Below are positions 1-64,000 of a stretch of 64,000 bases of DNA, piece after piece. Each line of letters starts with the position of its first letter. Position 1 is the first letter of the stretch. Made by a program: the position numbers and the translations under genes. The DNA comes from Azospirillum formosense (GTDB lineage: Bacteria; Pseudomonadota; Alphaproteobacteria; Azospirillales; Azospirillaceae): the NCBI RefSeq assembly GCF_040500525.1, contig NZ_CP159403.1, positions 1,286,001 through 1,350,000 on the forward strand, written 5' to 3'. Under the pieces are notes generated by a model. That model saw only the letters and a list, made by a program, of their open reading frames with translations, searched no databases and was not told the DNA's origin.

Positions 1-204
1 CCGCTCATAGGCGTCGCGCACCGTCCCACGGGACACCCCGAGCTGCGCGGCCAGATCCCGCCAGGACGGCAGCCGCGCCCCGCCGGCCAGCCGGCCCTCG
101 CGGATGGCGTCGCGCAAGGCGGCATGGATCTGTGCGGACAGCGGAACCTTCGCGGTCCGGCTGAGGGCGATATCCAGAGGTTCCGGCGGCGGCAGGGCGG
201 GCAT
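1..204 (-). CDS. MocR/PdxR-type GntR-family transcriptional regulator, N-terminal part
   Basis: The gene runs off the left edge; only the first 68 codons are present. They read MPALPPPEPLDIALSRTAKV and then a winged helix-turn-helix of GntR type, with the recognition stretch LAAQLGVSRGTVRDAYER at about residues 51-68. The proline-rich leader followed by PLSAQIHAALRDAIREGRL is typical of the MocR/PdxR subgroup, in which this domain is fused to an aminotransferase-like PLP domain. That second domain would lie outside the window, so the subgroup is an inference; a plain GntR regulator is possible. The ATG at 202-204 is the only good start before the helix-turn-helix. Confidence 0.75.
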   Translation of the reverse strand, partial: MPALPPPEPLDIALSRTAKVPLSAQIHAALRDAIREGRLAGGARLPSWRDLAAQLGVSRGTVRDAYER

Positions 205-305
205 GGGCCGGAGGATAGCGCAAGCCTGCCCTTCCGCAATCCTCCGTACGCTTTTCGGGCTTCACGCCGGTCGGACCCGGCGCCCGGCACGTCGCGGACG
301 AAAAA

Positions 306-331
306 AAGGCCGGAGCAATCGCTCCGGCCTT
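306..331 (-). terminator. Strong intrinsic terminator on the minus strand
   Basis: A perfect 11-bp stem (306-316 with 321-331) closes a 4-base loop. On the minus strand it is followed by an uninterrupted U tract, seen as the A run 301-307 on the plus strand. No annotated minus-strand gene ends here: the MocR-type gene starts further downstream at 204, and the gene to the right is on the plus strand. The terminator must therefore end a short transcript or close off antisense transcription. Confidence 0.75.
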
Positions 332-393
332 GAGTCTAGGGAGGAAACGCCCCGAGAATGGGCTGGCGGAGAATAGGGGCACCCCTTTCGAAC

Positions 394-404
394 TGGTATT
401 ACCA
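394..404. promoter_or_regulatory. Possible GntR/FadR-type operator, TGGTATTACCA
   Basis: An 11-bp palindrome of the form TGGT-N3-ACCA lies in the 450-bp stretch (205-654) that holds no recognisable protein gene. This is the form recognised by PdhR and other FadR-subfamily GntR regulators, which is established knowledge. The link to any regulator is inference. Apart from this site, the terminator at 306-331 and a short inverted repeat (GGCC-TTTT-GGCC) near 464-475, I see nothing in 205-654. Confidence 0.35.
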
Positions 405-654
405 ATGTGGAATGGGTGCGGTGCAGCATCCGCATAGGCCGAAAAATCCCTGTAAATACCATGGCCTTTTGGCCTTTCCGCTGCCCGATGGCGTCCAGGT
501 GGTTTTCAGGTGGCGTCCCGGCGTGGAGCGGGGCGATTTGTCATCCTCGGTACAGCTTCACCACCGGCGTGCGAACGCGCATAATCCGTCGCGGAACCGG
601 GGGTGCGGCTCGCGGTCGTCACGACCTTGCGGACGCTGGATGGGGAACGACGGC

Positions 655-2190
655 ATGGGATTCGGCAGGGGCGTCTGGCTGCGTCCGGTGGTCGCGCTGG
701 TTCTCGGAATTCTGGCCGGCGGAAGTCCGGCGGGCGGAACCGCGCGGGCGGACCCCACCCGCTTCACCATCCTCTACGCCCACAGCACGACCGAGCTGGA
801 GGACGTGCAAGGACGCGGCGGCATCGCCCGGCTCGCCACGCTGGTCCGGCAGGAGCGGGCGGCGGGCGGCACCGTGCTCGTCCTGCACGGCGGGCAGGCG
901 CTCGCCCCCTCCGTCCTGTCCTTCTACGACCAGGGCGCGCACGTCATCGATCTGCTGAACGGGGTCGGCATCGACGCCATGGCGGCGCTGAACCGGGAAT
1001 TCCATCACGGCGACGACGTGCTGATGACCCGCGCCTTCGAAGCGAACTTCCCCGTCGTCGTCTCCAACGCCGTGGACCGCCAGACCGGCAAGCCGCTGGA
1101 CGGGCTCGAGGACCGGGCGATGCTCAACGCCGGACCGCTGCGCGTCGGCGTGCTCGCCGCGGCGCCGGCGCGGACGGGAGAGATCACCCGCTCGCCGCGC
1201 ACCGAATTCCTGCCGCCGGGACCGGTGCTGGCGCAGAAGGCGAAGGACCTGCGCAGCGCCGGGGCCGATCTGGTGGTGGCGCTGACCGGCGATTCCGGCG
1301 GCACCCACCGCGAGGTGATCGCCTCCGGCGCCGCCGACATCGTGCTCTACCAGGACCGCGGGCGGGTGATCGCCGTGGACTACGACGGCAAGACGCTGAA
1401 CGCGACGGTCGAGCCGCAGGCCGCCTGGGTGCTCGCCCTGGACATCACCGCCGAGACGGTGACCAAGGGCGGCGCCACGAGCACCGTGTGGAGCAGCGGC
1501 GTGCGCGCCATCGACACCGCCACCCTTCCCCCCGACCCGGCGCTGGACACGCAGGCCAAGGCCTACCGCGCGCGGCTGGACAGCATGCTGGGCATGCAGG
1601 TGGGCCGGCTGGACACCCCCATCGACACGCGGCGCGAGGCGGTGCGCGCCAGCGAGAACGCCTTCGCCAACACCGTCGCCGATTCGCTGCGCGAGGCGAT
1701 GGAGGCCGACGTGGCGCTCATCAACGGCGGCTCCTTCCGCGGCGACCGCGCCTACGCGGCGGGCACGGTGTGGACGCGCCGGGACATCCAGAGCGAATTT
1801 CCCTTCCACGACACCGCCGTTCTGATCGAGGTCACCGGGCAGCAGCTGCGGGACGCGCTGGAATTCGGCTTTTCCGGGATCGAGCAGCTGCAGGGCCGTT
1901 TCCCGCACCTGTCCAACGCCCGCGTCACCGTCGACGCGTCGCGCCCGCCCGGCCAGCGGGTGGTGGCGCTGACGGTGGGCGGCAAGCCGGTGGAGCCGTC
2001 GGCCCGCTTCCGGCTCGCCACCGGCAGCTACCTCGCCAACGGCGGGGACGGCTATGCAATGCTGTCCACCGCCCCGCGGCTGGTGGACGACCGGGACGCC
2101 GATTTCGTCTCGACCATCCTCGCCGGACGGATCGCCCGCACGGGTGCCTTCGCGCCGCAGATCGACGGCCGCCTGACGGTCCGGCGGTAG
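655..2190 (+). CDS. Secreted UshA-like 5'-nucleotidase homologue with degenerate metallophosphatase site
   Basis: This 511-residue protein begins with a Sec signal peptide (about residues 1-32, ending GGTARA). A calcineurin-like metallophosphatase-fold domain follows (about 35-300), then a 5'-nucleotidase C-terminal domain (about 315-505) with NAFANTVADSLREAMEAD, NGGSFRGDR and FPFHDTAVLIEVTGQQLRDALEFG. The C-terminal domain looks intact. In the first domain the usual metal ligands are absent: the expected D-x-H at the start reads ILYAHSTTELED, the GD position reads LHGGQA, the GNHEF position reads LNREFHHGDD, and no GHSH-like motif is visible. It is therefore probably not an active metal-dependent nucleotidase. 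The ATG at 655 is chosen because GGGGA lies about 8 bases upstream; an in-frame ATG at 640 is the alternative. The histidine kinase gene starts only 7 bases after the stop. Confidence 0.8.
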   Translation: MGFGRGVWLRPVVALVLGILAGGSPAGGTARADPTRFTILYAHSTTELEDVQGRGGIARLATLVRQERAAGGTVLVLHGGQALAPSVLSFYDQGAHVIDLLNGVGIDAMAALNREFHHGDDVLMTRAFEANFPVVVSNAVDRQTGKPLDGLEDRAMLNAGPLRVGVLAAAPARTGEITRSPRTEFLPPGPVLAQKAKDLRSAGADLVVALTGDSGGTHREVIASGAADIVLYQDRGRVIAVDYDGKTLNATVEPQAAWVLALDITAETVTKGGATSTVWSSGVRAIDTATLPPDPALDTQAKAYRARLDSMLGMQVGRLDTPIDTRREAVRASENAFANTVADSLREAMEADVALINGGSFRGDRAYAAGTVWTRRDIQSEFPFHDTAVLIEVTGQQLRDALEFGFSGIEQLQGRFPHLSNARVTVDASRPPGQRVVALTVGGKPVEPSARFRLATGSYLANGGDGYAMLSTAPRLVDDRDADFVSTILAGRIARTGAFAPQIDGRLTVRR

Positions 2191-2197
2191 CTGCGGA

Positions 2198-4681
2198 ATG
2201 GACGCAACCGCCACCAAGACGGCCACGCCGCCCACCGACCGCAGCGGCGCCGCGCCGCCCCTGCGCCGGCGGCGGGCGCGCGCCGGCATCGTGCTGCGCA
2301 TCTCCATCGGCCTGACCATCATGACGATGCTGGTCCTGCTGGTCGGCGTCGTGTCGCTGTCCTCCTTCCAGCTCTTCCGCGGGGAGGTGTCGGTGCTGTC
2401 CACCACCACCCTGCCGAAGGTCATCACCAGCGCGGAGCTGCGCGGCTCGCTCCAGAAGCTGGTCGCCCGCCTGCCCGTCCTGGCCGGCGCGGCCACCACG
2501 CCGCAGCGCCGGGCCATCTACGACGAACTCATCAGCGAACTGGAATATCTGAGGAAGCTGGTCGAGCGCATGCACGACCTCCACCAGCAGGGGGAACCGG
2601 TCGGCGACGGCGACGGCGACGAGTTGCGGCTTCTGGAACAGGCCCAATCCACCTTGCTGATCCTGGCGGCGACGGTGGCCGACCTGAACGCCGAGGTCGG
2701 ACGGCAGATCGAGGCCGGCGGCCGCCAGGCGGAGGCGATCCGCGCGCTGGCCCAGCTCGCCGACGCGCTGGAGCGGCTGCCAGGGGCGGAACCCGGCACC
2801 GGGCCGGCCACGGCGGGTTCGGGCGGCGGCGGGCTGCTGGGCGCCTGGGCGGTGCGGGCGGGCGCGCTGATGGCGCGGGCCGCCGGGGCGATGCAGACCG
2901 ACCATCTGAACCGCCTGCGGGTGGAGCGGCGCAACGCCGAGAACACGTTGGCCGAGCTGGGCCGGCTGGCCGCCGCCACGCCCGAGCCGGAGGGGGCCGC
3001 GATGGAGCGCATCCGGGCCGACCTCGCCGCGATCCTGGTCGCGCCGGGCGGGCTGTTCGACAGCTCCGCCGAGCGGCTGCAGGCGCGCAACCGCGCCCAG
3101 GCGCTGTCCGGCCAGTCGCGAGTCCTGGTGGAGACGGTGGACCGCTTCACGCTGGCCCTGTTCGACGCCATCCACGACCAGTCCACCGACCGCACCGGCG
3201 ATCTGGCGGCGATGATCCAGGAGCGCTCGCGCCTGGTGATGGTGCTGGGCGGCGCCTCCATCCTGCTGGCGATCCTCGTCCATCTCTTCTTCCGGCGCTT
3301 CCTGACCTCGCGGCTGGTCGCCCTGAATGGCGCGGTGCTGGCCCGCCTGTCCGGCAGCGACGCGACGGTGCCGGTGGAGGGCAACGACGAGATCACCGAC
3401 ATCGCCTCCTCCATCCGCTACTTCATCGACGAGATCGACCGGCGCCAGATGGATCTGGCCGACAACGAGCGGCGCTTCCGCGACCTCGTCGAAGGTTCGA
3501 TCCAGGGCATCATCATCCACCGCGATTTCCGCCCGCTCTACGCCAACGATGCCTTCCTGCAGATGTTCGGCAGCAGCCTGGACCGCACGCTGCGGGTGCG
3601 CTCGGTGCTCGACTTCATCGCGGAGGACAGCCGCCCGCTGGTCGAGGACAATTACCGGCACATCGTCGCCACCGGCCTGCCCAGCGAGCGGCGGCGGCTG
3701 CGCGCCCGCCGGCTGGACGGGTCGGAGCGCTGGATCGAGCTGACCAGCCGCCGCATCGACTGGAAGGGCGAGACCGCCGTCCAGTCCATCGTCGTGGACG
3801 TGACCCGCGAGGTCGAGGCGGAGGCGGCCCTGCGCCGGTCACGCGACGCGGCCGAACAGGCGCTGCGCGAGCTGAAGGAGACCCAGGCCAGCCTGATCCA
3901 GGCGGAAAAGATGGCCTCGCTCGGCCAGCTCGTCGCCGGGGTGGCGCACGAGGTCAACACGCCGATCGGCATCACCATCACCGGCGCCTCGCAGCTGGCC
4001 CTGCAGTTCGAGGAGCTGGCCCGCCAGCTCGCCGCCGGGGCCATCAAGAAGTCGGAGTTCCAGCGCTTCCTGGCCGACGGCGGGGAGATGGCCCGGCTGA
4101 TCCTGTCCAACAGCATGCGCGCCGCCGATCTGGTGCAGAGCTTCAAGATGGTCGCGGTGGACCAGTCGAGCGACGAGCGCCGCCGGTTCGAGCTGAAGAC
4201 CTACATCGGCGAGCTGCTGCGCAGCCTGCGCCCGGTCTACAAGGATGTGGCCGGTCTGGACATCGGCGTCGACAGCCCCGACGAGCTGGAGCTGGACGGC
4301 TATCCCGGCGCCCTGTCGCAGATCCTGACCAACCTCGTCCTCAACGCGCTGACCCACGCCTTCACCCCGCACCATCCCGGCCGGCTGACCATCGCCGCCC
4401 GGCTGCTGCCGCAGGATCAGGTGGAGCTGACGGTGACCGACGACGGGCTGGGCATCCCGTCGGACATCCTGCCGAAGATCTTCGATCCCTTCTTCACCAC
4501 CCGGCGGGGCAACGGCGGCAGCGGGCTGGGGCTGCACATCGTCTACAACCTCGTCACCGGCACGCTGCGCGGCACCATCACGGTGCAGAGCATTCCCGGC
4601 GAGGGCACCCGTTTTACCCTGCGCTTCCCGCGCGTCACGCCGACGGCGGGGGCAAGCGCGGGTAAGGCCGAGCTGGTGTGA
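2198..4681 (+). CDS. Membrane-bound sensor histidine kinase with HAMP and PAS domains
   Basis: 827 residues. A basic N-terminus precedes TM1 (about 31-54). A long, mostly helical periplasmic region (about 60-345) includes a Gly-rich insertion (AGSGGGGLLG). TM2 (about 346-366), HAMP (about 367-420) and PAS (about 426-540, starting RFRDLVEGSIQGIIIHRDF) follow, then a short coiled coil and the kinase core. The phospho-accepting His is H584 in GVAHEVNTPIG. The N box (NLVLNAL, about 712), G1 (DDGLGIP, about 748) and G2 (GSGLGLHIV, about 773) are all intact. There is no receiver domain and no response regulator nearby. Only 7 bases separate it from the upstream nucleotidase-like gene, so the two are almost certainly co-transcribed. 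The periplasmic helical domain could bind that secreted partner, which is inference. Confidence 0.9.
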   Translation: MDATATKTATPPTDRSGAAPPLRRRRARAGIVLRISIGLTIMTMLVLLVGVVSLSSFQLFRGEVSVLSTTTLPKVITSAELRGSLQKLVARLPVLAGAATTPQRRAIYDELISELEYLRKLVERMHDLHQQGEPVGDGDGDELRLLEQAQSTLLILAATVADLNAEVGRQIEAGGRQAEAIRALAQLADALERLPGAEPGTGPATAGSGGGGLLGAWAVRAGALMARAAGAMQTDHLNRLRVERRNAENTLAELGRLAAATPEPEGAAMERIRADLAAILVAPGGLFDSSAERLQARNRAQALSGQSRVLVETVDRFTLALFDAIHDQSTDRTGDLAAMIQERSRLVMVLGGASILLAILVHLFFRRFLTSRLVALNGAVLARLSGSDATVPVEGNDEITDIASSIRYFIDEIDRRQMDLADNERRFRDLVEGSIQGIIIHRDFRPLYANDAFLQMFGSSLDRTLRVRSVLDFIAEDSRPLVEDNYRHIVATGLPSERRRLRARRLDGSERWIELTSRRIDWKGETAVQSIVVDVTREVEAEAALRRSRDAAEQALRELKETQASLIQAEKMASLGQLVAGVAHEVNTPIGITITGASQLALQFEELARQLAAGAIKKSEFQRFLADGGEMARLILSNSMRAADLVQSFKMVAVDQSSDERRRFELKTYIGELLRSLRPVYKDVAGLDIGVDSPDELELDGYPGALSQILTNLVLNALTHAFTPHHPGRLTIAARLLPQDQVELTVTDDGLGIPSDILPKIFDPFFTTRRGNGGSGLGLHIVYNLVTGTLRGTITVQSIPGEGTRFTLRFPRVTPTAGASAGKAELV

Positions 4682-4706
4682 ACCGGCGGCGCTCCGGAGA
4701 GGACCG

Positions 4707-5039
4707 TCAGCGCACCTCGCCCTCGAACCAATGGCGGCCCTTGCGGTCCTCCACCTCGATCACCCAGACGTCGGGGTCGTAACGGGTCTGACGGGCGATG
4801 TAGGCGTCGGCGGTGGCCTCGTCCACCGGCTCGGCGCCGGTGCCGCGCGACCAGCGCAACCGCTCCTCGTCGCGCACCTGGACCAGCACGCTGAAGGTCC
4901 GGTCCAGCCGGTTCAGTTTCAGGATGACCGTGCCGCGGCTGGGGTCCCCCTTGCGCAGAACCATCATCGTGACGCCCTCGGCATCGGCGGCGCGGATGTG
5001 CGCCATCACCCAGAGATGCGTCGGCAGACGGTCGTCCAT
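4707..5039 (-). CDS. DUF1491 family protein
   Basis: 110 residues, starting MDDRLPTHLWVMAHIRAADAEG. The sequence matches what I know of DUF1491, a small cytoplasmic alphaproteobacterial family of unknown function: an N-terminal LWVMAHIRAAD, a central VLRKGDPSRGTVILKLNRLD and a C-terminal WVIEVEDRKGRHWFEG. It stands alone on the minus strand, between a kinase gene and a TPR-glycosyltransferase gene on the plus strand. The ATG at 5037-5039 begins the conserved region; the open frame extends further upstream but has no family resemblance there. Confidence 0.8.
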   Translation of the reverse strand: MDDRLPTHLWVMAHIRAADAEGVTMMVLRKGDPSRGTVILKLNRLDRTFSVLVQVRDEERLRWSRGTGAEPVDEATADAYIARQTRYDPDVWVIEVEDRKGRHWFEGEVR

Positions 5040-5105
5040 GGAAATCCTCGTTCGGGGAAGGTCCGGGGGCTCGCCTTCGGCATGGCCCCGGTGTAGACAA
5101 CGGAC

Positions 5106-6569
5106 ATGGCGACACTCCTGGACGTTCTCGACGCCGCCGTCAACCACCACATGGCCGGGCGCCTCGCCGAGGCGGCGCAGGACTACCGCGTCGTGCTGGC
5201 GGTGGAGCCGGCGCAGCCCGACGCCCTGCATCTGCTCGGCGTGGCGGAAGCCCAGCGCGGCGTCCAGGCCGCCGCCGCGGCGCTGATCGCCCGCTCGCTG
5301 CGGCTCCGCCCCGACGCGGCGTCGCCCTGGGCCAACCTCGGCGGCGCCCTGCGGGCGCTCGGCGACGCGGAGCGGGCCGAAACCGCGCTGGCCCGCGCCC
5401 TGGCGCTCGACCCGGCCCTGGCCGACGCGCTGACCAACCTGGGTTCGGCGCGCCACGCGCTGGCCGATCATCCCGCCGCCCTGGCCTGGCTGGAGCGCGC
5501 CGAGCGGCTGCGGCCCGGCCATCCGGACACCGCGCTCAACCGCGGCGTCGTGCTGCGCGACGCGCGCCGCTTCGCGGAGTCCGACGCCTGCCTGGACGCC
5601 CTTCTGGCGGCAAGGCCCGACCACGCCGACGCGCATCTGGCCCGCGCCGTCGGCCGGCTGGTCCGGGGCGACCTGCGCGCCGGCTGGGACGAATTCGAGT
5701 GGCGCCCGCGCCGCCTGCCCGCCCCGCCCTGGACCGGCGAGCCGCTGGACGGCCGGCGCATCCTGCTGCACGCCGAGCAGGGATTCGGCGACACCATCCA
5801 GTTCGCCCGCTACGCCCCGCTGGTCGCCCGCGCCGGGGGCCGGGTGATCCTGGACGTGCACCCTCTGCAGTTCCGTCTGCTGCGTTCGCTGGGACCGGAC
5901 ATCCAGGTGCTGGTGCGCGGCCCCGCCCCGGCGCCGCACGACCTCCACTGCCCGTTGATGAGCCTTCCACGCGCCTTCGGCACCGATCTGGCGAGCATTC
6001 CCGCGCCCACCGCCTACCTTTCCGCCGAGGCGGACGAGGTGGCGCGCTGGGGCCGCCGGATCGCCGAGGTCGATGCGGGGGCGGGGTCCGGACCGCGTGT
6101 CGGTCTCGTCTGGGCGGGCAACCCGAACCACCGCAACGACCGCAACCGCTCCATCCCCGTGGAGCGGCTGGCCCCGCTGCTCGGCACGCCGGGCCTGCGC
6201 CTGTTCAGCCTGCAGACCGGCGACGCCAAGGCGGCCCGGCCCGCCGCCCTGCCCGACCTGACGGCGGGCGTTCGCGACTTCGCCGACAGCGCGGCCATCC
6301 TGGCGAACCTGGACCTTGTCATCGCGGTCGACACGGCGACCATCCATCTGGCGGGCGCGCTCGGCGTGCCGGCGTGGCTGCTGCTGCCCTACGCACCGGA
6401 CTGGCGCTGGCTGCTCGACCGCGCGGACAGCCCCTGGTACCCGTCGCTGCGCCTGTTTCGCCAGCCCCGCCCCGGCGACTGGGAGAGCGTCCTGCGCGCC
6501 GTCGCCACGGAGCTGGACGGGTTCGCCGCCGATCGGTCGGCTCAGTTGGCGCCGCAGAAGCAGTCGTAG
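5106..6569 (+). CDS. TPR protein with C-terminal glycosyltransferase-like (GT-B/GT9-like) domain
   Basis: 487 residues. The first ~190 residues form about five tetratricopeptide repeats (for example ALHLLGVAEAQRGVQAAAAAL and PWANLGGALRALGDAERAETAL). The rest resembles the TPR-linked glycosyltransferase-like domains of Azospirillum-type bacteria: LLHAEQGFGDTIQFARY, VGLVWAGNPNHRNDRNRS, then LVIAVDTATIHLAGALGVPA, which recalls the sugar-nucleotide binding end of GT9 enzymes. Such proteins are often found beside flagellar loci and may glycosylate flagellar protein; that role is inferred from the flgEKL genes next door. Two further TPR-glycosyltransferase genes with a similar head lie at 22644 and 25897. 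The last 28 bases overlap the end of a convergent small gene. Confidence 0.8.
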   Translation: MATLLDVLDAAVNHHMAGRLAEAAQDYRVVLAVEPAQPDALHLLGVAEAQRGVQAAAAALIARSLRLRPDAASPWANLGGALRALGDAERAETALARALALDPALADALTNLGSARHALADHPAALAWLERAERLRPGHPDTALNRGVVLRDARRFAESDACLDALLAARPDHADAHLARAVGRLVRGDLRAGWDEFEWRPRRLPAPPWTGEPLDGRRILLHAEQGFGDTIQFARYAPLVARAGGRVILDVHPLQFRLLRSLGPDIQVLVRGPAPAPHDLHCPLMSLPRAFGTDLASIPAPTAYLSAEADEVARWGRRIAEVDAGAGSGPRVGLVWAGNPNHRNDRNRSIPVERLAPLLGTPGLRLFSLQTGDAKAARPAALPDLTAGVRDFADSAAILANLDLVIAVDTATIHLAGALGVPAWLLLPYAPDWRWLLDRADSPWYPSLRLFRQPRPGDWESVLRAVATELDGFAADRSAQLAPQKQS

Positions 6570-6826
6570 GGATCGTCCCCGCTCCCGGCCGGAGCCCGCG
6601 CCGCGGCTGGCAGCGCCACAGCCGGCAGGTCCATGGCCGGCAGGTCCATGGCCGGCAGGGCGGCGTTGAAGGCGGCCACGTCGAAGGGTCGCGGATCCGG
6701 CGGATCGAAGCGGAGCGGCGCGTTGCTGAGCGCGTGCCCCAGAAGGGCCGCTCCCACCAGCGGTATCAGAAGTTGCTGCACGCGGTCCAAGCCGGCCTCC
6801 CCCGGCGGCTCCCCACCGGCGTTCAT
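6542..6826 (-). CDS. Small hypothetical membrane protein
   Basis: 94 residues, family not recognised. A strong Shine-Dalgarno (GGAGGG about 8 bases before the ATG) supports it as a real gene. After a short polar N-terminus there is one candidate membrane segment (VQQLLIPLVGAALLGHAL, about residues 17-34). A Pro/Ala-rich stretch follows, containing the repeated pentapeptide PAMDL, and the end is cysteine-containing (DPYDCFCGAN). The repeat is encoded by an exact 15-bp tandem duplication. The gene points away from flgE and overlaps the end of the convergent TPR-glycosyltransferase gene by 28 bases. Confidence 0.6.
   Translation of the reverse strand: MNAGGEPPGEAGLDRVQQLLIPLVGAALLGHALSNAPLRFDPPDPRPFDVAAFNAALPAMDLPAMDLPAVALPAAARAPAGSGDDPYDCFCGAN
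6621..6659. repeat. 15-bp tandem repeat, 2.6 copies
   Basis: The unit gccggcaggtccatg occurs exactly at 6621-6635 and 6636-6650, with nine more matching bases after it. It lies in frame inside the small gene 6542-6826 and encodes the repeated pentapeptide, so copy-number change would alter protein length without a frameshift. Confidence 0.9.
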
Positions 6827-7040
6827 CCCGTTTTCCCTCCCCCGTTCTAGCGCAGCCCCCGTCCGGCCACGCCCTGTCCTTAGGTCATACCGGCGGGAGG
6901 GGCGGGGCGACGGGAGCTTTCTTCCCTGCGCCGCACGGGCTGCTAGGCCAATTTTTCCCAGCGCGCGGCAAAATCTGGACCGTCGCGGCCCCCCGTCGGG
7001 ATTTTCCATACAAGGCAACGCACTAACTAAGGCCGCGCAG

Positions 7041-7057
7041 TTGGCATCGTCCTTGCT
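7041..7057 (+). promoter_or_regulatory. Sigma-54 (RpoN) promoter of flgE
   Basis: The sequence TTGGCATCGTCCTTGCT carries the -24 GG (7043-7044) and -12 GC (7055-7056) with exactly 10 bases between them, close to the family consensus TGGCAC-N5-TTGC. It lies about 50 bases before the flgE start codon. RpoN control of hook-class flagellar genes is known in other bacteria; here it is inferred from the site. Confidence 0.8.
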
Positions 7058-7106
7058 TACCCCAATGGCAACGATTTATGCCCTTTCCGCGTGGAGATCC
7101 CTGGCC

Positions 7107-10100
7107 ATGAGCATCTTCGGTTCGATGACCACCGCCGTCCTCGGCCTGAGCGCGCAGTCGAAGGCCCTCGGTCACATCTCTGACAACATCGCCAACGCCT
7201 CGACGGTCGGCTACAAGCGGGTCAACACCGCCTTCGAGACGCTGGTGCTGCAATCCAACGAACGGTTGCACGCGCCCGGCGGCGTGACGGCGGCGCCGGT
7301 CTTCATGAACAACATCCAGGGCAACCTGACCCAGGTGCAAAGCCCGACCAACGCCGCCATCCAGGGCCAGGGCTTCTTCAGCGTGTCCAAGCTCAGCCGC
7401 GGCCTGACCGGTCCCGGCCAGCAGGGCGAAACGGTGCAGACCCAGACCGGCACGCTGAACGCCGACAACGTCTACTACACCCGCGTCGGCGACTTCGAGC
7501 TGGACAAGAACCGCTATCTGGTGAACAGCGCCGGCTTCGCGCTGAACGGCTGGATCGTCGACGACGTGACCGGCCAGTTGAAGAAGGACGTGGTGCAGCC
7601 GCTCCAGGTCAACACCCTGACCGACAAGCCGCAGTCGACCAACAGCATCACGCTGGGCGCCAACCTGCCGGCCACGCCGACGCCGGGCGTGCCGATCCCG
7701 TCCTCCAGCATCCAGGTCTACGACACCCAGGGCAACGCGCGGACCATCCAGTTCAACTGGCGGCAGGACGCCGCCAACGCGTGGCGCCTGGGCATCGAGG
7801 CGCCGGGAAGCTCGACGCAGCCGGTCGCCGGCTCTTTCACCGGCGGCGCCGCCTCCATGGCGGCGGGCAGCCAGGTGTCCGGCGTGACCCCAGTGGCCCA
7901 GGTCAGCCAAGTGCTGGTCAACGGCACGACGTCCGTCCCGTCCTCGTCGGTGACGATCAGCGGGCGCACCAACTACTATCCGGACGGCACGTCGCAGGAC
8001 AACATCCGGATCGGTGACACCTACACACTGAACATCAACGGCAGCGCTCCTGTCACGGTCGCGGTGACCGCCGCGAACATCGCGAATTTCTCGAGCTTCA
8101 CGGACGTTGCGAACGCGCTGGCCAGCGCCGTCAACGCGATGGTGCCGGCTCCCTATACCGCCGAGATCGACGGCAGCGATCCACGCAAGATCCTGGTGAA
8201 GAAGCTGGACGGTTCTCCGGTCGAGATCAGCGGCAGCTTCTCCAACGCGGCGCCGCAGCTCAGCACGGTGAGCGGTCCCTCGACCAACCTGACCGGCTCG
8301 GTCAGCGGCGACCAGCGCAGCACCTTCACCTTCTCCACCGCCGCCATCGACGTGGGCGACGAGTTCCGCATCACCGTTGCGGGCAAGGAGTTCAAGACGC
8401 GCGTCACCTCGGCCAACATCGGCACGCTGGGCAACATCAACGGCGTGGTCGCCGATCTGGCAAGCCAGATCAACGGCGCCGTACCGCCGTTGGGCATCAA
8501 CGCCCTGATCGGCACAGCCACCGTACCCGCGGGGTCCGCCAACCAGCTCGTGCTGGACGGCACGCTCGCGACGCAGACCTTCACGGCCACTTACGGCGTG
8601 ACCAACGCCGACAGCCGAAAGAACAACATCACAGCCTCTACCCCGGTGGACTACACGGCGGCCACGGTGACGCCCATCCAGGTCCCCAATCCACCCGCAC
8701 CCGCACCCGCAGCGGTTGAAATCACGCAGATTTCCTTCCCAACGGCGGCAACCCTGAAAGTGCCGGACCAGTACATCGTCAACGTGCTGGGCACCGAGTT
8801 CAAGACGACAGTCTCCTACTCGAACATCAACTCGCTGAACGACATGAAAGGCGTCGTCAACGACCTGATGACGCAGATCAACAACGCCGGCCTTGCGGTG
8901 GGCGCCACGGTCAACGCCGCAGGTGACCTGGTGCTGACCGGCACGACGGCCGGCACAGCGCTGGGCGTCAGCGGCAACAAGCTGGACATCACCGGCACCG
9001 ACAACGTGCGGGTGGGCGACAGCTACACCGTTCGGGTGGACGGCGTGCCCTACGCGGTCTCGGTCACCGCCGACAACATCCTGACCATGGGAACCTACGG
9101 CGGCATCGCCAACGCGCTGGCGGCCCAGATCAACTCGGCCCGGCCGCAGGCGCCGGTCATCGCGTCGGTCGTGAATTCGCAGCTCCAGGTTACCGCCCGC
9201 AACCCCGGCACGCCCTTCAAGATCGACCAGGAATACAGCTCGGGTTCGGCCTCCAACAACCAGGTAAACGGTCCGACGATCAGCGCACCGACGGACTCCC
9301 GCGGCCAGCGCCAGGAATTCTCCTACCCGCAAACGCAGATCGACATCGGCGACGTCTATTCGGTTTCGGTCGACGGAACGCCCATTTCGGTGAAGGTGGA
9401 CAAGTCCAACTACGGCAACCTCCAGGACATCAACGGCGTCCTGCAGGAACTGGCCAACCGCGTCAACGCCGCAAACCTGAACGTCGTCGCCACCTCGACC
9501 GGCGGCCGGCTGACCCTCACCCACAACACCTCGACCACCGGCAAGTTCGAGGCGAAGGCGAGCATCCAGAACGCCACCGGCAGCTCCGGCACCCTGACCG
9601 CCTCCACCACCACCTCCAACGTGGCCGGGGTGCGGCAGTCGGAATCGGTGACGCTGACCGGAACGCCGGGCGACAAGGACGCCGAATACACGGTCATCGT
9701 CAACGGCTCGCCCATCACCTACAAGACGACGGGCGAGGAAACCTCGATGGAGACCATCGCGGCCAGCCTCGCCAATCTGGTGAACAAGAACACCTCCCTG
9801 CCGGTGACCGCCAGCGCCGAGGGCAGCGTGCTGAAGCTCGTCGCCAAATCGGCGAGCGGCACCGCCGCCGACCAGTTCACGCTGGAAACCGCGGCCCAGG
9901 CCGGCACCACCCCCGCGCACGTCCTGCTGAACTTCGGCACCGATCCCGGCAACGTCGGCACCATCACCAGCGTCAGCACGGCCAAGGTCGGAACCGGCAC
10001 GGCGGTGACCTCCGCCAACCAGGGGCTGGGAGCGGACGCCAACGTGACCTTCACGGTGGACTACGGCTTCGGCCCGCAGCAGATCACGCTGAACCTCGGC

Positions 10101-10541
10101 CAGATCGGCAAGTCGGGCGGCGTCACCCAGTTTGCCGGCAGCGAGATCAACGTGCGCGAGCTGGTGCAGGACGGCGCCTCGCGCGGCCAGTACAAGGAGG
10201 TGGTCTACGGCGACAACGGCGACGTGATCGTGAACTACGACAACGGCCGCAGCCGCACCATCGGGCGCATTCCCGTAGTCACCTTCAACAACCCCAACGC
10301 CCTGCAGCGCGAGGCGGGCGGCGTCTACATCGAGACGGACGACGGCGGCCGGCCGAACTTCAACGACCCCGACACCAACGGGGCCGGCGCGGTGGTCGCG
10401 AACAGCGTGGAATCCTCCAACGTGGACATCGCGGACGAGTTCACCAAGCTGATCGTCACCCAGCGCACCTACTCCGCCAACACCAAGATCGTCACGACCT
10501 CCGACGAGATGCTCCAGGAAGTCCTCGGGCTGAAGCGCTAA
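7107..10541 (+). CDS. flgE: Flagellar hook protein FlgE, repeat-expanded
   Basis: 1144 residues, nearly three times the roughly 400 of enteric FlgE. Both axial ends are clear. The N-terminus SIFGSMTTAVLGLSAQSKAL with SDNIANASTVGYKRVNTAFE is the D0/D1 hook signature, and the C-terminus NSVESSNVDIADEFTKLIV with QRTYSANTKIVTTSDEMLQE is the matching coiled-coil end. The extra length between about residues 295 and 930 consists of about six copies of one module: VGDxYxVxVxG, a beta strand, then a helix ending LAxQINxA. They start near residues 299, 413, 551, 631, 743 and 852. The modules probably form the outer hook domains. The ATG at 7107 has GGAGA 9 bases upstream and follows a sigma-54 promoter. 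flgK follows after 92 bases. A 1201-codon reverse-strand open frame here is a compositional shadow. Confidence 0.92.
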   Translation: MSIFGSMTTAVLGLSAQSKALGHISDNIANASTVGYKRVNTAFETLVLQSNERLHAPGGVTAAPVFMNNIQGNLTQVQSPTNAAIQGQGFFSVSKLSRGLTGPGQQGETVQTQTGTLNADNVYYTRVGDFELDKNRYLVNSAGFALNGWIVDDVTGQLKKDVVQPLQVNTLTDKPQSTNSITLGANLPATPTPGVPIPSSSIQVYDTQGNARTIQFNWRQDAANAWRLGIEAPGSSTQPVAGSFTGGAASMAAGSQVSGVTPVAQVSQVLVNGTTSVPSSSVTISGRTNYYPDGTSQDNIRIGDTYTLNINGSAPVTVAVTAANIANFSSFTDVANALASAVNAMVPAPYTAEIDGSDPRKILVKKLDGSPVEISGSFSNAAPQLSTVSGPSTNLTGSVSGDQRSTFTFSTAAIDVGDEFRITVAGKEFKTRVTSANIGTLGNINGVVADLASQINGAVPPLGINALIGTATVPAGSANQLVLDGTLATQTFTATYGVTNADSRKNNITASTPVDYTAATVTPIQVPNPPAPAPAAVEITQISFPTAATLKVPDQYIVNVLGTEFKTTVSYSNINSLNDMKGVVNDLMTQINNAGLAVGATVNAAGDLVLTGTTAGTALGVSGNKLDITGTDNVRVGDSYTVRVDGVPYAVSVTADNILTMGTYGGIANALAAQINSARPQAPVIASVVNSQLQVTARNPGTPFKIDQEYSSGSASNNQVNGPTISAPTDSRGQRQEFSYPQTQIDIGDVYSVSVDGTPISVKVDKSNYGNLQDINGVLQELANRVNAANLNVVATSTGGRLTLTHNTSTTGKFEAKASIQNATGSSGTLTASTTTSNVAGVRQSESVTLTGTPGDKDAEYTVIVNGSPITYKTTGEETSMETIAASLANLVNKNTSLPVTASAEGSVLKLVAKSASGTAADQFTLETAAQAGTTPAHVLLNFGTDPGNVGTITSVSTAKVGTGTAVTSANQGLGADANVTFTVDYGFGPQQITLNLGQIGKSGGVTQFAGSEINVRELVQDGASRGQYKEVVYGDNGDVIVNYDNGRSRTIGRIPVVTFNNPNALQREAGGVYIETDDGGRPNFNDPDTNGAGAVVANSVESSNVDIADEFTKLIVTQRTYSANTKIVTTSDEMLQEVLGLKR

Positions 10542-10633
10542 GCGCGGTTCCGATCCGGCGGGCGGCCGCGTGATCCGCGGCCCGCCCGGCCAACAGCAAC
10601 CCGCTTTCCCCGTAGACGAAAGGTCCAACGGCC

Positions 10634-12040
10634 ATGTCCCTCTTCGGCGCCCTCGGCAGCGCGACGGCCAGCCTCCGTGCGGTCCAGGCCCAGGTGAAGC
10701 TGGTCTCGGACAACGTCGCCCGCGCCGACGACCCCACCCGCACCCGTCACACCGTGACGAACGTGCTGGATTCCAACGGGTTCGTCCTCACCTCCCAGTA
10801 CCGCCGCGAGGTCGATTCCGCCCTGCTCAGCCAAGTGCAGGACCTGACCGCGCGCGAGGGCTCCTCGGCCACCAAATCCTCCTACATGCAGCAGCTGGGC
10901 GACCTGCTGCGCACGACCAGCGGCAAGCCGCAGCTGAACCAGTACGCCGAAGCCTTCCAGACCGCCTGGAAGGCCGTGGAGACCTCCCCGGAAAGCGAGG
11001 TCGCGCAGTACCAGCTCGTCCAGGCCGCCGACACCTTCGCGCGCGAGATCAATCGCGTCTCCCAGGGCGTGGAGGACATGGACCGCGAGATCCAGGGCGA
11101 CCTCAGCCAGTCGGTCGGCGAGGTCAACCGGCTGCTCAAGGAAATCAACAGCATCAACAACAACATCGTGTCGCTGCAGGGCTACGGCTCGGCGGGCAAC
11201 GAGGTGGCCGATAAGCGCGACGGCCTGATCCGCGAGCTGAGCACCTATGTCGGCGTGCGCACGATGACCCGCCCGGACGGCCGCGTCGCCGTCTTCACCC
11301 CCACGGGGCTGGCGCTGGTCGACAGCCAGGCGGCAAATCTTTCCTACGAGGGCGGCAATATCAACCTGACGGTGGGCAATCAAGTCACCAACGTCAACCA
11401 GCACCTGAAGGAGGGCAAGGTCGCCGCGCTGATGAACTTGCGCGCCGACGGCTCGACCTCCACCCCGCCGCAGCCGGCCAGCGCCGATCCGACCACCGAG
11501 GTGATCCGCAAGCTGCGCTCGCAGCTCGACTCCTACGCGCAGATGTTCACCAGCCCGACCAAGCCCGGCGAGCCCACCAGCTTCCGCGACGCCTACGACC
11601 AGGCCAAGACGGTGCCGGGCGAGGAGGGCACGCAGTTCTTCATGGGCAACGACCGCTTCACCATCCACGTGAACGAGAACCTGCTGAACAACACGAAGAA
11701 GCTGAAAAGCGCGGCCGTCAAGGACGTGGTCACGGCGCTCAGCGCGACGGGCCGCAGCTTCCAGGCCGACGGGCTGAAGCTGGAGGGCGCGTCCTTCAGC
11801 TCCATCACCAGCAACATCACCGGCGGCTGGATGTCCGCCGCCAAGACCGCGCTGGACAAGAGCGCGATGGACAAGGACTCCCGCCAGATCCTGGAGGAGC
11901 GCTACCACGCGACGACCGGCGTCAACATCGACGAGGAAATCGCCAATCTGCAGCAGCTCCAGACCTCCTACGCCGCGTCGGCACGGGTCATGCAAGTGGC
12001 CAACACGATGTTTGACGCGCTGGAGGCGATCGTCCGATGA
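10634..12040 (+). CDS. flgK: Flagellar hook-filament junction protein 1, FlgK
   Basis: 468 residues. The N-terminus MSLFGALGSATASLRAVQAQ with LVSDNVARADDPTRTRHTV corresponds to the D0 helix and the position normally occupied by SNNIANxNTxGYSR, here rather diverged. The middle has LVQAADTFAREINRVSQGVEDM and the FlgK-typical IKEINSINNNIVSLQGYGSAGNEVADKRDGLIRELS-like region (residues about 165-205). The C-terminus ANLQQLQTSYAASARVMQVANTMFDALEAIV is the usual axial end. It is exported by the flagellar type III system and links hook to filament with FlgL. AAAGG lies about 10 bases before the ATG. Its stop overlaps the flgL start (ATGA), showing translational coupling. Confidence 0.92.
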   Translation: MSLFGALGSATASLRAVQAQVKLVSDNVARADDPTRTRHTVTNVLDSNGFVLTSQYRREVDSALLSQVQDLTAREGSSATKSSYMQQLGDLLRTTSGKPQLNQYAEAFQTAWKAVETSPESEVAQYQLVQAADTFAREINRVSQGVEDMDREIQGDLSQSVGEVNRLLKEINSINNNIVSLQGYGSAGNEVADKRDGLIRELSTYVGVRTMTRPDGRVAVFTPTGLALVDSQAANLSYEGGNINLTVGNQVTNVNQHLKEGKVAALMNLRADGSTSTPPQPASADPTTEVIRKLRSQLDSYAQMFTSPTKPGEPTSFRDAYDQAKTVPGEEGTQFFMGNDRFTIHVNENLLNNTKKLKSAAVKDVVTALSATGRSFQADGLKLEGASFSSITSNITGGWMSAAKTALDKSAMDKDSRQILEERYHATTGVNIDEEIANLQQLQTSYAASARVMQVANTMFDALEAIVR

Positions 12041-14103
12041 GCTCCGTCACTCAAGTCAGCAGCTACGCCAAGTATCTTGGCCTGGTTCGCAACCTGACCA
12101 ACGGCCAGAACAAGGTGGACACGCTCTCGGAGCAGTTGACCACCGGAAAGAAGTCCACCGACCTCAACGCCTACGGGGCCGAGACGCAGAAGCTGCTGGC
12201 CCTGCGCGCCGAGCTGACCCAGCGCGAGTCCTATATCCAGAACATCAACACCGCATCGCCGCGCGTGAAGGCGACCGACACGGTGCTGAACAGCCTGGAG
12301 AAGCTCGCCACGGACTGGCAGAGCAGCAACCTGATGCCGTTCCAGCCGGGCCCGGCCACCGTCACCTCCGCCTTCAACGCCAACCCCGACGCGCTGAAGC
12401 TGACGGTCAACGGCGACAAGTCCACCTTCACCCAGAACGCCCGCTACACCGTGACCTCCATCCCGTCGAAGGACGGGGTCAACGGCTCGTTCGACGTGAC
12501 GGTGACCGACGGGCTGGGCGGCAAGACCACCCGCACCATCAACCTGAAGACCGTGCCCCCCAGCGACGGCGGCGGCTACAACTTCAAGATCAATGGCGGC
12601 CCCGGCGAGGGCGCGGTGCTGAATCTCAGCTTCGATCAGCTCACCGCGGCGTCGAGCAGCACCTTCAACGTGACCTGGCCGCAGGCCAACGACATGCGCG
12701 ACCGGGTCGAGGGCGCGCTCCGCGACATCCAGCAGCTCCTGAACGAGCAGTTCGGCGACCGCTACCTGTTCGCCGGCTCGCGCTACGGCACCGAGCCCGT
12801 GGGCGACCTGCTGGCCCAGCCGCAGTCCACCCGCGTGACGCTGAACGGGTCGATGGTCAACGCCGACGACTACTTCGAGCTGTCGATCGACGGCAAGCCC
12901 TTCGGCTACCAAGTCCAGCCGGGCGATCCGAAGACCGTCACCTTCGTGGCCAGCACGCTCAACAGCCTGATCCAGTCGGCCAACCCGAAGCTGCCGATCA
13001 TCGCCTCGGCGGCCAACGGCGTCATCTCGCTGATCAGCGAGGACCCGAGCCGGAAGTTCGACGTCAAGGCGCGCGTCCAGAACTCGATGAGCATCGACAA
13101 TTCGATGACGGCGCCGACCACCACCCAGGCCGCCACCCTGCCGGCGCCCGCCGGCACTGGGCTGAAGCAGATCGACAGCTTCTCCCTGACCGGCGACGGC
13201 GTGGACATCGGCGACACCTACGAGATCAACGTCGCCGTCGGCAACCCGGACGACCCCTTCAACCGCAAATACTACGCGGACCACCCGGACGAGCCGGAGG
13301 ACCTGCCGCCCTACCAGCAATACACGGTCCGCTACACGGTCACCGAGAAGGACTACAACAACGGCGTCACCGACGTGTCGAAGGTGGCCGACATGCTGCG
13401 CGCCGAGTTCAACAAGACCAGCCCGGTCCCGCCGGTGACCATCGACCCCGCCGGCAACGGGTCGACCATCCAGCTGACCAGCAACAGCACGATGGATCCC
13501 AACCATCCGTCGCGCATCCAGCAGTTCACCACCTCGGTGCGGGCGGTCAACGGCCAGATCGACAACACCATCTCGGTCGCCACGCTGCCCTCGCAGGCCG
13601 ACGCGCTGACCGACCTGCCCTATGTGGACCCGCCGGACCTGCCCTTCTACGATTCGGAATACATGTCGAACCGGAAGAACAGCAAGGCGTGGGACAAGGC
13701 CGCGGTCACCATCGACGACGGCCAGACGCTGACCTACGGCGTCACCAGCGACGACCGCGCCTTCCAGAAGCTGGTCGCCGCCTTCCGCATGGCCCACGTC
13801 GCCGCGTCCAATCCCGGCAAGTACGAGGAATACATCACCAAGTCGCGCGAGCTGATGTCCCAGGCCAAGGACGAGGTGCGCTCGGTCCACTCCAAGGTGG
13901 CGTCCGACCTCGCCACGCTGGAGGAGAAGAAGACCGCCCACACCACCGCGTCGGCCACGGTGGTCGAGCGCATCGCCGGCATCGAGGGCATCGACGAGAC
14001 CGAGGTGGCGGCCCGCCTGCGCACCTCCATGAACGCCCTGGAGGCCGCCTACACGGTGGCCGGCCAGCGCCAGAAGCTGTCGCTGCTGAACTACATCGCC
14101 TGA
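12037..14103 (+). CDS. flgL: Flagellar hook-filament junction protein 3, FlgL, enlarged
   Basis: 688 residues, about twice the enteric length of 317. The N-terminal flagellin-like helix (SSYAKYLGLVRNLTNGQNKV, then LSEQLTTGKKSTDLNAYGAE) and the C-terminus ALEAAYTVAGQRQKLSLLNYIA identify it as FlgL rather than flagellin. The added central part includes modules like those in FlgE: one near residues 269-335 (ADDYFELSIDGKPFGYQV, then VASTLNSLIQSAN) and one near 389-480 (VDIGDTYEINVAV, then VSKVADMLRAEFN). It overlaps flgK by 4 bases and is the last gene of the operon; a bidirectional hairpin terminator follows 55 bases after the stop. Confidence 0.92.
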   Translation: MSSVTQVSSYAKYLGLVRNLTNGQNKVDTLSEQLTTGKKSTDLNAYGAETQKLLALRAELTQRESYIQNINTASPRVKATDTVLNSLEKLATDWQSSNLMPFQPGPATVTSAFNANPDALKLTVNGDKSTFTQNARYTVTSIPSKDGVNGSFDVTVTDGLGGKTTRTINLKTVPPSDGGGYNFKINGGPGEGAVLNLSFDQLTAASSSTFNVTWPQANDMRDRVEGALRDIQQLLNEQFGDRYLFAGSRYGTEPVGDLLAQPQSTRVTLNGSMVNADDYFELSIDGKPFGYQVQPGDPKTVTFVASTLNSLIQSANPKLPIIASAANGVISLISEDPSRKFDVKARVQNSMSIDNSMTAPTTTQAATLPAPAGTGLKQIDSFSLTGDGVDIGDTYEINVAVGNPDDPFNRKYYADHPDEPEDLPPYQQYTVRYTVTEKDYNNGVTDVSKVADMLRAEFNKTSPVPPVTIDPAGNGSTIQLTSNSTMDPNHPSRIQQFTTSVRAVNGQIDNTISVATLPSQADALTDLPYVDPPDLPFYDSEYMSNRKNSKAWDKAAVTIDDGQTLTYGVTSDDRAFQKLVAAFRMAHVAASNPGKYEEYITKSRELMSQAKDEVRSVHSKVASDLATLEEKKTAHTTASATVVERIAGIEGIDETEVAARLRTSMNALEAAYTVAGQRQKLSLLNYIA

Positions 14104-14145
14104 GGCGGCGGCTCGCCCCTCCCCCGCGACGAGGGGAGGGAACGG

Positions 14146-14676
14146 TCACCGAACAAAAAAACCGGCGCCCCGAAGGGCGCCGGTTTCTCTTTTGAAGCGG
14201 GTGGCCTCAGATGGAGATCCGCAAGGACTGGCGCGGCGGCTGGCTGTCCGGCGCCGGGACCTGGGCGCCATCGGCGGACGCGCCACCGCCTGCGGAGCGG
14301 GCTGCCCCTGGGCGGGCGCGTCGGGGCGGGCGGTCAGCCCGCTGGCCACCGACCGGTTGATGCTGATGAGCGTGTCCAGCTTCGACACGTCGAGATCGAT
14401 CAGGCGGGCGACCGTCTCGCGATCGACCAGCAGCGACAAGGCGGCGATGTTGGTGCGCACCTCGGGCGGATGACCGCAATCATCCTCGGTCATCGCGGCC
14501 TGGAAGATCGTCCACAGGCGCTGGTTCAACTGCAGGGCGGCGCGGAGCGTCTCTTCGTTCACGGGGCTGCGCCCGGCATCGATCAGGCGTCGTGACGCCT
14601 CCGCCAAAGCCCAGGCCTCGACATCACGGGGATTGTCGGAGGTCGGCTTGTTCGCGTATGTCGGTGTCGGCTTCAT
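14146..14676 (-). CDS. flaF: Flagellar biosynthesis regulator FlaF (probable C-terminal frame problem)
   Basis: FlaF is an alphaproteobacterial regulator of flagellin production that acts with FlbT. The family core is clear at residues 20-115: VEAWALAEASRRLIDAG, ALQLNQRLWTIFQAAMTEDDC, RTNIAALSLLVDRETVARL and SKLDTLISINRSVASGL. The start has GAGGG about 6 bases upstream. The open frame continues to 14146 with an Arg-rich tail that runs through the terminator. From about 14300 downward the +1 frame has the better codon pattern and ends naturally (QVPAPDSQPPRQSLRISI, stop at 14207-14209) just before the terminator. A one-base indel near 14290-14310, real or a sequencing error, would explain this. 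The true product may be about 155 residues. Confidence 0.85.
   Translation of the reverse strand: MKPTPTYANKPTSDNPRDVEAWALAEASRRLIDAGRSPVNEETLRAALQLNQRLWTIFQAAMTEDDCGHPPEVRTNIAALSLLVDRETVARLIDLDVSKLDTLISINRSVASGLTARPDAPAQGQPAPQAVARPPMAPRSRRRTASRRASPCGSPSEATRFKRETGALRGAGFFVR
14159..14193. terminator. Bidirectional intrinsic terminator after flgL and flaF
   Basis: A perfect 12-bp stem (14159-14170 with 14175-14186) closes a CGAA tetraloop. A pyrimidine-rich CTCTTTT tail follows on the plus strand and the A run 14155-14161 gives a U tract on the minus strand. It sits between the convergent flgL and flaF genes and can serve both. The uninterrupted flaF frame as it stands reads through it. Confidence 0.85.
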
Positions 14677-14737
14677 TCCAAACCCTCGGGACAGGCCGCC
14701 GGACAGAGCAATGCTGTATCAGGTCCGGACCGGAAGG

Positions 14738-14766
14738 ATTGTCAGCGATCCTTCAATTCTTGTCAA
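14738..14766 (-). promoter_or_regulatory. Sigma-70-type promoter of flaF with overlapping inverted repeat
   Basis: On the minus strand TTGACA (14761-14766) and GACAAT (14738-14743) are 17 bases apart, about 60-90 bases upstream of the flaF start. An inverted repeat GAAGGAT-N8-ATCCTTC (arms 14733-14739 and 14748-14754) covers the -10 box and reaches into the spacer, which would suit a repressor site. The regulator is unknown. Confidence 0.55.
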
Positions 14767-14768
14767 CT

Positions 14769-15797
14769 TTAGGGACCTGTTTCCGGTGATTTGCAAGGAT
14801 TTGTCACGACTTCACCGCACTCCGGTCCTGCAGTGCCCGTCATTGCGGGGGCCGGCCCCGCCGGCCCGAACAATTCCTCCGCCGCCCGCTCGACCGCGTC
14901 CACGGAAATGCCGTCCATCAGGCCGGTGGCCTGCGGGTCGGCCTTCTGGCGGGCCAAAAGTTCGGACCGCGGAACCCGGCTGATCACGGTGCGCGCCGCC
15001 ACGCCCCAAGGGCCGTAGGTCTCCGGGAAACCCGGCCCGAACAGCCCGACGGTCGGCGTGCCGGCGGCGGCGGCGATGTGCATCAGCCCGGAATCGTTGC
15101 CGATGTAGAGCGCCGCCCGGCGCACGCAGGCCGCCGCCGCCATGGGATCGGTGCGCCCGGTCAGGTCGATGGCGCGGCTGCCCAGCGCCTCCAGGACCGG
15201 TCGCGCGCGCTCGCGCTCCGGCCCGGCGGCCAGGACGGCGACGCGCCGGCCGGACAACCGGCCGCCGGGGCCAGTCAGCCGCGTTGCAAGCTCGGCGAAG
15301 CGGTCGGCCGGCCACTCCTTGCCGGTCCAGTTCGCGGTCGGGCCGATCGCCAGGAACGGCTCCGCCCCACCGGTCAGCAGCCGGTCGGCCTCGGCCTCGG
15401 CCGCCGCGTCGATCCACAGGCGGGGCGGCGGCGGCGGCGACAGGCCGAGCACCCGCCCGATCTCCTCCACCTTGTGGAGACGCGGGGCGCGGGCGTGGAA
15501 GAAACGGCGCTTCGCCAGGACAAGCCGGCCGACCGCGGAATTGCGCAGGTCCACCACCAGATCCCAGCGCGTGCCGACGCAGGCCCGCCACAGGTCGATC
15601 CAATGCCGCGCCCAGGCCCGCTTCGGCATCGGAAGCAGCCGCTCCAGTCCCGGCACCGAGCGGAACAGGGGCGCCGGCAGCGGGCCGCAGGCGATGGTCA
15701 GCGCGGCGTCCGGATGCCGCTCCGTCAGATGGGCCAGCAGCCCGGTGGAAAGAACCGCGTCACCGAGACGGTTGGAGGTGATGAACAGGATGCGCAA
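14769..15797 (-). CDS. GT9-family glycosyltransferase (ADP-heptose:LPS heptosyltransferase-like)
   Basis: 342 residues. The N-terminus RILFITSNRLGDAVLSTGLLAHL is the nucleotide-sugar transferase opening of the WaaF/WaaC family, and the C-terminal half has AIGPTANWTGKEWPADRFAE and YIGNDSGLMHIAAAAGTPTVGLFGP, the donor-binding end of GT9. It is expected to act at the cytoplasmic face on lipopolysaccharide core; the exact sugar cannot be read. The start is TTG at 15795-15797 with GGGAGG just after the lptF stop 17 bases upstream, so it is probably coupled to lptF. A poorly conserved tail ends TNPCKSPETGP. Confidence 0.85.
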   Translation of the reverse strand: MRILFITSNRLGDAVLSTGLLAHLTERHPDAALTIACGPLPAPLFRSVPGLERLLPMPKRAWARHWIDLWRACVGTRWDLVVDLRNSAVGRLVLAKRRFFHARAPRLHKVEEIGRVLGLSPPPPPRLWIDAAAEAEADRLLTGGAEPFLAIGPTANWTGKEWPADRFAELATRLTGPGGRLSGRRVAVLAAGPERERARPVLEALGSRAIDLTGRTDPMAAAACVRRAALYIGNDSGLMHIAAAAGTPTVGLFGPGFPETYGPWGVAARTVISRVPRSELLARQKADPQATGLMDGISVDAVERAAEELFGPAGPAPAMTGTAGPECGEVVTNPCKSPETGP

Positions 15798-15814
15798 GAC
15801 CCGGCCCGCCTCCC

Positions 15815-16936
15815 TCAGCCCGCCGTCGCTTCGCCGCCGGGCGGCACGCGCCGCCGCAGGTTGCGCGACAGGATCCAGGCGGCCGGCAGCAGCGCCGCCA
15901 GCGGCAGCACATACATCAGCGGCACCAGCGCGCTGACCTTGGCGGCCAGGCTGGACAGGCCGAGAACGCCGGCCTGGATGGACATCACCACCAGCACCGC
16001 GGTGGTCACCCGCACCGACTGGCCCCGCCGGTTGAACTCGCCCGACAGCAGGCAGGCCAGCGCCACCATGGTGTAGGCCAGCGCCAGCAGGGGCGAGGAC
16101 AGGCGGTGGTGCAACTCCGCCAGCAGGTCCCGCATCATCTTCGGGTCCTGCGCCATCTGCGGCGACGGGTGCAGCAGCTCGTCGGTGGAGCGCTCGCGGG
16201 CGTCCGGATAGCGCTCGGCGTTGGCGCTGCTCAGCACCTTCAGGTCGACCGCGTACCGTTCGAAAAAGAGCTGCGACAGCCGGTTGGTCTTGCGGTCCAG
16301 CTCCTGCCGGTTGCCGTTGTAGACGACGAAGCGCGCGCCCTCCGCCCCGGTCAGCATCACCGCCCGCTCGCCCATGATCGTCACCGGCTTTTCCAGCACG
16401 CGGCCGTCATGGATGATCACGTTGTGCAGGTTGGCCTCGCTGTCGCGCTCGCGCACGAAGACGCTGAAGCGGTCGCCCACCTCGTTGAACACGCCTTCGC
16501 GCAGGAACAGCTGCGAGTAGTCGCTGCGCACGGCGTATTCCATGTGCACCAGCTCCTGGTGGGCGGCGGGCGTCAGCCAGAGGTTCAGCACATAGACGAC
16601 CACCGTCACGCCGGAGGCCAGAAGCATCGCCGGAGCGGCCAGGGCGAAGGGGCCGACGCCGGCGGCGCGCATCACCACCAGCTCGCTGTCGGTCGCCAGC
16701 CGGTTGTAGGTGAACAGCACCGCCCCGACCAGCGCCAGGGGCAGCACGATGCCGAGGAAGGTCGGCACCGTCAGGACGAGCAGCCACAGGAACACCCGCA
16801 TCGGCGCCCCGGCTTCCACCACCATCTCGATCAGCCGCAAGGACTGGCTCAGCCAGATCGTCAGAGTCAGGCCGGCCGTGGAATAGAGAAGGGCGATCAG
16901 AAGATTGCGGAAGAGATAGCGTTGCAGTCGGTTCAT
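15815..16936 (-). CDS. lptF: LPS export ABC transporter permease LptF
   Basis: 373 residues with the LptF/LptG plan: TM helices at the N-terminus (NLLIALLYSTAGLTLTIWLS, VFLWLLVLTVPTFLGIVLPLAL and a third near 100-120), a periplasmic beta-jellyroll domain (about 125-265), and three C-terminal helices. The N-terminal MNRLQRYLFRNLL and the FNRRGQSVR motif fit LptF. LptF with LptG and LptB extracts LPS from the inner membrane. lptG is not adjacent in this window. The downstream heptosyltransferase gene is in the same direction after 17 bases, giving a small LPS unit. Confidence 0.9.
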   Translation of the reverse strand: MNRLQRYLFRNLLIALLYSTAGLTLTIWLSQSLRLIEMVVEAGAPMRVFLWLLVLTVPTFLGIVLPLALVGAVLFTYNRLATDSELVVMRAAGVGPFALAAPAMLLASGVTVVVYVLNLWLTPAAHQELVHMEYAVRSDYSQLFLREGVFNEVGDRFSVFVRERDSEANLHNVIIHDGRVLEKPVTIMGERAVMLTGAEGARFVVYNGNRQELDRKTNRLSQLFFERYAVDLKVLSSANAERYPDARERSTDELLHPSPQMAQDPKMMRDLLAELHHRLSSPLLALAYTMVALACLLSGEFNRRGQSVRVTTAVLVVMSIQAGVLGLSSLAAKVSALVPLMYVLPLAALLPAAWILSRNLRRRVPPGGEATAG

Positions 16937-17071
16937 GTGCTTGCGTCACGGGGAAGCCCGGCGAGAAGCTGACGGGCTCGGGCGTCCGGGTCAAGTGCTG
17001 ATCTGGAAACAGACCCGGCGCACCGAACTTTTGCTTCCCGTTGCACCGTTCCCTGTCCGCCGTCCGCCGCG

Positions 17072-18784
17072 TCAGGCGGTGCGCACCGCGGTCAGGAACA
17101 CCTCCACCTTGCTGCGCAGCCCGTCGGCCTGATCGGACAGCGATCCCGCGGCCTCCAGCACGTTGCGGGCGGCGCTGCCGGTCTCGCTGGCCGCCCGGTT
17201 CACGTCGGCGATGTTGGAGGTCACATCCTGCGTGCCGACGGCGGCCTGCTGGATGTTTCGGGCGATCTCGCGCGTCGCCGCCTGCTGCTGCTCGACCGCC
17301 GCGGCGATGGTCGAGGCGACCTCGCTGATTCGGCCGATGGTGCCCATCACGTCGCCGATGGAGGCGACCGCCCCCTCGGTCTCGCTGCGGACCGAGACGA
17401 TCTTCGCGGCGATCTCGTCGGTGGCGCGGGTGGTCTGGTCGGCCAGCGCCTTCACCTCCGCCGCCACGACGGCGAAGCCCTTGCCCATCTCGCCGGCCCG
17501 CGCCGCCTCGATGGTGGCGTTGAGCGCCAGCAGCCGGGTCTGCGAGGCCACCTGGGTGATCAGGTCGATCACCGCGACGATCTCCGCCGAGGCGCTGGCG
17601 AGGCTGCGCATCGCCTGATCGGCGCGTTCGGCCTTGTGCACCGCCTCGTCGGCGATGGCGGTGCTGCTGGCGACCTGCCGCCCGATCTCCTGCACCGAGG
17701 CGGCCAGCTCCTCCGTCGCGGTGGCGACGGTCTGCACGTTGGCGCTCGCCTGCTCCGACGCGCCGGCCACGGTCACCGACTGGCGGGTGGTCTGCTCCGC
17801 CGTGGCGGCGAGCTGGCTGGCCGTCGCCTTCATCTGCACCGCGGCGGCGGAGACCGAGCCGAGCACGGCCGCCGCCTCGCGGTCGAAGCGGCCGGTCAGC
17901 TCCTCGATGGCGCGGGCGCGGCGGGCGCGGACGTCCTGCTCCGCGTGCTCGCGCGCCGCCGCCTCGCGCGCGGCGATCATGTTGTCCTTGAAGACCAGGA
18001 CGGCCTTGGCCATCTGCCCGATCTCGTCGCCCCGCCCGGTGGCCGGCACGGGGGTCGCGGCGTCGCCGTCGGCCAGCCGCCGCATCGCCTCGGTCATGGC
18101 GCCGAGCGGCCGCACGATGGAACGGGAGGTCAGCAGGACCGCCCCCGCCGCGATCAGCAGCCCCAGGGTCAGCAGGACCGCCTGGATCATCACAAGACGG
18201 TCGGCGCCGTGGATCATCCCCTCCGTGTCGGCCTGCAGAAGGGCGCGCTGGCGCGGGATCAGGCCGCTGGCGTCGTTGGAGCGGGCGTCGCCGACCAGCA
18301 GGCTCATCACCTGGTTGGCGCGCGGGATCGCGTCGTCGTTGAGGGAATTCAGCGCCCCCATCTGGTCGCCGATGGTGCCCAGCGATTCGGCCATGTCCTG
18401 ATCGCGGCGCAGATGGTCGAGCAGCGGCTTCACCGCGTCCCAGGTGGCCTGCACCTGCGGATCGGACCAGCGGGCGGACAGGCCGTCCAGCTCCTGGCGC
18501 AGCGCGTCGATGCGGTCCCAGGCGACGTTGCGCTCCTGCTTCAGATCCTCGCGGTTGGTCAGCAGATAGCCCTGCATGGCCGCGTTGGTCGCGGTGACCG
18601 CCGCCACGATGCCCTGCCCGGCCAGCGCCGTCGGCATGCGGACATCGGCCACCAGACGGCTGAGCGACTTCCCGTTGTCGGTCAGCAGCAGGCCGGTGCC
18701 GACCGTCACCACCAGCACCGCGATCACCGACGCGAAGCCGACGGTCAGCCGCTGGCCAATCCGCAGATTGCCAAGTGCCTTCAT
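17072..18784 (-). CDS. Methyl-accepting chemotaxis protein
   Basis: 570 residues. TM1 (about 11-32, [18 protein letters not shown]), a four-helix-bundle type periplasmic sensor domain (about 33-185), TM2 (about 188-212, [19 protein letters not shown]), HAMP, then the cytoplasmic signalling hairpin. The hairpin tip carries the MCP signature [31 protein letters not shown], shown here in part by [17 protein letters not shown]. The ligand is not evident; 4HB-type sensors vary widely. The ATG at 18782-18784 has a near-perfect GGAGG 5 bases upstream, so the longer open frame toward 18886 is not used. The C-terminus lacks a CheR-docking pentapeptide. Confidence 0.92.
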
Positions 18785-18904
18785 TCGTTCCTCCCGTGCA
18801 GCACCCTTTCCGGACGCTCGTTTTCTCGACCGTGCGTTGCCGTGCCGGTCGTTGCCCTTATCTAGGAACGAATGATGGGCCAACAAACATTAAAGGAGTG
18901 TTTC

Positions 18905-18920
18905 CGGCGTCACGACGCCG
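18905..18920 (-). terminator. Possible terminator hairpin after the livH-livM-livG-type operon
   Basis: A perfect 16-bp palindrome (CGGCGTCACGACGCCG) lies 16 bases after the last stop of the transporter operon. The minus-strand sequence beyond it is only moderately T-rich (CTCCTTTAATG), so the call is tentative. Confidence 0.35.
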
Positions 18921-18936
18921 TGTGTCCGATGGCGGG

Positions 18937-19662
18937 TCAGAGATCCTCGGCGCCCAGGTACGATTCGATCACCTTGGGGTTCGCCACGACTTCCGCCGGC
19001 AGGCCGTCGGCGATCTTCTCGCCATGGTCGAGTACGACCACTTGGTCGGAGAGGGCCATCACCGCGCGCATCACATGCTCGATCATCAGGATCGTCATGC
19101 CCTCGCGCCGGTTCAGGTCGCGCAGCACCTCGACCATGCGGTCCACCTCGGTCGGGCGCAGGCCGGCCAGAACCTCGTCCAGCAGCAGAAGGATCGGGCG
19201 GGTGGCGAGGGCGCGGGCGACCTCCAGCCGCTTGCGGTCCGGCAGGGTCAGGCTGCGCGCCGGGCGGGCGGCCTGATCGGCCAGACCCAGCCGGTCCAGC
19301 ACCGACCGGGCGTGGTCGCGCGCCGCCGCCACCGACCGTTCGCGGGCCAGCGCGCCGACGATCACATTCTCCTCGACCGACAGCTGCCCGAAGGGCTTGA
19401 CGATCTGGAAGGTCCGGCCGATCCCGGCGGCGCAGACGCGGTTGGGCTTCAGCCCGGTGATCGGCGCGCCCTTCAGATGCACCCGCCCCTCGTCGGGCGG
19501 GAAGACCCCGGCGATCAGGTTGAAGGTGGTCGTCTTGCCGGCGCCGTTCGGCCCGATCAGCGCGACGATCCGGCCCTCCGGTACGGAGAAGCCGACGTTG
19601 GAGACGGCCTTCAGTCCGCGGAACCGCTTGGACAGGCCCTCGACCTCGAGAAGCGCCGCCAT
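18937..19662 (-). CDS. Branched-chain amino-acid type ABC transporter ATP-binding protein (LivG-like)
   Basis: 241 residues: a Walker A motif (GPNGAGKTTT, about 36-45), the Q-loop region GRTFQIVKPFGQLSVEENV typical of LivG, a degenerate signature (LTLPDRKRLEVARAL instead of LSGGQ, usual in this family), Walker B (ILLLLDEVLAGL) and the H-loop (MIEHVMRAVMAL). It powers uptake through the two permeases encoded just upstream. The start ATG overlaps the livM stop by one base. No second ATPase (LivF) gene follows in the window, whereas the standard system has two; it may lie elsewhere or this ATPase may act as a homodimer. Confidence 0.88.
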   Translation of the reverse strand: MAALLEVEGLSKRFRGLKAVSNVGFSVPEGRIVALIGPNGAGKTTTFNLIAGVFPPDEGRVHLKGAPITGLKPNRVCAAGIGRTFQIVKPFGQLSVEENVIVGALARERSVAAARDHARSVLDRLGLADQAARPARSLTLPDRKRLEVARALATRPILLLLDEVLAGLRPTEVDRMVEVLRDLNRREGMTILMIEHVMRAVMALSDQVVVLDHGEKIADGLPAEVVANPKVIESYLGAEDL

Positions 19663-20651
19663 CACGCGTCCTCCCCGGGGCGGCGGACGAGCCCCAGCCG
19701 GGCGGCCAGCCACGGCCACACCCCGTCGGGGCGGTAGACGACGATCACCACGAGCGCCACCCCGTAGAACAGCTGCTTGAGGCCCGGCAGGTCGAAGCCG
19801 GTCGCCTCGATCAGGAAGGTCAGCAGCTCGCCCAGCGGGGTCAGGATGAAGGCCCCGAGGATCGGCCCGATCAGCGTGCCGATGCCGCCGACGATGGCCG
19901 GCAGGATGATCTCGATGGAGCGGCCCATGGAGAAGACCTGCTCCGGGAACAGGTTGTTGAAGTAGAAGGCCTGGAACACCCCGCCCAGCGCCGTCAGCGC
20001 CGAGGACACGGCCACCGCCGCGATGCGGGCGCGGAACAGGTCGACGCCGACCGCCTCGGCCGCCTCCGGCTCCTCGCGCACGGCCAGCCACTGGTAGCCC
20101 AGGCGGCTGTGCAGCAGGACCCGCGACAGGGCCAGCGCGGCCAGCACCAGCGCCAGAATCACGTAGTAGAACAGTTCCGGCGAGCCGCGCAGGTTCAGCA
20201 GGTCGTTGCCGGCGTCGCCGGCCACCGGGATGAAGAAGCCGCCCGAGCCGCCGAACCACTGCAGATGGTCGAAGCCGATGCGCGCCACCTCGGCGAAGGC
20301 GATGGTCAGCAGCGCGAAATGCACGCCGCGCACGCCGAAGCGGAAGCCCAGGAAGCCGATGAAGCAGCCCGCCGCCGTCGCCGCCAGCATGGCCACCCAC
20401 ATTCCCGCCCAGGGGCCGATCCCGAAATGCACGAACAGCGCCGCGCTGGCGTAGGCCCCCAGCCCGACGTAGAGCGCGTGGCCCAGCGACAGCAGGCCGG
20501 AGAAGCCCATCATCACGTTCCACGCCTGCCCGACATAGGCGAACCACAGCACCGTGGTCAGCACCGACAGGACGTAGCGGTCGGCGATCATCGGCGCGGC
20601 CAGCAGCAGCGCGCCGCACAGCGCCAGAAGGACGATCCCGCGCCCCGTCAC
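19662..20651 (-). CDS. Branched-chain amino-acid type ABC transporter permease (LivM-like)
   Basis: 329 residues, strongly hydrophobic with 8-10 predicted membrane segments. LivM-type signatures include GFSGLLSLGHALYVGLGAYASA, FGVRGVHFALLTIAFAEV and EPEAAEAVGVDLFRARIAAVAVSSALTALGG (read in parts), the last being the ATPase-contacting EAA-like loop. It starts with GTG in a GTGA overlap with the stop of the upstream livH-like gene and overlaps the ATPase gene by one base, so the three are one translational unit. The substrate is not determined by the sequence; this family also carries urea, amides and aromatic acids. Confidence 0.88.
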   Translation of the reverse strand: MTGRGIVLLALCGALLLAAPMIADRYVLSVLTTVLWFAYVGQAWNVMMGFSGLLSLGHALYVGLGAYASAALFVHFGIGPWAGMWVAMLAATAAGCFIGFLGFRFGVRGVHFALLTIAFAEVARIGFDHLQWFGGSGGFFIPVAGDAGNDLLNLRGSPELFYYVILALVLAALALSRVLLHSRLGYQWLAVREEPEAAEAVGVDLFRARIAAVAVSSALTALGGVFQAFYFNNLFPEQVFSMGRSIEIILPAIVGGIGTLIGPILGAFILTPLGELLTFLIEATGFDLPGLKQLFYGVALVVIVVYRPDGVWPWLAARLGLVRRPGEDA

Positions 20652-21517
20652 GACCGTTTCCCCAGCAGGCCCTGCGGGCGCAGCAGCAACACCACGATCA
20701 GCACACCATAGCTGAAGAGGGATTTGAGCGAGGGGTCCAGCAGGAAGCCGGCCATCGCCTCCGAGAAGCCGATCAGCATGCCGCCCAGCAGGGCGCCCGG
20801 CAGGCTGCCCAGCCCGCCGACGATGACGATGATGAAGCTCAGCAGCGTGTATTCCGGAGCGAGCTGGGGCCGGGAGTCGACCAGCAGCGTCATCAGCGCC
20901 CCGGCGATGCCCACCACCGCGGCGCCGATGCCGAAGGTCAGCGCGTAGAGCCCGTCGATGTTCAGCCCGACGACGCGGGCGCCCAGCGGGTTGTCGGCGC
21001 AGGCGCGGATGGCCTTGCCGGTGCGGCTGAAGCGGAAGAAGGCGAACAGCGCCACCGTCACCACGATCGCCCCGGCCCCGGCGCGCAGCCGAACCGCGTC
21101 GAGCAGCAGCGGCCCGATCTCCACCGTGTCGAAGCTGTAGGGCACCATGACGTTGCGCGAATCCGGCCCGAACAGCATCAGCATGGCGTTCAGGATGATC
21201 GTCGCAATGCCCAGCAGCAGGATGAACTGCATGTGCTCGGGCCGCTCCACGAAGCGGTTGACCAGCCCGCGCTGGAGCAGCCAGCCGAAGGCGAACAGCA
21301 CCGCCGCCACGACCGGCGCCGCCAGGATCGGGTCGAGCCCGAGCAGGCTGGCCAGCAGAACGGCGCCGTACATGCCGGCGACCATCATCTCGCCGTGCGC
21401 GAAGTTGACCACGCGCACCACGCCGAAGATGACCGACAGGCCGAGCGCCGCCAGCCCGTAGACCAGCCCGGTCAGCAGGCCCGACGCGGCGATGTTCAGG
21501 TAATAGTCAAACGGCAT
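20648..21517 (-). CDS. Branched-chain amino-acid type ABC transporter permease (LivH-like)
   Basis: 289 residues, about eight membrane helices. LivH signatures are GLVYGLAALGLSVIFGVVRVVNFAHGEMM near the N-terminus (residues about 18-46), the loop AIRACADNPLGARVVGLNID, and IVIVGGLGSLPGALLGGMLIG near the C-terminus. It is the first gene of the livH-livM-livG-like operon. The probable binding protein is encoded about 3 kb upstream on the same strand, separated by an L,D-transpeptidase gene and an opposite-strand TPR-glycosyltransferase gene. Confidence 0.88.
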   Translation of the reverse strand: MPFDYYLNIAASGLLTGLVYGLAALGLSVIFGVVRVVNFAHGEMMVAGMYGAVLLASLLGLDPILAAPVVAAVLFAFGWLLQRGLVNRFVERPEHMQFILLLGIATIILNAMLMLFGPDSRNVMVPYSFDTVEIGPLLLDAVRLRAGAGAIVVTVALFAFFRFSRTGKAIRACADNPLGARVVGLNIDGLYALTFGIGAAVVGIAGALMTLLVDSRPQLAPEYTLLSFIIVIVGGLGSLPGALLGGMLIGFSEAMAGFLLDPSLKSLFSYGVLIVVLLLRPQGLLGKRS

Positions 21518-21615
21518 GCATCATTCGCCCTTGGGAGAGCCCCGGATGGCCAAGCCTGAGCGGCGTAGCAGTCCTTCGTAGTCGTGACAAGTTTCCTGTG
21601 CGGATCGGCCGGCGC

Positions 21616-22569
21616 TCAGCGGCGCTTCGCCTCCTCCAGCCGCACGCTCAGGGCGTCGCGCAGGCAGGCCTCCGCGGCGGCGGCGACCGCCGGGTCCGCC
21701 TCCATGCCGCGGCGGACCCAGCAGCGGGCGGTGATGCGGTCGTCGAAGCGGCGCTCCTCCTGGAGCAGCGCGTAGGCGGCGTCGTCGCGGCGCTCCGCCG
21801 GCAGGGCGGCGAGATGGCGCTGGTGCAGCCCGCGCGCCCGCCCGTCCAGTGCGGCGAGGTCCGGCACCGTGCAGATCATCCGGCGCAGCGGCGCGCCGGA
21901 CGTGGCGCAGCGCGGATCGGCCAGGATGGGAAGAGGCGGCGCGACCTTTGGCGGCGGCGCCGGAATCGGTGGCGGGGAAGTCGCCGCGGCGACCGCGACG
22001 GCGGGTTGTGGCGACGGGAGGACGGCCGGCCCGGAAACGACTCGGACGGGGGTTCCCACCGGCACGGCCTCGAACAGGGTGGTGATGTCGGCGGGCAGCA
22101 TGCGGAAACAGCCGCCGCTGGCCCGGCGGCCCACCGAGCCGGGCTCGTTGGTGCCGTGGATGGCGATGGCCGTCCAGCCGAGGTCGAGCGCGAACCTGCC
22201 CAGCGGATTCGACGGACCCGGCGGCACCGACGCCGGCAGCGACGGGTTTTCCCGGCGCTGGTTGGCGGTCGGGTGCCAGGTCGGGTTGCGCCGCTTGCGC
22301 AGGACCCGGCTGTCCCCCAGCGGAATCGCCACGCCGGGCCGCCCGATGGCGACCGGGAAGGATCGCGGCGGGCGCCCCTCCTCCAGCAGATGAAGCCGGC
22401 GCTCGGCCAGGCTGATGACGATTTGCCGCGCCGGAACACTCCCAGCGCTGGTTTCGGCGGTGGTGGCGCCGTCCTGCGCGCGCGGGGCGCCGGGCGAAAC
22501 GAGCGCCAGGGCAATCGCCAGGGTTGCCGTCGGGACGAGATGCCACAAGAATGTCGCGGTGCGCTGCAT
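21616..22569 (-). CDS. Secreted L,D-transpeptidase (YkuD) with C-terminal cysteine-rich extension
   Basis: 317 residues. Signal peptide about 1-31 (ending APRAQ). The YkuD domain (about 45-165) shows QIVISLAERRLHLLE, FPVAIGRPGVAIPLG, IAIHGTNEPGSVGRRASGG and the catalytic cysteine in GGCFRM. Such enzymes make 3-3 peptidoglycan crosslinks or attach lipoproteins. A Pro/Ala linker (about 180-215) leads to a C-terminal domain with four cysteines (CATSGAPLRRMIC, then ITARCW and EACLRDAL) and LAALDGRARGLHQRHLAAL, reminiscent of the LprI/DUF1311 family. The fusion is unusual to me. The gene lies between the transporter permeases and a divergent TPR-glycosyltransferase gene. Confidence 0.82.
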   Translation of the reverse strand: MQRTATFLWHLVPTATLAIALALVSPGAPRAQDGATTAETSAGSVPARQIVISLAERRLHLLEEGRPPRSFPVAIGRPGVAIPLGDSRVLRKRRNPTWHPTANQRRENPSLPASVPPGPSNPLGRFALDLGWTAIAIHGTNEPGSVGRRASGGCFRMLPADITTLFEAVPVGTPVRVVSGPAVLPSPQPAVAVAAATSPPPIPAPPPKVAPPLPILADPRCATSGAPLRRMICTVPDLAALDGRARGLHQRHLAALPAERRDDAAYALLQEERRFDDRITARCWVRRGMEADPAVAAAAEACLRDALSVRLEEAKRR

Positions 22570-22643
22570 GGGAAAAGTTCAGCGCATCCGCCCTAAAAGC
22601 GCGTAAACATGCCGTCAGGGACCAAGCAGCAGGAACGCCGACC

Positions 22644-24437
22644 ATGGACACCATCGAACAGACGCTGGCCGTTGCGACCGAACACCACCGCGCCGGCCGC
22701 ACCACGGAGGCGGAAAGCCTGTACCGCGAGGTGCTGGCGGCGTCGCCCGGCCATCCGGACGCGCTGCATCTGCTTGGCGTCCTCGGGCTGCAGGGCGGGC
22801 GGCCGGCGGAGGCCGTGGACCTGATCGGACGGGCGGTGGCCGGCGACCCGACCTCGCCCCTGCTGCACGCCAACCTGGGACACGCCCTGCACGCCACCGG
22901 CCAGACCCGCGACGCGGCGCTGAGCTTCGCCCGCGCCCTGACCCTGCTGACCAACGACGGCGAAGGCTGGGGCAACGTCAGCGCGCTGGCCGGGCTGATC
23001 CGCCGCTACGACGACGAGACCCGCCGCGCCGCGGCGGCGGAGGTCGACACGGCCTACGCCATGGGCGACGTGATGCGCCGCCATTCGCTGCTGTTCCTGC
23101 TCGACGGCGACATCGCCCGGTACGAGGCGCTGACGGACGCCGTCCTGGAAGACCCGATGCGCTTCACCGTGCCGTCGATCCACTACGCCTTCTGGGGCAT
23201 GGCGATGCAGCTGTTCCAGGGCGCGGCGCGGCGCGGCGACTCCGGCGCCTTCCAGTCCGGGAACCTCACCGACTATTACCGCCTGATGGTGGACGAGACG
23301 GCCCTGCGCTACCACCTGCGCCGCCGCATGAAGCGCGCCACGCCGCGCGACACCGTCAAGCGGGTCGCCCTGATCACCAACCAGATGCTCGGCGCCGGCC
23401 ACCAGCCCACGGCGGACGCCTTCGACTTCGCCCGCCGCCTGCAGGACGAGTTCGGGCGCGAGGTGGTCATCATCAACCCGAACGCCATGGCGATCACCGG
23501 CGAGAACGGCTTCGTCCCCGAATATTCCTACAACATCACCGAGGAGTATGAGGGGGAGCAGGTCATCGCCGCCTTCGGCGCGCGGGTCCGCATGATGTCC
23601 TTCCCGCAGAAGCGCTTCGACGAGGAGAAGGTGAACGCCATCGTCGATTATGTGGACGGCTTCGACCCCGACGTCATCGTCGCCTTCGGCGGCTCCAACG
23701 TGGTGGCCGACCTGTTCTCCGGCGCCCGCCCGGTGATCTGCCTGCCGACCTCCTCCGGCCTGCCGCTGTCCATGGCCCGGCTGGTGCTGGGCTATGGCGA
23801 GGCCGACACCGCCGAGGGCTGGCCGGCGGACATGGCGGAACGCTTCCGCCCCTTCTCCTTCGGCTGGACCCTGCCGCCCGCCGGGCCGGAGCGCAGCCGC
23901 GCCGATTTCGGCCTTCCCGAAGCCGGGCCGCTCTTCCTCGTGGTCGGCAACCGCCTGGACCAGGAGGCCGGACCGGACTTCCTGGCTCTGGTGGATTCGC
24001 TGCTCGACCGCCTGCCGGAGGCCCGTATCGCCGTCGCCGGCGGCGTGGAGTCGCTGCCGCAGCGGATCGCGGCCCTGCGCAACGCCGACCGCGTCCACAC
24101 GCTGGGCGACCTCGACGACGTGCGGGCGCTGCACCGGCTCGCCACCGCCTATCTGAACCCGCGCCGCCAGGGCGGCGGCGGCAGCGCCGCCTTCGCCCTG
24201 GCCGACGGGGTTCCGGTGGTGACCGCCGCGGCGGGCGACGTGGCGACCGTCGCCGGGCCGGCCTTCACCGTGGCCGACGACGCGGCCTATCTGGAGCGCG
24301 CCGTCGCCCTGGCCGGCGACGCGGCCTTCCGCGACCGGCAGTCCGCCGAGGCCCGCGCCCGCTTCGCGGAGGCCGGCGACCGCCGCGCGTCGGTGGAGCG
24401 GCTGCTCGCCTACGCGCTGGAAGCCCAGACGGCGTAA
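22644..24437 (+). CDS. TPR protein with GT-B-like glycosyltransferase domain
   Basis: 597 residues. The head (about 1-100) has TPR repeats (MDTIEQTLAVATEHHRAGR, DALHLLGVLGLQGGRPAEAV), closely like the heads of the proteins at 5106 and 25897. A helical region follows. The C-terminal half (about 230-590) begins KRVALITNQMLGAGHQPTADA, contains VIVAFGGSNVVADL and VVGNRLDQEAGPDFL, and ends in a donor-site-like segment LNPRRQGGGGSAAFALADGVPVVT, as in GT-B glycosyltransferases. The acceptor is not known; glycosylation of flagellar or surface material is inference. The ATG at 22644 has AGGAA about 9 bases upstream; an in-frame extension to 22524 lacks family resemblance. Confidence 0.78.
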   Translation: MDTIEQTLAVATEHHRAGRTTEAESLYREVLAASPGHPDALHLLGVLGLQGGRPAEAVDLIGRAVAGDPTSPLLHANLGHALHATGQTRDAALSFARALTLLTNDGEGWGNVSALAGLIRRYDDETRRAAAAEVDTAYAMGDVMRRHSLLFLLDGDIARYEALTDAVLEDPMRFTVPSIHYAFWGMAMQLFQGAARRGDSGAFQSGNLTDYYRLMVDETALRYHLRRRMKRATPRDTVKRVALITNQMLGAGHQPTADAFDFARRLQDEFGREVVIINPNAMAITGENGFVPEYSYNITEEYEGEQVIAAFGARVRMMSFPQKRFDEEKVNAIVDYVDGFDPDVIVAFGGSNVVADLFSGARPVICLPTSSGLPLSMARLVLGYGEADTAEGWPADMAERFRPFSFGWTLPPAGPERSRADFGLPEAGPLFLVVGNRLDQEAGPDFLALVDSLLDRLPEARIAVAGGVESLPQRIAALRNADRVHTLGDLDDVRALHRLATAYLNPRRQGGGGSAAFALADGVPVVTAAAGDVATVAGPAFTVADDAAYLERAVALAGDAAFRDRQSAEARARFAEAGDRRASVERLLAYALEAQTA

Positions 24438-24451
24438 GGAAACGGCATGAA

Positions 24452-24486
24452 AAGGAAGGGGACGCGGCCACTCAGACCGCGCCCCC
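24452..24486 (-). terminator. Intrinsic terminator after the ABC substrate-binding protein gene
   Basis: A G+C-rich stem (24459-24468 with 24478-24486, one bulged A) is followed on the minus strand by TTCCTTTT (24451-24458). It lies about 20 bases after the stop of the binding-protein gene and separates it from the convergent TPR-glycosyltransferase gene. Confidence 0.6.
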
Positions 24487-24507
24487 TCCCCTCGAACGCC
24501 CCGTCGA

Positions 24508-25782
24508 TCAGGCGCGCTTGCCCCAGCCGGGCATCGGGAACACCGGGTCCATCTCCGCCGAGCCCTTGGGCAGGACCACGGTCGGGCGCAGGTTGCGGTT
24601 CTGCAGGCAGGCGGAGATGAGCTGCGTGTTCTGCCCCTTCTCGTCGAAGGTGATGGCCGGGCCGACCATCATCTTGTCCTTCAGGTTGGTCTGGCGCAGC
24701 GCCTCCAGCAGGGTGGCCGGCTCCGCGGTGCCGGCGCGCTTGAAGGCGTCGGCGGCGACCAGGATCGCCTCCAGCGTGAAGGCGACGTTGAAGGCGTAGC
24801 CCTCGAAACGGTCGTTGGGATACTGCTTCTTGAAGGCCGCCTCGACGCGCTTGGTCAGCTCCGCCTTGGGGTCGTACCAGGGCAGGTTGGTGATGGCGTA
24901 GTCGGCGTACTTGCCCAGCACCTTGTAGAACTGCTCGTCATACAGGCCGGGCGAACCGGGGGAGACGATGCCCTTGGGCTCCCAGCGCTGCTTGACCATC
25001 TCGCGCACCAGCATGATGGCGTCGTTGGCGCGGGTGGTGACGATGGCGAGTTCGGCGCCGGTCGCCTTGGCCTTGGCCACCTCGACCGCGAGATCCTGGG
25101 CCTTGGGGTCGTAGGAGATGTTGTCGACGATGCCGAAGGGCATGTCCAGCTTCGGGAACAGGGCGTCCATCGCCTGCTTCTGCGCCATGCCGAAGGTGTC
25201 GTTGGCGTGCAGGAACACCGCCGTCTTCGGGGTGACGCCGCTGACCGCGAACAGGTCCTTCATCAGCGCCAGCCCGTTGGTGACGAGCATGGTCGAGGTC
25301 GGGAAGTTGCGGAAGACGGTCTTGTAGCCCTGCTCGGTCAGGCGGTCGGCGGCGGCGATGTTCATCACCAGGGGCACGCCGCGCTGCTCGCAGACCTGCG
25401 CCGCCGCCGCGGTTTGGCCGCTGTCGAAGGCGCCGACGATGACGTTGGCGCCGTCGTTGATCAGCTTCTCGGCGCGCGAGCGGGCGACGTCCACGTTCGA
25501 TTCGGTGTCGGCGGACAGGATCTCGACCTTGTAGCCGAGTTCGCCGAGGATGGCCGGCGCGATCTCGGCGCCGCGCTGGCAGGCCTGGCCCGCCTGGGCG
25601 AGCAGGCCGGAGCGGGGCAGCAGCACGCCCACCTTCAGCGCGGCGCCCTGCGCGAAGGCCGGCGCCCGGCCGAAGGCGGCGAGCGCGCCGGCCGAGAGGG
25701 CGACCGAGGCCGCGGCGGTGCCGAACTGACGGCGGGTGAGTCCTCCCGTGGACCCATTCTTGCTGATGCGATGATCGTTCAT
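24508..25782 (-). CDS. ABC transporter substrate-binding protein, Tat-exported (branched-chain amino-acid type)
   Basis: 424 residues. A twin-arginine signal (LTRRQFGTAAASVALSAGAL, cleavage probably after RAPAFA, about residue 45) precedes a periplasmic type I binding protein (Peripla_BP_6): LKVGVLLPRSGLLAQAGQACQ, VEILSADTESNVDVARSRAE, ANVIVGAFDSGQTAAAAQVC and VFLHANDTFGMAQKQAMDAL. It is the expected partner of the livH/M/G-like genes downstream at 18937-21517, although two other genes intervene. Use of Tat rather than Sec suggests cytoplasmic folding. The start ATG at 25780-25782 opens the Tat signal; the frame continues upstream without such features. Confidence 0.88.
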   Translation of the reverse strand: MNDHRISKNGSTGGLTRRQFGTAAASVALSAGALAAFGRAPAFAQGAALKVGVLLPRSGLLAQAGQACQRGAEIAPAILGELGYKVEILSADTESNVDVARSRAEKLINDGANVIVGAFDSGQTAAAAQVCEQRGVPLVMNIAAADRLTEQGYKTVFRNFPTSTMLVTNGLALMKDLFAVSGVTPKTAVFLHANDTFGMAQKQAMDALFPKLDMPFGIVDNISYDPKAQDLAVEVAKAKATGAELAIVTTRANDAIMLVREMVKQRWEPKGIVSPGSPGLYDEQFYKVLGKYADYAITNLPWYDPKAELTKRVEAAFKKQYPNDRFEGYAFNVAFTLEAILVAADAFKRAGTAEPATLLEALRQTNLKDKMMVGPAITFDEKGQNTQLISACLQNRNLRPTVVLPKGSAEMDPVFPMPGWGKRA

Positions 25783-25896
25783 TATCGGGTGTTTCCCTGA
25801 GGCGTGGTCCCGGAGCGGATGATTTCCCCGCAATTGCCTTTGTGTCAAAGTGGAATCCACCGGAAGGCGACACACGGACGAAACGGACCCCACCGA

Positions 25897-27303
25897 ATGG
25901 CGACCATCGAGGAGGCGCTCGGCATCGCGCTCGACCATCTGAAGGCCGGGCGGCAGGCCGAGGCGATGGACCTGTACGGGCGGATCCTGGACGCCGATCC
26001 CGACAACCCGGACGCGCTGCACCGGCTCGGCCTGCTGACCGCGCTGGGCGGCGACCGGGAGCGCGGCATGGCGATGATCGCGCGTTCGGTGGAGCGGGAC
26101 GGCGGGGACGCCGACGCGCATTTCAACCTGGGCGCGCTGCTCCACGTCGCGTGGCGGACGGAGGAGGCGATCGCCGCCTACCGCCGGGCGCTGGCGCTGC
26201 GCCCGGACTTTCCCGACGCCGAGTACCATCTGAGCGAGGCCCTGCAGGCCATCGGCCGCATCGGGGAGGCGCTGGAGGCGTTGGACGCGCTGTTGGCCCG
26301 CCACCCGCATTTCGTGCCCGGCTGGCGGCAGAAGGGCGACATCGAGGCCGATCTCGGCCGCCCCGGCGCCGCCGTGTCCTTCTACGAGATGGCGCTCGCC
26401 ATCGATCCTCGGGACGAGGGGGCGCGCGAGCGGCTGGCGGTCCAGGCGGCAGCCTACCGCGCCCGCCGCGCCATCCTCGACGGGGCCGGGCCGGACGGGC
26501 GGCTGGACCTGCGCGACGTCACTGTCCTGGTCCCCTTCCGCGCCGACAGCGCCGACCGCAAGCGCAACCTGCGCTGGATCGTCTCCTTCCTCCTCAAGCA
26601 CGCCGACACCACCGTCCTGATCGGGGAGGACAAGGCGGGGCCGAGCGACGTCGCCGACGCGCTGGGGCCGGAGCTGACCGCCCGCTGCCGTCACCTGCAT
26701 CTGATCGGCAACGACACGCCCTTCACCCACAAGGCCCACCTGCTCAACCGCATGGTCGAGGCGGCGGAAACCCCGATCGTCGCCCTGCACGACACCGACG
26801 TCGTGGTCGATCCCGTCCAATATGTCCTGGCCCGCGACGCGGTGCGGGACGGGGCGGTCATGGCCTTTCCCTACAACGGGCTGTTCTTCTGGATTCTCGG
26901 GCGGGAGGTCCACCGCTTCGGCCACACGCTGTCGGCGGCGCCGCTGAACGCGGTCTGCCCGCGCTTCCCGCTGATGCACCGCGATTCGCCGGGCGGCGGC
27001 GCGTTTTTCGACCGGGCGGCTCTGCTGGCGGCGGGCGGCTACAACGAGCGCTTCGTCTCCTGGGGCTACGAGGACGACGAGATCGTCGAGCGGCTGCGCC
27101 GTCTGGGCCTGCGGGTCGAGCGGGTGCCCGGGCCGCTCTACCATCTGGAGCACGCGCGGCCCGAGAACTCCACCGACCGGAACCCCTTCATCGACGCCAA
27201 CAAGGCAGAACTGGAGCGCATCAGGGCCATGGACGCCGACGCGCTGCGCGCCGAGATCGCCACCGGACGCCTGCGCCGCCCGCTGTTCTCCAGCGCCGGG
27301 TAG
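25897..27303 (+). CDS. TPR protein with GT-A-type glycosyltransferase domain (chondroitin-synthase-like)
   Basis: 468 residues. The first ~190 residues form five TPR repeats, opening MATIEEALGIALDHLKAGRQ, a third copy of the head seen at 5106 and 22644. The C-terminal domain (about 205-440) is GT-A type: VTVLVPFRADSADRKRNLRW, the DxD motif in VALHDTDVVVDP, PGGGAFFDRAALLAAGGYNER and SWGYEDDEIVERL, the last being the Glyco_transf_7C hallmark of beta-1,4-galactosyl and chondroitin-type transferases. It probably adds a hexose or N-acetylhexosamine from a UDP donor; the acceptor is unknown. The ATG at 25897 begins the conserved head. Confidence 0.82.
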   Translation: MATIEEALGIALDHLKAGRQAEAMDLYGRILDADPDNPDALHRLGLLTALGGDRERGMAMIARSVERDGGDADAHFNLGALLHVAWRTEEAIAAYRRALALRPDFPDAEYHLSEALQAIGRIGEALEALDALLARHPHFVPGWRQKGDIEADLGRPGAAVSFYEMALAIDPRDEGARERLAVQAAAYRARRAILDGAGPDGRLDLRDVTVLVPFRADSADRKRNLRWIVSFLLKHADTTVLIGEDKAGPSDVADALGPELTARCRHLHLIGNDTPFTHKAHLLNRMVEAAETPIVALHDTDVVVDPVQYVLARDAVRDGAVMAFPYNGLFFWILGREVHRFGHTLSAAPLNAVCPRFPLMHRDSPGGGAFFDRAALLAAGGYNERFVSWGYEDDEIVERLRRLGLRVERVPGPLYHLEHARPENSTDRNPFIDANKAELERIRAMDADALRAEIATGRLRRPLFSSAG

Positions 27304-27316
27304 GTCGGTGAGCCGG

Positions 27317-27379
27317 TCAGCCGGCCTTGTCCAAGGCGAACTGCTCCTTGATGAACCGGGCGGACGCCTCCTTTGCCAT
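27317..27379 (-). CDS. Possible 20-residue micro-ORF or gene remnant
   Basis: The peptide MAKEASARFIKEQFALDKAG ends at 27317 and has a good Shine-Dalgarno (GAGGAG, 27389-27394, 9 bases upstream). The same frame stays open upstream to an ATG at 27494-27496, giving up to 59 residues in total, overlapping the upstream leader of the opposite gene. The segment 27395-27430 is clearly AT-richer than its surroundings. I recognise no family. It could be a real micro-protein, a remnant or chance. The rest of 27304-27510 shows nothing else. Confidence 0.2.
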   Translation of the reverse strand: MAKEASARFIKEQFALDKAG

Positions 27380-27510
27380 GCCCCCGGTCTCCTCTAATTT
27401 AAGACATTCTAATTCGTTGAAATTGTACGGTCTCGCAAAGGGAAATGCGGAGCAACCCAGCCCTGCCCGCTGTTTCGGTGTGGCTCCCTTCACCATGCCA
27501 GCGACCGATC

Positions 27511-28203
27511 ATGCCCCTGCGCTCCGCGCCCCCTCTCGCCGACAAGGACCCCTTCGACATCGACGAGGCGTTCCGGCGCCTGCGCCAGGCCGTGGCCGGA
27601 CGCCCGAAGGCCGCCATGTTCGCGTTGCGCGACCGCGGCTACGGCAGCCCCTTCGAGCAGCTGGTCGGCAGCCTGATCTCCGCGCGGACCCGCGACGAGA
27701 CGACCATCGTGGTGTGCGAGCGGCTGTTCGCAGTGGCGCGGACGCCGCAACAGATGGTCGCCCTGACGCCGGAGGAGCTGACCCGCCTCCTCGACGGCGC
27801 GACCTTTCCCGAACCCAAGGCCCGCGACATCCGGGCGCTGTCCCACCGCATCCTCACCGAGCATGGCGGCGAGGTTCCCGACACGCCGGACGCCCTGATG
27901 GCCTTCCACGGAGTCGGGCCGAAGATCGCCGCGCTGACCCTGGCGGTGGGATTCGGCATCCCGGCGGTGGCGGTGGACGTGCATGTTCACCGGATCGTCA
28001 ACCGCTGGGGCTTCGTCGCCGCCCCGACGCCGGAGCGCACCATGGTCGCGCTGATGGAGCAATTGCCCCGCCACTACTGGGTGGAGATCAACGAGCGGCT
28101 GGTGCCCTTCGGCAAATGGGTCTGCACCGGCGACCGTCCGCGCTGCTCGACCTGCGCCCTGCTGGCCATGTGCCGGCAGGTCGGGGTGACGACCCACCGA
28201 TGA
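27511..28203 (+). CDS. Endonuclease III-family DNA glycosylase/lyase
   Basis: 230 residues. The helix-hairpin-helix and catalytic region are intact: FHGVGPKIAALTLAVGFGIP supplies the active-site lysine (in GPKIA) and VAVDVHVHRIVNRWG the catalytic aspartate. The C-terminal 4Fe-4S loop has the right spacing, C-x6-C-x2-C-x5-C (VCTGDRPRCSTCALLAMC). It is expected to excise oxidised pyrimidines and cleave AP sites. It is diverged from canonical Nth (LPGVGRKTA reads HGVGPKIAA), so it may be a second, specialised member. The ATG at 27511 is preferred to 27445 because the conserved region begins soon after it. Confidence 0.82.
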   Translation: MPLRSAPPLADKDPFDIDEAFRRLRQAVAGRPKAAMFALRDRGYGSPFEQLVGSLISARTRDETTIVVCERLFAVARTPQQMVALTPEELTRLLDGATFPEPKARDIRALSHRILTEHGGEVPDTPDALMAFHGVGPKIAALTLAVGFGIPAVAVDVHVHRIVNRWGFVAAPTPERTMVALMEQLPRHYWVEINERLVPFGKWVCTGDRPRCSTCALLAMCRQVGVTTHR

Positions 28204-28307
28204 GTTGGCCGGGCGCCGGGCTTGATGCAGATCATCGCGCCGTTTCGCGGGATTCCGTCCTTTCCCGGCAACAGCCGTGCCCAAGGACGACCGAAGGAAG
28301 CCCGCCC

Positions 28308-28550
28308 ATGATCCTCTACGCCCTGCGCTGCGCCTGCGGCCATGAATTCGAACAGTGGTTCAGGAACATGGCCGATTACGACACCCGAAAGGCCGGGCGC
28401 CTGCCCTGCCCGTCCTGCGGCGGGACCGAGGTGTCGAAGGCGATCATGGCGCCGAGCGTCGGCGCGTCCAGGCCGTCGCCCGCGCCGATGCCCGCCTGCA
28501 ACCCGTCCGGCTGCGGCAACGCCCTGTGCCCGATGTCGCAGATGGCCTGA
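28308..28550 (+). CDS. Small zinc-ribbon protein, DUF1178/FmdB-like
   Basis: 80 residues. It starts MILYALRCACGHEFEQWFRN and has CPSCGGTEVSKAIMAPSVG, the two Cys pairs of a zinc ribbon as in the DUF1178 family (which normally runs to about 140 residues) and the FmdB family. The tail CNPSGCGNALCPMSQMA adds three cysteines and resembles FmdB ends. The gene is preceded by GGAAG about 9 bases before the ATG and lies 104 bases after the endonuclease III-like gene on the same strand. Function is unknown. Confidence 0.75.
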   Translation: MILYALRCACGHEFEQWFRNMADYDTRKAGRLPCPSCGGTEVSKAIMAPSVGASRPSPAPMPACNPSGCGNALCPMSQMA

Positions 28551-28582
28551 CGGCGGGCGGGGGTGCCCGAGAGGGCCGCGGC

Positions 28583-29509
28583 CTACCGCCGCCCGCGCCC
28601 GCCGCTGCTGAGCGGCGGCAGGGCGCCGGTGGTCAGCTCCTCCCGGCGGCGGCCGCCACCAAAGCTCGGCTCGCGGCGCTGGTCGCGCGGGCCGTCGTTG
28701 CGCGGCGCCGGCCGCGAGGCGTTGGCCCGCCCGCTGCGCCACCACGCGAAGCCGATGCCGAGCACCGTCGCGCCGATCACCCCCATCACGCCGTAGCGGG
28801 CGCCGTTGGCGGCCCAGGCCGGCAGCATCGACCCGCTGTCCGCCGCCGGCTCGACCACCGGCGCCGGCTGCCCGGACGGGGTGGTCGCGGTGACGCTGGC
28901 CCGCGGCGCCGCCTGCGGCACCGGCCCCTGCCCATGCCCCTGGGAAGACGCCGTGGCGGAGGCTGCGGGGGCCGACGAAGCGGGAGCGCCGGACGGTCCG
29001 CCCCCGGACGGGCCGCCCGACGAGGAACTGCTGCTGGTCGCGGGCGGGCCGGCGCTGAACTGCGCGCCGCCGCCGACGCTGCCCGCCCCGCTGTCGATCC
29101 GCTGGGTGGGCGCGGCGCGGGGCACCACCTCGCGCTGCGGCTCGCGCGGCGCCTGGCCGGGACCGCCGCCGCCGACCTTCTGCTGGGCGAGGTTCCCGAC
29201 CGTCGCCGGGGCCTTGCCCTCCCGCTCGCTCATCATCTTGGCGATGGTCGCCTTGTCGAGCTGGTTGGTCACCGGCAGCCCGTGGGCGGCCTGATACTTG
29301 CCGAGCGCCGCCTTCGTCTCGGCGTGCATCTGGCCGTTGGCCCGCCCGCCGATGTTGTAGCCCTTGTCCTTCAGGATGGTCTGGGCCCATTGGATGTCGG
29401 CCGTGGACTGCGCCCGCGCCGGAGCGCCCGCCAGCAGACCGACCGCCAGAACCGGCACCACCACAGCCAACGCGACCGCGCGGCGCGCGCGGTGCGAACC
29501 ACCCGTCAT
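28583..29509 (-). CDS. Exported peptidoglycan-binding-domain protein with C-terminal membrane anchor
   Basis: 308 residues. A signal peptide or anchor (about 1-33, ending GAPARA) precedes a PG_binding_1-like domain (about 36-90): IQWAQTILKDKGYNIGGRAN, HAETKAALGKYQAAHGLPVT, LDKATIAKMM. A long low-complexity stretch rich in Pro, Ser, Gly and Ala follows (about 95-225, including a run of serines). One C-terminal TM (YGVMGVIGATVLGIGFAWW, about 242-260) and a basic tail end the protein. The ATG at 29507-29509 is chosen because GGAGG sits 6 bases upstream; the ATG two codons earlier touches that box. Role inferred: binding murein while tethered to the inner membrane. Confidence 0.72.
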   Translation of the reverse strand: MTGGSHRARRAVALAVVVPVLAVGLLAGAPARAQSTADIQWAQTILKDKGYNIGGRANGQMHAETKAALGKYQAAHGLPVTNQLDKATIAKMMSEREGKAPATVGNLAQQKVGGGGPGQAPREPQREVVPRAAPTQRIDSGAGSVGGGAQFSAGPPATSSSSSSGGPSGGGPSGAPASSAPAASATASSQGHGQGPVPQAAPRASVTATTPSGQPAPVVEPAADSGSMLPAWAANGARYGVMGVIGATVLGIGFAWWRSGRANASRPAPRNDGPRDQRREPSFGGGRRREELTTGALPPLSSGGRGRR

Positions 29510-29764
29510 GACCATCCTCCGTCCGAGACGCCAACCGACCATTGCCGTTCCACTATCGTGGATGCGCAACCGTGTTACCAGATTGCGGCGGATTTCCGGG
29601 CGCGATTTTTGTGCGCCTGCGTTGCGGCGGCATCAGGTCCCCCCTTCCCCTTGGCGCCTCCGGAAGGAGCGGCCGATTCCCCATCCGTTACCCGATGCGC
29701 GCGCAAAAACGTGGTATAGATCCATACATGGCACCTTACGGGGCGCTTTGCGGGAGGCCATGGC

Positions 29765-30025
29765 ATGGCGACCTTGAGACACGCGATCCTGGCGGGCGGC
29801 ACGCTGATGCTGGCGGCTTGCGGCAGCACCCCGGCCTACCGGGAATGGACGGCCACGGAGACCACGGCGACCGCCGCCTACGACGAGTGCACCGAACAGG
29901 TGGACAACACCATGCGACTGCGCGGCTATCCCTACCGCCCACTGCCCGAAACCCCGCAGTTCCGCTACCGCAAGGAGATCTTCGCGCTGTGCATGCGCCG
30001 CAAGGGCTACACCGCCGAGGACTGA
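29765..30025 (+). CDS. Small putative lipoprotein
   Basis: 86 residues. A lipobox (LMLAACGST, Cys at residue 19) after a short hydrophobic segment marks it as a lipoprotein. The mature part has two cysteines (DECTEQV, ALCMRRKGYTAED) that could pair. No family recognised beyond similarity to small entry-exclusion-like or hypothetical lipoproteins. GGGAGG lies about 7 bases before the ATG. An extended -10-like element (TGGTATAGAT, 29712-29721) lies 44 bases upstream. The 255-bp divergent region to the gene on the left has no other recognisable element. Confidence 0.65.
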   Translation: MATLRHAILAGGTLMLAACGSTPAYREWTATETTATAAYDECTEQVDNTMRLRGYPYRPLPETPQFRYRKEIFALCMRRKGYTAED

Positions 30026-30032
30026 GCGCCCG

Positions 30033-30470
30033 TCACGGCCCCGGCAGGCCGTAGCGCAGATAGAGCAGGCCGCCGATCAGCACCCCGGCCAGCACCACCG
30101 CCGCATAGAATTTCAGGGGCAGCGGGACCGTCTCCCGCCGTCGCGGCCCCTTGGCCGTGGTCCTGGCCTTGGCGGAACGGGGCGACGTCCTCGCCGGAGC
30201 GGCTTGCCGCCCCGCCCCGGCCGCTCCGCCCTGGTTCGGGTCGTGCAGCTCGATGAGCTTCCAGTTGAATTCGATCCCGTCGCCGCCCGCGCCGGCGTTG
30301 TGGTCGAGCTGGATCAGACGGAAATAGGCGCGCGGATTCACCCGCACCATCAGGTTGAAGCGGGCGCGGGCGTGGTCGAGATCCTCCCCGACCTCCAGCG
30401 TCTTCCAGCCCTTGCCGCGCGCCTTCTGGATGGCGAAGCGCGTCGGCTGGGCGGCGGGAACAGGCGCCAT
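30033..30470 (-). CDS. Hypothetical protein with C-terminal membrane anchor
   Basis: 145 residues, family not recognised. The first ~80 residues are a compact soluble segment (ARGKGWKTLEVGEDLDHARA, NPRAYFRLIQLDHNAGAGGD) that looks folded. A basic Ala/Lys/Arg-rich linker follows (about 85-115), then one TM helix (LKFYAAVVLAGVLIGGLLYL). This layout suggests a cytoplasmic domain tethered by a C-terminal tail anchor. It lies 33 bases downstream of the GH1 gene on the same strand and converges with the small lipoprotein gene. Confidence 0.6.
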   Translation of the reverse strand: MAPVPAAQPTRFAIQKARGKGWKTLEVGEDLDHARARFNLMVRVNPRAYFRLIQLDHNAGAGGDGIEFNWKLIELHDPNQGGAAGAGRQAAPARTSPRSAKARTTAKGPRRRETVPLPLKFYAAVVLAGVLIGGLLYLRYGLPGP

Positions 30471-30503
30471 GATCGCGGCCCCACCCTCTCGCCCCGGCCC
30501 CCT

Positions 30504-31952
30504 TTACACCGAGGTCGGGACGCCCTTCTTGCGGATCACGTCGGCGTACCAGTGGTAGCTCGCCTTGGGACGGCGCTCCAGCGTCTGGCGGTCCACCTCG
30601 ATCAGGCCGAAGCGGCGCTGGTAGCCCTCGGCCCATTCGAAATTGTCCAGCAGGCTCCACACGAACCAGCCGCGCAGGTCCACGCCCTCCTCCAGCGCCT
30701 GATGACCGGCCAGCATGTGGCGGCGCAGGTAGCTGATGCGGTCGTTGTCCTGGACGAAGCCCTTCGGCCCGGTCTGCTCGGGGTAGGCCGCGCCGTTCTC
30801 CATCACGTAGACCGGCGGGTTGCCGTACTCCTGCTTCAGCTCGATCAGGATCTCGGCGATGCCGTCGGGCTCCACCGGCCAGCCCATCCCGGTCGTCGGC
30901 GTGCCCTCCGGCGGGGAGCCGTAGCCGGTGCCGAACAGGCCCGCCGGGTCCGGCTGCTGGTGCATCCGGCTGTAGTAGTTGATGCCCAGGAAGTCGATGG
31001 GCTGGCGGATCGCCTCCAGGTCGCCGGCCTTGACCAGCGGGGCGAAGCCGTCGCGCAGAAGCTCCGGATAGGCGCCGCGCAGCAGCGGGTCGAGGCAGGC
31101 GCGGTTCCACACCGCGTCCCACATCAGCGAGGCGGCGTAGTTGGCGTCCAGCCCGCCGACCGGCCAGACCGGCTGCAGCGACAGCACGGTGCCGAGCTGC
31201 CAGCCCTTGCCGCCCCCCGCGGCCCGCAGCGCCTTCAGCGCCATGCCCTGGGCGAGGTTCTGGTGATGGATCGCCTTGAAATAGTTGCCCTTGCCGGTCA
31301 TGCCCGGCGCGTGCCCGCCCCGCCCGTGGCCGAAGATGGCGTGGACGGACGGCTCGTTCAGCATGGACCAGTGCTTGGCCCGGTCGCCGAGCCGCGCGGC
31401 GACGAGCTGGGCGTAGTCGGTGAACCAGCCGGCGATGTCGCGGTTGGTCCAGCCGCCGCGGTCCTGAAGCGCCTGGGGCAGGTCCCAATGGTAGAGGCAG
31501 GGCCAGGGCGCGATGCCCTTGGCCAGCAGCGCGTCGGTCAGCCGGTCGTAGAAGTCCAGACCCTCTGCGTTGGCCGGTCCGGTGCCGGTCGGCTGAACGC
31601 GCGGCCAGGCGACGGAGAAGCGGTAGGCGTTCATCCCCGCCTTCGCCATCAGATCGACGTCCTCGGCGTAGCGGTTGTAATGGTCGCAGGCCACGTCGCC
31701 GGTGTCGCCGTTCGCCACCTTGCCGAAGGAGTGGCTGAAGGTGTCCCACACGCTGGGGCCGCGCCCGCCCGCGGTCACCGCCCCCTCGATCTGGTAGGAA
31801 GAGGTCGAAGCGCCCCAGACGAACCGGTCGGGGAAGGCGGCCAGCACTTCCGACGGCTGGGCCACCGCGGCGCGGCGCGTCGTCAGAAAGGCTCCGGCCG
31901 AGGCCGCCAGCCCGGTGGCCGCCGCCGCCTTCAGGAAACTCCGCCGCCGCAT
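30504..31952 (-). CDS. GH1 beta-glucosidase with Tat signal
   Basis: 482 residues. The N-terminus MRRRSFLKAAAATGLAASAG is a textbook twin-arginine signal, cleaved probably after AAVA (about residue 31). The rest is a complete GH1 (beta/alpha)8 barrel: FVWGASTSSYQIEGA, GMNAYRFSVAWPRVQP, the acid/base glutamate in MLNEPSV and the nucleophile glutamate in YVMENGAAYPE. It should hydrolyse beta-glucosides or related glycosides in the periplasm or outside. Export is unusual, as bacterial GH1 enzymes are mostly cytoplasmic; plant-derived glucosides are a plausible substrate class for a root-associated bacterium (inference). Confidence 0.9.
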   Translation of the reverse strand: MRRRSFLKAAAATGLAASAGAFLTTRRAAVAQPSEVLAAFPDRFVWGASTSSYQIEGAVTAGGRGPSVWDTFSHSFGKVANGDTGDVACDHYNRYAEDVDLMAKAGMNAYRFSVAWPRVQPTGTGPANAEGLDFYDRLTDALLAKGIAPWPCLYHWDLPQALQDRGGWTNRDIAGWFTDYAQLVAARLGDRAKHWSMLNEPSVHAIFGHGRGGHAPGMTGKGNYFKAIHHQNLAQGMALKALRAAGGGKGWQLGTVLSLQPVWPVGGLDANYAASLMWDAVWNRACLDPLLRGAYPELLRDGFAPLVKAGDLEAIRQPIDFLGINYYSRMHQQPDPAGLFGTGYGSPPEGTPTTGMGWPVEPDGIAEILIELKQEYGNPPVYVMENGAAYPEQTGPKGFVQDNDRISYLRRHMLAGHQALEEGVDLRGWFVWSLLDNFEWAEGYQRRFGLIEVDRQTLERRPKASYHWYADVIRKKGVPTSV

Positions 31953-32095
31953 ACCGAATTCCTCTCGCCGTCCGGGTCGTCCGCGACAATGTAAGAAGAC
32001 CGGGCGTCAGCGCAACAGGCGCCTCGCATCGGAATGCCCGTGCAACCGGTTTTGCCGGTGTAGGCGTAACCTGGACCGTGGGGTAGTATGACGCC

Positions 32096-32290
32096 ATGAA
32101 CGGACTTGTCATGTTTCTGCTGATCGTGGCGCTCGGACTCGTCGTGGCGTCGCTGTTCTCCGGGCTGTTCTTCATGGCGCGCGGCGGACAGGGCGATTCG
32201 CGCAAATCGAACCGGGCGATGCGGATGCGCGTGGCGCTCCAGGGCGTGGCGCTCGTGCTGTTCCTGCTCGCCATCCTGACCCACGGCTGA
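32096..32290 (+). CDS. Twin-transmembrane protein (HIG1-domain-like)
   Basis: 64 residues with two membrane helices (about 4-26, GLVMFLLIVALGLVVASLFSG; and about 44-62, RVALQGVALVLFLLAILTHG) joined by a polar loop GQGDSRKSNRAMRMR. This is the layout of the short bacterial twin-TM family related to HIG1 domain proteins, which are linked in other organisms to cytochrome oxidase. It lies 21 bases before the cobalamin adenosyltransferase gene and is probably co-transcribed with it. Confidence 0.75.
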   Translation: MNGLVMFLLIVALGLVVASLFSGLFFMARGGQGDSRKSNRAMRMRVALQGVALVLFLLAILTHG

Positions 32291-32311
32291 TTGAGGACAC
32301 CCACAGGAATC

Positions 32312-32881
32312 ATGGTCAAGCTGACCCGCATCTACACCCGCGGCGGGGACCGCGGCCAGACCTCGCTGGGCGACGGGCGCCGCGTGCCCAAGCACGACCC
32401 GCGCGTCGCCGCCTACGGCACGGTGGACGAGGCGAACGCCGTCATCGGGCTGGTCCGGCTGCACACCGCGGACCAGCCGGAGACCGACGCCATGCTGTCG
32501 CGCATCCAGAACGACCTGTTCGACCTGGGCGCCGACCTCTGCACGCCGGAGGCGGAGGACCCGGCCTACCCGCCGCTGCGGATCCTGGAGTCGCAGGTGG
32601 ACCGGCTGGAGGCGGAGATCGACGCGATGAACGCCGACCTCGCTCCGCTCACCTCCTTCATCCTGCCCGGCGGCTCGCCCGCGGCGGCGCATCTGCATCT
32701 GGCGCGCACCGTGGTGCGCCGCGCCGAGCGGCTGATGACCGAGCTGGCGGAGGTGGAGCCGGTCAACCCGGCGGCGGTGAGATACGCCAACCGCCTGTCC
32801 GACCATCTGTTCGTGCTGGGCCGGAAACTGAACGCCAACGGAACCGCCGATGTGCTGTGGGTTCCGGGTGCAAACCGTTGA
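32312..32881 (+). CDS. Cob(I)yrinic acid a,c-diamide / cob(I)alamin adenosyltransferase, PduO type
   Basis: 189 residues. The N-terminal ATP-binding motif TRGGDRGQTSLGDGRRVPKH and the helical core (VAAYGTVDEANAVIGLVR, FILPGGSPAAAHLHLARTVVRRAERL, YANRLSDHLFVLGRK) are diagnostic of PduO-type adenosyltransferases. It makes adenosylcobalamin from ATP and cob(I)alamin. AGGA lies just upstream of the ATG. The enzyme would supply the cofactor of the B12-binding protein encoded at 49123-50235, though AdoCbl is also used by other enzymes. Confidence 0.9.
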   Translation: MVKLTRIYTRGGDRGQTSLGDGRRVPKHDPRVAAYGTVDEANAVIGLVRLHTADQPETDAMLSRIQNDLFDLGADLCTPEAEDPAYPPLRILESQVDRLEAEIDAMNADLAPLTSFILPGGSPAAAHLHLARTVVRRAERLMTELAEVEPVNPAAVRYANRLSDHLFVLGRKLNANGTADVLWVPGANR

Positions 32882-32920
32882 TGCAATTCCGCCTCCTTCG
32901 CGCTTGCGGCGTGGGCGGCG

Positions 32921-32949
32921 TTGACAGCCAAAACGTCAACTCCTATGGT
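32921..32949 (+). promoter_or_regulatory. Sigma-70 promoter of the etfB-etfA-hbd operon
   Basis: A perfect -35 box TTGACA (32921-32926) and TATGGT (32944-32949) are separated by 17 bases, about 80 bases before the etfB start. The spacer holds a short inverted repeat, GTTGAC (32920-32925) with GTCAAC (32935-32940), that could be an operator. This is a strong match to the housekeeping consensus. Confidence 0.7.
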
Positions 32950-33026
32950 CGCAGCGCTGTCACAAGCTGCCCGATTCGGCGCCAGCGGCGAAGGTGCGCC
33001 TGCATAATTCAAGAAAAGGGTGGGAT

Positions 33027-33776
33027 ATGAAGGTCCTCGTCCCGGTCAAGCGGGTGGTCGATTACAACGTCAAGATCCGCGTCAAGGCGGACGGTTCCGG
33101 CGTTGAGACCGCCAACGTGAAGATGAGCATGAACCCCTTCGACGAGATCGCCGTCGAAGAGGCCGTCCGCCTCAAGGAAGCCGGCACGGCGACCGAGGTC
33201 ATCGTGGTCACCGTCGGCCCGACGGCCGCGCAGGAGACGCTGCGCACCGGCCTCGCCATGGGCGCCGACCGCGGCATCCTGGTCCAGACCGACGCCGAGA
33301 CGCAGCCCCTGGCCGTCGCCAAGGTGCTCAAGGCGCTCGTCGACAAGGAAGGCCCGACGCTGGTCATCCTCGGCAAGCAGGCGATCGACGACGACTGCAA
33401 CCAGACCGGCCAGATGCTCGCCGCCCTCTTGGGCTGGCCGCAGGGCACCTTCGCCTCCAAGGTCACGCCGGGCGAGGGCTCGGTCACCGTGACCCGCGAG
33501 ATCGACGGCGGGCTGGAGACGGTGCAGCTGACGCTGCCCGCGGTCGTCACCGCCGACCTGCGCCTGAATGAGCCGCGCTACGCCTCGCTGCCCAACATCA
33601 TGAAGGCCAAGAAGAAGCCCATCGAGACGCTGGCCCCCGACGCGCTGGGCGTCGACGTGGCGCCGCGCCTGACCACGCTCAAGGTCGCCGAGCCGGCCAA
33701 GCGCAAGGCCGGCGTCAAGGTCGCCGACGTCGCCGCCCTGGTCGACAAGCTCAAGAACGAAGCCCGCGCGATCTGA
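33027..33776 (+). CDS. etfB: Electron transfer flavoprotein beta subunit
   Basis: 249 residues. It opens [20 protein letters not shown], contains [18 protein letters not shown], and has the ETF beta signature region [37 protein letters not shown] (read in parts), with AKKKPIE following. With EtfA it carries electrons from acyl-CoA and other dehydrogenases to ETF-ubiquinone oxidoreductase. It is first in an operon with etfA (35-base gap) and a 3-hydroxybutyryl-CoA dehydrogenase gene. Confidence 0.95.
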
Positions 33777-33811
33777 GGGGCCAGTGCGCCTTGAAGGGAA
33801 AGTGATCTGAC

Positions 33812-34750
33812 ATGTCCATTCTCGTCATTGCCGAACACGACAACGCCGCGCTGAAGGCGGCCACGCTGAACGCCGTCAGCGCCGCCGCCAAGATCGGTGG
33901 GGAAGTCCACATTCTGGTCGCCGGCCAGGGCGCCCAGGCCGTCGCCGAGGCCGCCGCCAAGGTGGCCGGCGTGTCCAAGGTGCTGCTGGCCGACGACGCG
34001 GCCTACGCCCACCCGCTGCCGGAGAACGTCGCGCCGCTGGTCGTCGGCCTGGCCAAGGGCTACGGCCATGTGCTGGCCGCCGCCTCGTCGGAGGGCAAGA
34101 ACCTGCTGCCGCGCGTCGCCGCGCTGCTCGACGTCGCGGCGATCTCCGACATCACCGGGGTGGTCTCCGCCGACACCTTCGAGCGGCCGATCTACGCCGG
34201 CAACGCCATCGCCACGGTGAAGTCCGCCGACCCGATCAAGGTCGTCACGGTGCGCACCACCGCCTTCGAGGCGGCCGCCGCCACCGGCGGCTCGGCGACG
34301 GTCGAGAGCATCGCCGGGACGGGCGACGCCGGTTCGGCCAGGTTCGTCGGCCAGGAGCTGACGAAGTCGGAGCGTCCGGAGCTGACCCAGGCCAAGATCG
34401 TGGTGTCGGGCGGCCGCGGCATGCAGTCGGGCGACAACTTCAAGCTTCTGGAGGCGCTGGCCGACAAGCTGGGGGCGGCGGTCGGGGCCAGCCGCGCCGC
34501 GGTGGACGCCGGCTTCGTGCCGAACGACTACCAGGTCGGCCAGACCGGCAAGATCGTGGCGCCCGAGCTGTACATCGCCGTCGGCATCTCCGGGGCCATC
34601 CAGCACCTCGCCGGCATGAAGGACAGCAAGGTCATCGTCGCCATCAACAAGGACGAGGAGGCGCCGATCTTCCAGGTCGCCGACTACGGCCTCGTCGCCG
34701 ACCTCTTCAAGGCGGTGCCGGAGCTGACGGCCGCGCTGGACAAGGCGTAA
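33812..34750 (+). CDS. etfA: Electron transfer flavoprotein alpha subunit
   Basis: 312 residues. N-terminal domain [20 protein letters not shown]; the C-terminal FAD domain carries the family motif [22 protein letters not shown] and [19 protein letters not shown], then [19 protein letters not shown]. These residues form the FAD-binding site shared with EtfB. It lies between etfB and the hydroxyacyl-CoA dehydrogenase gene in the same direction. Confidence 0.95.
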
Positions 34751-34805
34751 CCGGCCAGTCCTCCTCGGAAGACCAGCGGGCCAAAAGACAAGCGGGAAAG
34801 CTCAT

Positions 34806-35684
34806 ATGTCCACGATCAAGAAGATTGGCGTCATCGGTGCCGGCCAGATGGGCAGCGGCATCGCCCACGTCTGCGCGCTGGCGGGGTACGAGGTCGTCAT
34901 CTCCGACATCAGCGCGGAGATTCTGCAGAAGTCGGTGGCCGCCATCTCCAAGAACATGGACCGCCAGGTTCAGAAGGGGAAGCTGACGGAGGCCGACAAG
35001 ACGGCGGCGATCGCCCGCATCGCCACGGGCTCCGACCTGTCCGTGTTCCATGACGCCGATCTGGTGGTCGAGGCGGCGACGGAGAACGAAGCGCTCAAGC
35101 GCGAGATCTTCAAGAAGCTGGTCCCGAACCTGAAGCCCGAGGCGCTGATCGCGACGAACACCTCGTCGATCTCGATCACCCGCCTCGCCGCCTCGACGGA
35201 CCGCCCGTCCAAGTTCATGGGCATGCATTTCATGAACCCGGTGCCGGTGATGCAGCTCGTCGAGCTGATCCGCGGCATCGCGACGGACGAGGCGACCTTC
35301 AACGCGATCGCCGAGCTGACGGCGAACATCGGCAAGACCGCGGCGGTGGCCGAGGACTTCCCGGCCTTCATCGTCAACCGCATCCTGCTGCCGATGATCA
35401 ACGAGGCGGTCTACACCCTCTACGAGGGGGTGGGCGGCGTCCAGGCCATCGACACGGCGCTGAAGCTGGGCGCCAACCACCCGATGGGCCCGCTGGAGCT
35501 GGCGGACTTCATCGGCCTGGACACCTGTCTGGCGGTCATGCAGGTCCTCTACGAGGGTCTGGCCGACAGCAAGTACCGCCCCTGCCCGTTGCTGGTGAAG
35601 TATGTCGAGGCCGGCTGGGTCGGCCGCAAGGTCGGCCGCGGTTTCTACGACTACTCCAAGAACCCGCCGGTCCCGACCCGCTGA
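34806..35684 (+). CDS. hbd: 3-hydroxybutyryl-CoA dehydrogenase
   Basis: 292 residues. The Rossmann fold opens [22 protein letters not shown]; the catalytic His lies in [19 protein letters not shown] and the paired Glu in that same segment. The C-terminal domain has PGFIVNR-like [17 protein letters not shown] and [21 protein letters not shown] with GRGFYDY at the end. It oxidises (S)-3-hydroxybutyryl-CoA to acetoacetyl-CoA with NAD(P). It is the last gene of the etf operon; a strong terminator follows. Confidence 0.92.
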
Positions 35685-35712
35685 CGCGGCGGTTCCGAAC
35701 GGACGTTTTGGC

Positions 35713-35752
35713 GAAGCCCGCCCCGGGAAACCGGGGTGGGCTTCGTGCTTTT
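35713..35752 (+). terminator. Intrinsic terminator of the etfB-etfA-hbd operon
   Basis: A 14-bp stem with one G-U pair (35713-35726 with 35731-35744) closes a GAAA tetraloop and is followed by GTGCTTTT. It lies about 30 bases after the hbd stop. Confidence 0.85.
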
Positions 35753-35838
35753 GCGGAACCGCTGCGCTCGCGCTCTGTTCGTCCCGCAGGGGAACGGCCC
35801 GCAAGGGACCATGTCAAACAGCGGAAAGGATGGAGGCG

Positions 35839-36450
35839 ATGCGGCGCGGCTTCCTGACGGCGATGCTGGTGGTCGGCCCTCTGGCGGCCGGTCTCTCCGG
35901 CCCGGTCCTGGCCCAGGCCCCGGGCTCCGTCCCGGCCTCTCCCTCCACCCTGTCGCGGCAGGAGCGCAACTTCATCGCCGAGGCGCTGGCCGACGGCATG
36001 GCCGAGCAGGCGCTGGGCAAGCTGGCCCAGGACCGGGCGGAGACGGAACCGGTCCGCCGCTTCGCCCGCCGCATGGCCGACGACCATGGGCTGAAGACCG
36101 ACCGGCTGGCCGGCATGGCGCTGCGCCACGGCATCCCCATCCCGCGCGAATTGGGCCTGTCCGCCCGCGCCCACATGTCGAGCCTGCGCGACACCCCGGA
36201 GGAGGCCTTCGACCGCCGCTACATGGCCGCGGAGGAGGAAACCCATGCCCGCGCCATCAAGCTGTACGAGGCCCAGGCCGAACGCGGCGGCGAGACCGGC
36301 GATTTCGCCCGCGACGCCCTGCCCATGCTGCACAGCCATTTCGAGGAGGCGCGGGGCATCATGGCCGAATTGGCGCGCGGCCCGGCCCCGCCGCAGACCC
36401 AGGCGCCGCCGGGCGATGTTCCGCCGGGAACGTCGGGGGCGTCGGAGTGA
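35839..36450 (+). CDS. Exported DUF4142 (ferritin-like helical) protein
   Basis: 203 residues. Signal peptide about 1-27 (LLAA-type core TAMLVVGPLAAGLSG, cleavage after VLA). The mature part is all helical: SRQERNFIAEALADGMAEQALGKLA, VRRFARRMADDHGLKTDRL, EEAFDRRYMAAEEETHARAIKLYEAQAERG. This is the DUF4142 pattern, a ferritin-like periplasmic family with unknown role. The ATG at 35839 has GGAAAGGA 8 bases upstream; an ATG at 35830 is possible. It converges with the alpha/beta hydrolase gene with a 2-base gap. Confidence 0.78.
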   Translation: MRRGFLTAMLVVGPLAAGLSGPVLAQAPGSVPASPSTLSRQERNFIAEALADGMAEQALGKLAQDRAETEPVRRFARRMADDHGLKTDRLAGMALRHGIPIPRELGLSARAHMSSLRDTPEEAFDRRYMAAEEETHARAIKLYEAQAERGGETGDFARDALPMLHSHFEEARGIMAELARGPAPPQTQAPPGDVPPGTSGASE

Positions 36451-36452
36451 GA

Positions 36453-37283
36453 TTACTGTGCCTGATCGGCGCCATCGCTGATCACGGCCGGCAATGTTCC
36501 TAGAAACGACAGCACCGCCGTTCCACCACCGGACGCCCACAGGCCGACATGACCGGCGCCCTCGAGCGCGACGAACGTCTTGGGAGTGTTGGCGCTCTCG
36601 AACAGACGACTCGAATGGTCCGTCGGAATCATGCGGTCGAGGGTGCCATGATAGATGAGCAAAGGGGCATTCACCCGACCGATCTTTGAAAAGCTGTCGA
36701 ACGGATGGCGGAGCAGTGAGCGCACCGGCAGAAAGGGAAGCAGCCGGCCACCGATGTCCGCGATGCTGGTGTAGGGGGCGGCGAGGATCACGGCCTCGAC
36801 ACGCCGTTCCGTCGCAAGCTGGACTGCGACCCCACTGCCCAGCGAGTAGCCGTGCAGGACCACCCGCGCGCCCGCTGCCTCCAGGAAATCCAAGGCCGCC
36901 CGTCCGTCGTGATAGAGGCCGGCCTCGCTCGGCTTCCCGGGATTTCCGCCGTAGCCGCGGTATTCCGCCATGAACACGCCGTACCCTGCGTCGATCAGAG
37001 CACGGGCGATGTGGCCATTCCACGCCACCGTCTCGCCATTGCCATGGAACAGCAGAAGCGTCGTCTTTCCCAAGGCCGCTGGCGCCTTGTACCAGCCCTG
37101 CAGGTCGAGTCCGTCACCGGTGCGGACGGACACAACCGCCATGTCGCCCACGCCGACCTCCTCCGGAGTCTGCGCGAGTGGGATGGCCGGAAAGATCAGG
37201 CGATCCTGGGCAACATAAGCCAACAGCAGGGCAACGGCGTAAAGCGTCGCCCCCACGGCCAGGATCGCGATTGGAATTTTCAT
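36453..37283 (-). CDS. Membrane-anchored alpha/beta hydrolase (BEM46/ABHD-like)
   Basis: 276 residues. An N-terminal TM anchor (IAILAVGATLYAVALLLAYV) is followed by an alpha/beta hydrolase domain: LLLFHGNGETVAW (oxyanion loop), LHGYSLGSGVAVQLA with the nucleophile Ser, LIYHGTLDRMIP with the acid Asp and ALEGAGHVGLW with the His. The order and spacing match the BEM46/ABHD13-like family. The substrate is unknown. Base composition is somewhat less G+C-rich than its neighbours, and the gene is monocistronic. Confidence 0.82.
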   Translation of the reverse strand: MKIPIAILAVGATLYAVALLLAYVAQDRLIFPAIPLAQTPEEVGVGDMAVVSVRTGDGLDLQGWYKAPAALGKTTLLLFHGNGETVAWNGHIARALIDAGYGVFMAEYRGYGGNPGKPSEAGLYHDGRAALDFLEAAGARVVLHGYSLGSGVAVQLATERRVEAVILAAPYTSIADIGGRLLPFLPVRSLLRHPFDSFSKIGRVNAPLLIYHGTLDRMIPTDHSSRLFESANTPKTFVALEGAGHVGLWASGGGTAVLSFLGTLPAVISDGADQAQ

Positions 37284-37350
37284 GCGTCCCCGTTGGGCTG
37301 AGAAGGCGACTGACCCGTGACGCGCGGGCGGGGCAGAGGCCGCCGAGCCC

Positions 37351-38022
37351 TCACCCGCCCGTCTTCACCACGCCGCTGCGGCTGTCGCGGTTCGGGCCGC
37401 CGCCGTGGCCCATGTGCTTGCGCAGGAAGGCGATGACCTCCGGCGAATCCCACTCCACCGCCCCTTCGATGCGGCCAAGCTCGCGGCCCTCCTGATCCAC
37501 CAGCAGGGTGGTCGGCAGGCCGCGCAGCTTCAGCGTCTGCATGGAGGCGCTCGACGGGTCGAGGTAGAGGGCGAGGTTCTTCACGCCGGTCCGCTGGTAG
37601 AAGGGCTGCACCTGATCCTTGCCCCCGCGGTCCACCGACAGAGCCACCACCTGGAAGCCCGGCCCGCCCAGTTGCGCCTGCAGGCGGTCGAGCGCCGGCA
37701 TTTCCTTGACGCAGGGCGCGCACCAGGTCGCCCAGAGATTCAGCAGGACCAGACGGTCCTTGAACTCCGACAGGTCGACCCGGCGCCCCTCCCCGTCCAG
37801 GAAGGGCAATTCCGGCACCGGCGCCAGCGGCTCCATGTAGCGGAACTTGTCCAGGCTCACCGCCATCGCTCCGGGCGTCGCTCCGGGAACGGTCGGGCCG
37901 GCCGGCTGGTCCAGCGTCAGCACGGCGGGCGGCGGCGGGGCCGACGGGCCGGCCAGCGCCATCCACAGCCCGGCGCTGCCCAGCGTCACACAAAAGATTG
38001 CGGTGGCCGCCAAAGTCCGCAT
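37351..38022 (-). CDS. TlpA-family thiol:disulfide oxidoreductase (exported thioredoxin)
   Basis: 223 residues. An N-terminal anchor ([20 protein letters not shown]) is followed by a Pro-rich linker and a TlpA/ResA-like thioredoxin domain (about 75-205): [20 protein letters not shown] with the CAPC active site, [20 protein letters not shown] and the cis-Pro loop [18 protein letters not shown]. It should reduce periplasmic disulfides, for example in cytochrome c maturation or copper delivery (inference from the family). It is divergent from argH with 39 bases between starts. Confidence 0.85.
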
Positions 38023-38061
38023 ACTCACGCTTCCCGTCCTCCCATCCGTATTGTGTCCGCC

Positions 38062-39500
<1,439 letters not shown>

Positions 39501-39504
<4 letters not shown>

Positions 39505-39686
39505 GGCGCCCGCTGCTGATCCTGGCGACCGCCGCCGTCGCGCTGACGCTGGCGGGCTGCGGCAAGAAGCCGAGCTTCGTCGATCCGCCGCAGGGCAAGG
39601 AGGCCGACAAATTCCCCGGCACCTACCCGAACCCGAAGACCGATCCCAAGCCCGGTCAGCCGTCCTCCGGAGCCCGCTTCCCATGA
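39501..39686 (+). CDS. lptM: Small LptM/YifL-type lipoprotein
   Basis: 61 residues. It begins at GTG, overlapping the argH stop in GTGA. The lipobox is [12 protein letters not shown], and the Pro/Lys-rich mature part ([26 protein letters not shown]) matches the small LptM family, which in E. coli helps LptD assembly. The order argH-lptM-lysA is common in proteobacteria, which supports the call. Its stop overlaps the lysA start (ATGA). Confidence 0.75.
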
Positions 39687-40948
39687 GCGCCTTCGCCTAC
39701 CGCAACGGCGTGATGCACGCCGAATCCGTGCCGCTGTCCACCATCGCGGCGGAAGTCGGCACGCCCTTCTATTGCTACTCCACGGCGGCGCTGGAGGCGC
39801 ATTACAGCGCCTACGCCGGGGCCTTCGCGGGGCAGGACGCCGACGTCTGCTACGCGGTGAAGGCCAACTCCAACCTCGCCGTCATCCGCGCCTTCGCGCG
39901 GCTGGGCGCCGGCGCCGACGTGGTGTCGGGCGGCGAGATGCGCCGCGCGCTGGCCGGCGGCATCCCGGCGGGCAAGATCATTTTCTCCGGCGTCGGCAAG
40001 ACGCGCGAGGAGATGCGCGCCGCCCTGGAGGCCGGCATCCACCAGATCAACGTGGAATCCATTCCCGAGGTGGAGGCCCTGTCGGAGGTGGCGGTCAGCC
40101 TGGGCGTCACCGCGCCCATCGCCTTCCGCGTGAATCCGGACGTGGACGCCAAGACCCACGCCAAGATCGCGACGGGCAAGAAGGAGAACAAGTTCGGCGT
40201 CGACTACGACCACGCGCGGGAGGTCTACGCCCAGGCCGCCAAGCTGCCGGGAATCAAGCCGGTGGCCATCGCCGTGCACATCGGGTCGCAGTTGACCGAC
40301 CTCGCCCCCTTCCGCGCCGCCTACGAGCGGGTGGCCGCTCTGCTCCACGTCCTGCGCGAGGACGGGCACGACATCACCCGCCTCGACCTCGGCGGCGGGC
40401 TGGGCATCGTCTACAAGCACGAGGCGCCGCCGGACATCGCCGACTATGCCGCCATGGTGAAGTCGATCACCGGCAACCTCGGCTGCCGCATCTCCCTGGA
40501 GCCGGGGCGCTCGCTGGTCGGCAACGCCGGCATCCTGGTATCGCGGGTGATCTACCTGAAGCAGGGGCTGCACCGCCGCTTCGTCATCGTCGACGCGGCG
40601 ATGAACGACCTGATCCGCCCCACCCTCTACGAGGCCTACCACGGCATCGTCCCGGTGACCGAGCCCGCCAGGGGCGCCGCCACCGAGCCCTACGACGTCG
40701 TCGGCCCGGTCTGCGAGAGCGGCGACACCTTCGCGCTCCAGCGCGCGCTGCCGGCGATGGCGCCGGACGATCTGGTGGCGATCCTGTCGGCGGGGGCTTA
40801 CGGCGCGGTCATGTCCTCCACCTACAACACCCGCCCGCTGATCCCGGAGGTGCTGGTGAACGGCGACCGGTTCTCGGTCATCCGGCCGCGCGTGCCGGTG
40901 GAGGAGCTGCTGGCGCTGGACCGGGTGCCGGACTGGTTGAAGGACTGA
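39683..40948 (+). CDS. lysA: Diaminopimelate decarboxylase
   Basis: 421 residues. PLP lysine in VCYAVKANSN, the HIGSQ motif after AIAVHIGSQLTDL, the Gly loop LDLGGGLGIVYK, the phosphate-binding EPGRSLVGNAG and the substrate-binding GPVCESGDTF are all present. It makes lysine from meso-diaminopimelate. It overlaps the lptM stop by 4 bases and so is translationally coupled to argH-lptM. Confidence 0.96.
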   Translation: MSAFAYRNGVMHAESVPLSTIAAEVGTPFYCYSTAALEAHYSAYAGAFAGQDADVCYAVKANSNLAVIRAFARLGAGADVVSGGEMRRALAGGIPAGKIIFSGVGKTREEMRAALEAGIHQINVESIPEVEALSEVAVSLGVTAPIAFRVNPDVDAKTHAKIATGKKENKFGVDYDHAREVYAQAAKLPGIKPVAIAVHIGSQLTDLAPFRAAYERVAALLHVLREDGHDITRLDLGGGLGIVYKHEAPPDIADYAAMVKSITGNLGCRISLEPGRSLVGNAGILVSRVIYLKQGLHRRFVIVDAAMNDLIRPTLYEAYHGIVPVTEPARGAATEPYDVVGPVCESGDTFALQRALPAMAPDDLVAILSAGAYGAVMSSTYNTRPLIPEVLVNGDRFSVIRPRVPVEELLALDRVPDWLKD

Positions 40949-41038
40949 TCCGCGACGGTCGCCGGTCCGCAATAACGGCTGCACAGAACCACCCATAAGG
41001 CGTATGATTCCCCGCTCGAGAAACGGGCGGGGAACATC

Positions 41039-41458
41039 ATGGAGTGGGACGCGGCCTATGCCATTGGTCAGAGCGCGGTGGACGGAGACCACCAGCGCCT
41101 GTTCCAGCTGTTCAACCAGTTCAGCGCGGCGATCGCCGCCGGGGAAACACGGGAATCCGCGAACCGCTTCCTGCGCGAGCTGGCCGATTACTCGGCCTAT
41201 CACTTCCGCCGCGAAGAGGGGCTGATGCACGCGATCGGCTACCCCGACTACGCCAAGCACAAGAAGATGCACGACACGTTTGCCGACTTCGTCCGCCGGC
41301 AGTCCGATTCCGGTGTCCACGATCCGGAGGAGGTGCAGTTCCTCCAGAGCTACGTCGAGATGTGGCTGTGCGGCCATATCCTGGTGATGGACAAATGGTT
41401 CGGCGAATGGCTCGACGGACGGAGCGGAGCTTCGGGCGCGGCGGCCCCGACCGCTTGA
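41039..41458 (+). CDS. Bacteriohemerythrin
   Basis: 139 residues. The diiron ligands lie in the expected order: DGDHQRLFQLFN, YHFRREEGLM, HKKMHDTF and CGHILVMDKWF. The N-terminal MEWDAAYAIGQSAVDGDH is typical of single-domain oxygen-binding bacteriohemerythrins. In a microaerophilic, aerotactic bacterium it may store or deliver oxygen or scavenge NO (inference). The gene stands alone 90 bases after lysA. Confidence 0.9.
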   Translation: MEWDAAYAIGQSAVDGDHQRLFQLFNQFSAAIAAGETRESANRFLRELADYSAYHFRREEGLMHAIGYPDYAKHKKMHDTFADFVRRQSDSGVHDPEEVQFLQSYVEMWLCGHILVMDKWFGEWLDGRSGASGAAAPTA

Positions 41459-41501
41459 GGACCGGAGCGAACCGCGCCTCTCGGCCGTTGGCCGCCACGC
41501 C

Positions 41502-41570
41502 GCCGGACGAGACATGGCCGGACCAGACATTGCCGGACGAGACATGGCCGGATGGGGCACGGCCGGACAG
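41502..41570. repeat. 15-bp tandem repeat, about 4.6 copies
   Basis: The unit gccggacgagacatg starts at 41502, 41517, 41532 and 41547, with copies 1 and 3 identical, copy 2 differing at two bases and copy 4 diverged. It occupies part of the 349-bp stretch 41459-41807, which holds no recognisable gene. The remaining part is AT-richer near 41665-41700, upstream of the TIGR02302 gene, and may hold its promoter. Confidence 0.85.
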
Positions 41571-41807
41571 CTCACAAGCGACACGCCCCGCCTTCCGCGA
41601 CGAGCCCGACCGCCCGCGGCCGTGAGGCGGAACGGGCGGCGCCCCTGCACCAAACGCCGGGTTGCCTTATTTTGGACATGGCGCAATGTTTCGTTAACCG
41701 ACCGGCATGCCGGACCGCGACAGACGGCGCAGCCGAGCCTATATCCTGACGATGTTCCGGCGGCGGTTTCCCTTCCCGCCCGGTGCCTGACCTGACGGGA
41801 GAGCGGC

Positions 41808-44411
41808 ATGAGCGACAGCAAGGACGGGTTCCGCTTCCCCCCGCGCAAGGAGGCGCCCCCCGCACCCGCACCGCGGGAACCCCGCCTGCGCATGGGACAG
41901 GCCCGCGCCGCCCTGCTCTGGGAACGGCTGTGGCCCGCGCTCTGGGCGCCCATCACCATCGCCGGGGCCTTCCTCGCCCTGGCCCTGATGAACGTCTTCC
42001 TGCTTCTGCCGGGCTGGCTGCACGCGCTGGTCCTTGTGCTGTTCGTCGCCGCCATCGGCTGGACGGGGTGGCGCGGGCTGCGCGCCTTCCGCCTGCCCGA
42101 CGAGGACGCCGCCCGCCGCCGGCTGGAGCGCGACAGCGGTCTGGCGCACCGCCCCCTCCACGCGCTGCGCGACACGCCCGCCGGCAACGATCCCGTCGCC
42201 GCGGAGCTGTGGCGCCTGCACCAGGAGCGGGTGCGCGCCGCCATGCGGCGGCTGCGCGTCGCCATGCCGCCGTCCGACGGCCTCGCCGCCCGGGACCGCT
42301 ACGCCCTGCGCGCGCTGGTGGCGCTGGTGCTGGTCGCCGCCGGCGGCGCGACCTGGGGCGACTGGAAGCCGCGCCTGGCCGCCGCCGTCACCCCGCATTT
42401 CGGCGGAACGGCCACGGCGTCGGTCGCGACCCTCGACCTCTGGGTGACGCCGCCCGAATACACCGGCCTGCCGCCGGTCTTCCTGAAGTCGGCCAACCCC
42501 GCCCACACGCCGAGCCTCGCCGACCCGGTGCCGGTTCCCAAGGGCAGCCTCGTCCTGGCCCGCGTCACCGGCGGCGGCGGCACGCCGTCGCTGGAGGCCG
42601 GCACCAAGTCCACCGCCTTCGAGGCGGTCGATTCCTCGACCTTCCAGATCCAGCAGCCCATCGAGGACGGCACCCGCATCGCCGTCACCCAGGGGTCCGG
42701 CGTGCTGGGCAGCTGGAACGTGCGGATCATCCCGGACAACCCGCCGACCATCGCCTACGCCAGCCCCCCGACCAAGGGAGAGCGCGGCGCGCTGCGGCTG
42801 GACTACACCGCGCAGGACGATTACGGGCTGGCCGAGGCCAAGGCCGTCGTCCGGCTGGACCTGCCGGAGGGCGAGGCCCCGGCGCTCGACCGCAGCCCGC
42901 TGGAGCTGCCACTCGCCCTGCCCGGCGTCCGCCCCCGCGAGGCGCGCAACGCCGCCTTCCACGACCTGACCGCCCACCCCTGGGCCGGGCTGAACGTCAC
43001 CATCCGCCTGACCGCCCTCGACGGCGCCGGCCAGACCGGCAGCACGGAGGACGTGGCGATGGTCCTCCCGGAGCGCGTCTTCAACCACCCGGTCGCCCGC
43101 GCCATCGTCGAGGAGCGCAAGAAGCTGACCCTGCGGCCGCAGCAGCTCCGCATCGAGGTCGCCCGCGCCCTGGCCGAGATTTCCTCCCGGCCCAGCCAGT
43201 TCGGCGGCGATCTGGTGGCCTTCCTGGCGATGCGCACCGCGGTGAACCGCCTGCTGCTCGACGAGGAGGCGGCCTCCGTCCCCGCCGTCCAGCAACTGCT
43301 GTGGGAGACCGCGCTGCGCATCGAGGACGGCGGCCTGTCGCTGGCCGAGCGCGACCTGCGCGACGCCGAACGCCGTCTCGCCGAGGCGCTGGAGCGCGGC
43401 GCCGACGACCAGGAGCTGAAGAAGCTGATGGACGAGCTTCAGGCGGCGCTCGACAAGTTCCTCGACGCCATGGAGCAGCAGATGCGCGAGGCGCTGGAGC
43501 GCGGCGAGCAGATCCCCATGGTGCCGCCGGAAATGGCCGACCAGATGATGGACCGCCAGGACCTCCAGCGCATGATGGAGCAGATGCGGCAGATGGCCGA
43601 GACCGGCGCCCGCGACGCCGCCCGCCAGATGCTGTCCCAGCTCCAGCAGATGATGGAGCAGATGCGCAACGGCGCCATGGCCCAGATGCAGCAGCAGGGC
43701 CAGAACGAGGCGGCGCAGATGATGCGCGAGCTTCAGGAGTTGACGCAGCGGCAGCAGCAGTTGCTCGACCAGACCTTCCGCCAGTCGCAGGAGCAGATGG
43801 GCCGGCAGGACGGGCAGCAGGGTCAGCAGCAGGGGCCGCGCAACCGCCAGGGCCGTCCGCAGCAGGGGCAGCAAGGCCAGCAGGGCCAGTCCGGCAGCCC
43901 GCTGATGCAGCAGCAGGCCGAACAGCAGGAGGCGCTGCGCCGCCAGCTCGGCGAGCTGATGCGCCGCATGGGCGAACAGCAGGGCGGCGAGATTCCCCGC
44001 CCGCTGGGCCGCGCCGAACGGGCCATGCGCGACGCCGGCCAGGCGCTCCAGCAGGGGCAGCCCGGCTCCGCCGTGCCCCCGCAGACCCAGGCGATGGACG
44101 AGCTTCAACAGGGCATGCAGGCCATGGCCGAGCAGATGATGCAGCAGATGATGGGCCAACAGGGTCCGGCGATGAGCGGGCAGCAGCCCGGTCAGGCGCA
44201 GCAGCGCCAGGGCCAGGGCCGCAACCGCGACCCGCTGGGCCGCCGCCCCTCCGGCTTCGGCAACTACAACAACGAGGACGTGAAGATCCCCGAGGAGGCC
44301 GAACTCCAGCGCGCCCGCGAGATCCTCGACGAGCTGCGCCGCCGCTCCGGCCAGTATGGCCGCCCGCAGATGGAGCGCGAGTACATCGACCGGCTGCTGA
44401 AGCAGTTCTGA
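41808..44411 (+). CDS. TIGR02302 (DUF4175) family membrane protein
   Basis: 867 residues. Two membrane helices near the N-terminus (about 45-65 and 70-88, IAGAFLALALMNVFLLLPGWL and LVLVLFVAAIGWTGWRGL), a third about 165-185 (RALVALVLVAAGGATWG), then a large periplasmic region with beta-rich segments (TLDLWVTPPEYTGLPPVFLKS). A long helical part (about 410-830) is rich in Gln and Met (MMEQMRQMAETGARDAARQM and QQ runs). This matches the alphaproteobacterial TIGR02302/DUF4175 family, whose function is unknown. The end DELRRRSGQYGRPQMEREYI is the conserved C-terminus. Confidence 0.88.
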   Translation: MSDSKDGFRFPPRKEAPPAPAPREPRLRMGQARAALLWERLWPALWAPITIAGAFLALALMNVFLLLPGWLHALVLVLFVAAIGWTGWRGLRAFRLPDEDAARRRLERDSGLAHRPLHALRDTPAGNDPVAAELWRLHQERVRAAMRRLRVAMPPSDGLAARDRYALRALVALVLVAAGGATWGDWKPRLAAAVTPHFGGTATASVATLDLWVTPPEYTGLPPVFLKSANPAHTPSLADPVPVPKGSLVLARVTGGGGTPSLEAGTKSTAFEAVDSSTFQIQQPIEDGTRIAVTQGSGVLGSWNVRIIPDNPPTIAYASPPTKGERGALRLDYTAQDDYGLAEAKAVVRLDLPEGEAPALDRSPLELPLALPGVRPREARNAAFHDLTAHPWAGLNVTIRLTALDGAGQTGSTEDVAMVLPERVFNHPVARAIVEERKKLTLRPQQLRIEVARALAEISSRPSQFGGDLVAFLAMRTAVNRLLLDEEAASVPAVQQLLWETALRIEDGGLSLAERDLRDAERRLAEALERGADDQELKKLMDELQAALDKFLDAMEQQMREALERGEQIPMVPPEMADQMMDRQDLQRMMEQMRQMAETGARDAARQMLSQLQQMMEQMRNGAMAQMQQQGQNEAAQMMRELQELTQRQQQLLDQTFRQSQEQMGRQDGQQGQQQGPRNRQGRPQQGQQGQQGQSGSPLMQQQAEQQEALRRQLGELMRRMGEQQGGEIPRPLGRAERAMRDAGQALQQGQPGSAVPPQTQAMDELQQGMQAMAEQMMQQMMGQQGPAMSGQQPGQAQQRQGQGRNRDPLGRRPSGFGNYNNEDVKIPEEAELQRAREILDELRRRSGQYGRPQMEREYIDRLLKQF

Positions 44412-44549
44412 CCGCCCGCTGAAGCAGTTTTAAGGCGGGGGGACCGGGCGGCTTTACCGGAGAGCGGCGCTGGTGCAGTATCCGCCGCGCAAGGCGCCGC
44501 CGCTTGCCCTTCCGGCACGGACGCCCCCGGACACAACGAACGTTTCCTC

Positions 44550-45722
44550 ATGGTCGCGGTCCTTTCGAACCACGGGTCGGGCGGGCTGGCCCCGCAGCGC
44601 CCGGAACTGACGCTCGGCAGCAAGTTCCGCATGATCAACTGGGGGCTGGTGCTCCTGGTCTGCATCATCACGTCGGTCGGGGTCGCCCTGCTCTATTCGG
44701 CCGCCGGCGGCAACTGGCGGCCCTGGGCGCAGCCGCAGCTCGTGCGCGCCATCCCCGGCCTGATCCTCATGCTGATGATCGCGCTGGTCGACGTGCGGCA
44801 CCTGATGAAGTCGGCCTACGCCATATTCCTGATCGTGCTCTGCCTGCTGGTGGCGGTGGAGCTGATGGGGCGCATCGGCATGGGCGCCCAGCGCTGGATC
44901 GACCTGGGCTTCTTCCAGCTCCAGCCGTCGGAACTGATGAAGCCGGCGCTCACCCTGGCACTGGCCCGCTATTTCCACGGCATCTCGCTCGACCAGATCG
45001 GCCGTCCGCTGCTGTTGATCCCGCCGCTGCTGCTGGTCTTCACCCCGGTGGCGCTGGTGCTGATGCAGCCGAACCTGGGCACTTCGCTGCTGCTGATCAT
45101 GGGCAGCGGCGCCGTCTTTTTCGCCGCCGGGGTGCGCATCTGGAAGTTCCTGTTGGTCATCGGCGGCGGCCTGTCGGCCATCCCCGTCGCCTGGGAGTTC
45201 CTGCACGACTACCAGAAGCAGCGCGTCTACACCTTCCTCGACCCGGAGACCGACCCGCTGGGCGCCGGCTACAACATCCTCCAGTCCAAGATCGCGCTGG
45301 GTTCGGGCGGTCTGTTCGGCAAGGGCTTCATGTCCGGCTCGCAAAGCCAGCTGATGTTCCTGCCGGAGAAGCACACCGACTTCATCTTCGTGGTGCTGGC
45401 CGAGGAGTTCGGGATGGTCGGCGCGCTGATCCTGCTGGCGCTCTACCTGATGCTGTTCATCTACGGCGTGGTCATCGCGCTGAGCTGCCGCAGCCAGTTC
45501 GCCCGGCTGGTGGCGGTCGGCATGACCGCGCAGTTCTTCCTCTATGTGATGGTCAACGTGTCGATGGTCACCGGCCTGATCCCGGTGGTGGGCATCCCGC
45601 TGCCGCTGGTGTCCTACGGCGGGTCGGCGATGATGACGCTGATGATCGGCGTGGGGCTTCTGCTCAGCATGTCGGTCCACCGCGAGGTCCGCATCCCCAA
45701 GAGCGGCGTCACCGAGTTGTGA
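44550..45722 (+). CDS. rodA: Rod-shape peptidoglycan polymerase RodA (SEDS family)
   Basis: 390 residues with about ten TM helices. SEDS signatures: ALLYSAAGGNWRPWAQPQ, GAQRWIDLGFFQLQPSELMKPA, LMQPNLGTSLLLIMGSG, the QS-KIALGSGGLFGKGF region, MFLPEKHTDFIFVVLAEEFG and the C-terminal GIPLPLVSYGGSAMM. The catalytic Asp lies in EKHTDFIF. It polymerises glycan strands with a class B PBP during elongation. No PBP2 gene (mrdA) is adjacent, though it commonly precedes rodA elsewhere. Confidence 0.94.
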   Translation: MVAVLSNHGSGGLAPQRPELTLGSKFRMINWGLVLLVCIITSVGVALLYSAAGGNWRPWAQPQLVRAIPGLILMLMIALVDVRHLMKSAYAIFLIVLCLLVAVELMGRIGMGAQRWIDLGFFQLQPSELMKPALTLALARYFHGISLDQIGRPLLLIPPLLLVFTPVALVLMQPNLGTSLLLIMGSGAVFFAAGVRIWKFLLVIGGGLSAIPVAWEFLHDYQKQRVYTFLDPETDPLGAGYNILQSKIALGSGGLFGKGFMSGSQSQLMFLPEKHTDFIFVVLAEEFGMVGALILLALYLMLFIYGVVIALSCRSQFARLVAVGMTAQFFLYVMVNVSMVTGLIPVVGIPLPLVSYGGSAMMTLMIGVGLLLSMSVHREVRIPKSGVTEL

Positions 45723-45744
45723 CGCCGCTCTGCGGAAGACCCCG

Positions 45745-47049
45745 TCAGCCCTCCGAGACCTCGCCGTTCTCCTGGATCAGCACCTTGTCGATGCGCCGGC
45801 CGTCCATGTCGACGACCTCGAAACGCAGGCCGTTCCAGTGGAAATGTTCCGCGGCGATGGGCACATGGCCCAGCCGGTCCAACATGAAGCCGGCGATGGT
45901 GTGGTAATCGCCCTCGCCCTTCAACCCTCTCACGCCGACCAGCGACTCCACCTCCTCCACCGGGGTCATGCCGTCGACCAGCCAGGAGCCGTCCTCCCGC
46001 TGGACCGCGAAGCCGTCGCCTTCCTGCCCCTGTTCGGGCAACTCGCCGGCGATCGCCTCCATGATGTCGGTCACGGTGACGATGCCCTCGACGCTGCCAT
46101 ACTCGTCCACCACCACGGCCATGTGGATGCTGGCCTGCTTGAACAGCTCCAGCAGCCGCAGGACGGGGGTGCCGTCATGGACGATCAGCGGCTCCACCAT
46201 TGCCTCGCGCAGGTCGAAGCGGCGACCCTGGAGCGCCTGGTTGAGCAGCGCCTTGCTGGACACGATGCCCTGCACCTCGTCCACGTCGCCGCGGCAGACC
46301 GGGAAGCGGGAATAGCCGCTGGCCTGGATCTCCTTGGCGATGGCGTCGGGCGGGTCGTCGAGATCGATCCAGACGAGGTCCGGCCGCGGCGTCATGATCG
46401 ACCGCGCGGTGCGGTCTGACAGGCGGAACACGCCCTCGATCATCTGCCGCTCGGCGGGCTCAAACACGCCGCTCTGCGTGCCCTCCTTGATGAGGCTCTT
46501 GACCTCCTCCTCGGTGACGGTCTGCTCGCGCGCGGTGGGCAGGCGCAGCAGCTTCATCACGCCCTCGGTCGAGACGCCGAGCAGCCAGACCAGCGGCATG
46601 GCGACGCGCGACAGGACGCTCATCGGGCCGGCCACGCCGGCGGCGATGCGCTCCGCGTTGACCAGCGCCATGCGCTTGGGCACCAGCTCGCCGATGATCA
46701 GCGACAGGTAGGTGATCGCGGCGACGACCAGCGCGAAGGCCACCTGCTGCCCGTAGGGGGCGATCCAGGCGACGTTGGCGTCCAGGACCGTGCCCAGGCG
46801 GTCGGCCAGGGTCGCGCCGCCGTAGGCGCCGGCGATGATGCCGATCAGCGTGATGCCGACCTGCACGGTGGAGAGGAAGTTGCCGGGGTCCTCCGACAGT
46901 TTCAGCGCGGCACGGGCACCCTTGCTGCGCGTTTCCTCGGCCATCTGCTGAAGCCGCGCGCGTCGCGACGACACCAGCGCCATTTCCGACATCGCGAAAA
47001 AGGCGTTCAGCAGGATCAGCAAAATGATGACCAGAACTTCCCAGATCAT
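45745..47049 (-). CDS. CNNM/HlyC-CorC family membrane protein with CBS domains
   Basis: 434 residues. A DUF21 (CNNM) membrane domain (about 1-190; VLVIILLILLNAFFAMSEMALVSSRRARL at the start, then GITLIGIIAGAYGGATLA and LSLIIGELVPKRMAL) is followed by two CBS domains (about 205-330; MTPRPDLVWIDLDD, VVDEYGSVEGIVTVTDIMEAI) and a CorC_HlyC C-terminal domain (about 350-430). Such proteins are implicated in divalent cation efflux; the old name hemolysin is misleading. It is convergent with rodA. Confidence 0.9.
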   Translation of the reverse strand: MIWEVLVIILLILLNAFFAMSEMALVSSRRARLQQMAEETRSKGARAALKLSEDPGNFLSTVQVGITLIGIIAGAYGGATLADRLGTVLDANVAWIAPYGQQVAFALVVAAITYLSLIIGELVPKRMALVNAERIAAGVAGPMSVLSRVAMPLVWLLGVSTEGVMKLLRLPTAREQTVTEEEVKSLIKEGTQSGVFEPAERQMIEGVFRLSDRTARSIMTPRPDLVWIDLDDPPDAIAKEIQASGYSRFPVCRGDVDEVQGIVSSKALLNQALQGRRFDLREAMVEPLIVHDGTPVLRLLELFKQASIHMAVVVDEYGSVEGIVTVTDIMEAIAGELPEQGQEGDGFAVQREDGSWLVDGMTPVEEVESLVGVRGLKGEGDYHTIAGFMLDRLGHVPIAAEHFHWNGLRFEVVDMDGRRIDKVLIQENGEVSEG

Positions 47050-47075
47050 GGCGGCGAGCCCGTGGGCGCTCCCTT

Positions 47076-47768
47076 TTAGGAAAACAATTTATGGAAGATC
47101 AGCATGCCGGCCTGCCCGAAACCGAACAGGACGGCGGCGACGATGACGATGGCGATCAGCCCGGCGACGAGGCCGGCGATGACGAAGGCCCCATCCTTCT
47201 CGATCAGCCCCAGCGCGATCAGCGCGATGGCGAAGGCCGGCGGCTGGTTGCCGAAGACGATGGGCAGGGCCAGGATCCCGGCGAGGATCATCACGGCCAC
47301 GCCGAGCAGCCGCTCCGCCGTCGGGGCGGTCATCGCCGGCAAACGCGGGCGCAGATGCCGCTCCAGCCGGTCAACGTGGGGCTTCGCCTTGGCGATCACC
47401 CGCAGGAAGGCGTCGCGGTCGAGCGTGAGGGCGGCCAGCCGGCGCGGCAGCCAGGGGCGGTCGCGCCCGGCGGCGATCTGAGCGCCGATCAGCAGCATGG
47501 GCAGGCCGGTGGCCGTGGACAGGCCGGGCACCGGCAGGATGTTCGGAATGGACAGGATCAGAAGCAGGGCGCCGAAGGCACGGTCGCCCAGAATGCCCAC
47601 GAGGTCGCCCAACGCGATCCGCGCGCCGTGATCATGGTTCAGGAAATCGTCCAGCACCGCCGAAGCGGGGTTCACCGGCGAAAAACCGGTGGTCGCGGCA
47701 TCGCCGCGGTCAACGCCCTCCGGAGCCTGACAATCCGGGGACGTGTCGGGAGGTCGGCCGTCGCTCAC
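47076..47768 (-). CDS. exoD: ExoD-family exopolysaccharide synthesis protein
   Basis: 230 residues. The core (about 40-230) matches ExoD: LGDLVGILGDRAFGALLLILSIPNILPVPG in parts, TATGLPMLLIGAQIAAGRDRPWLP, then hydrophobic helices LLGVAVMILAGILALPIVFG, AFAIALIALGLIEKDGAFVI and GLIAIVIVAAVLFGFG. ExoD was defined in rhizobia, where mutants have altered exopolysaccharide and alkali sensitivity. The start is taken as GTG at 47766-47768 with GGGGA 5 bases upstream; the long open frame beyond it lacks family character. The gene follows the histidine kinase gene on the same strand after 133 bases. Confidence 0.8.
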   Translation of the reverse strand: MSDGRPPDTSPDCQAPEGVDRGDAATTGFSPVNPASAVLDDFLNHDHGARIALGDLVGILGDRAFGALLLILSIPNILPVPGLSTATGLPMLLIGAQIAAGRDRPWLPRRLAALTLDRDAFLRVIAKAKPHVDRLERHLRPRLPAMTAPTAERLLGVAVMILAGILALPIVFGNQPPAFAIALIALGLIEKDGAFVIAGLVAGLIAIVIVAAVLFGFGQAGMLIFHKLFS

Positions 47769-47901
47769 GGCGCTCCCCAGGGAGGCCGCCCGAGCCGGCG
47801 GAGGGGTAAACCCATGAACCTTTCGCGTCGCAACATCGTAAGGGCTCCTTTTACAGCATCGCCGGTCGGCGCGCCAGCCCGTCTGTGGAATGCCCCGCTT
47901 C

Positions 47902-49098
47902 TCAAGGGGATGATGCCACCAATGGCAGATCCACCGTGAAGGTCGAACCGCGCCCCGGCGCCGAATCGGCGGTGATGCGCCCGCCATGCCCCTCGACGAT
48001 GGAGCGGCAGATGTACAGGCCGAGGCCAACCGTCCCCTCCCCCTCGGTGCCCAGCCGGCCGGTGCGGGCGAAGGGCTGGAAGAGCTGCGCCAGCTCGGCC
48101 GGAGGAATGCCACGCCCGCCGTCGGACACACGCAGACGCACCCGGCCACCCTCCTCGCCCGCGGCCTCGCTGAGGGCGACACGGACCCGTCCGCCCCGGT
48201 CGGAGTATTTGACGGCGTTCGACAGAAGGTTGTTGAGAAGCTGATCCAGCTTGGCCGGGTCGATCTCGGCCATGGGCAACGGGCGTTCGGGCACGGACAG
48301 CTCGATAATGATGCACTTGCCCTCGGCCAACACGCGATTCATCGAGACGTTCCGCCGGACCAGCGCCGCCAGATCGGTCGGCCGCCGCGTCAGCCGCAGC
48401 CGCCCCGCCTGGAGCGCCGCCAGGGACAGCGCGTCCTCCACCATGTGGCGCATCGACAGGCTGGATTCCCGGATGCGCTCCAGGCAGGCGCGCTCCGCCG
48501 CCTCCAGCCGCCCGTCCAGCCGTTGCTCCAGCAGTTCCGCAAAGCCGACGACGACCTGGAGCGGCGTGCGCAGGTCGTGGGCCAGCATGCCCATCAGGCG
48601 GTTCTTCTGCTCGTTGCTGGCGGCCAACTCGGCGTTTGCCTTGGCAAGCGCCCGCTGGACGTTGGCGAGCTCGTTGTTGAGCAGGGTCATCTCGTCGAAC
48701 AGCGCGTCGGCGGTGGTAATCTCCGGCTTGGGCACCGCCGCCCCAATGGGGGCGAGCCGCCGGGCCAGCCGTGGATTGAGCGCGTCCAGCGCCTCCATCA
48801 GCGCCGGGAGGCCGCCGGGCGCCGGCGTCACGGCCAGCACCATGCCCTCCGCGTCGCAAAGTCCGCTGACATGGAGCACCCCGGCAGGGTCGAGCCGGCT
48901 GGGCACGGGATGATCGAGCGCCCGGCCCGCCTTGCGCAGGCCGCTGAACAGATCCAGCGCCCCCGCCACCGCGTCCGGACCGAACAGGGCCGGAAAGGGC
49001 GTGCCGGGCTTTCCCGTCAATCCCGGCAGTCCGGCGCCCAGCCGGTGCAGGGCGCGCAGCCGCCCGTCGTGGTCGCAGGTCAGGACCAGCGCGTCCAT
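47902..49098 (-). CDS. Soluble sensor histidine kinase linked to a B12-binding protein
   Basis: 398 residues with no TM segment. A PAS-like input (about 1-105; LTCDHDGRLRALHRLGAGLPG, DAEGMVLAVTPAPG) leads through a coiled coil (LLNNELANVQRALAKANAEL) to HisKA with the His in MLAHDLRTPLQVVVGF. The ATPase domain follows: NNLLSNAVKYSD, SDGGRGIPPAEL and GTVGLGLYICRSIVEGHGG. The gene starts 24 bases after the stop of the cobalamin-binding gene, so both are co-transcribed. The short N-terminal domain lacks an obvious ligand site; the B12 protein may be its sensory partner (inference). No receiver domain is attached. Confidence 0.9.
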   Translation of the reverse strand: MDALVLTCDHDGRLRALHRLGAGLPGLTGKPGTPFPALFGPDAVAGALDLFSGLRKAGRALDHPVPSRLDPAGVLHVSGLCDAEGMVLAVTPAPGGLPALMEALDALNPRLARRLAPIGAAVPKPEITTADALFDEMTLLNNELANVQRALAKANAELAASNEQKNRLMGMLAHDLRTPLQVVVGFAELLEQRLDGRLEAAERACLERIRESSLSMRHMVEDALSLAALQAGRLRLTRRPTDLAALVRRNVSMNRVLAEGKCIIIELSVPERPLPMAEIDPAKLDQLLNNLLSNAVKYSDRGGRVRVALSEAAGEEGGRVRLRVSDGGRGIPPAELAQLFQPFARTGRLGTEGEGTVGLGLYICRSIVEGHGGRITADSAPGRGSTFTVDLPLVASSP

Positions 49099-49122
49099 CT
49101 CCCCTCCTTCACGCTGCGCTCA

Positions 49123-50235
49123 TCAGGCCACGCCGGCGGCGCGGTCCGGGGCGGCCGGGCGGATCAGCCGCTCCGCAAGAGCGACGGCCTCCTGCGCGCC
49201 GGGCGCGAAAGCGTCGGCGCCCACCGTCCTCCACAAATCCGGGACGAGGTTGAAGGGGTAGCCGCCGACCAGCACCTGCGGCGGCCGCTCCCACGGTTCG
49301 GCGCGCACCGCGGCGATGAGGGCGGCCACCCGCCCGACATGGGCGGTGATGGTGGCCGACACCGCCAGGACCTGGGCGTTCCGCTCCCGCAGCGCGTGGA
49401 CGATGCTGCTCGCAGGCGTGTTGGCGCCGAGATAGTGGCTGTCCCAGCCGGCCATCTCGAAGAAGTCGGCGACCATGCGGATGCCGATCTCGTGCTGCTC
49501 CCCGCTGACGCAGGTGGCGACCATCGACAGGCCGCGCCGCTCGGCGGCGAAGATCGCCGGGTAGAGCTGGCCCATGATCGCCTGGGTGGCGGCGGTGGCG
49601 AAATGCTCATGCGCCACGGTGATCGCGCGCGTCTGCCACAGCCGTCCGATCTCGCGCAGGGTCGGCTGGAACACATGCAGGTAAAGGTCGGGCACCGCCG
49701 CCCCGGTGGCGGTGGCCTCCGTCACCAGCGCCATCGCCCGGCGCCGGTCGCCGGCCAGCAGCGCGTCCATGTAGGAGCGCGCGAGCGCGCCGAGCGGCGC
49801 GTCCGGCCGGACGTAGGGCGGCGCCTCCCGCGGCAGGCCGGGCAAAGCAGACAGCCCCGCTTCAACGCAGGCGCGCACGCGCGCCGCCGTGGCGGGGTCG
49901 ACCCGGACGGCCACCACGTCGCGCAGGATTTCCAGGCTTTCGCCCAACTCCCCGTCGGGAATGCCGATGCCGGCGAAGAGGATCTTGACCCAGGCCACAT
50001 ACTCGCGGAACAGGGCCGGGCTGTCGCTCGCCACCGCCTCCGCAAGATAGAGCAGGTGGAAACCGACATCCTCGACGCAGCGCTCCCGGCCGGCCTCGCC
50101 GTAGCGGGCGTAGAGCGCCGGCCAGCGCTCGAACTGGGTGGCGACGACGGCGCGCGCCAACTCCTCGCGGCGGTCCACGATGGGATTCGAGGCGATCCGT
50201 ATCGGGCCCTGGGCAGGCCGGACGGTCCCCGGCAT
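49123..50235 (-). CDS. Cobalamin-binding photoreceptor-like protein (CarH/LitR-type sensor domain, no DNA-binding domain)
   Basis: 370 residues. The C-terminal part (about 150-355) combines a B12-binding helical cap and a B12-binding Rossmann domain. The cap carries the W-x9-EH signature of light-sensing adenosylcobalamin proteins: W200, E210, H211 in LWQTRAITVAHEHFATAA. The Rossmann part has E-x-H-x-x-G (E246, H248 in GEQHEIG), with H248 as the expected lower cobalt ligand as in CarH. It lacks the MerR helix-turn-helix of CarH/LitR; instead the N-terminus (about 20-145) is an all-helical domain I cannot name (RREELARAVVATQFERWPAL, ALFREYVAWVKILFAGIGIP). The kinase gene 24 bases downstream suggests a signalling partner. 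The ATG at 50235 has GGAGA about 9 bases upstream. Confidence 0.85.
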   Translation of the reverse strand: MPGTVRPAQGPIRIASNPIVDRREELARAVVATQFERWPALYARYGEAGRERCVEDVGFHLLYLAEAVASDSPALFREYVAWVKILFAGIGIPDGELGESLEILRDVVAVRVDPATAARVRACVEAGLSALPGLPREAPPYVRPDAPLGALARSYMDALLAGDRRRAMALVTEATATGAAVPDLYLHVFQPTLREIGRLWQTRAITVAHEHFATAATQAIMGQLYPAIFAAERRGLSMVATCVSGEQHEIGIRMVADFFEMAGWDSHYLGANTPASSIVHALRERNAQVLAVSATITAHVGRVAALIAAVRAEPWERPPQVLVGGYPFNLVPDLWRTVGADAFAPGAQEAVALAERLIRPAAPDRAAGVA

Positions 50236-50575
50236 GGCACGGCGTCTCCGGTCAGGGGGTGTTCGGACAGGAAGGTGCGCCCTCCCATCCATTACCGCAA
50301 CGCCTGACTGCACCAAATCGTCCCGTTTCCGGGACGCGGACGGTCCTTACGCCGCCATCCATCCGCAACCGTGAGCCCGCGGTCCGCCTGCATGGACCGG
50401 TTGGTTTGTTCACAAATCCCGGACAGCCGCGTCCTTACAGCAGGCCCCTGAATCCATCCAATAACGCATTCGGCGGTACAGGAGCCGGCCTGAAGAGGCC
50501 TTTCCCTCAATCCCTGCCTTTGCCAGGCCGCTCATTGAACAAACACCCACCCTTTAGACAGCAGGAGTTGCGGAG
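50236..50575. other. 340-bp divergent intergenic region, no gene seen
   Basis: It separates the B12-protein gene (minus) from the AT-rich hydrolase gene (plus). It holds a hairpin CGTCCC-N6-GGGACG (50319-50336) close to the B12 gene side and TTGTTCACAAA near 50406. G+C content falls toward 50575, where the AT-rich gene begins with AGGAG 8 bases before its ATG. The promoters of both genes must be here but no box pair is convincing. Confidence 0.5.
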
Positions 50576-51952
50576 ATGAAATTAATCTCGTCAAAGTCCA
50601 ACATTGTCAGCAACATTGCCAAGTATCCCAACACGACAAAATACGTTGGATTCTATCCAGGAGTTTTTGCATCCCCTATCGGAAATGATACAATTGACCA
50701 ACCTGATTATACACCAAAAGGCAACCCAAGCCTCCTTCATTTACTCAACATATTCTTTAAACAATGCGTTGGTGGATCCAAGGGGGTGTACGCGAATACA
50801 TTCGACATAGACATAAGGAAAAAAGAGAATTTTACACAACTTTTGTTGAAAAATGCTTTTAACAAAATTCCTGGAATCGAAGATGACCTTAAAAAAATTT
50901 CAAATGCAGATGGCTTTTCCAGAATTTGTGCCGAACAAGGGTTATTCAATCCATTTGCGAAATACAATGTGCTCGATGCTGCCGCAGTCGAGGGCGCGTG
51001 CTTATCCAATAATACATTGTTTTCAATATTCCCATACAATTTTATGACGCAAAACCAACAAACAGCTCAGCAAAAAGCAGTAGAGCTTTTGGTGGATTTG
51101 CAGAAATGCCCGAACATCGAAAAATTAATATTATGCGGCCACAGCAACGGAGGAATCCTTATCTACTATATAGCCATGTACCTTGAGCTATTTATTGAAG
51201 AGGGGTGTCTGGATTTTATGATGACAACTGAGACGGATGCGGAAGGAAGACAGAAATTAAGCCCGAAAGGCACATTGAGGAAACTGACCTTTGTCGATCC
51301 GGCGCTCCGAGAAACACTAAAAAAAATCATCGATGCCGGCGAATTTTACCTTACATCGATCATGTCTCCCTTCAAAGGAAGTGAAAAGGCGAATTTGATC
51401 GACTTTTTGCTCAGCACTCCACTTGGGAAACTGGCGCTGGGAGGGGGAAACATGATCCGTTCACTTTCCGGATATGCGAACGAGGACTCTCTGCAGGTTC
51501 CTCGACATCTTCTGACCGAACAACCGCTGATTGACAAGATTATGGACACAAGCGGGTCACTCATTTTTCCTGATCCGACAATCGAAGGCATGCCTTATAG
51601 CACAAGCAGCATAGTTAACAGCATGTCGGAAAAGACAAAAGCCAAAAAAATCTGCATATATTCAGACAAACACATGACAGTCGATTCATACGCCCTGGTC
51701 TCACAGGAAGGTGGAGACGCACCTCCGTTTTATGTTATGCCAATCGGCGAAGCGAAAGGAGACGGAACCGTCGTGGCGACGTCTCAGATACTTGAAGGTG
51801 TGATGCCATCGAATTGTATTCCAATTGAAGAGAATTTCCGACACAACGAACTCATGCAAAATATGTCCACAATTCTGAAATATACGCCAGGCCTTGAGGA
51901 TGAGTACAAAAATTATTTGGAGATCAAGAAAATTATTTCTGGTTTGGAGTAG
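50576..51952 (+). CDS. AT-rich alpha/beta hydrolase with lipase/LCAT-like triad, probably acquired
   Basis: 458 residues, family not firmly recognised. A hand count of 50581-50640 gives 40% G+C against about 70% around it, and A/T-ending codons and Lys, Asn and Ile are frequent, so transfer from a different genome is likely. A lipase-like triad is visible: nucleophile S190 in the elbow LILCGHSNGGILIYYIA, D396 in GDGTV and H423 in FRHNELM. The GDGTV motif followed by a His is typical of LCAT/PDAT-like acyltransferases and some lipases. There is no signal peptide or TM, so it is cytoplasmic or exported by another route, such as a type VI system (speculative). No immunity-like partner lies beside it. 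Upstream, AGGAG is 8 bases before the ATG. Confidence 0.72.
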   Translation: MKLISSKSNIVSNIAKYPNTTKYVGFYPGVFASPIGNDTIDQPDYTPKGNPSLLHLLNIFFKQCVGGSKGVYANTFDIDIRKKENFTQLLLKNAFNKIPGIEDDLKKISNADGFSRICAEQGLFNPFAKYNVLDAAAVEGACLSNNTLFSIFPYNFMTQNQQTAQQKAVELLVDLQKCPNIEKLILCGHSNGGILIYYIAMYLELFIEEGCLDFMMTTETDAEGRQKLSPKGTLRKLTFVDPALRETLKKIIDAGEFYLTSIMSPFKGSEKANLIDFLLSTPLGKLALGGGNMIRSLSGYANEDSLQVPRHLLTEQPLIDKIMDTSGSLIFPDPTIEGMPYSTSSIVNSMSEKTKAKKICIYSDKHMTVDSYALVSQEGGDAPPFYVMPIGEAKGDGTVVATSQILEGVMPSNCIPIEENFRHNELMQNMSTILKYTPGLEDEYKNYLEIKKIISGLE

Positions 51953-52017
51953 AAGACATTGATCGGCCGAATCGTTGAGTGAACAAATGGACACTCGACG
52001 GAGGCACTCATTGTCAA

Positions 52018-52047
52018 GTCGCGGCTGAACAGAAATTCAGCCGCGAC
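52018..52047. terminator. Perfect 12-bp hairpin after the AT-rich gene
   Basis: Arms 52018-52029 and 52036-52047 pair perfectly around a 6-base loop. It lies 65 bases after the hydrolase stop and 47 bases after the stop of the convergent response regulator gene. No T run follows on either strand, so it may be a factor-dependent or mRNA-end hairpin rather than a classic terminator. Confidence 0.45.
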
Positions 52048-52093
52048 GCCATGCGCCACGCCGCCGGACGCAAAGCTCCAGGTGGGGCCTTTC

Positions 52094-52540
52094 TCAGCGC
52101 CCCTTCTGAAGAACGAAGGTCAACCGCTTCTGAAGGTCGGCCTTCGACACCGGCTTCACCAGATAGCCGGAGATGCCATAGGCGATGGCCCGCTTGACGG
52201 TGTCCGCCTCGCGATGGGCGGTGAGGACGATCACCGGAAGGTCGGCCAGCGGGTTGCCGGTGGCCGTGCGCAGCGCGTGCAGCAGGTCCAGCCCGCTCAT
52301 CCGCGGCATCTCCAGGTCGCAGATGGCGAGGTCGACCTTTTCCGGATGGTCGCGCAGGATGGCCAGCGCCGACACGCCGTCCGACGCCTCCCACACTTGG
52401 CGAACCCTCAGATCCTGGAGCAGGCGGCTCATCAACCGGCGGGTGAAGTCATCGTCCTCGATCAGCAGGACGTGCAGGTCGCTGATGCTGCGGCTCAGCA
52501 CCCCATCCTTCGCGGGTTCGTTCAGCATCGGCGCGGCCAC
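52094..52540 (-). CDS. Single-domain response regulator (CheY-like)
   Basis: 148 residues, a lone receiver domain: HVLLIEDDDFTRRLMSRLL with the acidic pair, the phospho-accepting Asp in LAICDLEMPRMSGLDLLHAL, the Thr in VIVLTAHREAD and the Lys in SGYLVKPVSKADLQ. With no output domain it must act by protein contact or phosphotransfer. The likely kinase is the one at 47902, on the same strand, from which it is separated by the B12-protein gene and the AT-rich insertion. The start may be GTG at 52540 or ATG at 52528. Confidence 0.88.
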   Translation of the reverse strand: MAAPMLNEPAKDGVLSRSISDLHVLLIEDDDFTRRLMSRLLQDLRVRQVWEASDGVSALAILRDHPEKVDLAICDLEMPRMSGLDLLHALRTATGNPLADLPVIVLTAHREADTVKRAIAYGISGYLVKPVSKADLQKRLTFVLQKGR

Positions 52541-52823
52541 CCCTATCCGTGTCGTTGCATTGGGGGAATGAAGGATTACGCTACATCGTCACGAACGACC
52601 AGAGAAGACGAAAAATGATGCGAATTTAGTAATTTATGCAACCTCAGGCAGGGCGATGCGGTGCGCCGTCGTGACCGATGGCGGCCTTGCGACGGGGGCC
52701 GTTGTCCGCACGGTCGGCGATCTGCTAAACCCGCGCAACCCGATGACTCATCGGGCCGACGGCCGGGGCCGCCCCTGGGCACGGCCCCGCACCCCGCCCG
52801 CGGTTCCGGAACGGCCAGCCACC

Positions 52824-53441
52824 ATGCAACTCGACCTTCTCAAGCGACCGGACGGACGCACCGCCATCCTGATGCCGTCCGGATTCGTCCTCGACCTGCT
52901 GACTCCGGACGCCACGGGCATGCCGATCGAGGACATCGCCCAGTGCCTGTCGTCGCAGCCGCGCTGGGGCGGCGCGGCGCGGCCCTGGTACTCGGTCGCC
53001 GAGCATTCGGTGATGGTGTCGCGTCTGGTGCCGCCGCCCCTGGCCTACTCGGCCCTGATGCACGACTGCGAGGAGTTCCTCGGCGACTGGCCGTCCCCGG
53101 TGAAGGTGATGCTGGACCGCGACTACGTCAAACAGCGCCTTCATCCGGTCAAGGACGCGCTGCGTCGCTGGTTCGGCTTCAACGACGAGGTCCCGGCCAT
53201 CAAGCAGGCCGACCTCGTCTGCATGGCGACCGAACTTCGCGACCTCCTGCCGCCCGCCTGGCTGGATTGGGGGCATCTGCCGCCCGCCCACCCGGACAGG
53301 ATCGTGCCGGTCGGCCCCGATCGGGCCTACACGCTTTTCCTGGAGCGGTACGAGGAGTCGAAGCACCTCGCCCAGCCGCTCAATGCCAAGGCCGGGAGGG
53401 CCAAAGCCACGCGGAGCAGGCGCAAGACGCCGAACCCTTAG
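52824..53441 (+). CDS. HD-domain phosphohydrolase (YfbR-like)
   Basis: 205 residues. The HD residues are seen in SVAEHSVMVSRL (first His) and ALMHDCEEFLGDWPSPVKVML (His-Asp pair), and a later Asp in IKQADLVCMATELRDLL completes the metal site. This fits the YfbR/HDDC2-like group that removes phosphate from deoxynucleotides; the substrate is not proven. A basic tail (KAGRAKATRSRRKTPNP) is unusual. The ATG at 52824 begins the conserved MQLDLLKRPDG; upstream in-frame sequence looks non-coding. The region 52541-52823 is partly AT-rich and otherwise featureless. Confidence 0.75.
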   Translation: MQLDLLKRPDGRTAILMPSGFVLDLLTPDATGMPIEDIAQCLSSQPRWGGAARPWYSVAEHSVMVSRLVPPPLAYSALMHDCEEFLGDWPSPVKVMLDRDYVKQRLHPVKDALRRWFGFNDEVPAIKQADLVCMATELRDLLPPAWLDWGHLPPAHPDRIVPVGPDRAYTLFLERYEESKHLAQPLNAKAGRAKATRSRRKTPNP

Positions 53442-53527
53442 CCATCACGTCGAGCCCCCGCGCCGAAGAAGGCGTACGCGTGCCCCGTACGTCCCGCGAC
53501 ACCTCCCCGCGCCCGGCACCGCGGCAA

Positions 53528-53546
53528 GTATCATACAGTAACCTAC
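53528..53546. promoter_or_regulatory. 19-bp palindromic element upstream of hpnH
   Basis: The element reads GTATCATACAGTAACCTAC, i.e. GTA-N3-TAC-A-GTA-N3-TAC, a twofold-symmetric pattern like TetR-family operators. It lies about 112 bases before hpnH. A second copy, differing only in the N3 spacers, lies between shc and hpnN at 57875-57893, so it is probably a control site shared by the hopanoid genes. The binding protein is unknown. Confidence 0.6.
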
Positions 53547-53658
53547 CTGCCGTGCGTCCCCGGACGCTCCAAACTGGAGCGCACCGCAATTTCAGGGACA
53601 GGCGCATGACGGTGATCCAGCAGACGGCGATCCACCACGGTCCGGGAGAGGCGTAGCC

Positions 53659-54786
53659 ATGGCCGTTCCCGCGATCCAGGCGGCTCTGGTCGGCGCCTAC
53701 GTGCTGCGCCAGCGCCTCAAGGGCAACCGGCGCTTCCCGCTGGTGCTCATGATGGAGCCGCTGTTCCGCTGCAACCTTGCCTGCGCCGGCTGCGGGAAGA
53801 TCGACTACCCCGACCCGATCCTGCGCCGCCGTCTGTCGGTGGAGGAGGCCCTGGGCGCGGTGGACGAATGCGGCGCCCCGGTGGTGTCCATCGCCGGGGG
53901 CGAGCCGCTGCTGCACCCCGAGATCCACACCATCGCCGCCGGAATCGTGGCGCGGCGTAAGTTCGTCTATCTCTGCACCAACGCCCTGCTGATGGAAAAG
54001 CGGCTCGACCGCTTCACCCCCAGCCCCTTCTTCACATGGTCGGTCCATCTCGACGGCGGTCGGGAGGAGCATGACAAGGCGGTCTGCCAGCCGGGGGTCT
54101 ACGACCGGGCCGTGGCGGCGATCCGCGCCGCCAAGGCGCGCGGCTTCCGCGTCAACATCAACTGCACCCTGTTCGACGGGGCGGAGCCCGAGAAGGTCGC
54201 CGCCTTCCTTGACGAGGCCATGGAGGCCGGCATCGACGCCGTCACCGTGTCGCCCGGCTACGCCTACGAACGCGCGCCCGATCAGGAGCATTTCCTGAAC
54301 CGCCGCAAGACCAAGGAGCTGTTCCGCGACATCTTCGCGCGGGGACGGGGCCGGAAATGGCGCTTCTCGCAATCGTCCCTGTTTCTGGACTTCCTGGCCG
54401 GCAACCGCAGCTATCGCTGCTCGCCCTGGGGCAACCCGACGCGCAACGTCTTCGGCTGGCAGCGCCCCTGCTATCTGCTGGGCGAGGGCTATGCCTCGAC
54501 CTTCAAGGCGCTGATGGAGGAGACGGACTGGGACGCTTACGGCACCGGCAACTACGAGAAATGCGCCGATTGCATGGTCCACAGCGGCTATGAGCCGACC
54601 GCCGTGGAGGACACGCTGCGCAATCCCTTGTCGGCGCTGGCGGTCAGCCTGCGCGGGCCGCGCACCGACGGACCGATGGCGCCGGAGATCCCGCTGGACC
54701 GCCAACGCCCGGCGGAGGAAGTCTTCTCACGCCATGTCGCGGACACGCTGCGCCGGATCGAGGCCGAGCGGACCGCCGCCGAGTAG
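53659..54786 (+). CDS. hpnH: Adenosyl-hopene transferase HpnH (radical SAM)
   Basis: 375 residues. The radical SAM cluster motif C-x3-C-x2-C is C38, C42, C45 in FRCNLACAGCGKIDYP. Other HpnH marks are VSIAGGEPLLHPEI, the YLCTNALLMEKRL segment, WSVHLDGGREEHD and the C-terminal RPCYLLGEGYASTFKALMEE with EKCADCMVHSGYEPTAV, whose extra cysteines are typical. It attaches adenosine to diploptene, the first step to bacteriohopanetetrol. The gene points at hpnG, and the two ends overlap by 60 bases in opposite orientation. A palindromic element lies about 110 bases upstream. Confidence 0.95.
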   Translation: MAVPAIQAALVGAYVLRQRLKGNRRFPLVLMMEPLFRCNLACAGCGKIDYPDPILRRRLSVEEALGAVDECGAPVVSIAGGEPLLHPEIHTIAAGIVARRKFVYLCTNALLMEKRLDRFTPSPFFTWSVHLDGGREEHDKAVCQPGVYDRAVAAIRAAKARGFRVNINCTLFDGAEPEKVAAFLDEAMEAGIDAVTVSPGYAYERAPDQEHFLNRRKTKELFRDIFARGRGRKWRFSQSSLFLDFLAGNRSYRCSPWGNPTRNVFGWQRPCYLLGEGYASTFKALMEETDWDAYGTGNYEKCADCMVHSGYEPTAVEDTLRNPLSALAVSLRGPRTDGPMAPEIPLDRQRPAEEVFSRHVADTLRRIEAERTAAE

Positions 54787-55431
54787 ATCGGCGGGAAGGG
54801 CGCGGGCCGCCCGGCGCAGCGCCGCCAGGGCGTGGCCGAGGTCCAAGGCCAGCCGGCCCAGCGCGACGATCTGACGGGGGTCGGCGGCCAGGCGCGCCAG
54901 CACGGCGCCGGGGGCCATGCGCCCTCCTTCGTCCAGCCCGGCCAGCGCCGCCGCGGGCAGCGCCCGCCACGCCGGGTCGGCGACCGCGCGCAGCACGGCG
55001 AAGGGCCGCCCCCAGGCCAGGCAGGCCCGCGCGACGGCGAGGCTTTCCAGATCGACCGCCGCCGCGCCGCTCAGAGCGCGCAAGCGCGCCTTGTCCCCGA
55101 CCGTCGCCGCGGGTGTCCGCACTCCGATCACCACGCCGGGACGGGCCTGCGGCACGGCGTTGCGCAGGCGGTCCCGCCAGGGCCGACAGGTTTCGAGAAC
55201 GGCCCCGTCCTCATCGACGACCGCGTCCGCCAGGATCAGCGAACCTGGCCGCAGGCCGGGCGCCAGACCGCCCGCGATTCCGAAGCTGACGATCCCGCAG
55301 GCGCCGCCCTCCAGCAGGCGATGCGCCGCCACCGCGGCGGCGGCGTCCCCCGTGGCGCAGGCCACGGGCAGCGCGCCGCGCCGGGCGAGGCGGGCCTCCA
55401 ACGCCATGCCCGTGAGGATCGCGGCGGCCAT
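54727..55431 (-). CDS. hpnG: Adenosylhopane nucleosidase/phosphorylase HpnG
   Basis: 234 residues, nucleoside phosphorylase fold (PNP_UDP_1): ILTGMALEARLARRGALPV, GIVSFGIAGGLAPGLRPGSL, the ribose/base-site glutamate in VDLESLAVARACLAWGRPF, and AVLRAVADPAWRAL. HpnG removes adenine from adenosylhopane to give ribosylhopane, acting after HpnH. The start is ATG at 55429-55431 with GGAGG 4 bases upstream (GTG three bases earlier is possible). It is the last gene of the shc-DUF2141-hpnG operon. Confidence 0.9.
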   Translation of the reverse strand: MAAAILTGMALEARLARRGALPVACATGDAAAAVAAHRLLEGGACGIVSFGIAGGLAPGLRPGSLILADAVVDEDGAVLETCRPWRDRLRNAVPQARPGVVIGVRTPAATVGDKARLRALSGAAAVDLESLAVARACLAWGRPFAVLRAVADPAWRALPAAALAGLDEGGRMAPGAVLARLAADPRQIVALGRLALDLGHALAALRRAARALPADLLGGGPLGLDPAQRVRDMA

Positions 55432-55440
55432 CACGCCTCC

Positions 55441-55836
55441 TTATGGCGATATCCAGTAACGCAGCGTCAACACCGTCTCCACCCCATCCTCCCCCACCGT
55501 CACGGCGGCGTCGCGGAAACTCGGCGGGGCCAGGAGGACGGCGGCGTCGTTGCCGAATCCAAACCCCTCCCGCGGGACGCCCAGAAGGTTGCGGTCCAGC
55601 TGACCGTTGCCGTTCTCGTCGTGGTAGGCGCGCAGCGCGTAGGTCCCCGGCGGCACGTCGGGCACGGAGACGCTCACCGAACCCTCCGCCGCCGGGGCGG
55701 TGACCCGGAAGGCGCAGCGCCCCGCCGGGTAGGCCGCCTCCTCGCAGACGGCGAGGACGATCTCCCCCTCGCCGTTGCGCACGCCCTGGACGCTCACGGT
55801 CAGAGCCGCGACCAGGACCGCCGCTGCCGCTCTCAC
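55441..55836 (-). CDS. Exported DUF2141 protein in the hopanoid operon
   Basis: 131 residues. An N-terminal signal peptide (AAAAVLVAALTVSVQG) is followed by a beta-rich domain with VPDVPPGTYALRAYHDENGNGQLDRNLLGVP (read in parts) and GFGFGNDAAVLLAPPSF, the hallmark of DUF2141, a small secreted family of unknown role. It starts at GTG, 10 bases after the shc stop, and ends 9 bases before hpnG, so it is co-transcribed with hopanoid enzymes. A role in the periplasmic handling of hopanoids is inference. Confidence 0.82.
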   Translation of the reverse strand: MRAAAAVLVAALTVSVQGVRNGEGEIVLAVCEEAAYPAGRCAFRVTAPAAEGSVSVSVPDVPPGTYALRAYHDENGNGQLDRNLLGVPREGFGFGNDAAVLLAPPSFRDAAVTVGEDGVETVLTLRYWISP

Positions 55837-55846
55837 ACCCGCCCCA

Positions 55847-57778
55847 TCACACCCTTAGGGCCCGGTAGCGGGCCAGCGCCCACAGCGGGAAGCTCGCCGC
55901 GTAGCCGTGGTACTTCAAATAGAAGACCCGCGGGAAACCCACGGCGGTGAAGGGCTCCTCGCTCCACAGCCCTTCGGCGTCGCGTGCGGACAGCAGATAC
56001 TCCACGCCGCGGTCCACCGCCGGGTGATTGCCCTTGCCCGCCGCCATCAGCCCGAGCAGCGCCCAGGCGGTCTGCGAGGCGGTGGAGACCGGCCCCTCGC
56101 CGCGCGGGTTGCCCGCCCAGTAGCTGGCGCCGTCCTCGCCCCAGCCGCCGTCGGGGCGCTGGTGGGCGAGCAGCCATTGCGCGGCGCGCTGCACCGCCGG
56201 GGCCGTGTGCGGCACCCCGGCGGCGTTCAGCGCCTCCAGCGCCGACCAGGTGCCGTAGACGTAGTTGGTGCCCCAGCGCCCGAACCAGGCGCCGTCGCTC
56301 TCCTGCTCCCGCTCCAGGAAGGTCAGGCCGCGGCGGGTCGGCAGGGTGTCGCGCCCCTCGCCCAGCCGGGCCAGCATCATGACGCAGCGCGCCGTCACGT
56401 CGGCGGTCGGCGGGTCGAGCAGGGCGCCGTGGTCGGCGAAGGGGATGTGGTTCAGGAAGTCGTGCTGGTTCTCGGCGTCAAAGGCGCCCCAGCCGCCGTT
56501 GCGGCTCTGCATGCCGACGATCCAGTCGCGCGCGCGGCGGATCGGCTCGCCATAGCGCTCGGCGTCCAGCCGTTGCAGGGCCATCACCACCATGGCGGTG
56601 TCGTCGGTGTCCGGGTAATGGGCGTTGTTGTACTGGAAGGCCCAGCCGCCCGAGGCCAGCCCCGGACGCTGCCACGCCCAGTCGCCCTCCACGTCGAGAA
56701 TCTGGCGGCCGATCAGCCAATCCGCGCCGCGCCGGGCGGCCGCGCGGGCCGGCTGGCTTCCGGTCTCCAGCAGGGCGTTGCAGATGATCGCGGTGTCCCA
56801 GACCGGCGACAGGCAGGGCTGGCAATAGACCCGTCCCGGCTGCCGCACCACCAGCCCGCGCAAGGCGCGGCGCGCCGTCGCCGCGTCGGGATGGTCGGGC
56901 GGGACGCCCAGGCAATGGAACATCAGCACGGCGTTGACCATCGCCGGGAAGATGGCCCCCAGCCCGTCCTCCCCGTTCAGCCGCTCGGTCACGAAGCGGA
57001 CGGCGCGGTCGATGGCCGTCTGGCGTCCGTTGGCGGGCAGGCGCGGCTCCACCGCGTGCAGCGCCGCGTCGAGCGCCCGGAACAGCGTGGCCCAGCCGCC
57101 GCGGTTGTTGTTGCTGTGCCAGTTGCGCACCCGCTCCGGCGGTTCGGTGAACAGCTCGGCGATGCCAACGCCGCGCGGGTTGCGGGCGCGCAGCCGGTGC
57201 GCCATGACGACCAGAAGCGGCACCACCACCGTCCGCGACCAGTAGGAGATGCGGGAGATGTGGAAGGGCGACCAGGGCGGCAGGTTCATCACCTCCACCG
57301 GCATCGCCGGCACGGCGCGCCAGGGAATCTGCCCGAACTGGGCCAGCAGGATGCGGGTGAAGACGTTGCAGCGCGCCGCCCCGCCGCGCGCCAGGATCGC
57401 CTCGCGGGCGCGGCGCATATGCGGCGCGTCGGGGCTGTCCCCCGCCGCCTTCAGCGCGAAGTAGGCCTTCACGCTGCAGCTGATGTCCATGGCGCCGCCG
57501 AAGAACAGCGGCCAGCCGCCGTCCTTGCCCTGCCGCCCGCGGATGAAGGCCGCCAGGCCCGCCTCAAGCTCCGGGTCGATCTCGTCCAGGATGTGGTGCA
57601 GCAACAGATATTCGGACGGGATGGTGGCGTCGGCCTCCAACTCGAACACCCAGTGGCCGTCGGCCTGCTGGCGGCGGATCAGGGCGTCCGTGGCTTCGGC
57701 CACGGCGTCGCTCACGGCCTTGGCCGACGGCTCGGCCCGTTGGACCCGCAAGGTTGTGCTTGCGTTGTGGTCTTGCAT
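55847..57778 (-). CDS. shc: Squalene-hopene cyclase
   Basis: 643 residues. The catalytic DxDD is D390-T391-D392-D393 in YPDTDDTAMVVM. QW repeats are present (for example GDWAWQRPGLASGGW, SRNGGWGAFDAE, ESDGAWFGRWG, RPDGGWGED), as are AMDISCSVKAYFALK and SPVWDTAIICNAL. It cyclises squalene to hopene/hopanol at the inner membrane. The start ATG at 57776-57778 opens the conserved N-terminus; an open frame reaches 57865 without support. It heads the operon shc-DUF2141-hpnG and is divergent from hpnN, with a shared 173-bp promoter region. Confidence 0.96.
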   Translation of the reverse strand: MQDHNASTTLRVQRAEPSAKAVSDAVAEATDALIRRQQADGHWVFELEADATIPSEYLLLHHILDEIDPELEAGLAAFIRGRQGKDGGWPLFFGGAMDISCSVKAYFALKAAGDSPDAPHMRRAREAILARGGAARCNVFTRILLAQFGQIPWRAVPAMPVEVMNLPPWSPFHISRISYWSRTVVVPLLVVMAHRLRARNPRGVGIAELFTEPPERVRNWHSNNNRGGWATLFRALDAALHAVEPRLPANGRQTAIDRAVRFVTERLNGEDGLGAIFPAMVNAVLMFHCLGVPPDHPDAATARRALRGLVVRQPGRVYCQPCLSPVWDTAIICNALLETGSQPARAAARRGADWLIGRQILDVEGDWAWQRPGLASGGWAFQYNNAHYPDTDDTAMVVMALQRLDAERYGEPIRRARDWIVGMQSRNGGWGAFDAENQHDFLNHIPFADHGALLDPPTADVTARCVMMLARLGEGRDTLPTRRGLTFLEREQESDGAWFGRWGTNYVYGTWSALEALNAAGVPHTAPAVQRAAQWLLAHQRPDGGWGEDGASYWAGNPRGEGPVSTASQTAWALLGLMAAGKGNHPAVDRGVEYLLSARDAEGLWSEEPFTAVGFPRVFYLKYHGYAASFPLWALARYRALRV

Positions 57779-57874
57779 CGGCGCTCCCGCTTTGCCCCGG
57801 TGTTCCCCGTGGGTGTTTCCCCATGGTGGAGGTATCTGGGTAACGAGGTGCCGTGGTTCGCCCATTGGTTGGAA

Positions 57875-57893
57875 GTAACATACAGTAGCGTAC
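57875..57893. promoter_or_regulatory. 19-bp palindromic element between shc and hpnN
   Basis: It reads GTAACATACAGTAGCGTAC, the same GTA-N3-TAC-A-GTA-N3-TAC symmetry as the element before hpnH (53528-53546). It sits 97 bases from the shc start and 59 bases before the hpnN start, so one site could control both directions. The stretch GGAAG-N17-CGTT starting at 57871 also resembles an EcfG general-stress promoter (GGAAC-N16/17-CGTT) and may be an alternative reading. Confidence 0.6.
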
Positions 57894-57951
57894 GTTGGGT
57901 GCCTCAGGTTGTCCTGGCAGACTGCGTACGCTTTCGAGGGAGACGTACAGC

Positions 57952-60639
57952 GTGACAGAACGGCAAGGTGTCCTGGGCCGGATGGCGGACCTCGGCCGCG
58001 CCATGATCGGGGGCCTGGGCGCCCTGTCCTGCCGAAGGCCGCGCGTGACCCTGGGCGTCTGGGTGCTGCTGTCCGTCCTGGCCGGCTGGTATTCCGCCGA
58101 CAATCTGACGATGAGCACCAGCACGTCGGACATGATCTCGCCCGACACCGCCTTCCGCCAGCACACGGAGGAGTACCGGCAGGCCTTCCCCTTTGCCGAC
58201 GACCAGATCGTCGTCGTCGTGGACAGCCCGTCCCCCGACCAGTCGGACGCCGCCGCCGTACGTCTGGCGGAGCGCATGTCCCTCCGTACGGACGTGCTGT
58301 CGTCGGTGGAGGTGCCGTCCGCCGACCCGTACTTCCGCCACTACGGCCTGCTCTTTCTCGACACGGAAAAATTGCAGGATCTGGCGACCCGGCTGGCCGG
58401 GGCGCAGGCGGCGCTGGGGGCGCTGAACGCCGCCCCGAACCTGCAGGGGCTGGCCGACCTGCTGGACCTGATCCTGACCCACGCGGACGAGGGGGCGCCG
58501 GCCACCCCCGCCGAACTGCTGAACCGGCTGGCGGTCAGCACCGCGACGGTGGCGGATAGGCGTCCAGTGCCGCTGTCCTGGACCGGGCTGGTGCAGGCCG
58601 CGGAGGAGGAGGACCGGGCGGCCAACCGCCGCTTCGTCCTGGCCCGGCCCATCCTGGACAACAGCTCCTTCGGGCGCGGGCGGCCCGCGGTGACCGCGGT
58701 GCACGAGGCCATCGGCGCGGTGATGGCGGAGCCGGTCGGCCAGGGGGTCGAGATGCGGGTCACGGGCGCCGTGCCGCTGCGCCAGACGGAGCTGGACACG
58801 GTGGCCAACAGCGCCGGGCTGGCCACCACCCTGTCCTTCATCCTGGTCTCGGCGGTGCTGATCGCCGGGATGCGGTCGGGGCGGCTGATCGCCTGCATCA
58901 TGGTGGTGCTTCTGCTCGGCCTGACGCTGAGCGCCGGGGCGGCGGCGCTGACCGTGGGGCGGCTGAACCTGATCTCGGTCACCTGCGCGGTGATGTTCTT
59001 CGGGCTGGGCGACGATTACGGCGGGCATCTCGGCCTGCGCTACCAGGAGGAGCTGCGCCGCGGCCTGCCGCCGCTGGCCGCCGCCATCGAGGCGGTGCGG
59101 GCGGTCGGGCCGGCGCTGGTCCTCAGCACCCTGTGCGCCATCATCGGCTTCCTGTCCTTCGTGCCGACCGCCTATCTGGGGCTGGCGGAGTTCGGCGTGA
59201 TCTCCGCCGTCGGCATGGTGGTGGCCCTGCTCATCAGCCTGAGCCTTCTGCCGGCCTTGATCGTCCTGCTGCACCCCGGCCCCGGCGTCCCGGCGCCGGA
59301 ACGCGAGGACCGCGGCTTCGCCGGCTGGGTGAGCCGCCACCATCGCGCCATCCTCGGCCTGGCCGGAGCCAGCGCCGTCCTCTCCATGGCGGCGCTGCCG
59401 CTGGTGCGGCTGGACGTCAACCCGCTGAACCTGCAGGACGAGACGACGGAGGCCGTCGCCACCTACCGCGACCTGGCGACCACCCCGCGCACCTCGCCCT
59501 ATTCCGTCAACATCCTGACCCCCGACCTCGCGGCGGCGCAGGCGCTGGCCGACCGGCTGCGCCGCCTGCCGGAATCCGGCGGCGTGCGGACCTTCGCCAG
59601 CTTCATCCCCAAGGACCAGGAGGCCAAGCTGCCCATCCTGGCCGACATGTCGCTGCTGCTCGGCCCCAGCCTGACCGCCCCGGCGGCCACGGCGGCGCTG
59701 GACCAGGGCGGGCTGGAGCGGGCCTTCGCCACGCTGAGGGGCGTGGTGGGAGGGTATCTGTCCGACAAGCGCGACGGGCCGCCCGAGCTGCGCGCCGCCG
59801 TGCAGGGATTCGCCAACGCCCTGGCCCGCATCCAGCCGGCGCAGCTCGCCACGCTCGACGCCGCCCTGACCGGGGGCGTGCCGCCGCTGCTCGACCGGCT
59901 GCGCGAGGGCATGGCGGTCGAGCGGCCGGTCACCGCCGCCGACGTGCCGGACAGCCTGAAGGACCGCTGGATCGCCGCGGACGGACGCGCCCGCGTCGAG
60001 GTGCTGCCCACCCACGACATCTCCGACAGCCGCGCGATGGCCGACTTCGCCGACGCGGTGCTGGCCGTCGCCCCCAACGCCACCGGCGCCCCGGTGACGG
60101 TGACGGAGGCGGCGCGGGTCGTCGGCTCCTCCTTCCTGGAGGCGACGGCGCTGACGCTGGTGCTGATGGTGCTGCTGCTGGTCGCCGTTCAGCGCTCGGT
60201 GACCGGGATGGTGCTGATCCTGGCGCCGCTGGTCCTGGCCGCCCTGTGGACGATGGCGACTGCCGGGCTGCTGGACATCCCCTTCAACTTCGCCAACGTG
60301 ATCGTCATCCCGCTGCTGTTCGCGCTCGGCGTGTCGAGCAGCATCCACATGGTCACGCGCGGGCAGGATCTGGTGCGGGAGGGGGCGTCGGACAGCGACT
60401 TCGGCATCGAGCTTCTGGTGACCAGCACGCCGCGCGCCGTCCTGGTCAGCACGCTGACCACCAGCACCGCCTTCGCCACGCTGGCGCTGTCCAACCATCG
60501 CGGTCTCTCCAGCATGGGGGTGCTGCTGGCGGTGTCGATCACCTACACGGTCATCTCGTCGCTGGTGGTTCTGCCGGCGCTGATGATCCAGTGGCACCGC
60601 TGGCGGCTTCGTCGCAGACCAGCAGTCCCGGCGCGGTGA
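57952..60639 (+). CDS. hpnN: Hopanoid transporter HpnN (RND/MMPL superfamily)
   Basis: 895 residues. TM1 (about 40-60), a first periplasmic domain, TM2-6 (about 295-455, with GLATTLSFILVSAVLIAG and VMFFGLGDDYGGHLGLRYQEE), a second periplasmic domain (about 490-720) and TM7-12. This duplicated plan with the motif GLGDDYGGHL in TM4 matches the HpnN subfamily, which moves hopanoids to the outer membrane. The start is GTG at 57952 with GAGGGAG about 9 bases upstream; ATG at 57982 is an alternative. The last 89 bases overlap the end of the convergent beta-propeller gene. Confidence 0.93.
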   Translation: MTERQGVLGRMADLGRAMIGGLGALSCRRPRVTLGVWVLLSVLAGWYSADNLTMSTSTSDMISPDTAFRQHTEEYRQAFPFADDQIVVVVDSPSPDQSDAAAVRLAERMSLRTDVLSSVEVPSADPYFRHYGLLFLDTEKLQDLATRLAGAQAALGALNAAPNLQGLADLLDLILTHADEGAPATPAELLNRLAVSTATVADRRPVPLSWTGLVQAAEEEDRAANRRFVLARPILDNSSFGRGRPAVTAVHEAIGAVMAEPVGQGVEMRVTGAVPLRQTELDTVANSAGLATTLSFILVSAVLIAGMRSGRLIACIMVVLLLGLTLSAGAAALTVGRLNLISVTCAVMFFGLGDDYGGHLGLRYQEELRRGLPPLAAAIEAVRAVGPALVLSTLCAIIGFLSFVPTAYLGLAEFGVISAVGMVVALLISLSLLPALIVLLHPGPGVPAPEREDRGFAGWVSRHHRAILGLAGASAVLSMAALPLVRLDVNPLNLQDETTEAVATYRDLATTPRTSPYSVNILTPDLAAAQALADRLRRLPESGGVRTFASFIPKDQEAKLPILADMSLLLGPSLTAPAATAALDQGGLERAFATLRGVVGGYLSDKRDGPPELRAAVQGFANALARIQPAQLATLDAALTGGVPPLLDRLREGMAVERPVTAADVPDSLKDRWIAADGRARVEVLPTHDISDSRAMADFADAVLAVAPNATGAPVTVTEAARVVGSSFLEATALTLVLMVLLLVAVQRSVTGMVLILAPLVLAALWTMATAGLLDIPFNFANVIVIPLLFALGVSSSIHMVTRGQDLVREGASDSDFGIELLVTSTPRAVLVSTLTTSTAFATLALSNHRGLSSMGVLLAVSITYTVISSLVVLPALMIQWHRWRLRRRPAVPAR

Positions 60640-61672
60640 CCGAGCCGACGATCAGCCGTCCGTTCCACGACAGGGCGACCGTGGCGGCGGGGAAGCGCCG
60701 ACCGTCCTCGTCCAGCAGGACGTCCGTCCCGGCGGGGCCGACCGCCGCGATCCGCGTTGGTGCCGCCGCCCCGCCCGGCCAGCCGTAGCGGTGCAGCGCC
60801 AGCCGGAACGGCGACGGGTGCAGCGCCACCAGCAGCCGGCCGTCCGGGGCCGGCGTCAGGTTGTCCGGCCCGCCCGGAACGGCGATGCGTCGCGGCGGCG
60901 CCTGCGGGTCGGACAGGCGGAGGACGAGCAGCGCGTCCTCCCGCGTGGCGGCGACGGTCAGGCGGTCGTGGGCCGGGTCGGGGAGCAGGCCGTTGGCGAA
61001 GCCGATCCCGCCGGCCAGGACGCGGGCCTCGTTCTTCTCGACGAGGCCGACGAAGCCGTGGCGCCCGCCGAAAACATTGTCCCGGATCACCGCCCCCCAG
61101 CCGCAGCCGCCATGGCTGCTGGTGAAGAGGAAGCGCTCTCCGTCGAGGAAGGCGACGTCGTTGGCCTGGCAGAGCAGCGGACCGGCGGTGCTTCCCTGGT
61201 GGGTCAGGGCAACGCCGTCCAGGCGGTAACGCTCGACCGAGGCCGACCCGTCCCCGTGACGGCTGATGGCGAGCAGGGAGCGTGAGCCGTCCGGCTCCGC
61301 GCGCAGGTCGATGCCCGCCGGACGCAGGCCGGTGGCGAGGGAAGTGACGGTGACGGCGGTCGGCGCGTCGAGGGTGTGCAGGTCCAGAAGATAGAGGCCG
61401 CCCGTGGTTCCGGCCCGGCGGTCGTAGGCGGACAGCACCGCCTGACCGCGCGCGGCGTCGAGCGCCATGTCCTCGATGCCGATGACCGGAGCGCCGTCGG
61501 CGGTGACGGAGACGGTGCGGCAGGCGGAGTGGGCTGGAAGGGTGAGGAGGGTGAGGAGGAGTGCGGTTGCCCCCACCCTCCGCCGCTGGGCGGAGGAGGG
61601 CCAGATTCCCTTCCCCGCCCAGCGGAGGATGGTCAAGATAGGGGCGAGACTCCGCCATCCCGCGCCCCTCAC
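60551..61672 (-). CDS. Exported beta-propeller protein, strictosidine-synthase/arylesterase-like
   Basis: About 373 residues if started at GTG 61672, which overlaps the stop of the upstream sulfotransferase gene (GTGA). A signal-like segment (RRRVGATALLLTLLTLPAHSA) ends near residue 49 in that count, so the real start may be shorter. The mature part resembles the SMP-30/strictosidine synthase/paraoxonase propeller family: GIEDMALDAARGQAVLSAYD, LDLHTLDAPTAVTV, ANDVAFLDGERFLFTSSHGG, FANGLLPDPAHDRLTVAATRE, and GGPDNLTPAPDGRLLVALHP. Paraoxonase-like NGL and GGPDN motifs suggest a lactonase or esterase, not proven. It lies between hpnN and hpnM. Confidence 0.75.
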   Translation of the reverse strand: MRGAGWRSLAPILTILRWAGKGIWPSSAQRRRVGATALLLTLLTLPAHSACRTVSVTADGAPVIGIEDMALDAARGQAVLSAYDRRAGTTGGLYLLDLHTLDAPTAVTVTSLATGLRPAGIDLRAEPDGSRSLLAISRHGDGSASVERYRLDGVALTHQGSTAGPLLCQANDVAFLDGERFLFTSSHGGCGWGAVIRDNVFGGRHGFVGLVEKNEARVLAGGIGFANGLLPDPAHDRLTVAATREDALLVLRLSDPQAPPRRIAVPGGPDNLTPAPDGRLLVALHPSPFRLALHRYGWPGGAAAPTRIAAVGPAGTDVLLDEDGRRFPAATVALSWNGRLIVGSVTAPGLLVCDEAASGATGSSAPAEPPATR

Positions 61673-62796
61673 GCCACACCGGCCCCCCAGCGGGCGACGA
61701 AGGGCGCCCATTCGCGGTCCACCCGCTCCCGCCCTTCGGCGGACAGGCGGTGGCGGTTCTTCGCGTAATCGCTCACCGCCCCCAGATAGGCCTCGAAGTT
61801 CGGGCGCGCCGCCGCGTATCCCGGAAGGTCCAGCGTCCGGTACAGCCGTTCCACCTCCGCCAGCGGATCGCGCTCGAAGCGTTCGAACGGCACCTCGGCG
61901 AAGCGGTCCGCCGGCAGGTCCGCCGTGTCGTCGATCAGCGCCTGCATGATGCGCGGGTAATGGTCCAGCACGACCCGCTCCACGTCGATGTGCCCGTGCG
62001 GCTGGAGCGCCAGCCGCGCCAGCAGCGTCCGGTAGAAGCCGACCGTGGACACGAACACCGCCCGCGGGTCGCGGTGGATGTGGATGAAGCGCGCGTCGGG
62101 CCAGATCTCCCGCATCATGGCGACCCGCGCGCTGTAGACCGGGTTCTTCAGCAGGATGCAGCGCCCGCCCTGGGCGATCGACACCTTCTCCAGGAAATAG
62201 AGGAAGCGGCGTTTCCAGGCCTCCCGCTCCGCCGCCGTGCAGCCGTCGAAATAGAGGCCGCGGCGCAGGTTCTCGTCGAACCGTTCCGGGAAATAGAGGC
62301 CATGGTAGAAGGAGACCGGCGACATGTTCGCCAGGGCGATCTCGTCCTCCTGCGGACTGTCGGCCTTGACCGGCACGTTGTCGATGTAGCGCCGCTCCGG
62401 CAGGGCGCGGGCCAGCAGCGGCCTCAGGACCGAGCCCAGACCCAGCATGTCCCAGGGCAGGCCGACCGCGAAGGGGTCGATGATGCCGAATTGCGGGTCG
62501 CGGCTCAGCACGTTGTAGAGATGGGTCGTGCCGCTGCGCCAATGGCCGAGGATGAAGACCGGCGGCGGCAGGCCGGTGCCCTTCCGCCGCCGCGCCGCCA
62601 CCCAGCCGGCCTCGGCCAGCGAGAAGGGCGCGCGCCCCAGCGCCGAGGCCAGCGCCGCCAGCGCCGTCGGCCAGCCGCGCCCGCGCGGAGCGCCGTTGCG
62701 CGCCAGCACGGTCAGCAGCGTGACGGCGTCGCAGCCGTACAGCGGATGGTCCGGGATCGGCATCCACCCCCGTCGTCCCGTCATCGGCCTACCCAT
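61669..62796 (-). CDS. PAPS-dependent sulfotransferase family protein
   Basis: 375 residues. The 5'-phosphosulfate loop is VFILGHWRSGTTHLYNVLSRDP (read in parts: GHWRSGTTHL) and the 3'-phosphate region is RFIHIHRDPRAVFVSTVGFY, both expected in Sulfotransfer_3 enzymes. Other segments are FYHGLYFPERFDENLRRGLYF and ILLKNPVYSARV. The acceptor is unknown. The ATG at 62794-62796 has GGAGG 7 bases upstream, which rules out the longer open frame. It is the first gene of a two-gene unit with the propeller protein, inserted among hopanoid genes and divergent from hpnM. Confidence 0.82.
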   Translation of the reverse strand: MGRPMTGRRGWMPIPDHPLYGCDAVTLLTVLARNGAPRGRGWPTALAALASALGRAPFSLAEAGWVAARRRKGTGLPPPVFILGHWRSGTTHLYNVLSRDPQFGIIDPFAVGLPWDMLGLGSVLRPLLARALPERRYIDNVPVKADSPQEDEIALANMSPVSFYHGLYFPERFDENLRRGLYFDGCTAAEREAWKRRFLYFLEKVSIAQGGRCILLKNPVYSARVAMMREIWPDARFIHIHRDPRAVFVSTVGFYRTLLARLALQPHGHIDVERVVLDHYPRIMQALIDDTADLPADRFAEVPFERFERDPLAEVERLYRTLDLPGYAAARPNFEAYLGAVSDYAKNRHRLSAEGRERVDREWAPFVARWGAGVA

Positions 62797-62934
62797 CCGG
62801 ACACCTCCCTTCGACAGCGCCGCGCAGGAGGATAGACCGGGCCGGACGCTGTTACATCCCACACGGACGGTTGAATCCGCCTGCCCCGAACGGGCAGATT
62901 TCCACGACCAACGCAGGAGCATGGGAACGCCGCG

Positions 62935-63585
62935 ATGATTGGTTCCATCTCACGCCGGACCTGGATGCGCGCCGCGCTCGCGCTGGCCGTGCTGGCGGCC
63001 GGCCTGCTGCCGGTCCCCGCCGTGGCGCAGCAGGCCGGGAACACCCCGGGCGCCCGCGCCACGGTGGCGCGGCTGAACGAGGCCATCCTGTCCCTGATGC
63101 GGGAGGCCGCCGGGCGGGAGCCGGCACGGGCGCGGCTCCAGCGTTTCCTGCCGGTGATGCTCGACACCTTCGACCTGGAGGCCGCGCTCCGCGTCGCCGC
63201 CGCTCCCTATTTCGACCAGTCGGCGGAGCCGGAGAAGCGGCAGGCGCTGGACGCCTTCGCCCGGCGCAGCGCCGCGCAGTATGTGGACCGCTTCGACAGC
63301 TACGACGGCCAGCGGATCGAGATCGTCGGCGAACGGCCGGCCCCGCGCGGGATGCTGCTGGTCGACACCGATCTGGTGCGCGCGGGCAAGACGCCGGTGC
63401 GGCTGAGCTACCTGTTGCGTCCGGAAGGCGACCGCTGGCGCATCCTCGACGTGCTGGCGAAGGGCACGGTCAGCCAACTCGCCACCCAGCGCTCGGAATT
63501 CCAGAACACGCTGCGCGGCGGCGGGCTGGCCGCCCTGACGCGCGACCTCAACAGCAACGCCGACCGCATCCTCGGCGGGGCGTGA
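62935..63585 (+). CDS. hpnM: Hopanoid-associated MlaC/Ttg2D-type periplasmic protein HpnM
   Basis: 216 residues. A signal peptide (about 1-31, ending PAVAQ) is followed by the MlaC fold: ARATVARLNEAILSLMREAA, RFLPVMLDTFDLEAALRVAA, RRSAAQYVDRFDSYDGQRIE and PEGDRWRILDVLAKGTVSQLATQRSEF (in parts). MlaC proteins shuttle phospholipids through the periplasm; HpnM is the hopanoid-cluster version and may carry hopanoids with HpnN. hpnA starts 5 bases after its stop. Confidence 0.9.
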   Translation: MIGSISRRTWMRAALALAVLAAGLLPVPAVAQQAGNTPGARATVARLNEAILSLMREAAGREPARARLQRFLPVMLDTFDLEAALRVAAAPYFDQSAEPEKRQALDAFARRSAAQYVDRFDSYDGQRIEIVGERPAPRGMLLVDTDLVRAGKTPVRLSYLLRPEGDRWRILDVLAKGTVSQLATQRSEFQNTLRGGGLAALTRDLNSNADRILGGA

Positions 63586-63590
63586 GGGGA

Positions 63591-64000
63591 ATGGGGGTCA
63601 CGCTCGTCACCGGTGGCAGCGGTTTCATCGGCGGGCATCTGGTGGCGGCGCTGGCGGCGCGGGGCGAGCGGGTGCGCGTCCTCGACCTCCAGGACCCGCC
63701 GGACGGCCTGCCGCCGGACGTGGAGGTCCGGCACGGCTCCATCCTCGACGCGGCGGCGGTGGCCCGCGCGCTGGATGGGGTGGAGCGGGTCCATCATCTC
63801 GCCGCCGTGGCGACGCTGTGGGACCGCGACCCGACCGTCTTCGACCGGGTGAACCGGCAGGGCACGCGGGTGGTCCTGGACGCGGCGGCGCGGGCGCCGG
63901 GCGTGAAACGCTTCGTCCATTGCTCGACCGAGGCCGTGATGATCGGCCACCCGCCGCCGCGCCGCCTCGATGAGAGCGCCGATCCGGGGCTGGAGGCGCT
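63591..64000 (+). CDS. hpnA: Hopanoid-associated sugar epimerase HpnA, 5' part
   Basis: The first 136 codons are present; the gene runs off the right edge. The extended SDR (NAD-dependent epimerase) opening is VTLVTGGSGFIGGHLVAALAARG, the TGGxGFIG dinucleotide motif being intact. VHHLAAVATLWDRDPTVFDRVNRQGTRVVLDAA follows (in parts), then FVHCSTEAVMIG with the catalytic-region Ser. HpnA assignments rest on position after hpnM and the ATLWDRDP-type segment. AGGGG lies just before the ATG at 63591. Confidence 0.88.
   Translation, partial: MGVTLVTGGSGFIGGHLVAALAARGERVRVLDLQDPPDGLPPDVEVRHGSILDAAAVARALDGVERVHHLAAVATLWDRDPTVFDRVNRQGTRVVLDAAARAPGVKRFVHCSTEAVMIGHPPPRRLDESADPGLEA

Follow-up and report, generated by a model that had tools for sequence, protein, structure and literature searches.

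A probable photocobilin and its conserved histidine kinase partner in Azospirillum formosense

The stretch of DNA analysed here (the window, 64,000 nucleotides) lies on a 1.7 Mb contig of the 6.1 Mb genome of Azospirillum formosense. On its minus strand, two neighbouring genes encode a putative light sensor and a histidine kinase; both open reading frames are as an earlier note on this DNA had described them, 24 nt apart, and AAGGAGG ahead of the kinase start reads in the DNA as a good ribosome site. The nearest relatives of the putative sensor, among the best 80 of 140, are named Azospirillum brasilense (94% identity). The features that enter the argument are these:

49123..50235, minus strand: photocobilin, 370 aa, with a globin at about residues 18-133 and an AdoCbl light-sensor module at about 149-358
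49846..50193, minus strand: globin (photoglobin) domain with C53-V-E-D56 and W82, from profile match, alignment and conservation
49183..49779, minus strand: B12-binding module (B12-binding_2, residues 153-224; B12-binding, 238-351) with GxxW, EH, GxxH and GxxxP
47902..49098, minus strand: cognate histidine kinase, 398 aa (HisKA 164-232 with H174; HATPase_c 280-393)
48724..49098, minus strand: PAS-like partner domain of the kinase, residues about 1-125, without a Pfam name, from its own profile and predicted topology
48583..48711, minus strand: signature linker helix of the kinase, residues 130-172 (E136, N141, N142, L144, Q148, R149, L151, K153, N155, L158)
52094..52540, minus strand: single-domain response regulator, 148 aa, probable phosphate acceptor (PF00072, 2.6e-27)
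50576..51952, plus strand: gene of low GC (42%) that separates the response regulator from the photocobilin and does not belong to the system
32315..32878, plus strand: PduO-type cobalamin adenosyltransferase, which makes AdoCbl (PF01923, 8.6e-66), unlinked to the pair

Pfam places B12-binding (3.7e-20) and B12-binding_2 (6.1e-17) across residues 153-351 of the 49123-50235 protein, and the residue sets that the earlier note had read there, W200-x9-E210-H211 and E246-Q-H248-E-I-G251, are present. The light-response signature has been given as GxxW, EH, GxxH and GxxxP, with W and EH as the key light-sensor residues (PMC11796333), and the protein carries it in full (G197/W200, E210/H211, G245/H248, G270/P274). 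In a set made up of the window and 79 loci, drawn from the best 80 of 140 relatives, W200, E210, H211 and G270 are conserved in 80 of 80, H248 and P274 in 79 and G245 in 69, figures that are biased in some stretches because the peptide patterns used to scan for relatives lie within the protein itself. The relatives were aligned (A1) as 70 of the 79 together with the window's own. An AF2 model of the protein (pLDDT 93.4, pTM 0.89) has a B12 part that resembles 8jbs (a MerR-family protein of Chloracidobacterium), SasPcob (8j2w) and CarH. A plain corrinoid methyltransferase protein was rejected, considering that NCBIfam corrinoid models fall far under their cut-offs and that the W/EH residues are present. 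A CarH-like DNA-binding regulator was rejected as well: Pfam finds no MerR domain, as the earlier note had said, and the N-terminal domain is a globin.

That N-terminal domain had been described as helical and unnamed, a description that proved incomplete, since Pfam, structure and profile matches make it recognisable as a globin of the phycobilisome type. The single protein matches Phycobilisome (PF00502) at E 0.004, under the curated cut-off, and its best match among solved structures is SasPcob, found as two stretches in swapped order (9.6e-25 for the whole sequence). A profile of 56 globin domains (A4; 55 of the 79 globins plus the window's own) matches SasPcob 8j2w at 2.8e-7, along with many allophycocyanins. 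SasPcob and AbDPcob are the published photocobilins (Zhang et al. 2024, PMC10979010; PDB 8J2W, 8J2X, 8J2Y). In SasPcob, Asp270 holds biliverdin, and Trp296 lies against ring D of the biliverdin and hydrogen-bonds the corrin (PMC10979010). The structure-search alignment pairs D56 of the window's protein with Asp270 and W82 with Trp296, with chain index and published numbering differing by a constant 6, as counted by hand on Trp61, Glu71, His108, Asp270 and Trp296. D56 is conserved in 79 of 80 and W82 in 80 of 80 (window plus 79 loci, best 80 of 140 relatives); in AbDPcob, which binds biliverdin weakly, a His stands at the Asp270 position (PMC10979010). C53-V-E-D56 moreover reproduces the Cys-x-x-Asp attachment pattern of phycobiliproteins, with C53 aligned to the bilin-attachment Cys of allophycocyanin; across the same set (best 80 of 140 relatives) this position is Cys in 30 of 80 and Ser in 41. 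A phycobiliprotein-like globin at its N-terminus makes the protein a photocobilin, a combination of B12 and bilin modules whose domain order is reversed relative to the solved ones. It probably senses light with two pigments, vitamin B12 and, again probably, a bile pigment. The earlier reading of an AdoCbl-type sensor that lacks a DNA-binding domain and is paired with a kinase thus stands, but a "CarH-like" protein with an unknown helical domain gives way to a member of a published family.

Where would the two pigments come from? The PduO-type synthase, correctly recognised in the earlier note, would supply the AdoCbl chromophore from 32315-32878. Heme oxygenase was sought in 49 of the genomes behind the 79 loci, with L023 and 29 other loci left out. 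The window's genome has one heme oxygenase match, and with that protein as query a heme oxygenase was found in all eight Azospirillum-group genomes searched, the window's included. Outside this group, a heme oxygenase match exceeds the Pfam cut-off in 5 of 42 carrier genomes and none does so in the other 37, two of which (G015 and G030) show marginal matches to the Azospirillum protein (E about 0.001). Because these 37 genomes gave no heme oxygenase over the cut-off and many of them are anaerobes by name, their globins may hold a ligand other than biliverdin; the Asp and Trp of the bilin site are nevertheless kept. In 6 of the 79 loci (best 80 of 140 relatives), all named deltaproteobacterial, a heme oxygenase gene adjoins the photocobilin gene, divergently in L060, L069, L070 and L076 and upstream on the same strand in L061 and L078. 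Four of the six were scanned with Pfam: those of L060, L061 and L076 exceed the PF01126 cut-off, and that of L078, which is cut by a contig end, falls slightly under it. As genomic evidence for a bilin these neighbours are direct, at least in those six loci.

The kinase carries HisKA (PF00512) and HATPase_c (PF02518) domains, and H174, N290, N294, D326, G328, G358 and G360 are invariant across the 53 rows of the kinase alignment (A2; 52 of 62 extracted kinases and the window's own). Inspection of its sequence by eye shows no long hydrophobic run. The earlier note had seen no evident ligand domain, a view that has to be abandoned: a conserved domain occupies residues 1 to about 125, and a sensor kinase lacking an input domain was rejected on this ground. 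The predicted topology of the domain (strand-strand-helix-helix-three strands) fits PAS in the model, and hhalign against six PAS domains gives weak matches. At E 0.01 in Pfam, none of 51 partner-domain members (profile A3; 50 of the 74 partner domains and the window's own) matches a PAS family, and the domain has no convincing Pfam name; a relative of it in L104 matches PAS_4 at 3.8e-6. Matches in the PDB, mostly to designed PPR repeats, were treated as chance, no single stretch passing alone.

Between this domain and the catalytic region runs a linker helix whose conservation equals that of the catalytic core: like H174, N290 and G358, N141 and R149 are invariant in the 53 kinases. Its signature is E-x4-NNEL-x3-QR-x-L-x-K-x-N (alignment A6; 41 of 44 linker segments and the window's own). 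Polar residues are spaced seven apart (N141, Q148, N155, N162), a pattern that reads like that of a register-fixing coiled coil, and the kinase model shows a single continuous helix from 130 to 193, through H174. Comparison of the linker helix with solved structures gave no meaningful match.

The pairing of the two genes, on which the earlier note had staked its reading, is conserved: a kinase homologue, counted when on the same strand with its start within 450 nt, immediately follows the photocobilin gene in 70 of 79 loci (best 80 of 140 relatives). The partner domain is found downstream in 74 of the 79, and nowhere else in those loci (best 80 of 140), with a first profile that was seeded from 42 sequences later scored (the window's and those of 41 of the 74 loci). 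Domain, helix or both occur in the downstream partner at 76 of 79 loci, from Azospirillum to Lokiarchaeota; both occur in 73, the domain only in 1, the helix only in 2 and neither in 3 (again from the best 80 of 140). The partner with a domain and no helix (L051) is a PAS-GGDEF protein of 1409 aa, those with a helix and no domain are in L032 and L052, and the three loci with neither are L024, whose contig stops 99 nt beyond the gene, L071 and L078. In three Adhaeribacter loci (L043, L047 and L059), the partner is a protein of 164-173 aa with domain and helix and no kinase match. Gaps between photocobilin and partner are 60 nt or less in 66 of 72 measurable cases and zero or overlapping in 37 (best 80 of 140 relatives), with the nearest start codon chosen, which favours short gaps. 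Distances among photocobilins and among kinases are correlated, with a Mantel r of 0.80 (n=60) that falls to 0.61 when Azospirillum is excluded (n=46; 0 of 999 permutations in both tests), and shared species history may be a partial source of the correlation. Judged from these loci, the gene pairing is old and strict. What adjacency and co-inheritance establish is a functional link; they do not speak to light. The recurrence in many bacteria and some archaea suggests a widespread candidate route of light signalling.

Whole-genome searches argue that the association is specific. Among 50 carrier genomes searched whole, the partner domain occurs in 47, as a single match in 43, and the signature helix in 49; further copies of the domain are present in G008, G023, G026 and G033. 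The best helix match directly follows the photocobilin in 47 of 49 genomes (46 of 48 by script, plus the window's own), the exceptions being G028 and G026. Of 398 genomes sampled from the phylum, 3 match the domain strongly (E<1e-10), each time with a globin adjoining, and nine others do so weakly (E between 1e-4 and 1e-3). The globin itself occurs in 5 of the 398; the two that lack the partner domain are G063, which has a photocobilin without a recognised partner, and G285, where globin and B12 module are two genes near a contig end. Helix matches from the model start were found in 2 of 299 genomes of the phylum, both photocobilin carriers. In thirty others the matches are weaker (E no better than 6e-7), start no earlier than model position 8 and mostly cover only the generic end beside the phospho-acceptor; the match in G159 is partial.

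A second sample, of 350 genomes from the phylum of G043, has a strong partner domain in 3, two of them beside a globin. In the third (G507), the gene for a domain-helix-STAS protein precedes one for a B12-only sensor that lacks a globin, an arrangement suggesting that what the adaptor reads is the B12 module and not the globin. Globin matches, most of them weaker, occur in 37 of these 350 genomes, and a strong partner domain adjoins only 2, so that distant globins have other neighbours. Seven stretches around distant globins were read by eye; in G512, a HisKA_2 kinase overlaps the photocobilin by 4 nt and has the helix without the domain, also as read by eye. The helix in L104, L112, L115 and L117 was likewise recognised by eye, unscored.

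In Azospirillum, the neighbourhood extends to a probable phosphate acceptor. Among the matches listed, all 14 Azospirillum-group loci (L004-L017, of which L010 is named Roseomonas) have a single-domain response regulator upstream on the same strand, and in 12 of the 14 the distance from its end to the photocobilin match is about 350 nt or less. Three cases (the window, L004 and L007) have an opposite-strand gene of low GC in between, at 42% in the window against a window mean of 70%. Considering that the upstream response regulator is shared and that the low-GC gene is confined to a few, the ancestral order was probably response regulator, photocobilin, kinase.

How could light falling on one protein control the other? 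Quite probably, the pair forms a split photoreceptor kinase, in which light would act on the photocobilin and the kinase would be controlled in trans via its domain or its helix. AdoCbl would sit in the C-terminal module, and biliverdin most likely in the N-terminal globin. By homology with SasPcob, the dark AdoCbl form would be a dimer. Green light, and with a bilin also red light, would break the Co-C bond and change the E210/H211 helix and the dimer, as shown for SasPcob. The kinase would read this change through its PAS-like domain, the helix that runs into H174 or both, its activity would be altered, and the phosphoryl group would pass to the response regulator at 52094-52540, as the gene order of relatives suggests. 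Published photocobilins provide the precedents: SasPcob and AbDPcob each bind both AdoCbl and biliverdin, the latter weakly in the case of AbDPcob; the Co-C bond is cleaved by green light, red light acts through biliverdin, and a separate diguanylate cyclase domain is altered in trans in a light-dependent manner (PMC10979010). The effect of light on that cyclase is opposite when SasPcob lacks biliverdin (PMC10979010), so the direction of kinase control is not predictable.

The kinase might instead follow cobalamin status or type, with the photocobilin serving as an AdoCbl-level sensor and the globin being structural or redox-active. Carriers include, by name, many sediment bacteria and methanogens, where it is doubtful that light or a heme oxygenase is present; no heme oxygenase over the cut-off was found in 37 of 42; and AdoCbl binding lowers AbDPcob activity relative to the apo form (PMC10979010). 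This alternative is nevertheless unlikely, in view of the W and EH residues kept in 80 of 80 and the bilin-site Asp in 79 of 80, the heme oxygenase gene adjoining in 6 of 79 loci (all from the best 80 of 140) and the full light-response signature of the window's protein.

If the globin carried the main pigment and B12 were mainly structural or tuning, red light would dominate. The position of C53-x-x-D56 on the allophycocyanin attachment site, which would allow a covalent attachment that SasPcob lacks, agrees with this idea, as do the same six adjoining heme oxygenases (6 of 79 loci, best 80 of 140). It is decidedly improbable, however: SasPcob with biliverdin alone undergoes no obvious photochange and needs AdoCbl for its red response (PMC10979010), which it loses with methylcobalamin, the Cys is found in only 30 of 80 (best 80 of 140 relatives), and the partner domain of G507 adjoins a B12-only protein without globin. 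A still simpler arrangement, in which the proteins share an operon and never touch while the kinase senses something else, would be open to a partner domain that binds a ligand of its own, but near one-to-one occurrence genome-wide, across distant phyla and with genes close or overlapping, makes it very hard to credit.

The split photoreceptor kinase may be one case of a broader arrangement, which we put forward tentatively as a possibility short of a probability. The PAS-like domain and signature helix would together be a dedicated docking adaptor for free-standing B12/bilin sensors, placing varied outputs (histidine kinases, PAS-GGDEF, STAS and small proteins) under their control in trans. 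Such a modular light-signalling system would span both bacteria and archaea; those anaerobes among them that lack heme oxygenase would have to use another tetrapyrrole or none.

Standalone photocobilins have been reported to work through partners that are still unclear. A partner can now be named, and its putative contact region is narrowed to a domain and a helix of roughly 30 residues. If the split-kinase reading is true, it describes a compact two-protein kinase switch that responds to green and red light and gives a light input to a non-phototrophic plant-root bacterium, and it raises the question of the globin's pigment in anaerobes.

Like the CarH/LitR photoreceptors (for example 5C8D), the window's protein has an AdoCbl module with W/EH/H residues; unlike them, it has no MerR domain. 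The light-state ligand of TtCarH is H132, and a Gln, Q201, stands at that position in the window's protein, as in SasPcob. Schneider et al. (2022) reportedly predicted, for the photoglobin family, both the pairing of globin with B12 domains and an association with signalling domains. The photoglobin-signalling link is also cited as predicted in 2022 in PMC10979010. With SasPcob and AbDPcob the protein shares a B12 module, a bilin-type globin and the W/EH/ExH motifs, and with SasPcob also the Asp and Trp of the bilin site; it differs from both in having the globin first and the B12 module second, a bilin-type Cys and a fixed kinase partner gene. Groups of predicted photocobilin models differ in carrying the AdoCbl domain N- or C-terminally, and for standalone photocobilins a mode of action through protein contact with partners has been proposed (PMC10979010); in the main text of that paper, the terms "histidine kinase" and "two-component" are absent. 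BBAG-2 (Rockwell et al. 2023, PMC10151467) likewise brings a globin and a B12-binding protein together, there in one cluster with bilin genes, but as separate proteins tied to PcyA-like reductases, unlike the window's protein. A limited literature search found no conserved trans-kinase with adaptor domain and helix, near one-to-one occurrence and reuse on other outputs. Photocobilins are thus known, including predicted models with a C-terminal AdoCbl domain, and what looks new is the dedicated partner signature.

At the conserved Trp (W200 in the window photocobilin), eight photocobilins carry W-H (loci L060, L061, L069, L070, L071, L072, L076 and L078), and a heme oxygenase gene is adjacent in six of these eight loci; all other photocobilins compared have W-Q, W-L or W-E. 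The photocobilin of Azospirillum sp. OGB3 (locus L007) has Arg at the position equivalent to the lower-ligand His, H248, even though the remaining listed motif residues are retained. This Arg could be either a natural variant or a sequencing error.

Between the response regulator gene on one side and the photocobilin gene on the other lies a gene of low GC content, also present in L007 and in a second Azospirillum-group locus, L004:

Window 50576-51952, + strand: low-GC gene (42% GC), hydrolase-like product with a GHSNGG motif

The match of its product to Mbeg1-like proteins is weak and under the cut-off. The homologous stretch of L007 is not one ORF but is broken into two.

Two further loci encode a small protein downstream of the photocobilin gene:

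L115:3794-4123: small protein
L117:1733-2104: small protein

Both proteins (109-123 aa) end in CxxC...CxxC, contain a helix that by eye resembles the linker helix of the partner kinase, and have no match in Pfam. Two strong linker-helix matches also occur at G028:C32:53179-53355, inside a 285 aa frame that is apart from the photocobilin of that genome.

Tandem globins were found in two proteins:

L114:2557-3675 (genome G540): three tandem globin-like repeats
L116:2730-3887 (genome G644): three tandem globin-like repeats

A Pfam scan of the L114 protein gave no match. Its gene is adjoined by genes for a GAF/B12 protein and an HATPase protein, an arrangement in which globin array, B12 sensor and kinase are each encoded by a gene of their own. 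In L100 (genome G285), two overlapping genes, rather than one, encode the globin and the B12 module, so that the photocobilin here is a split one.
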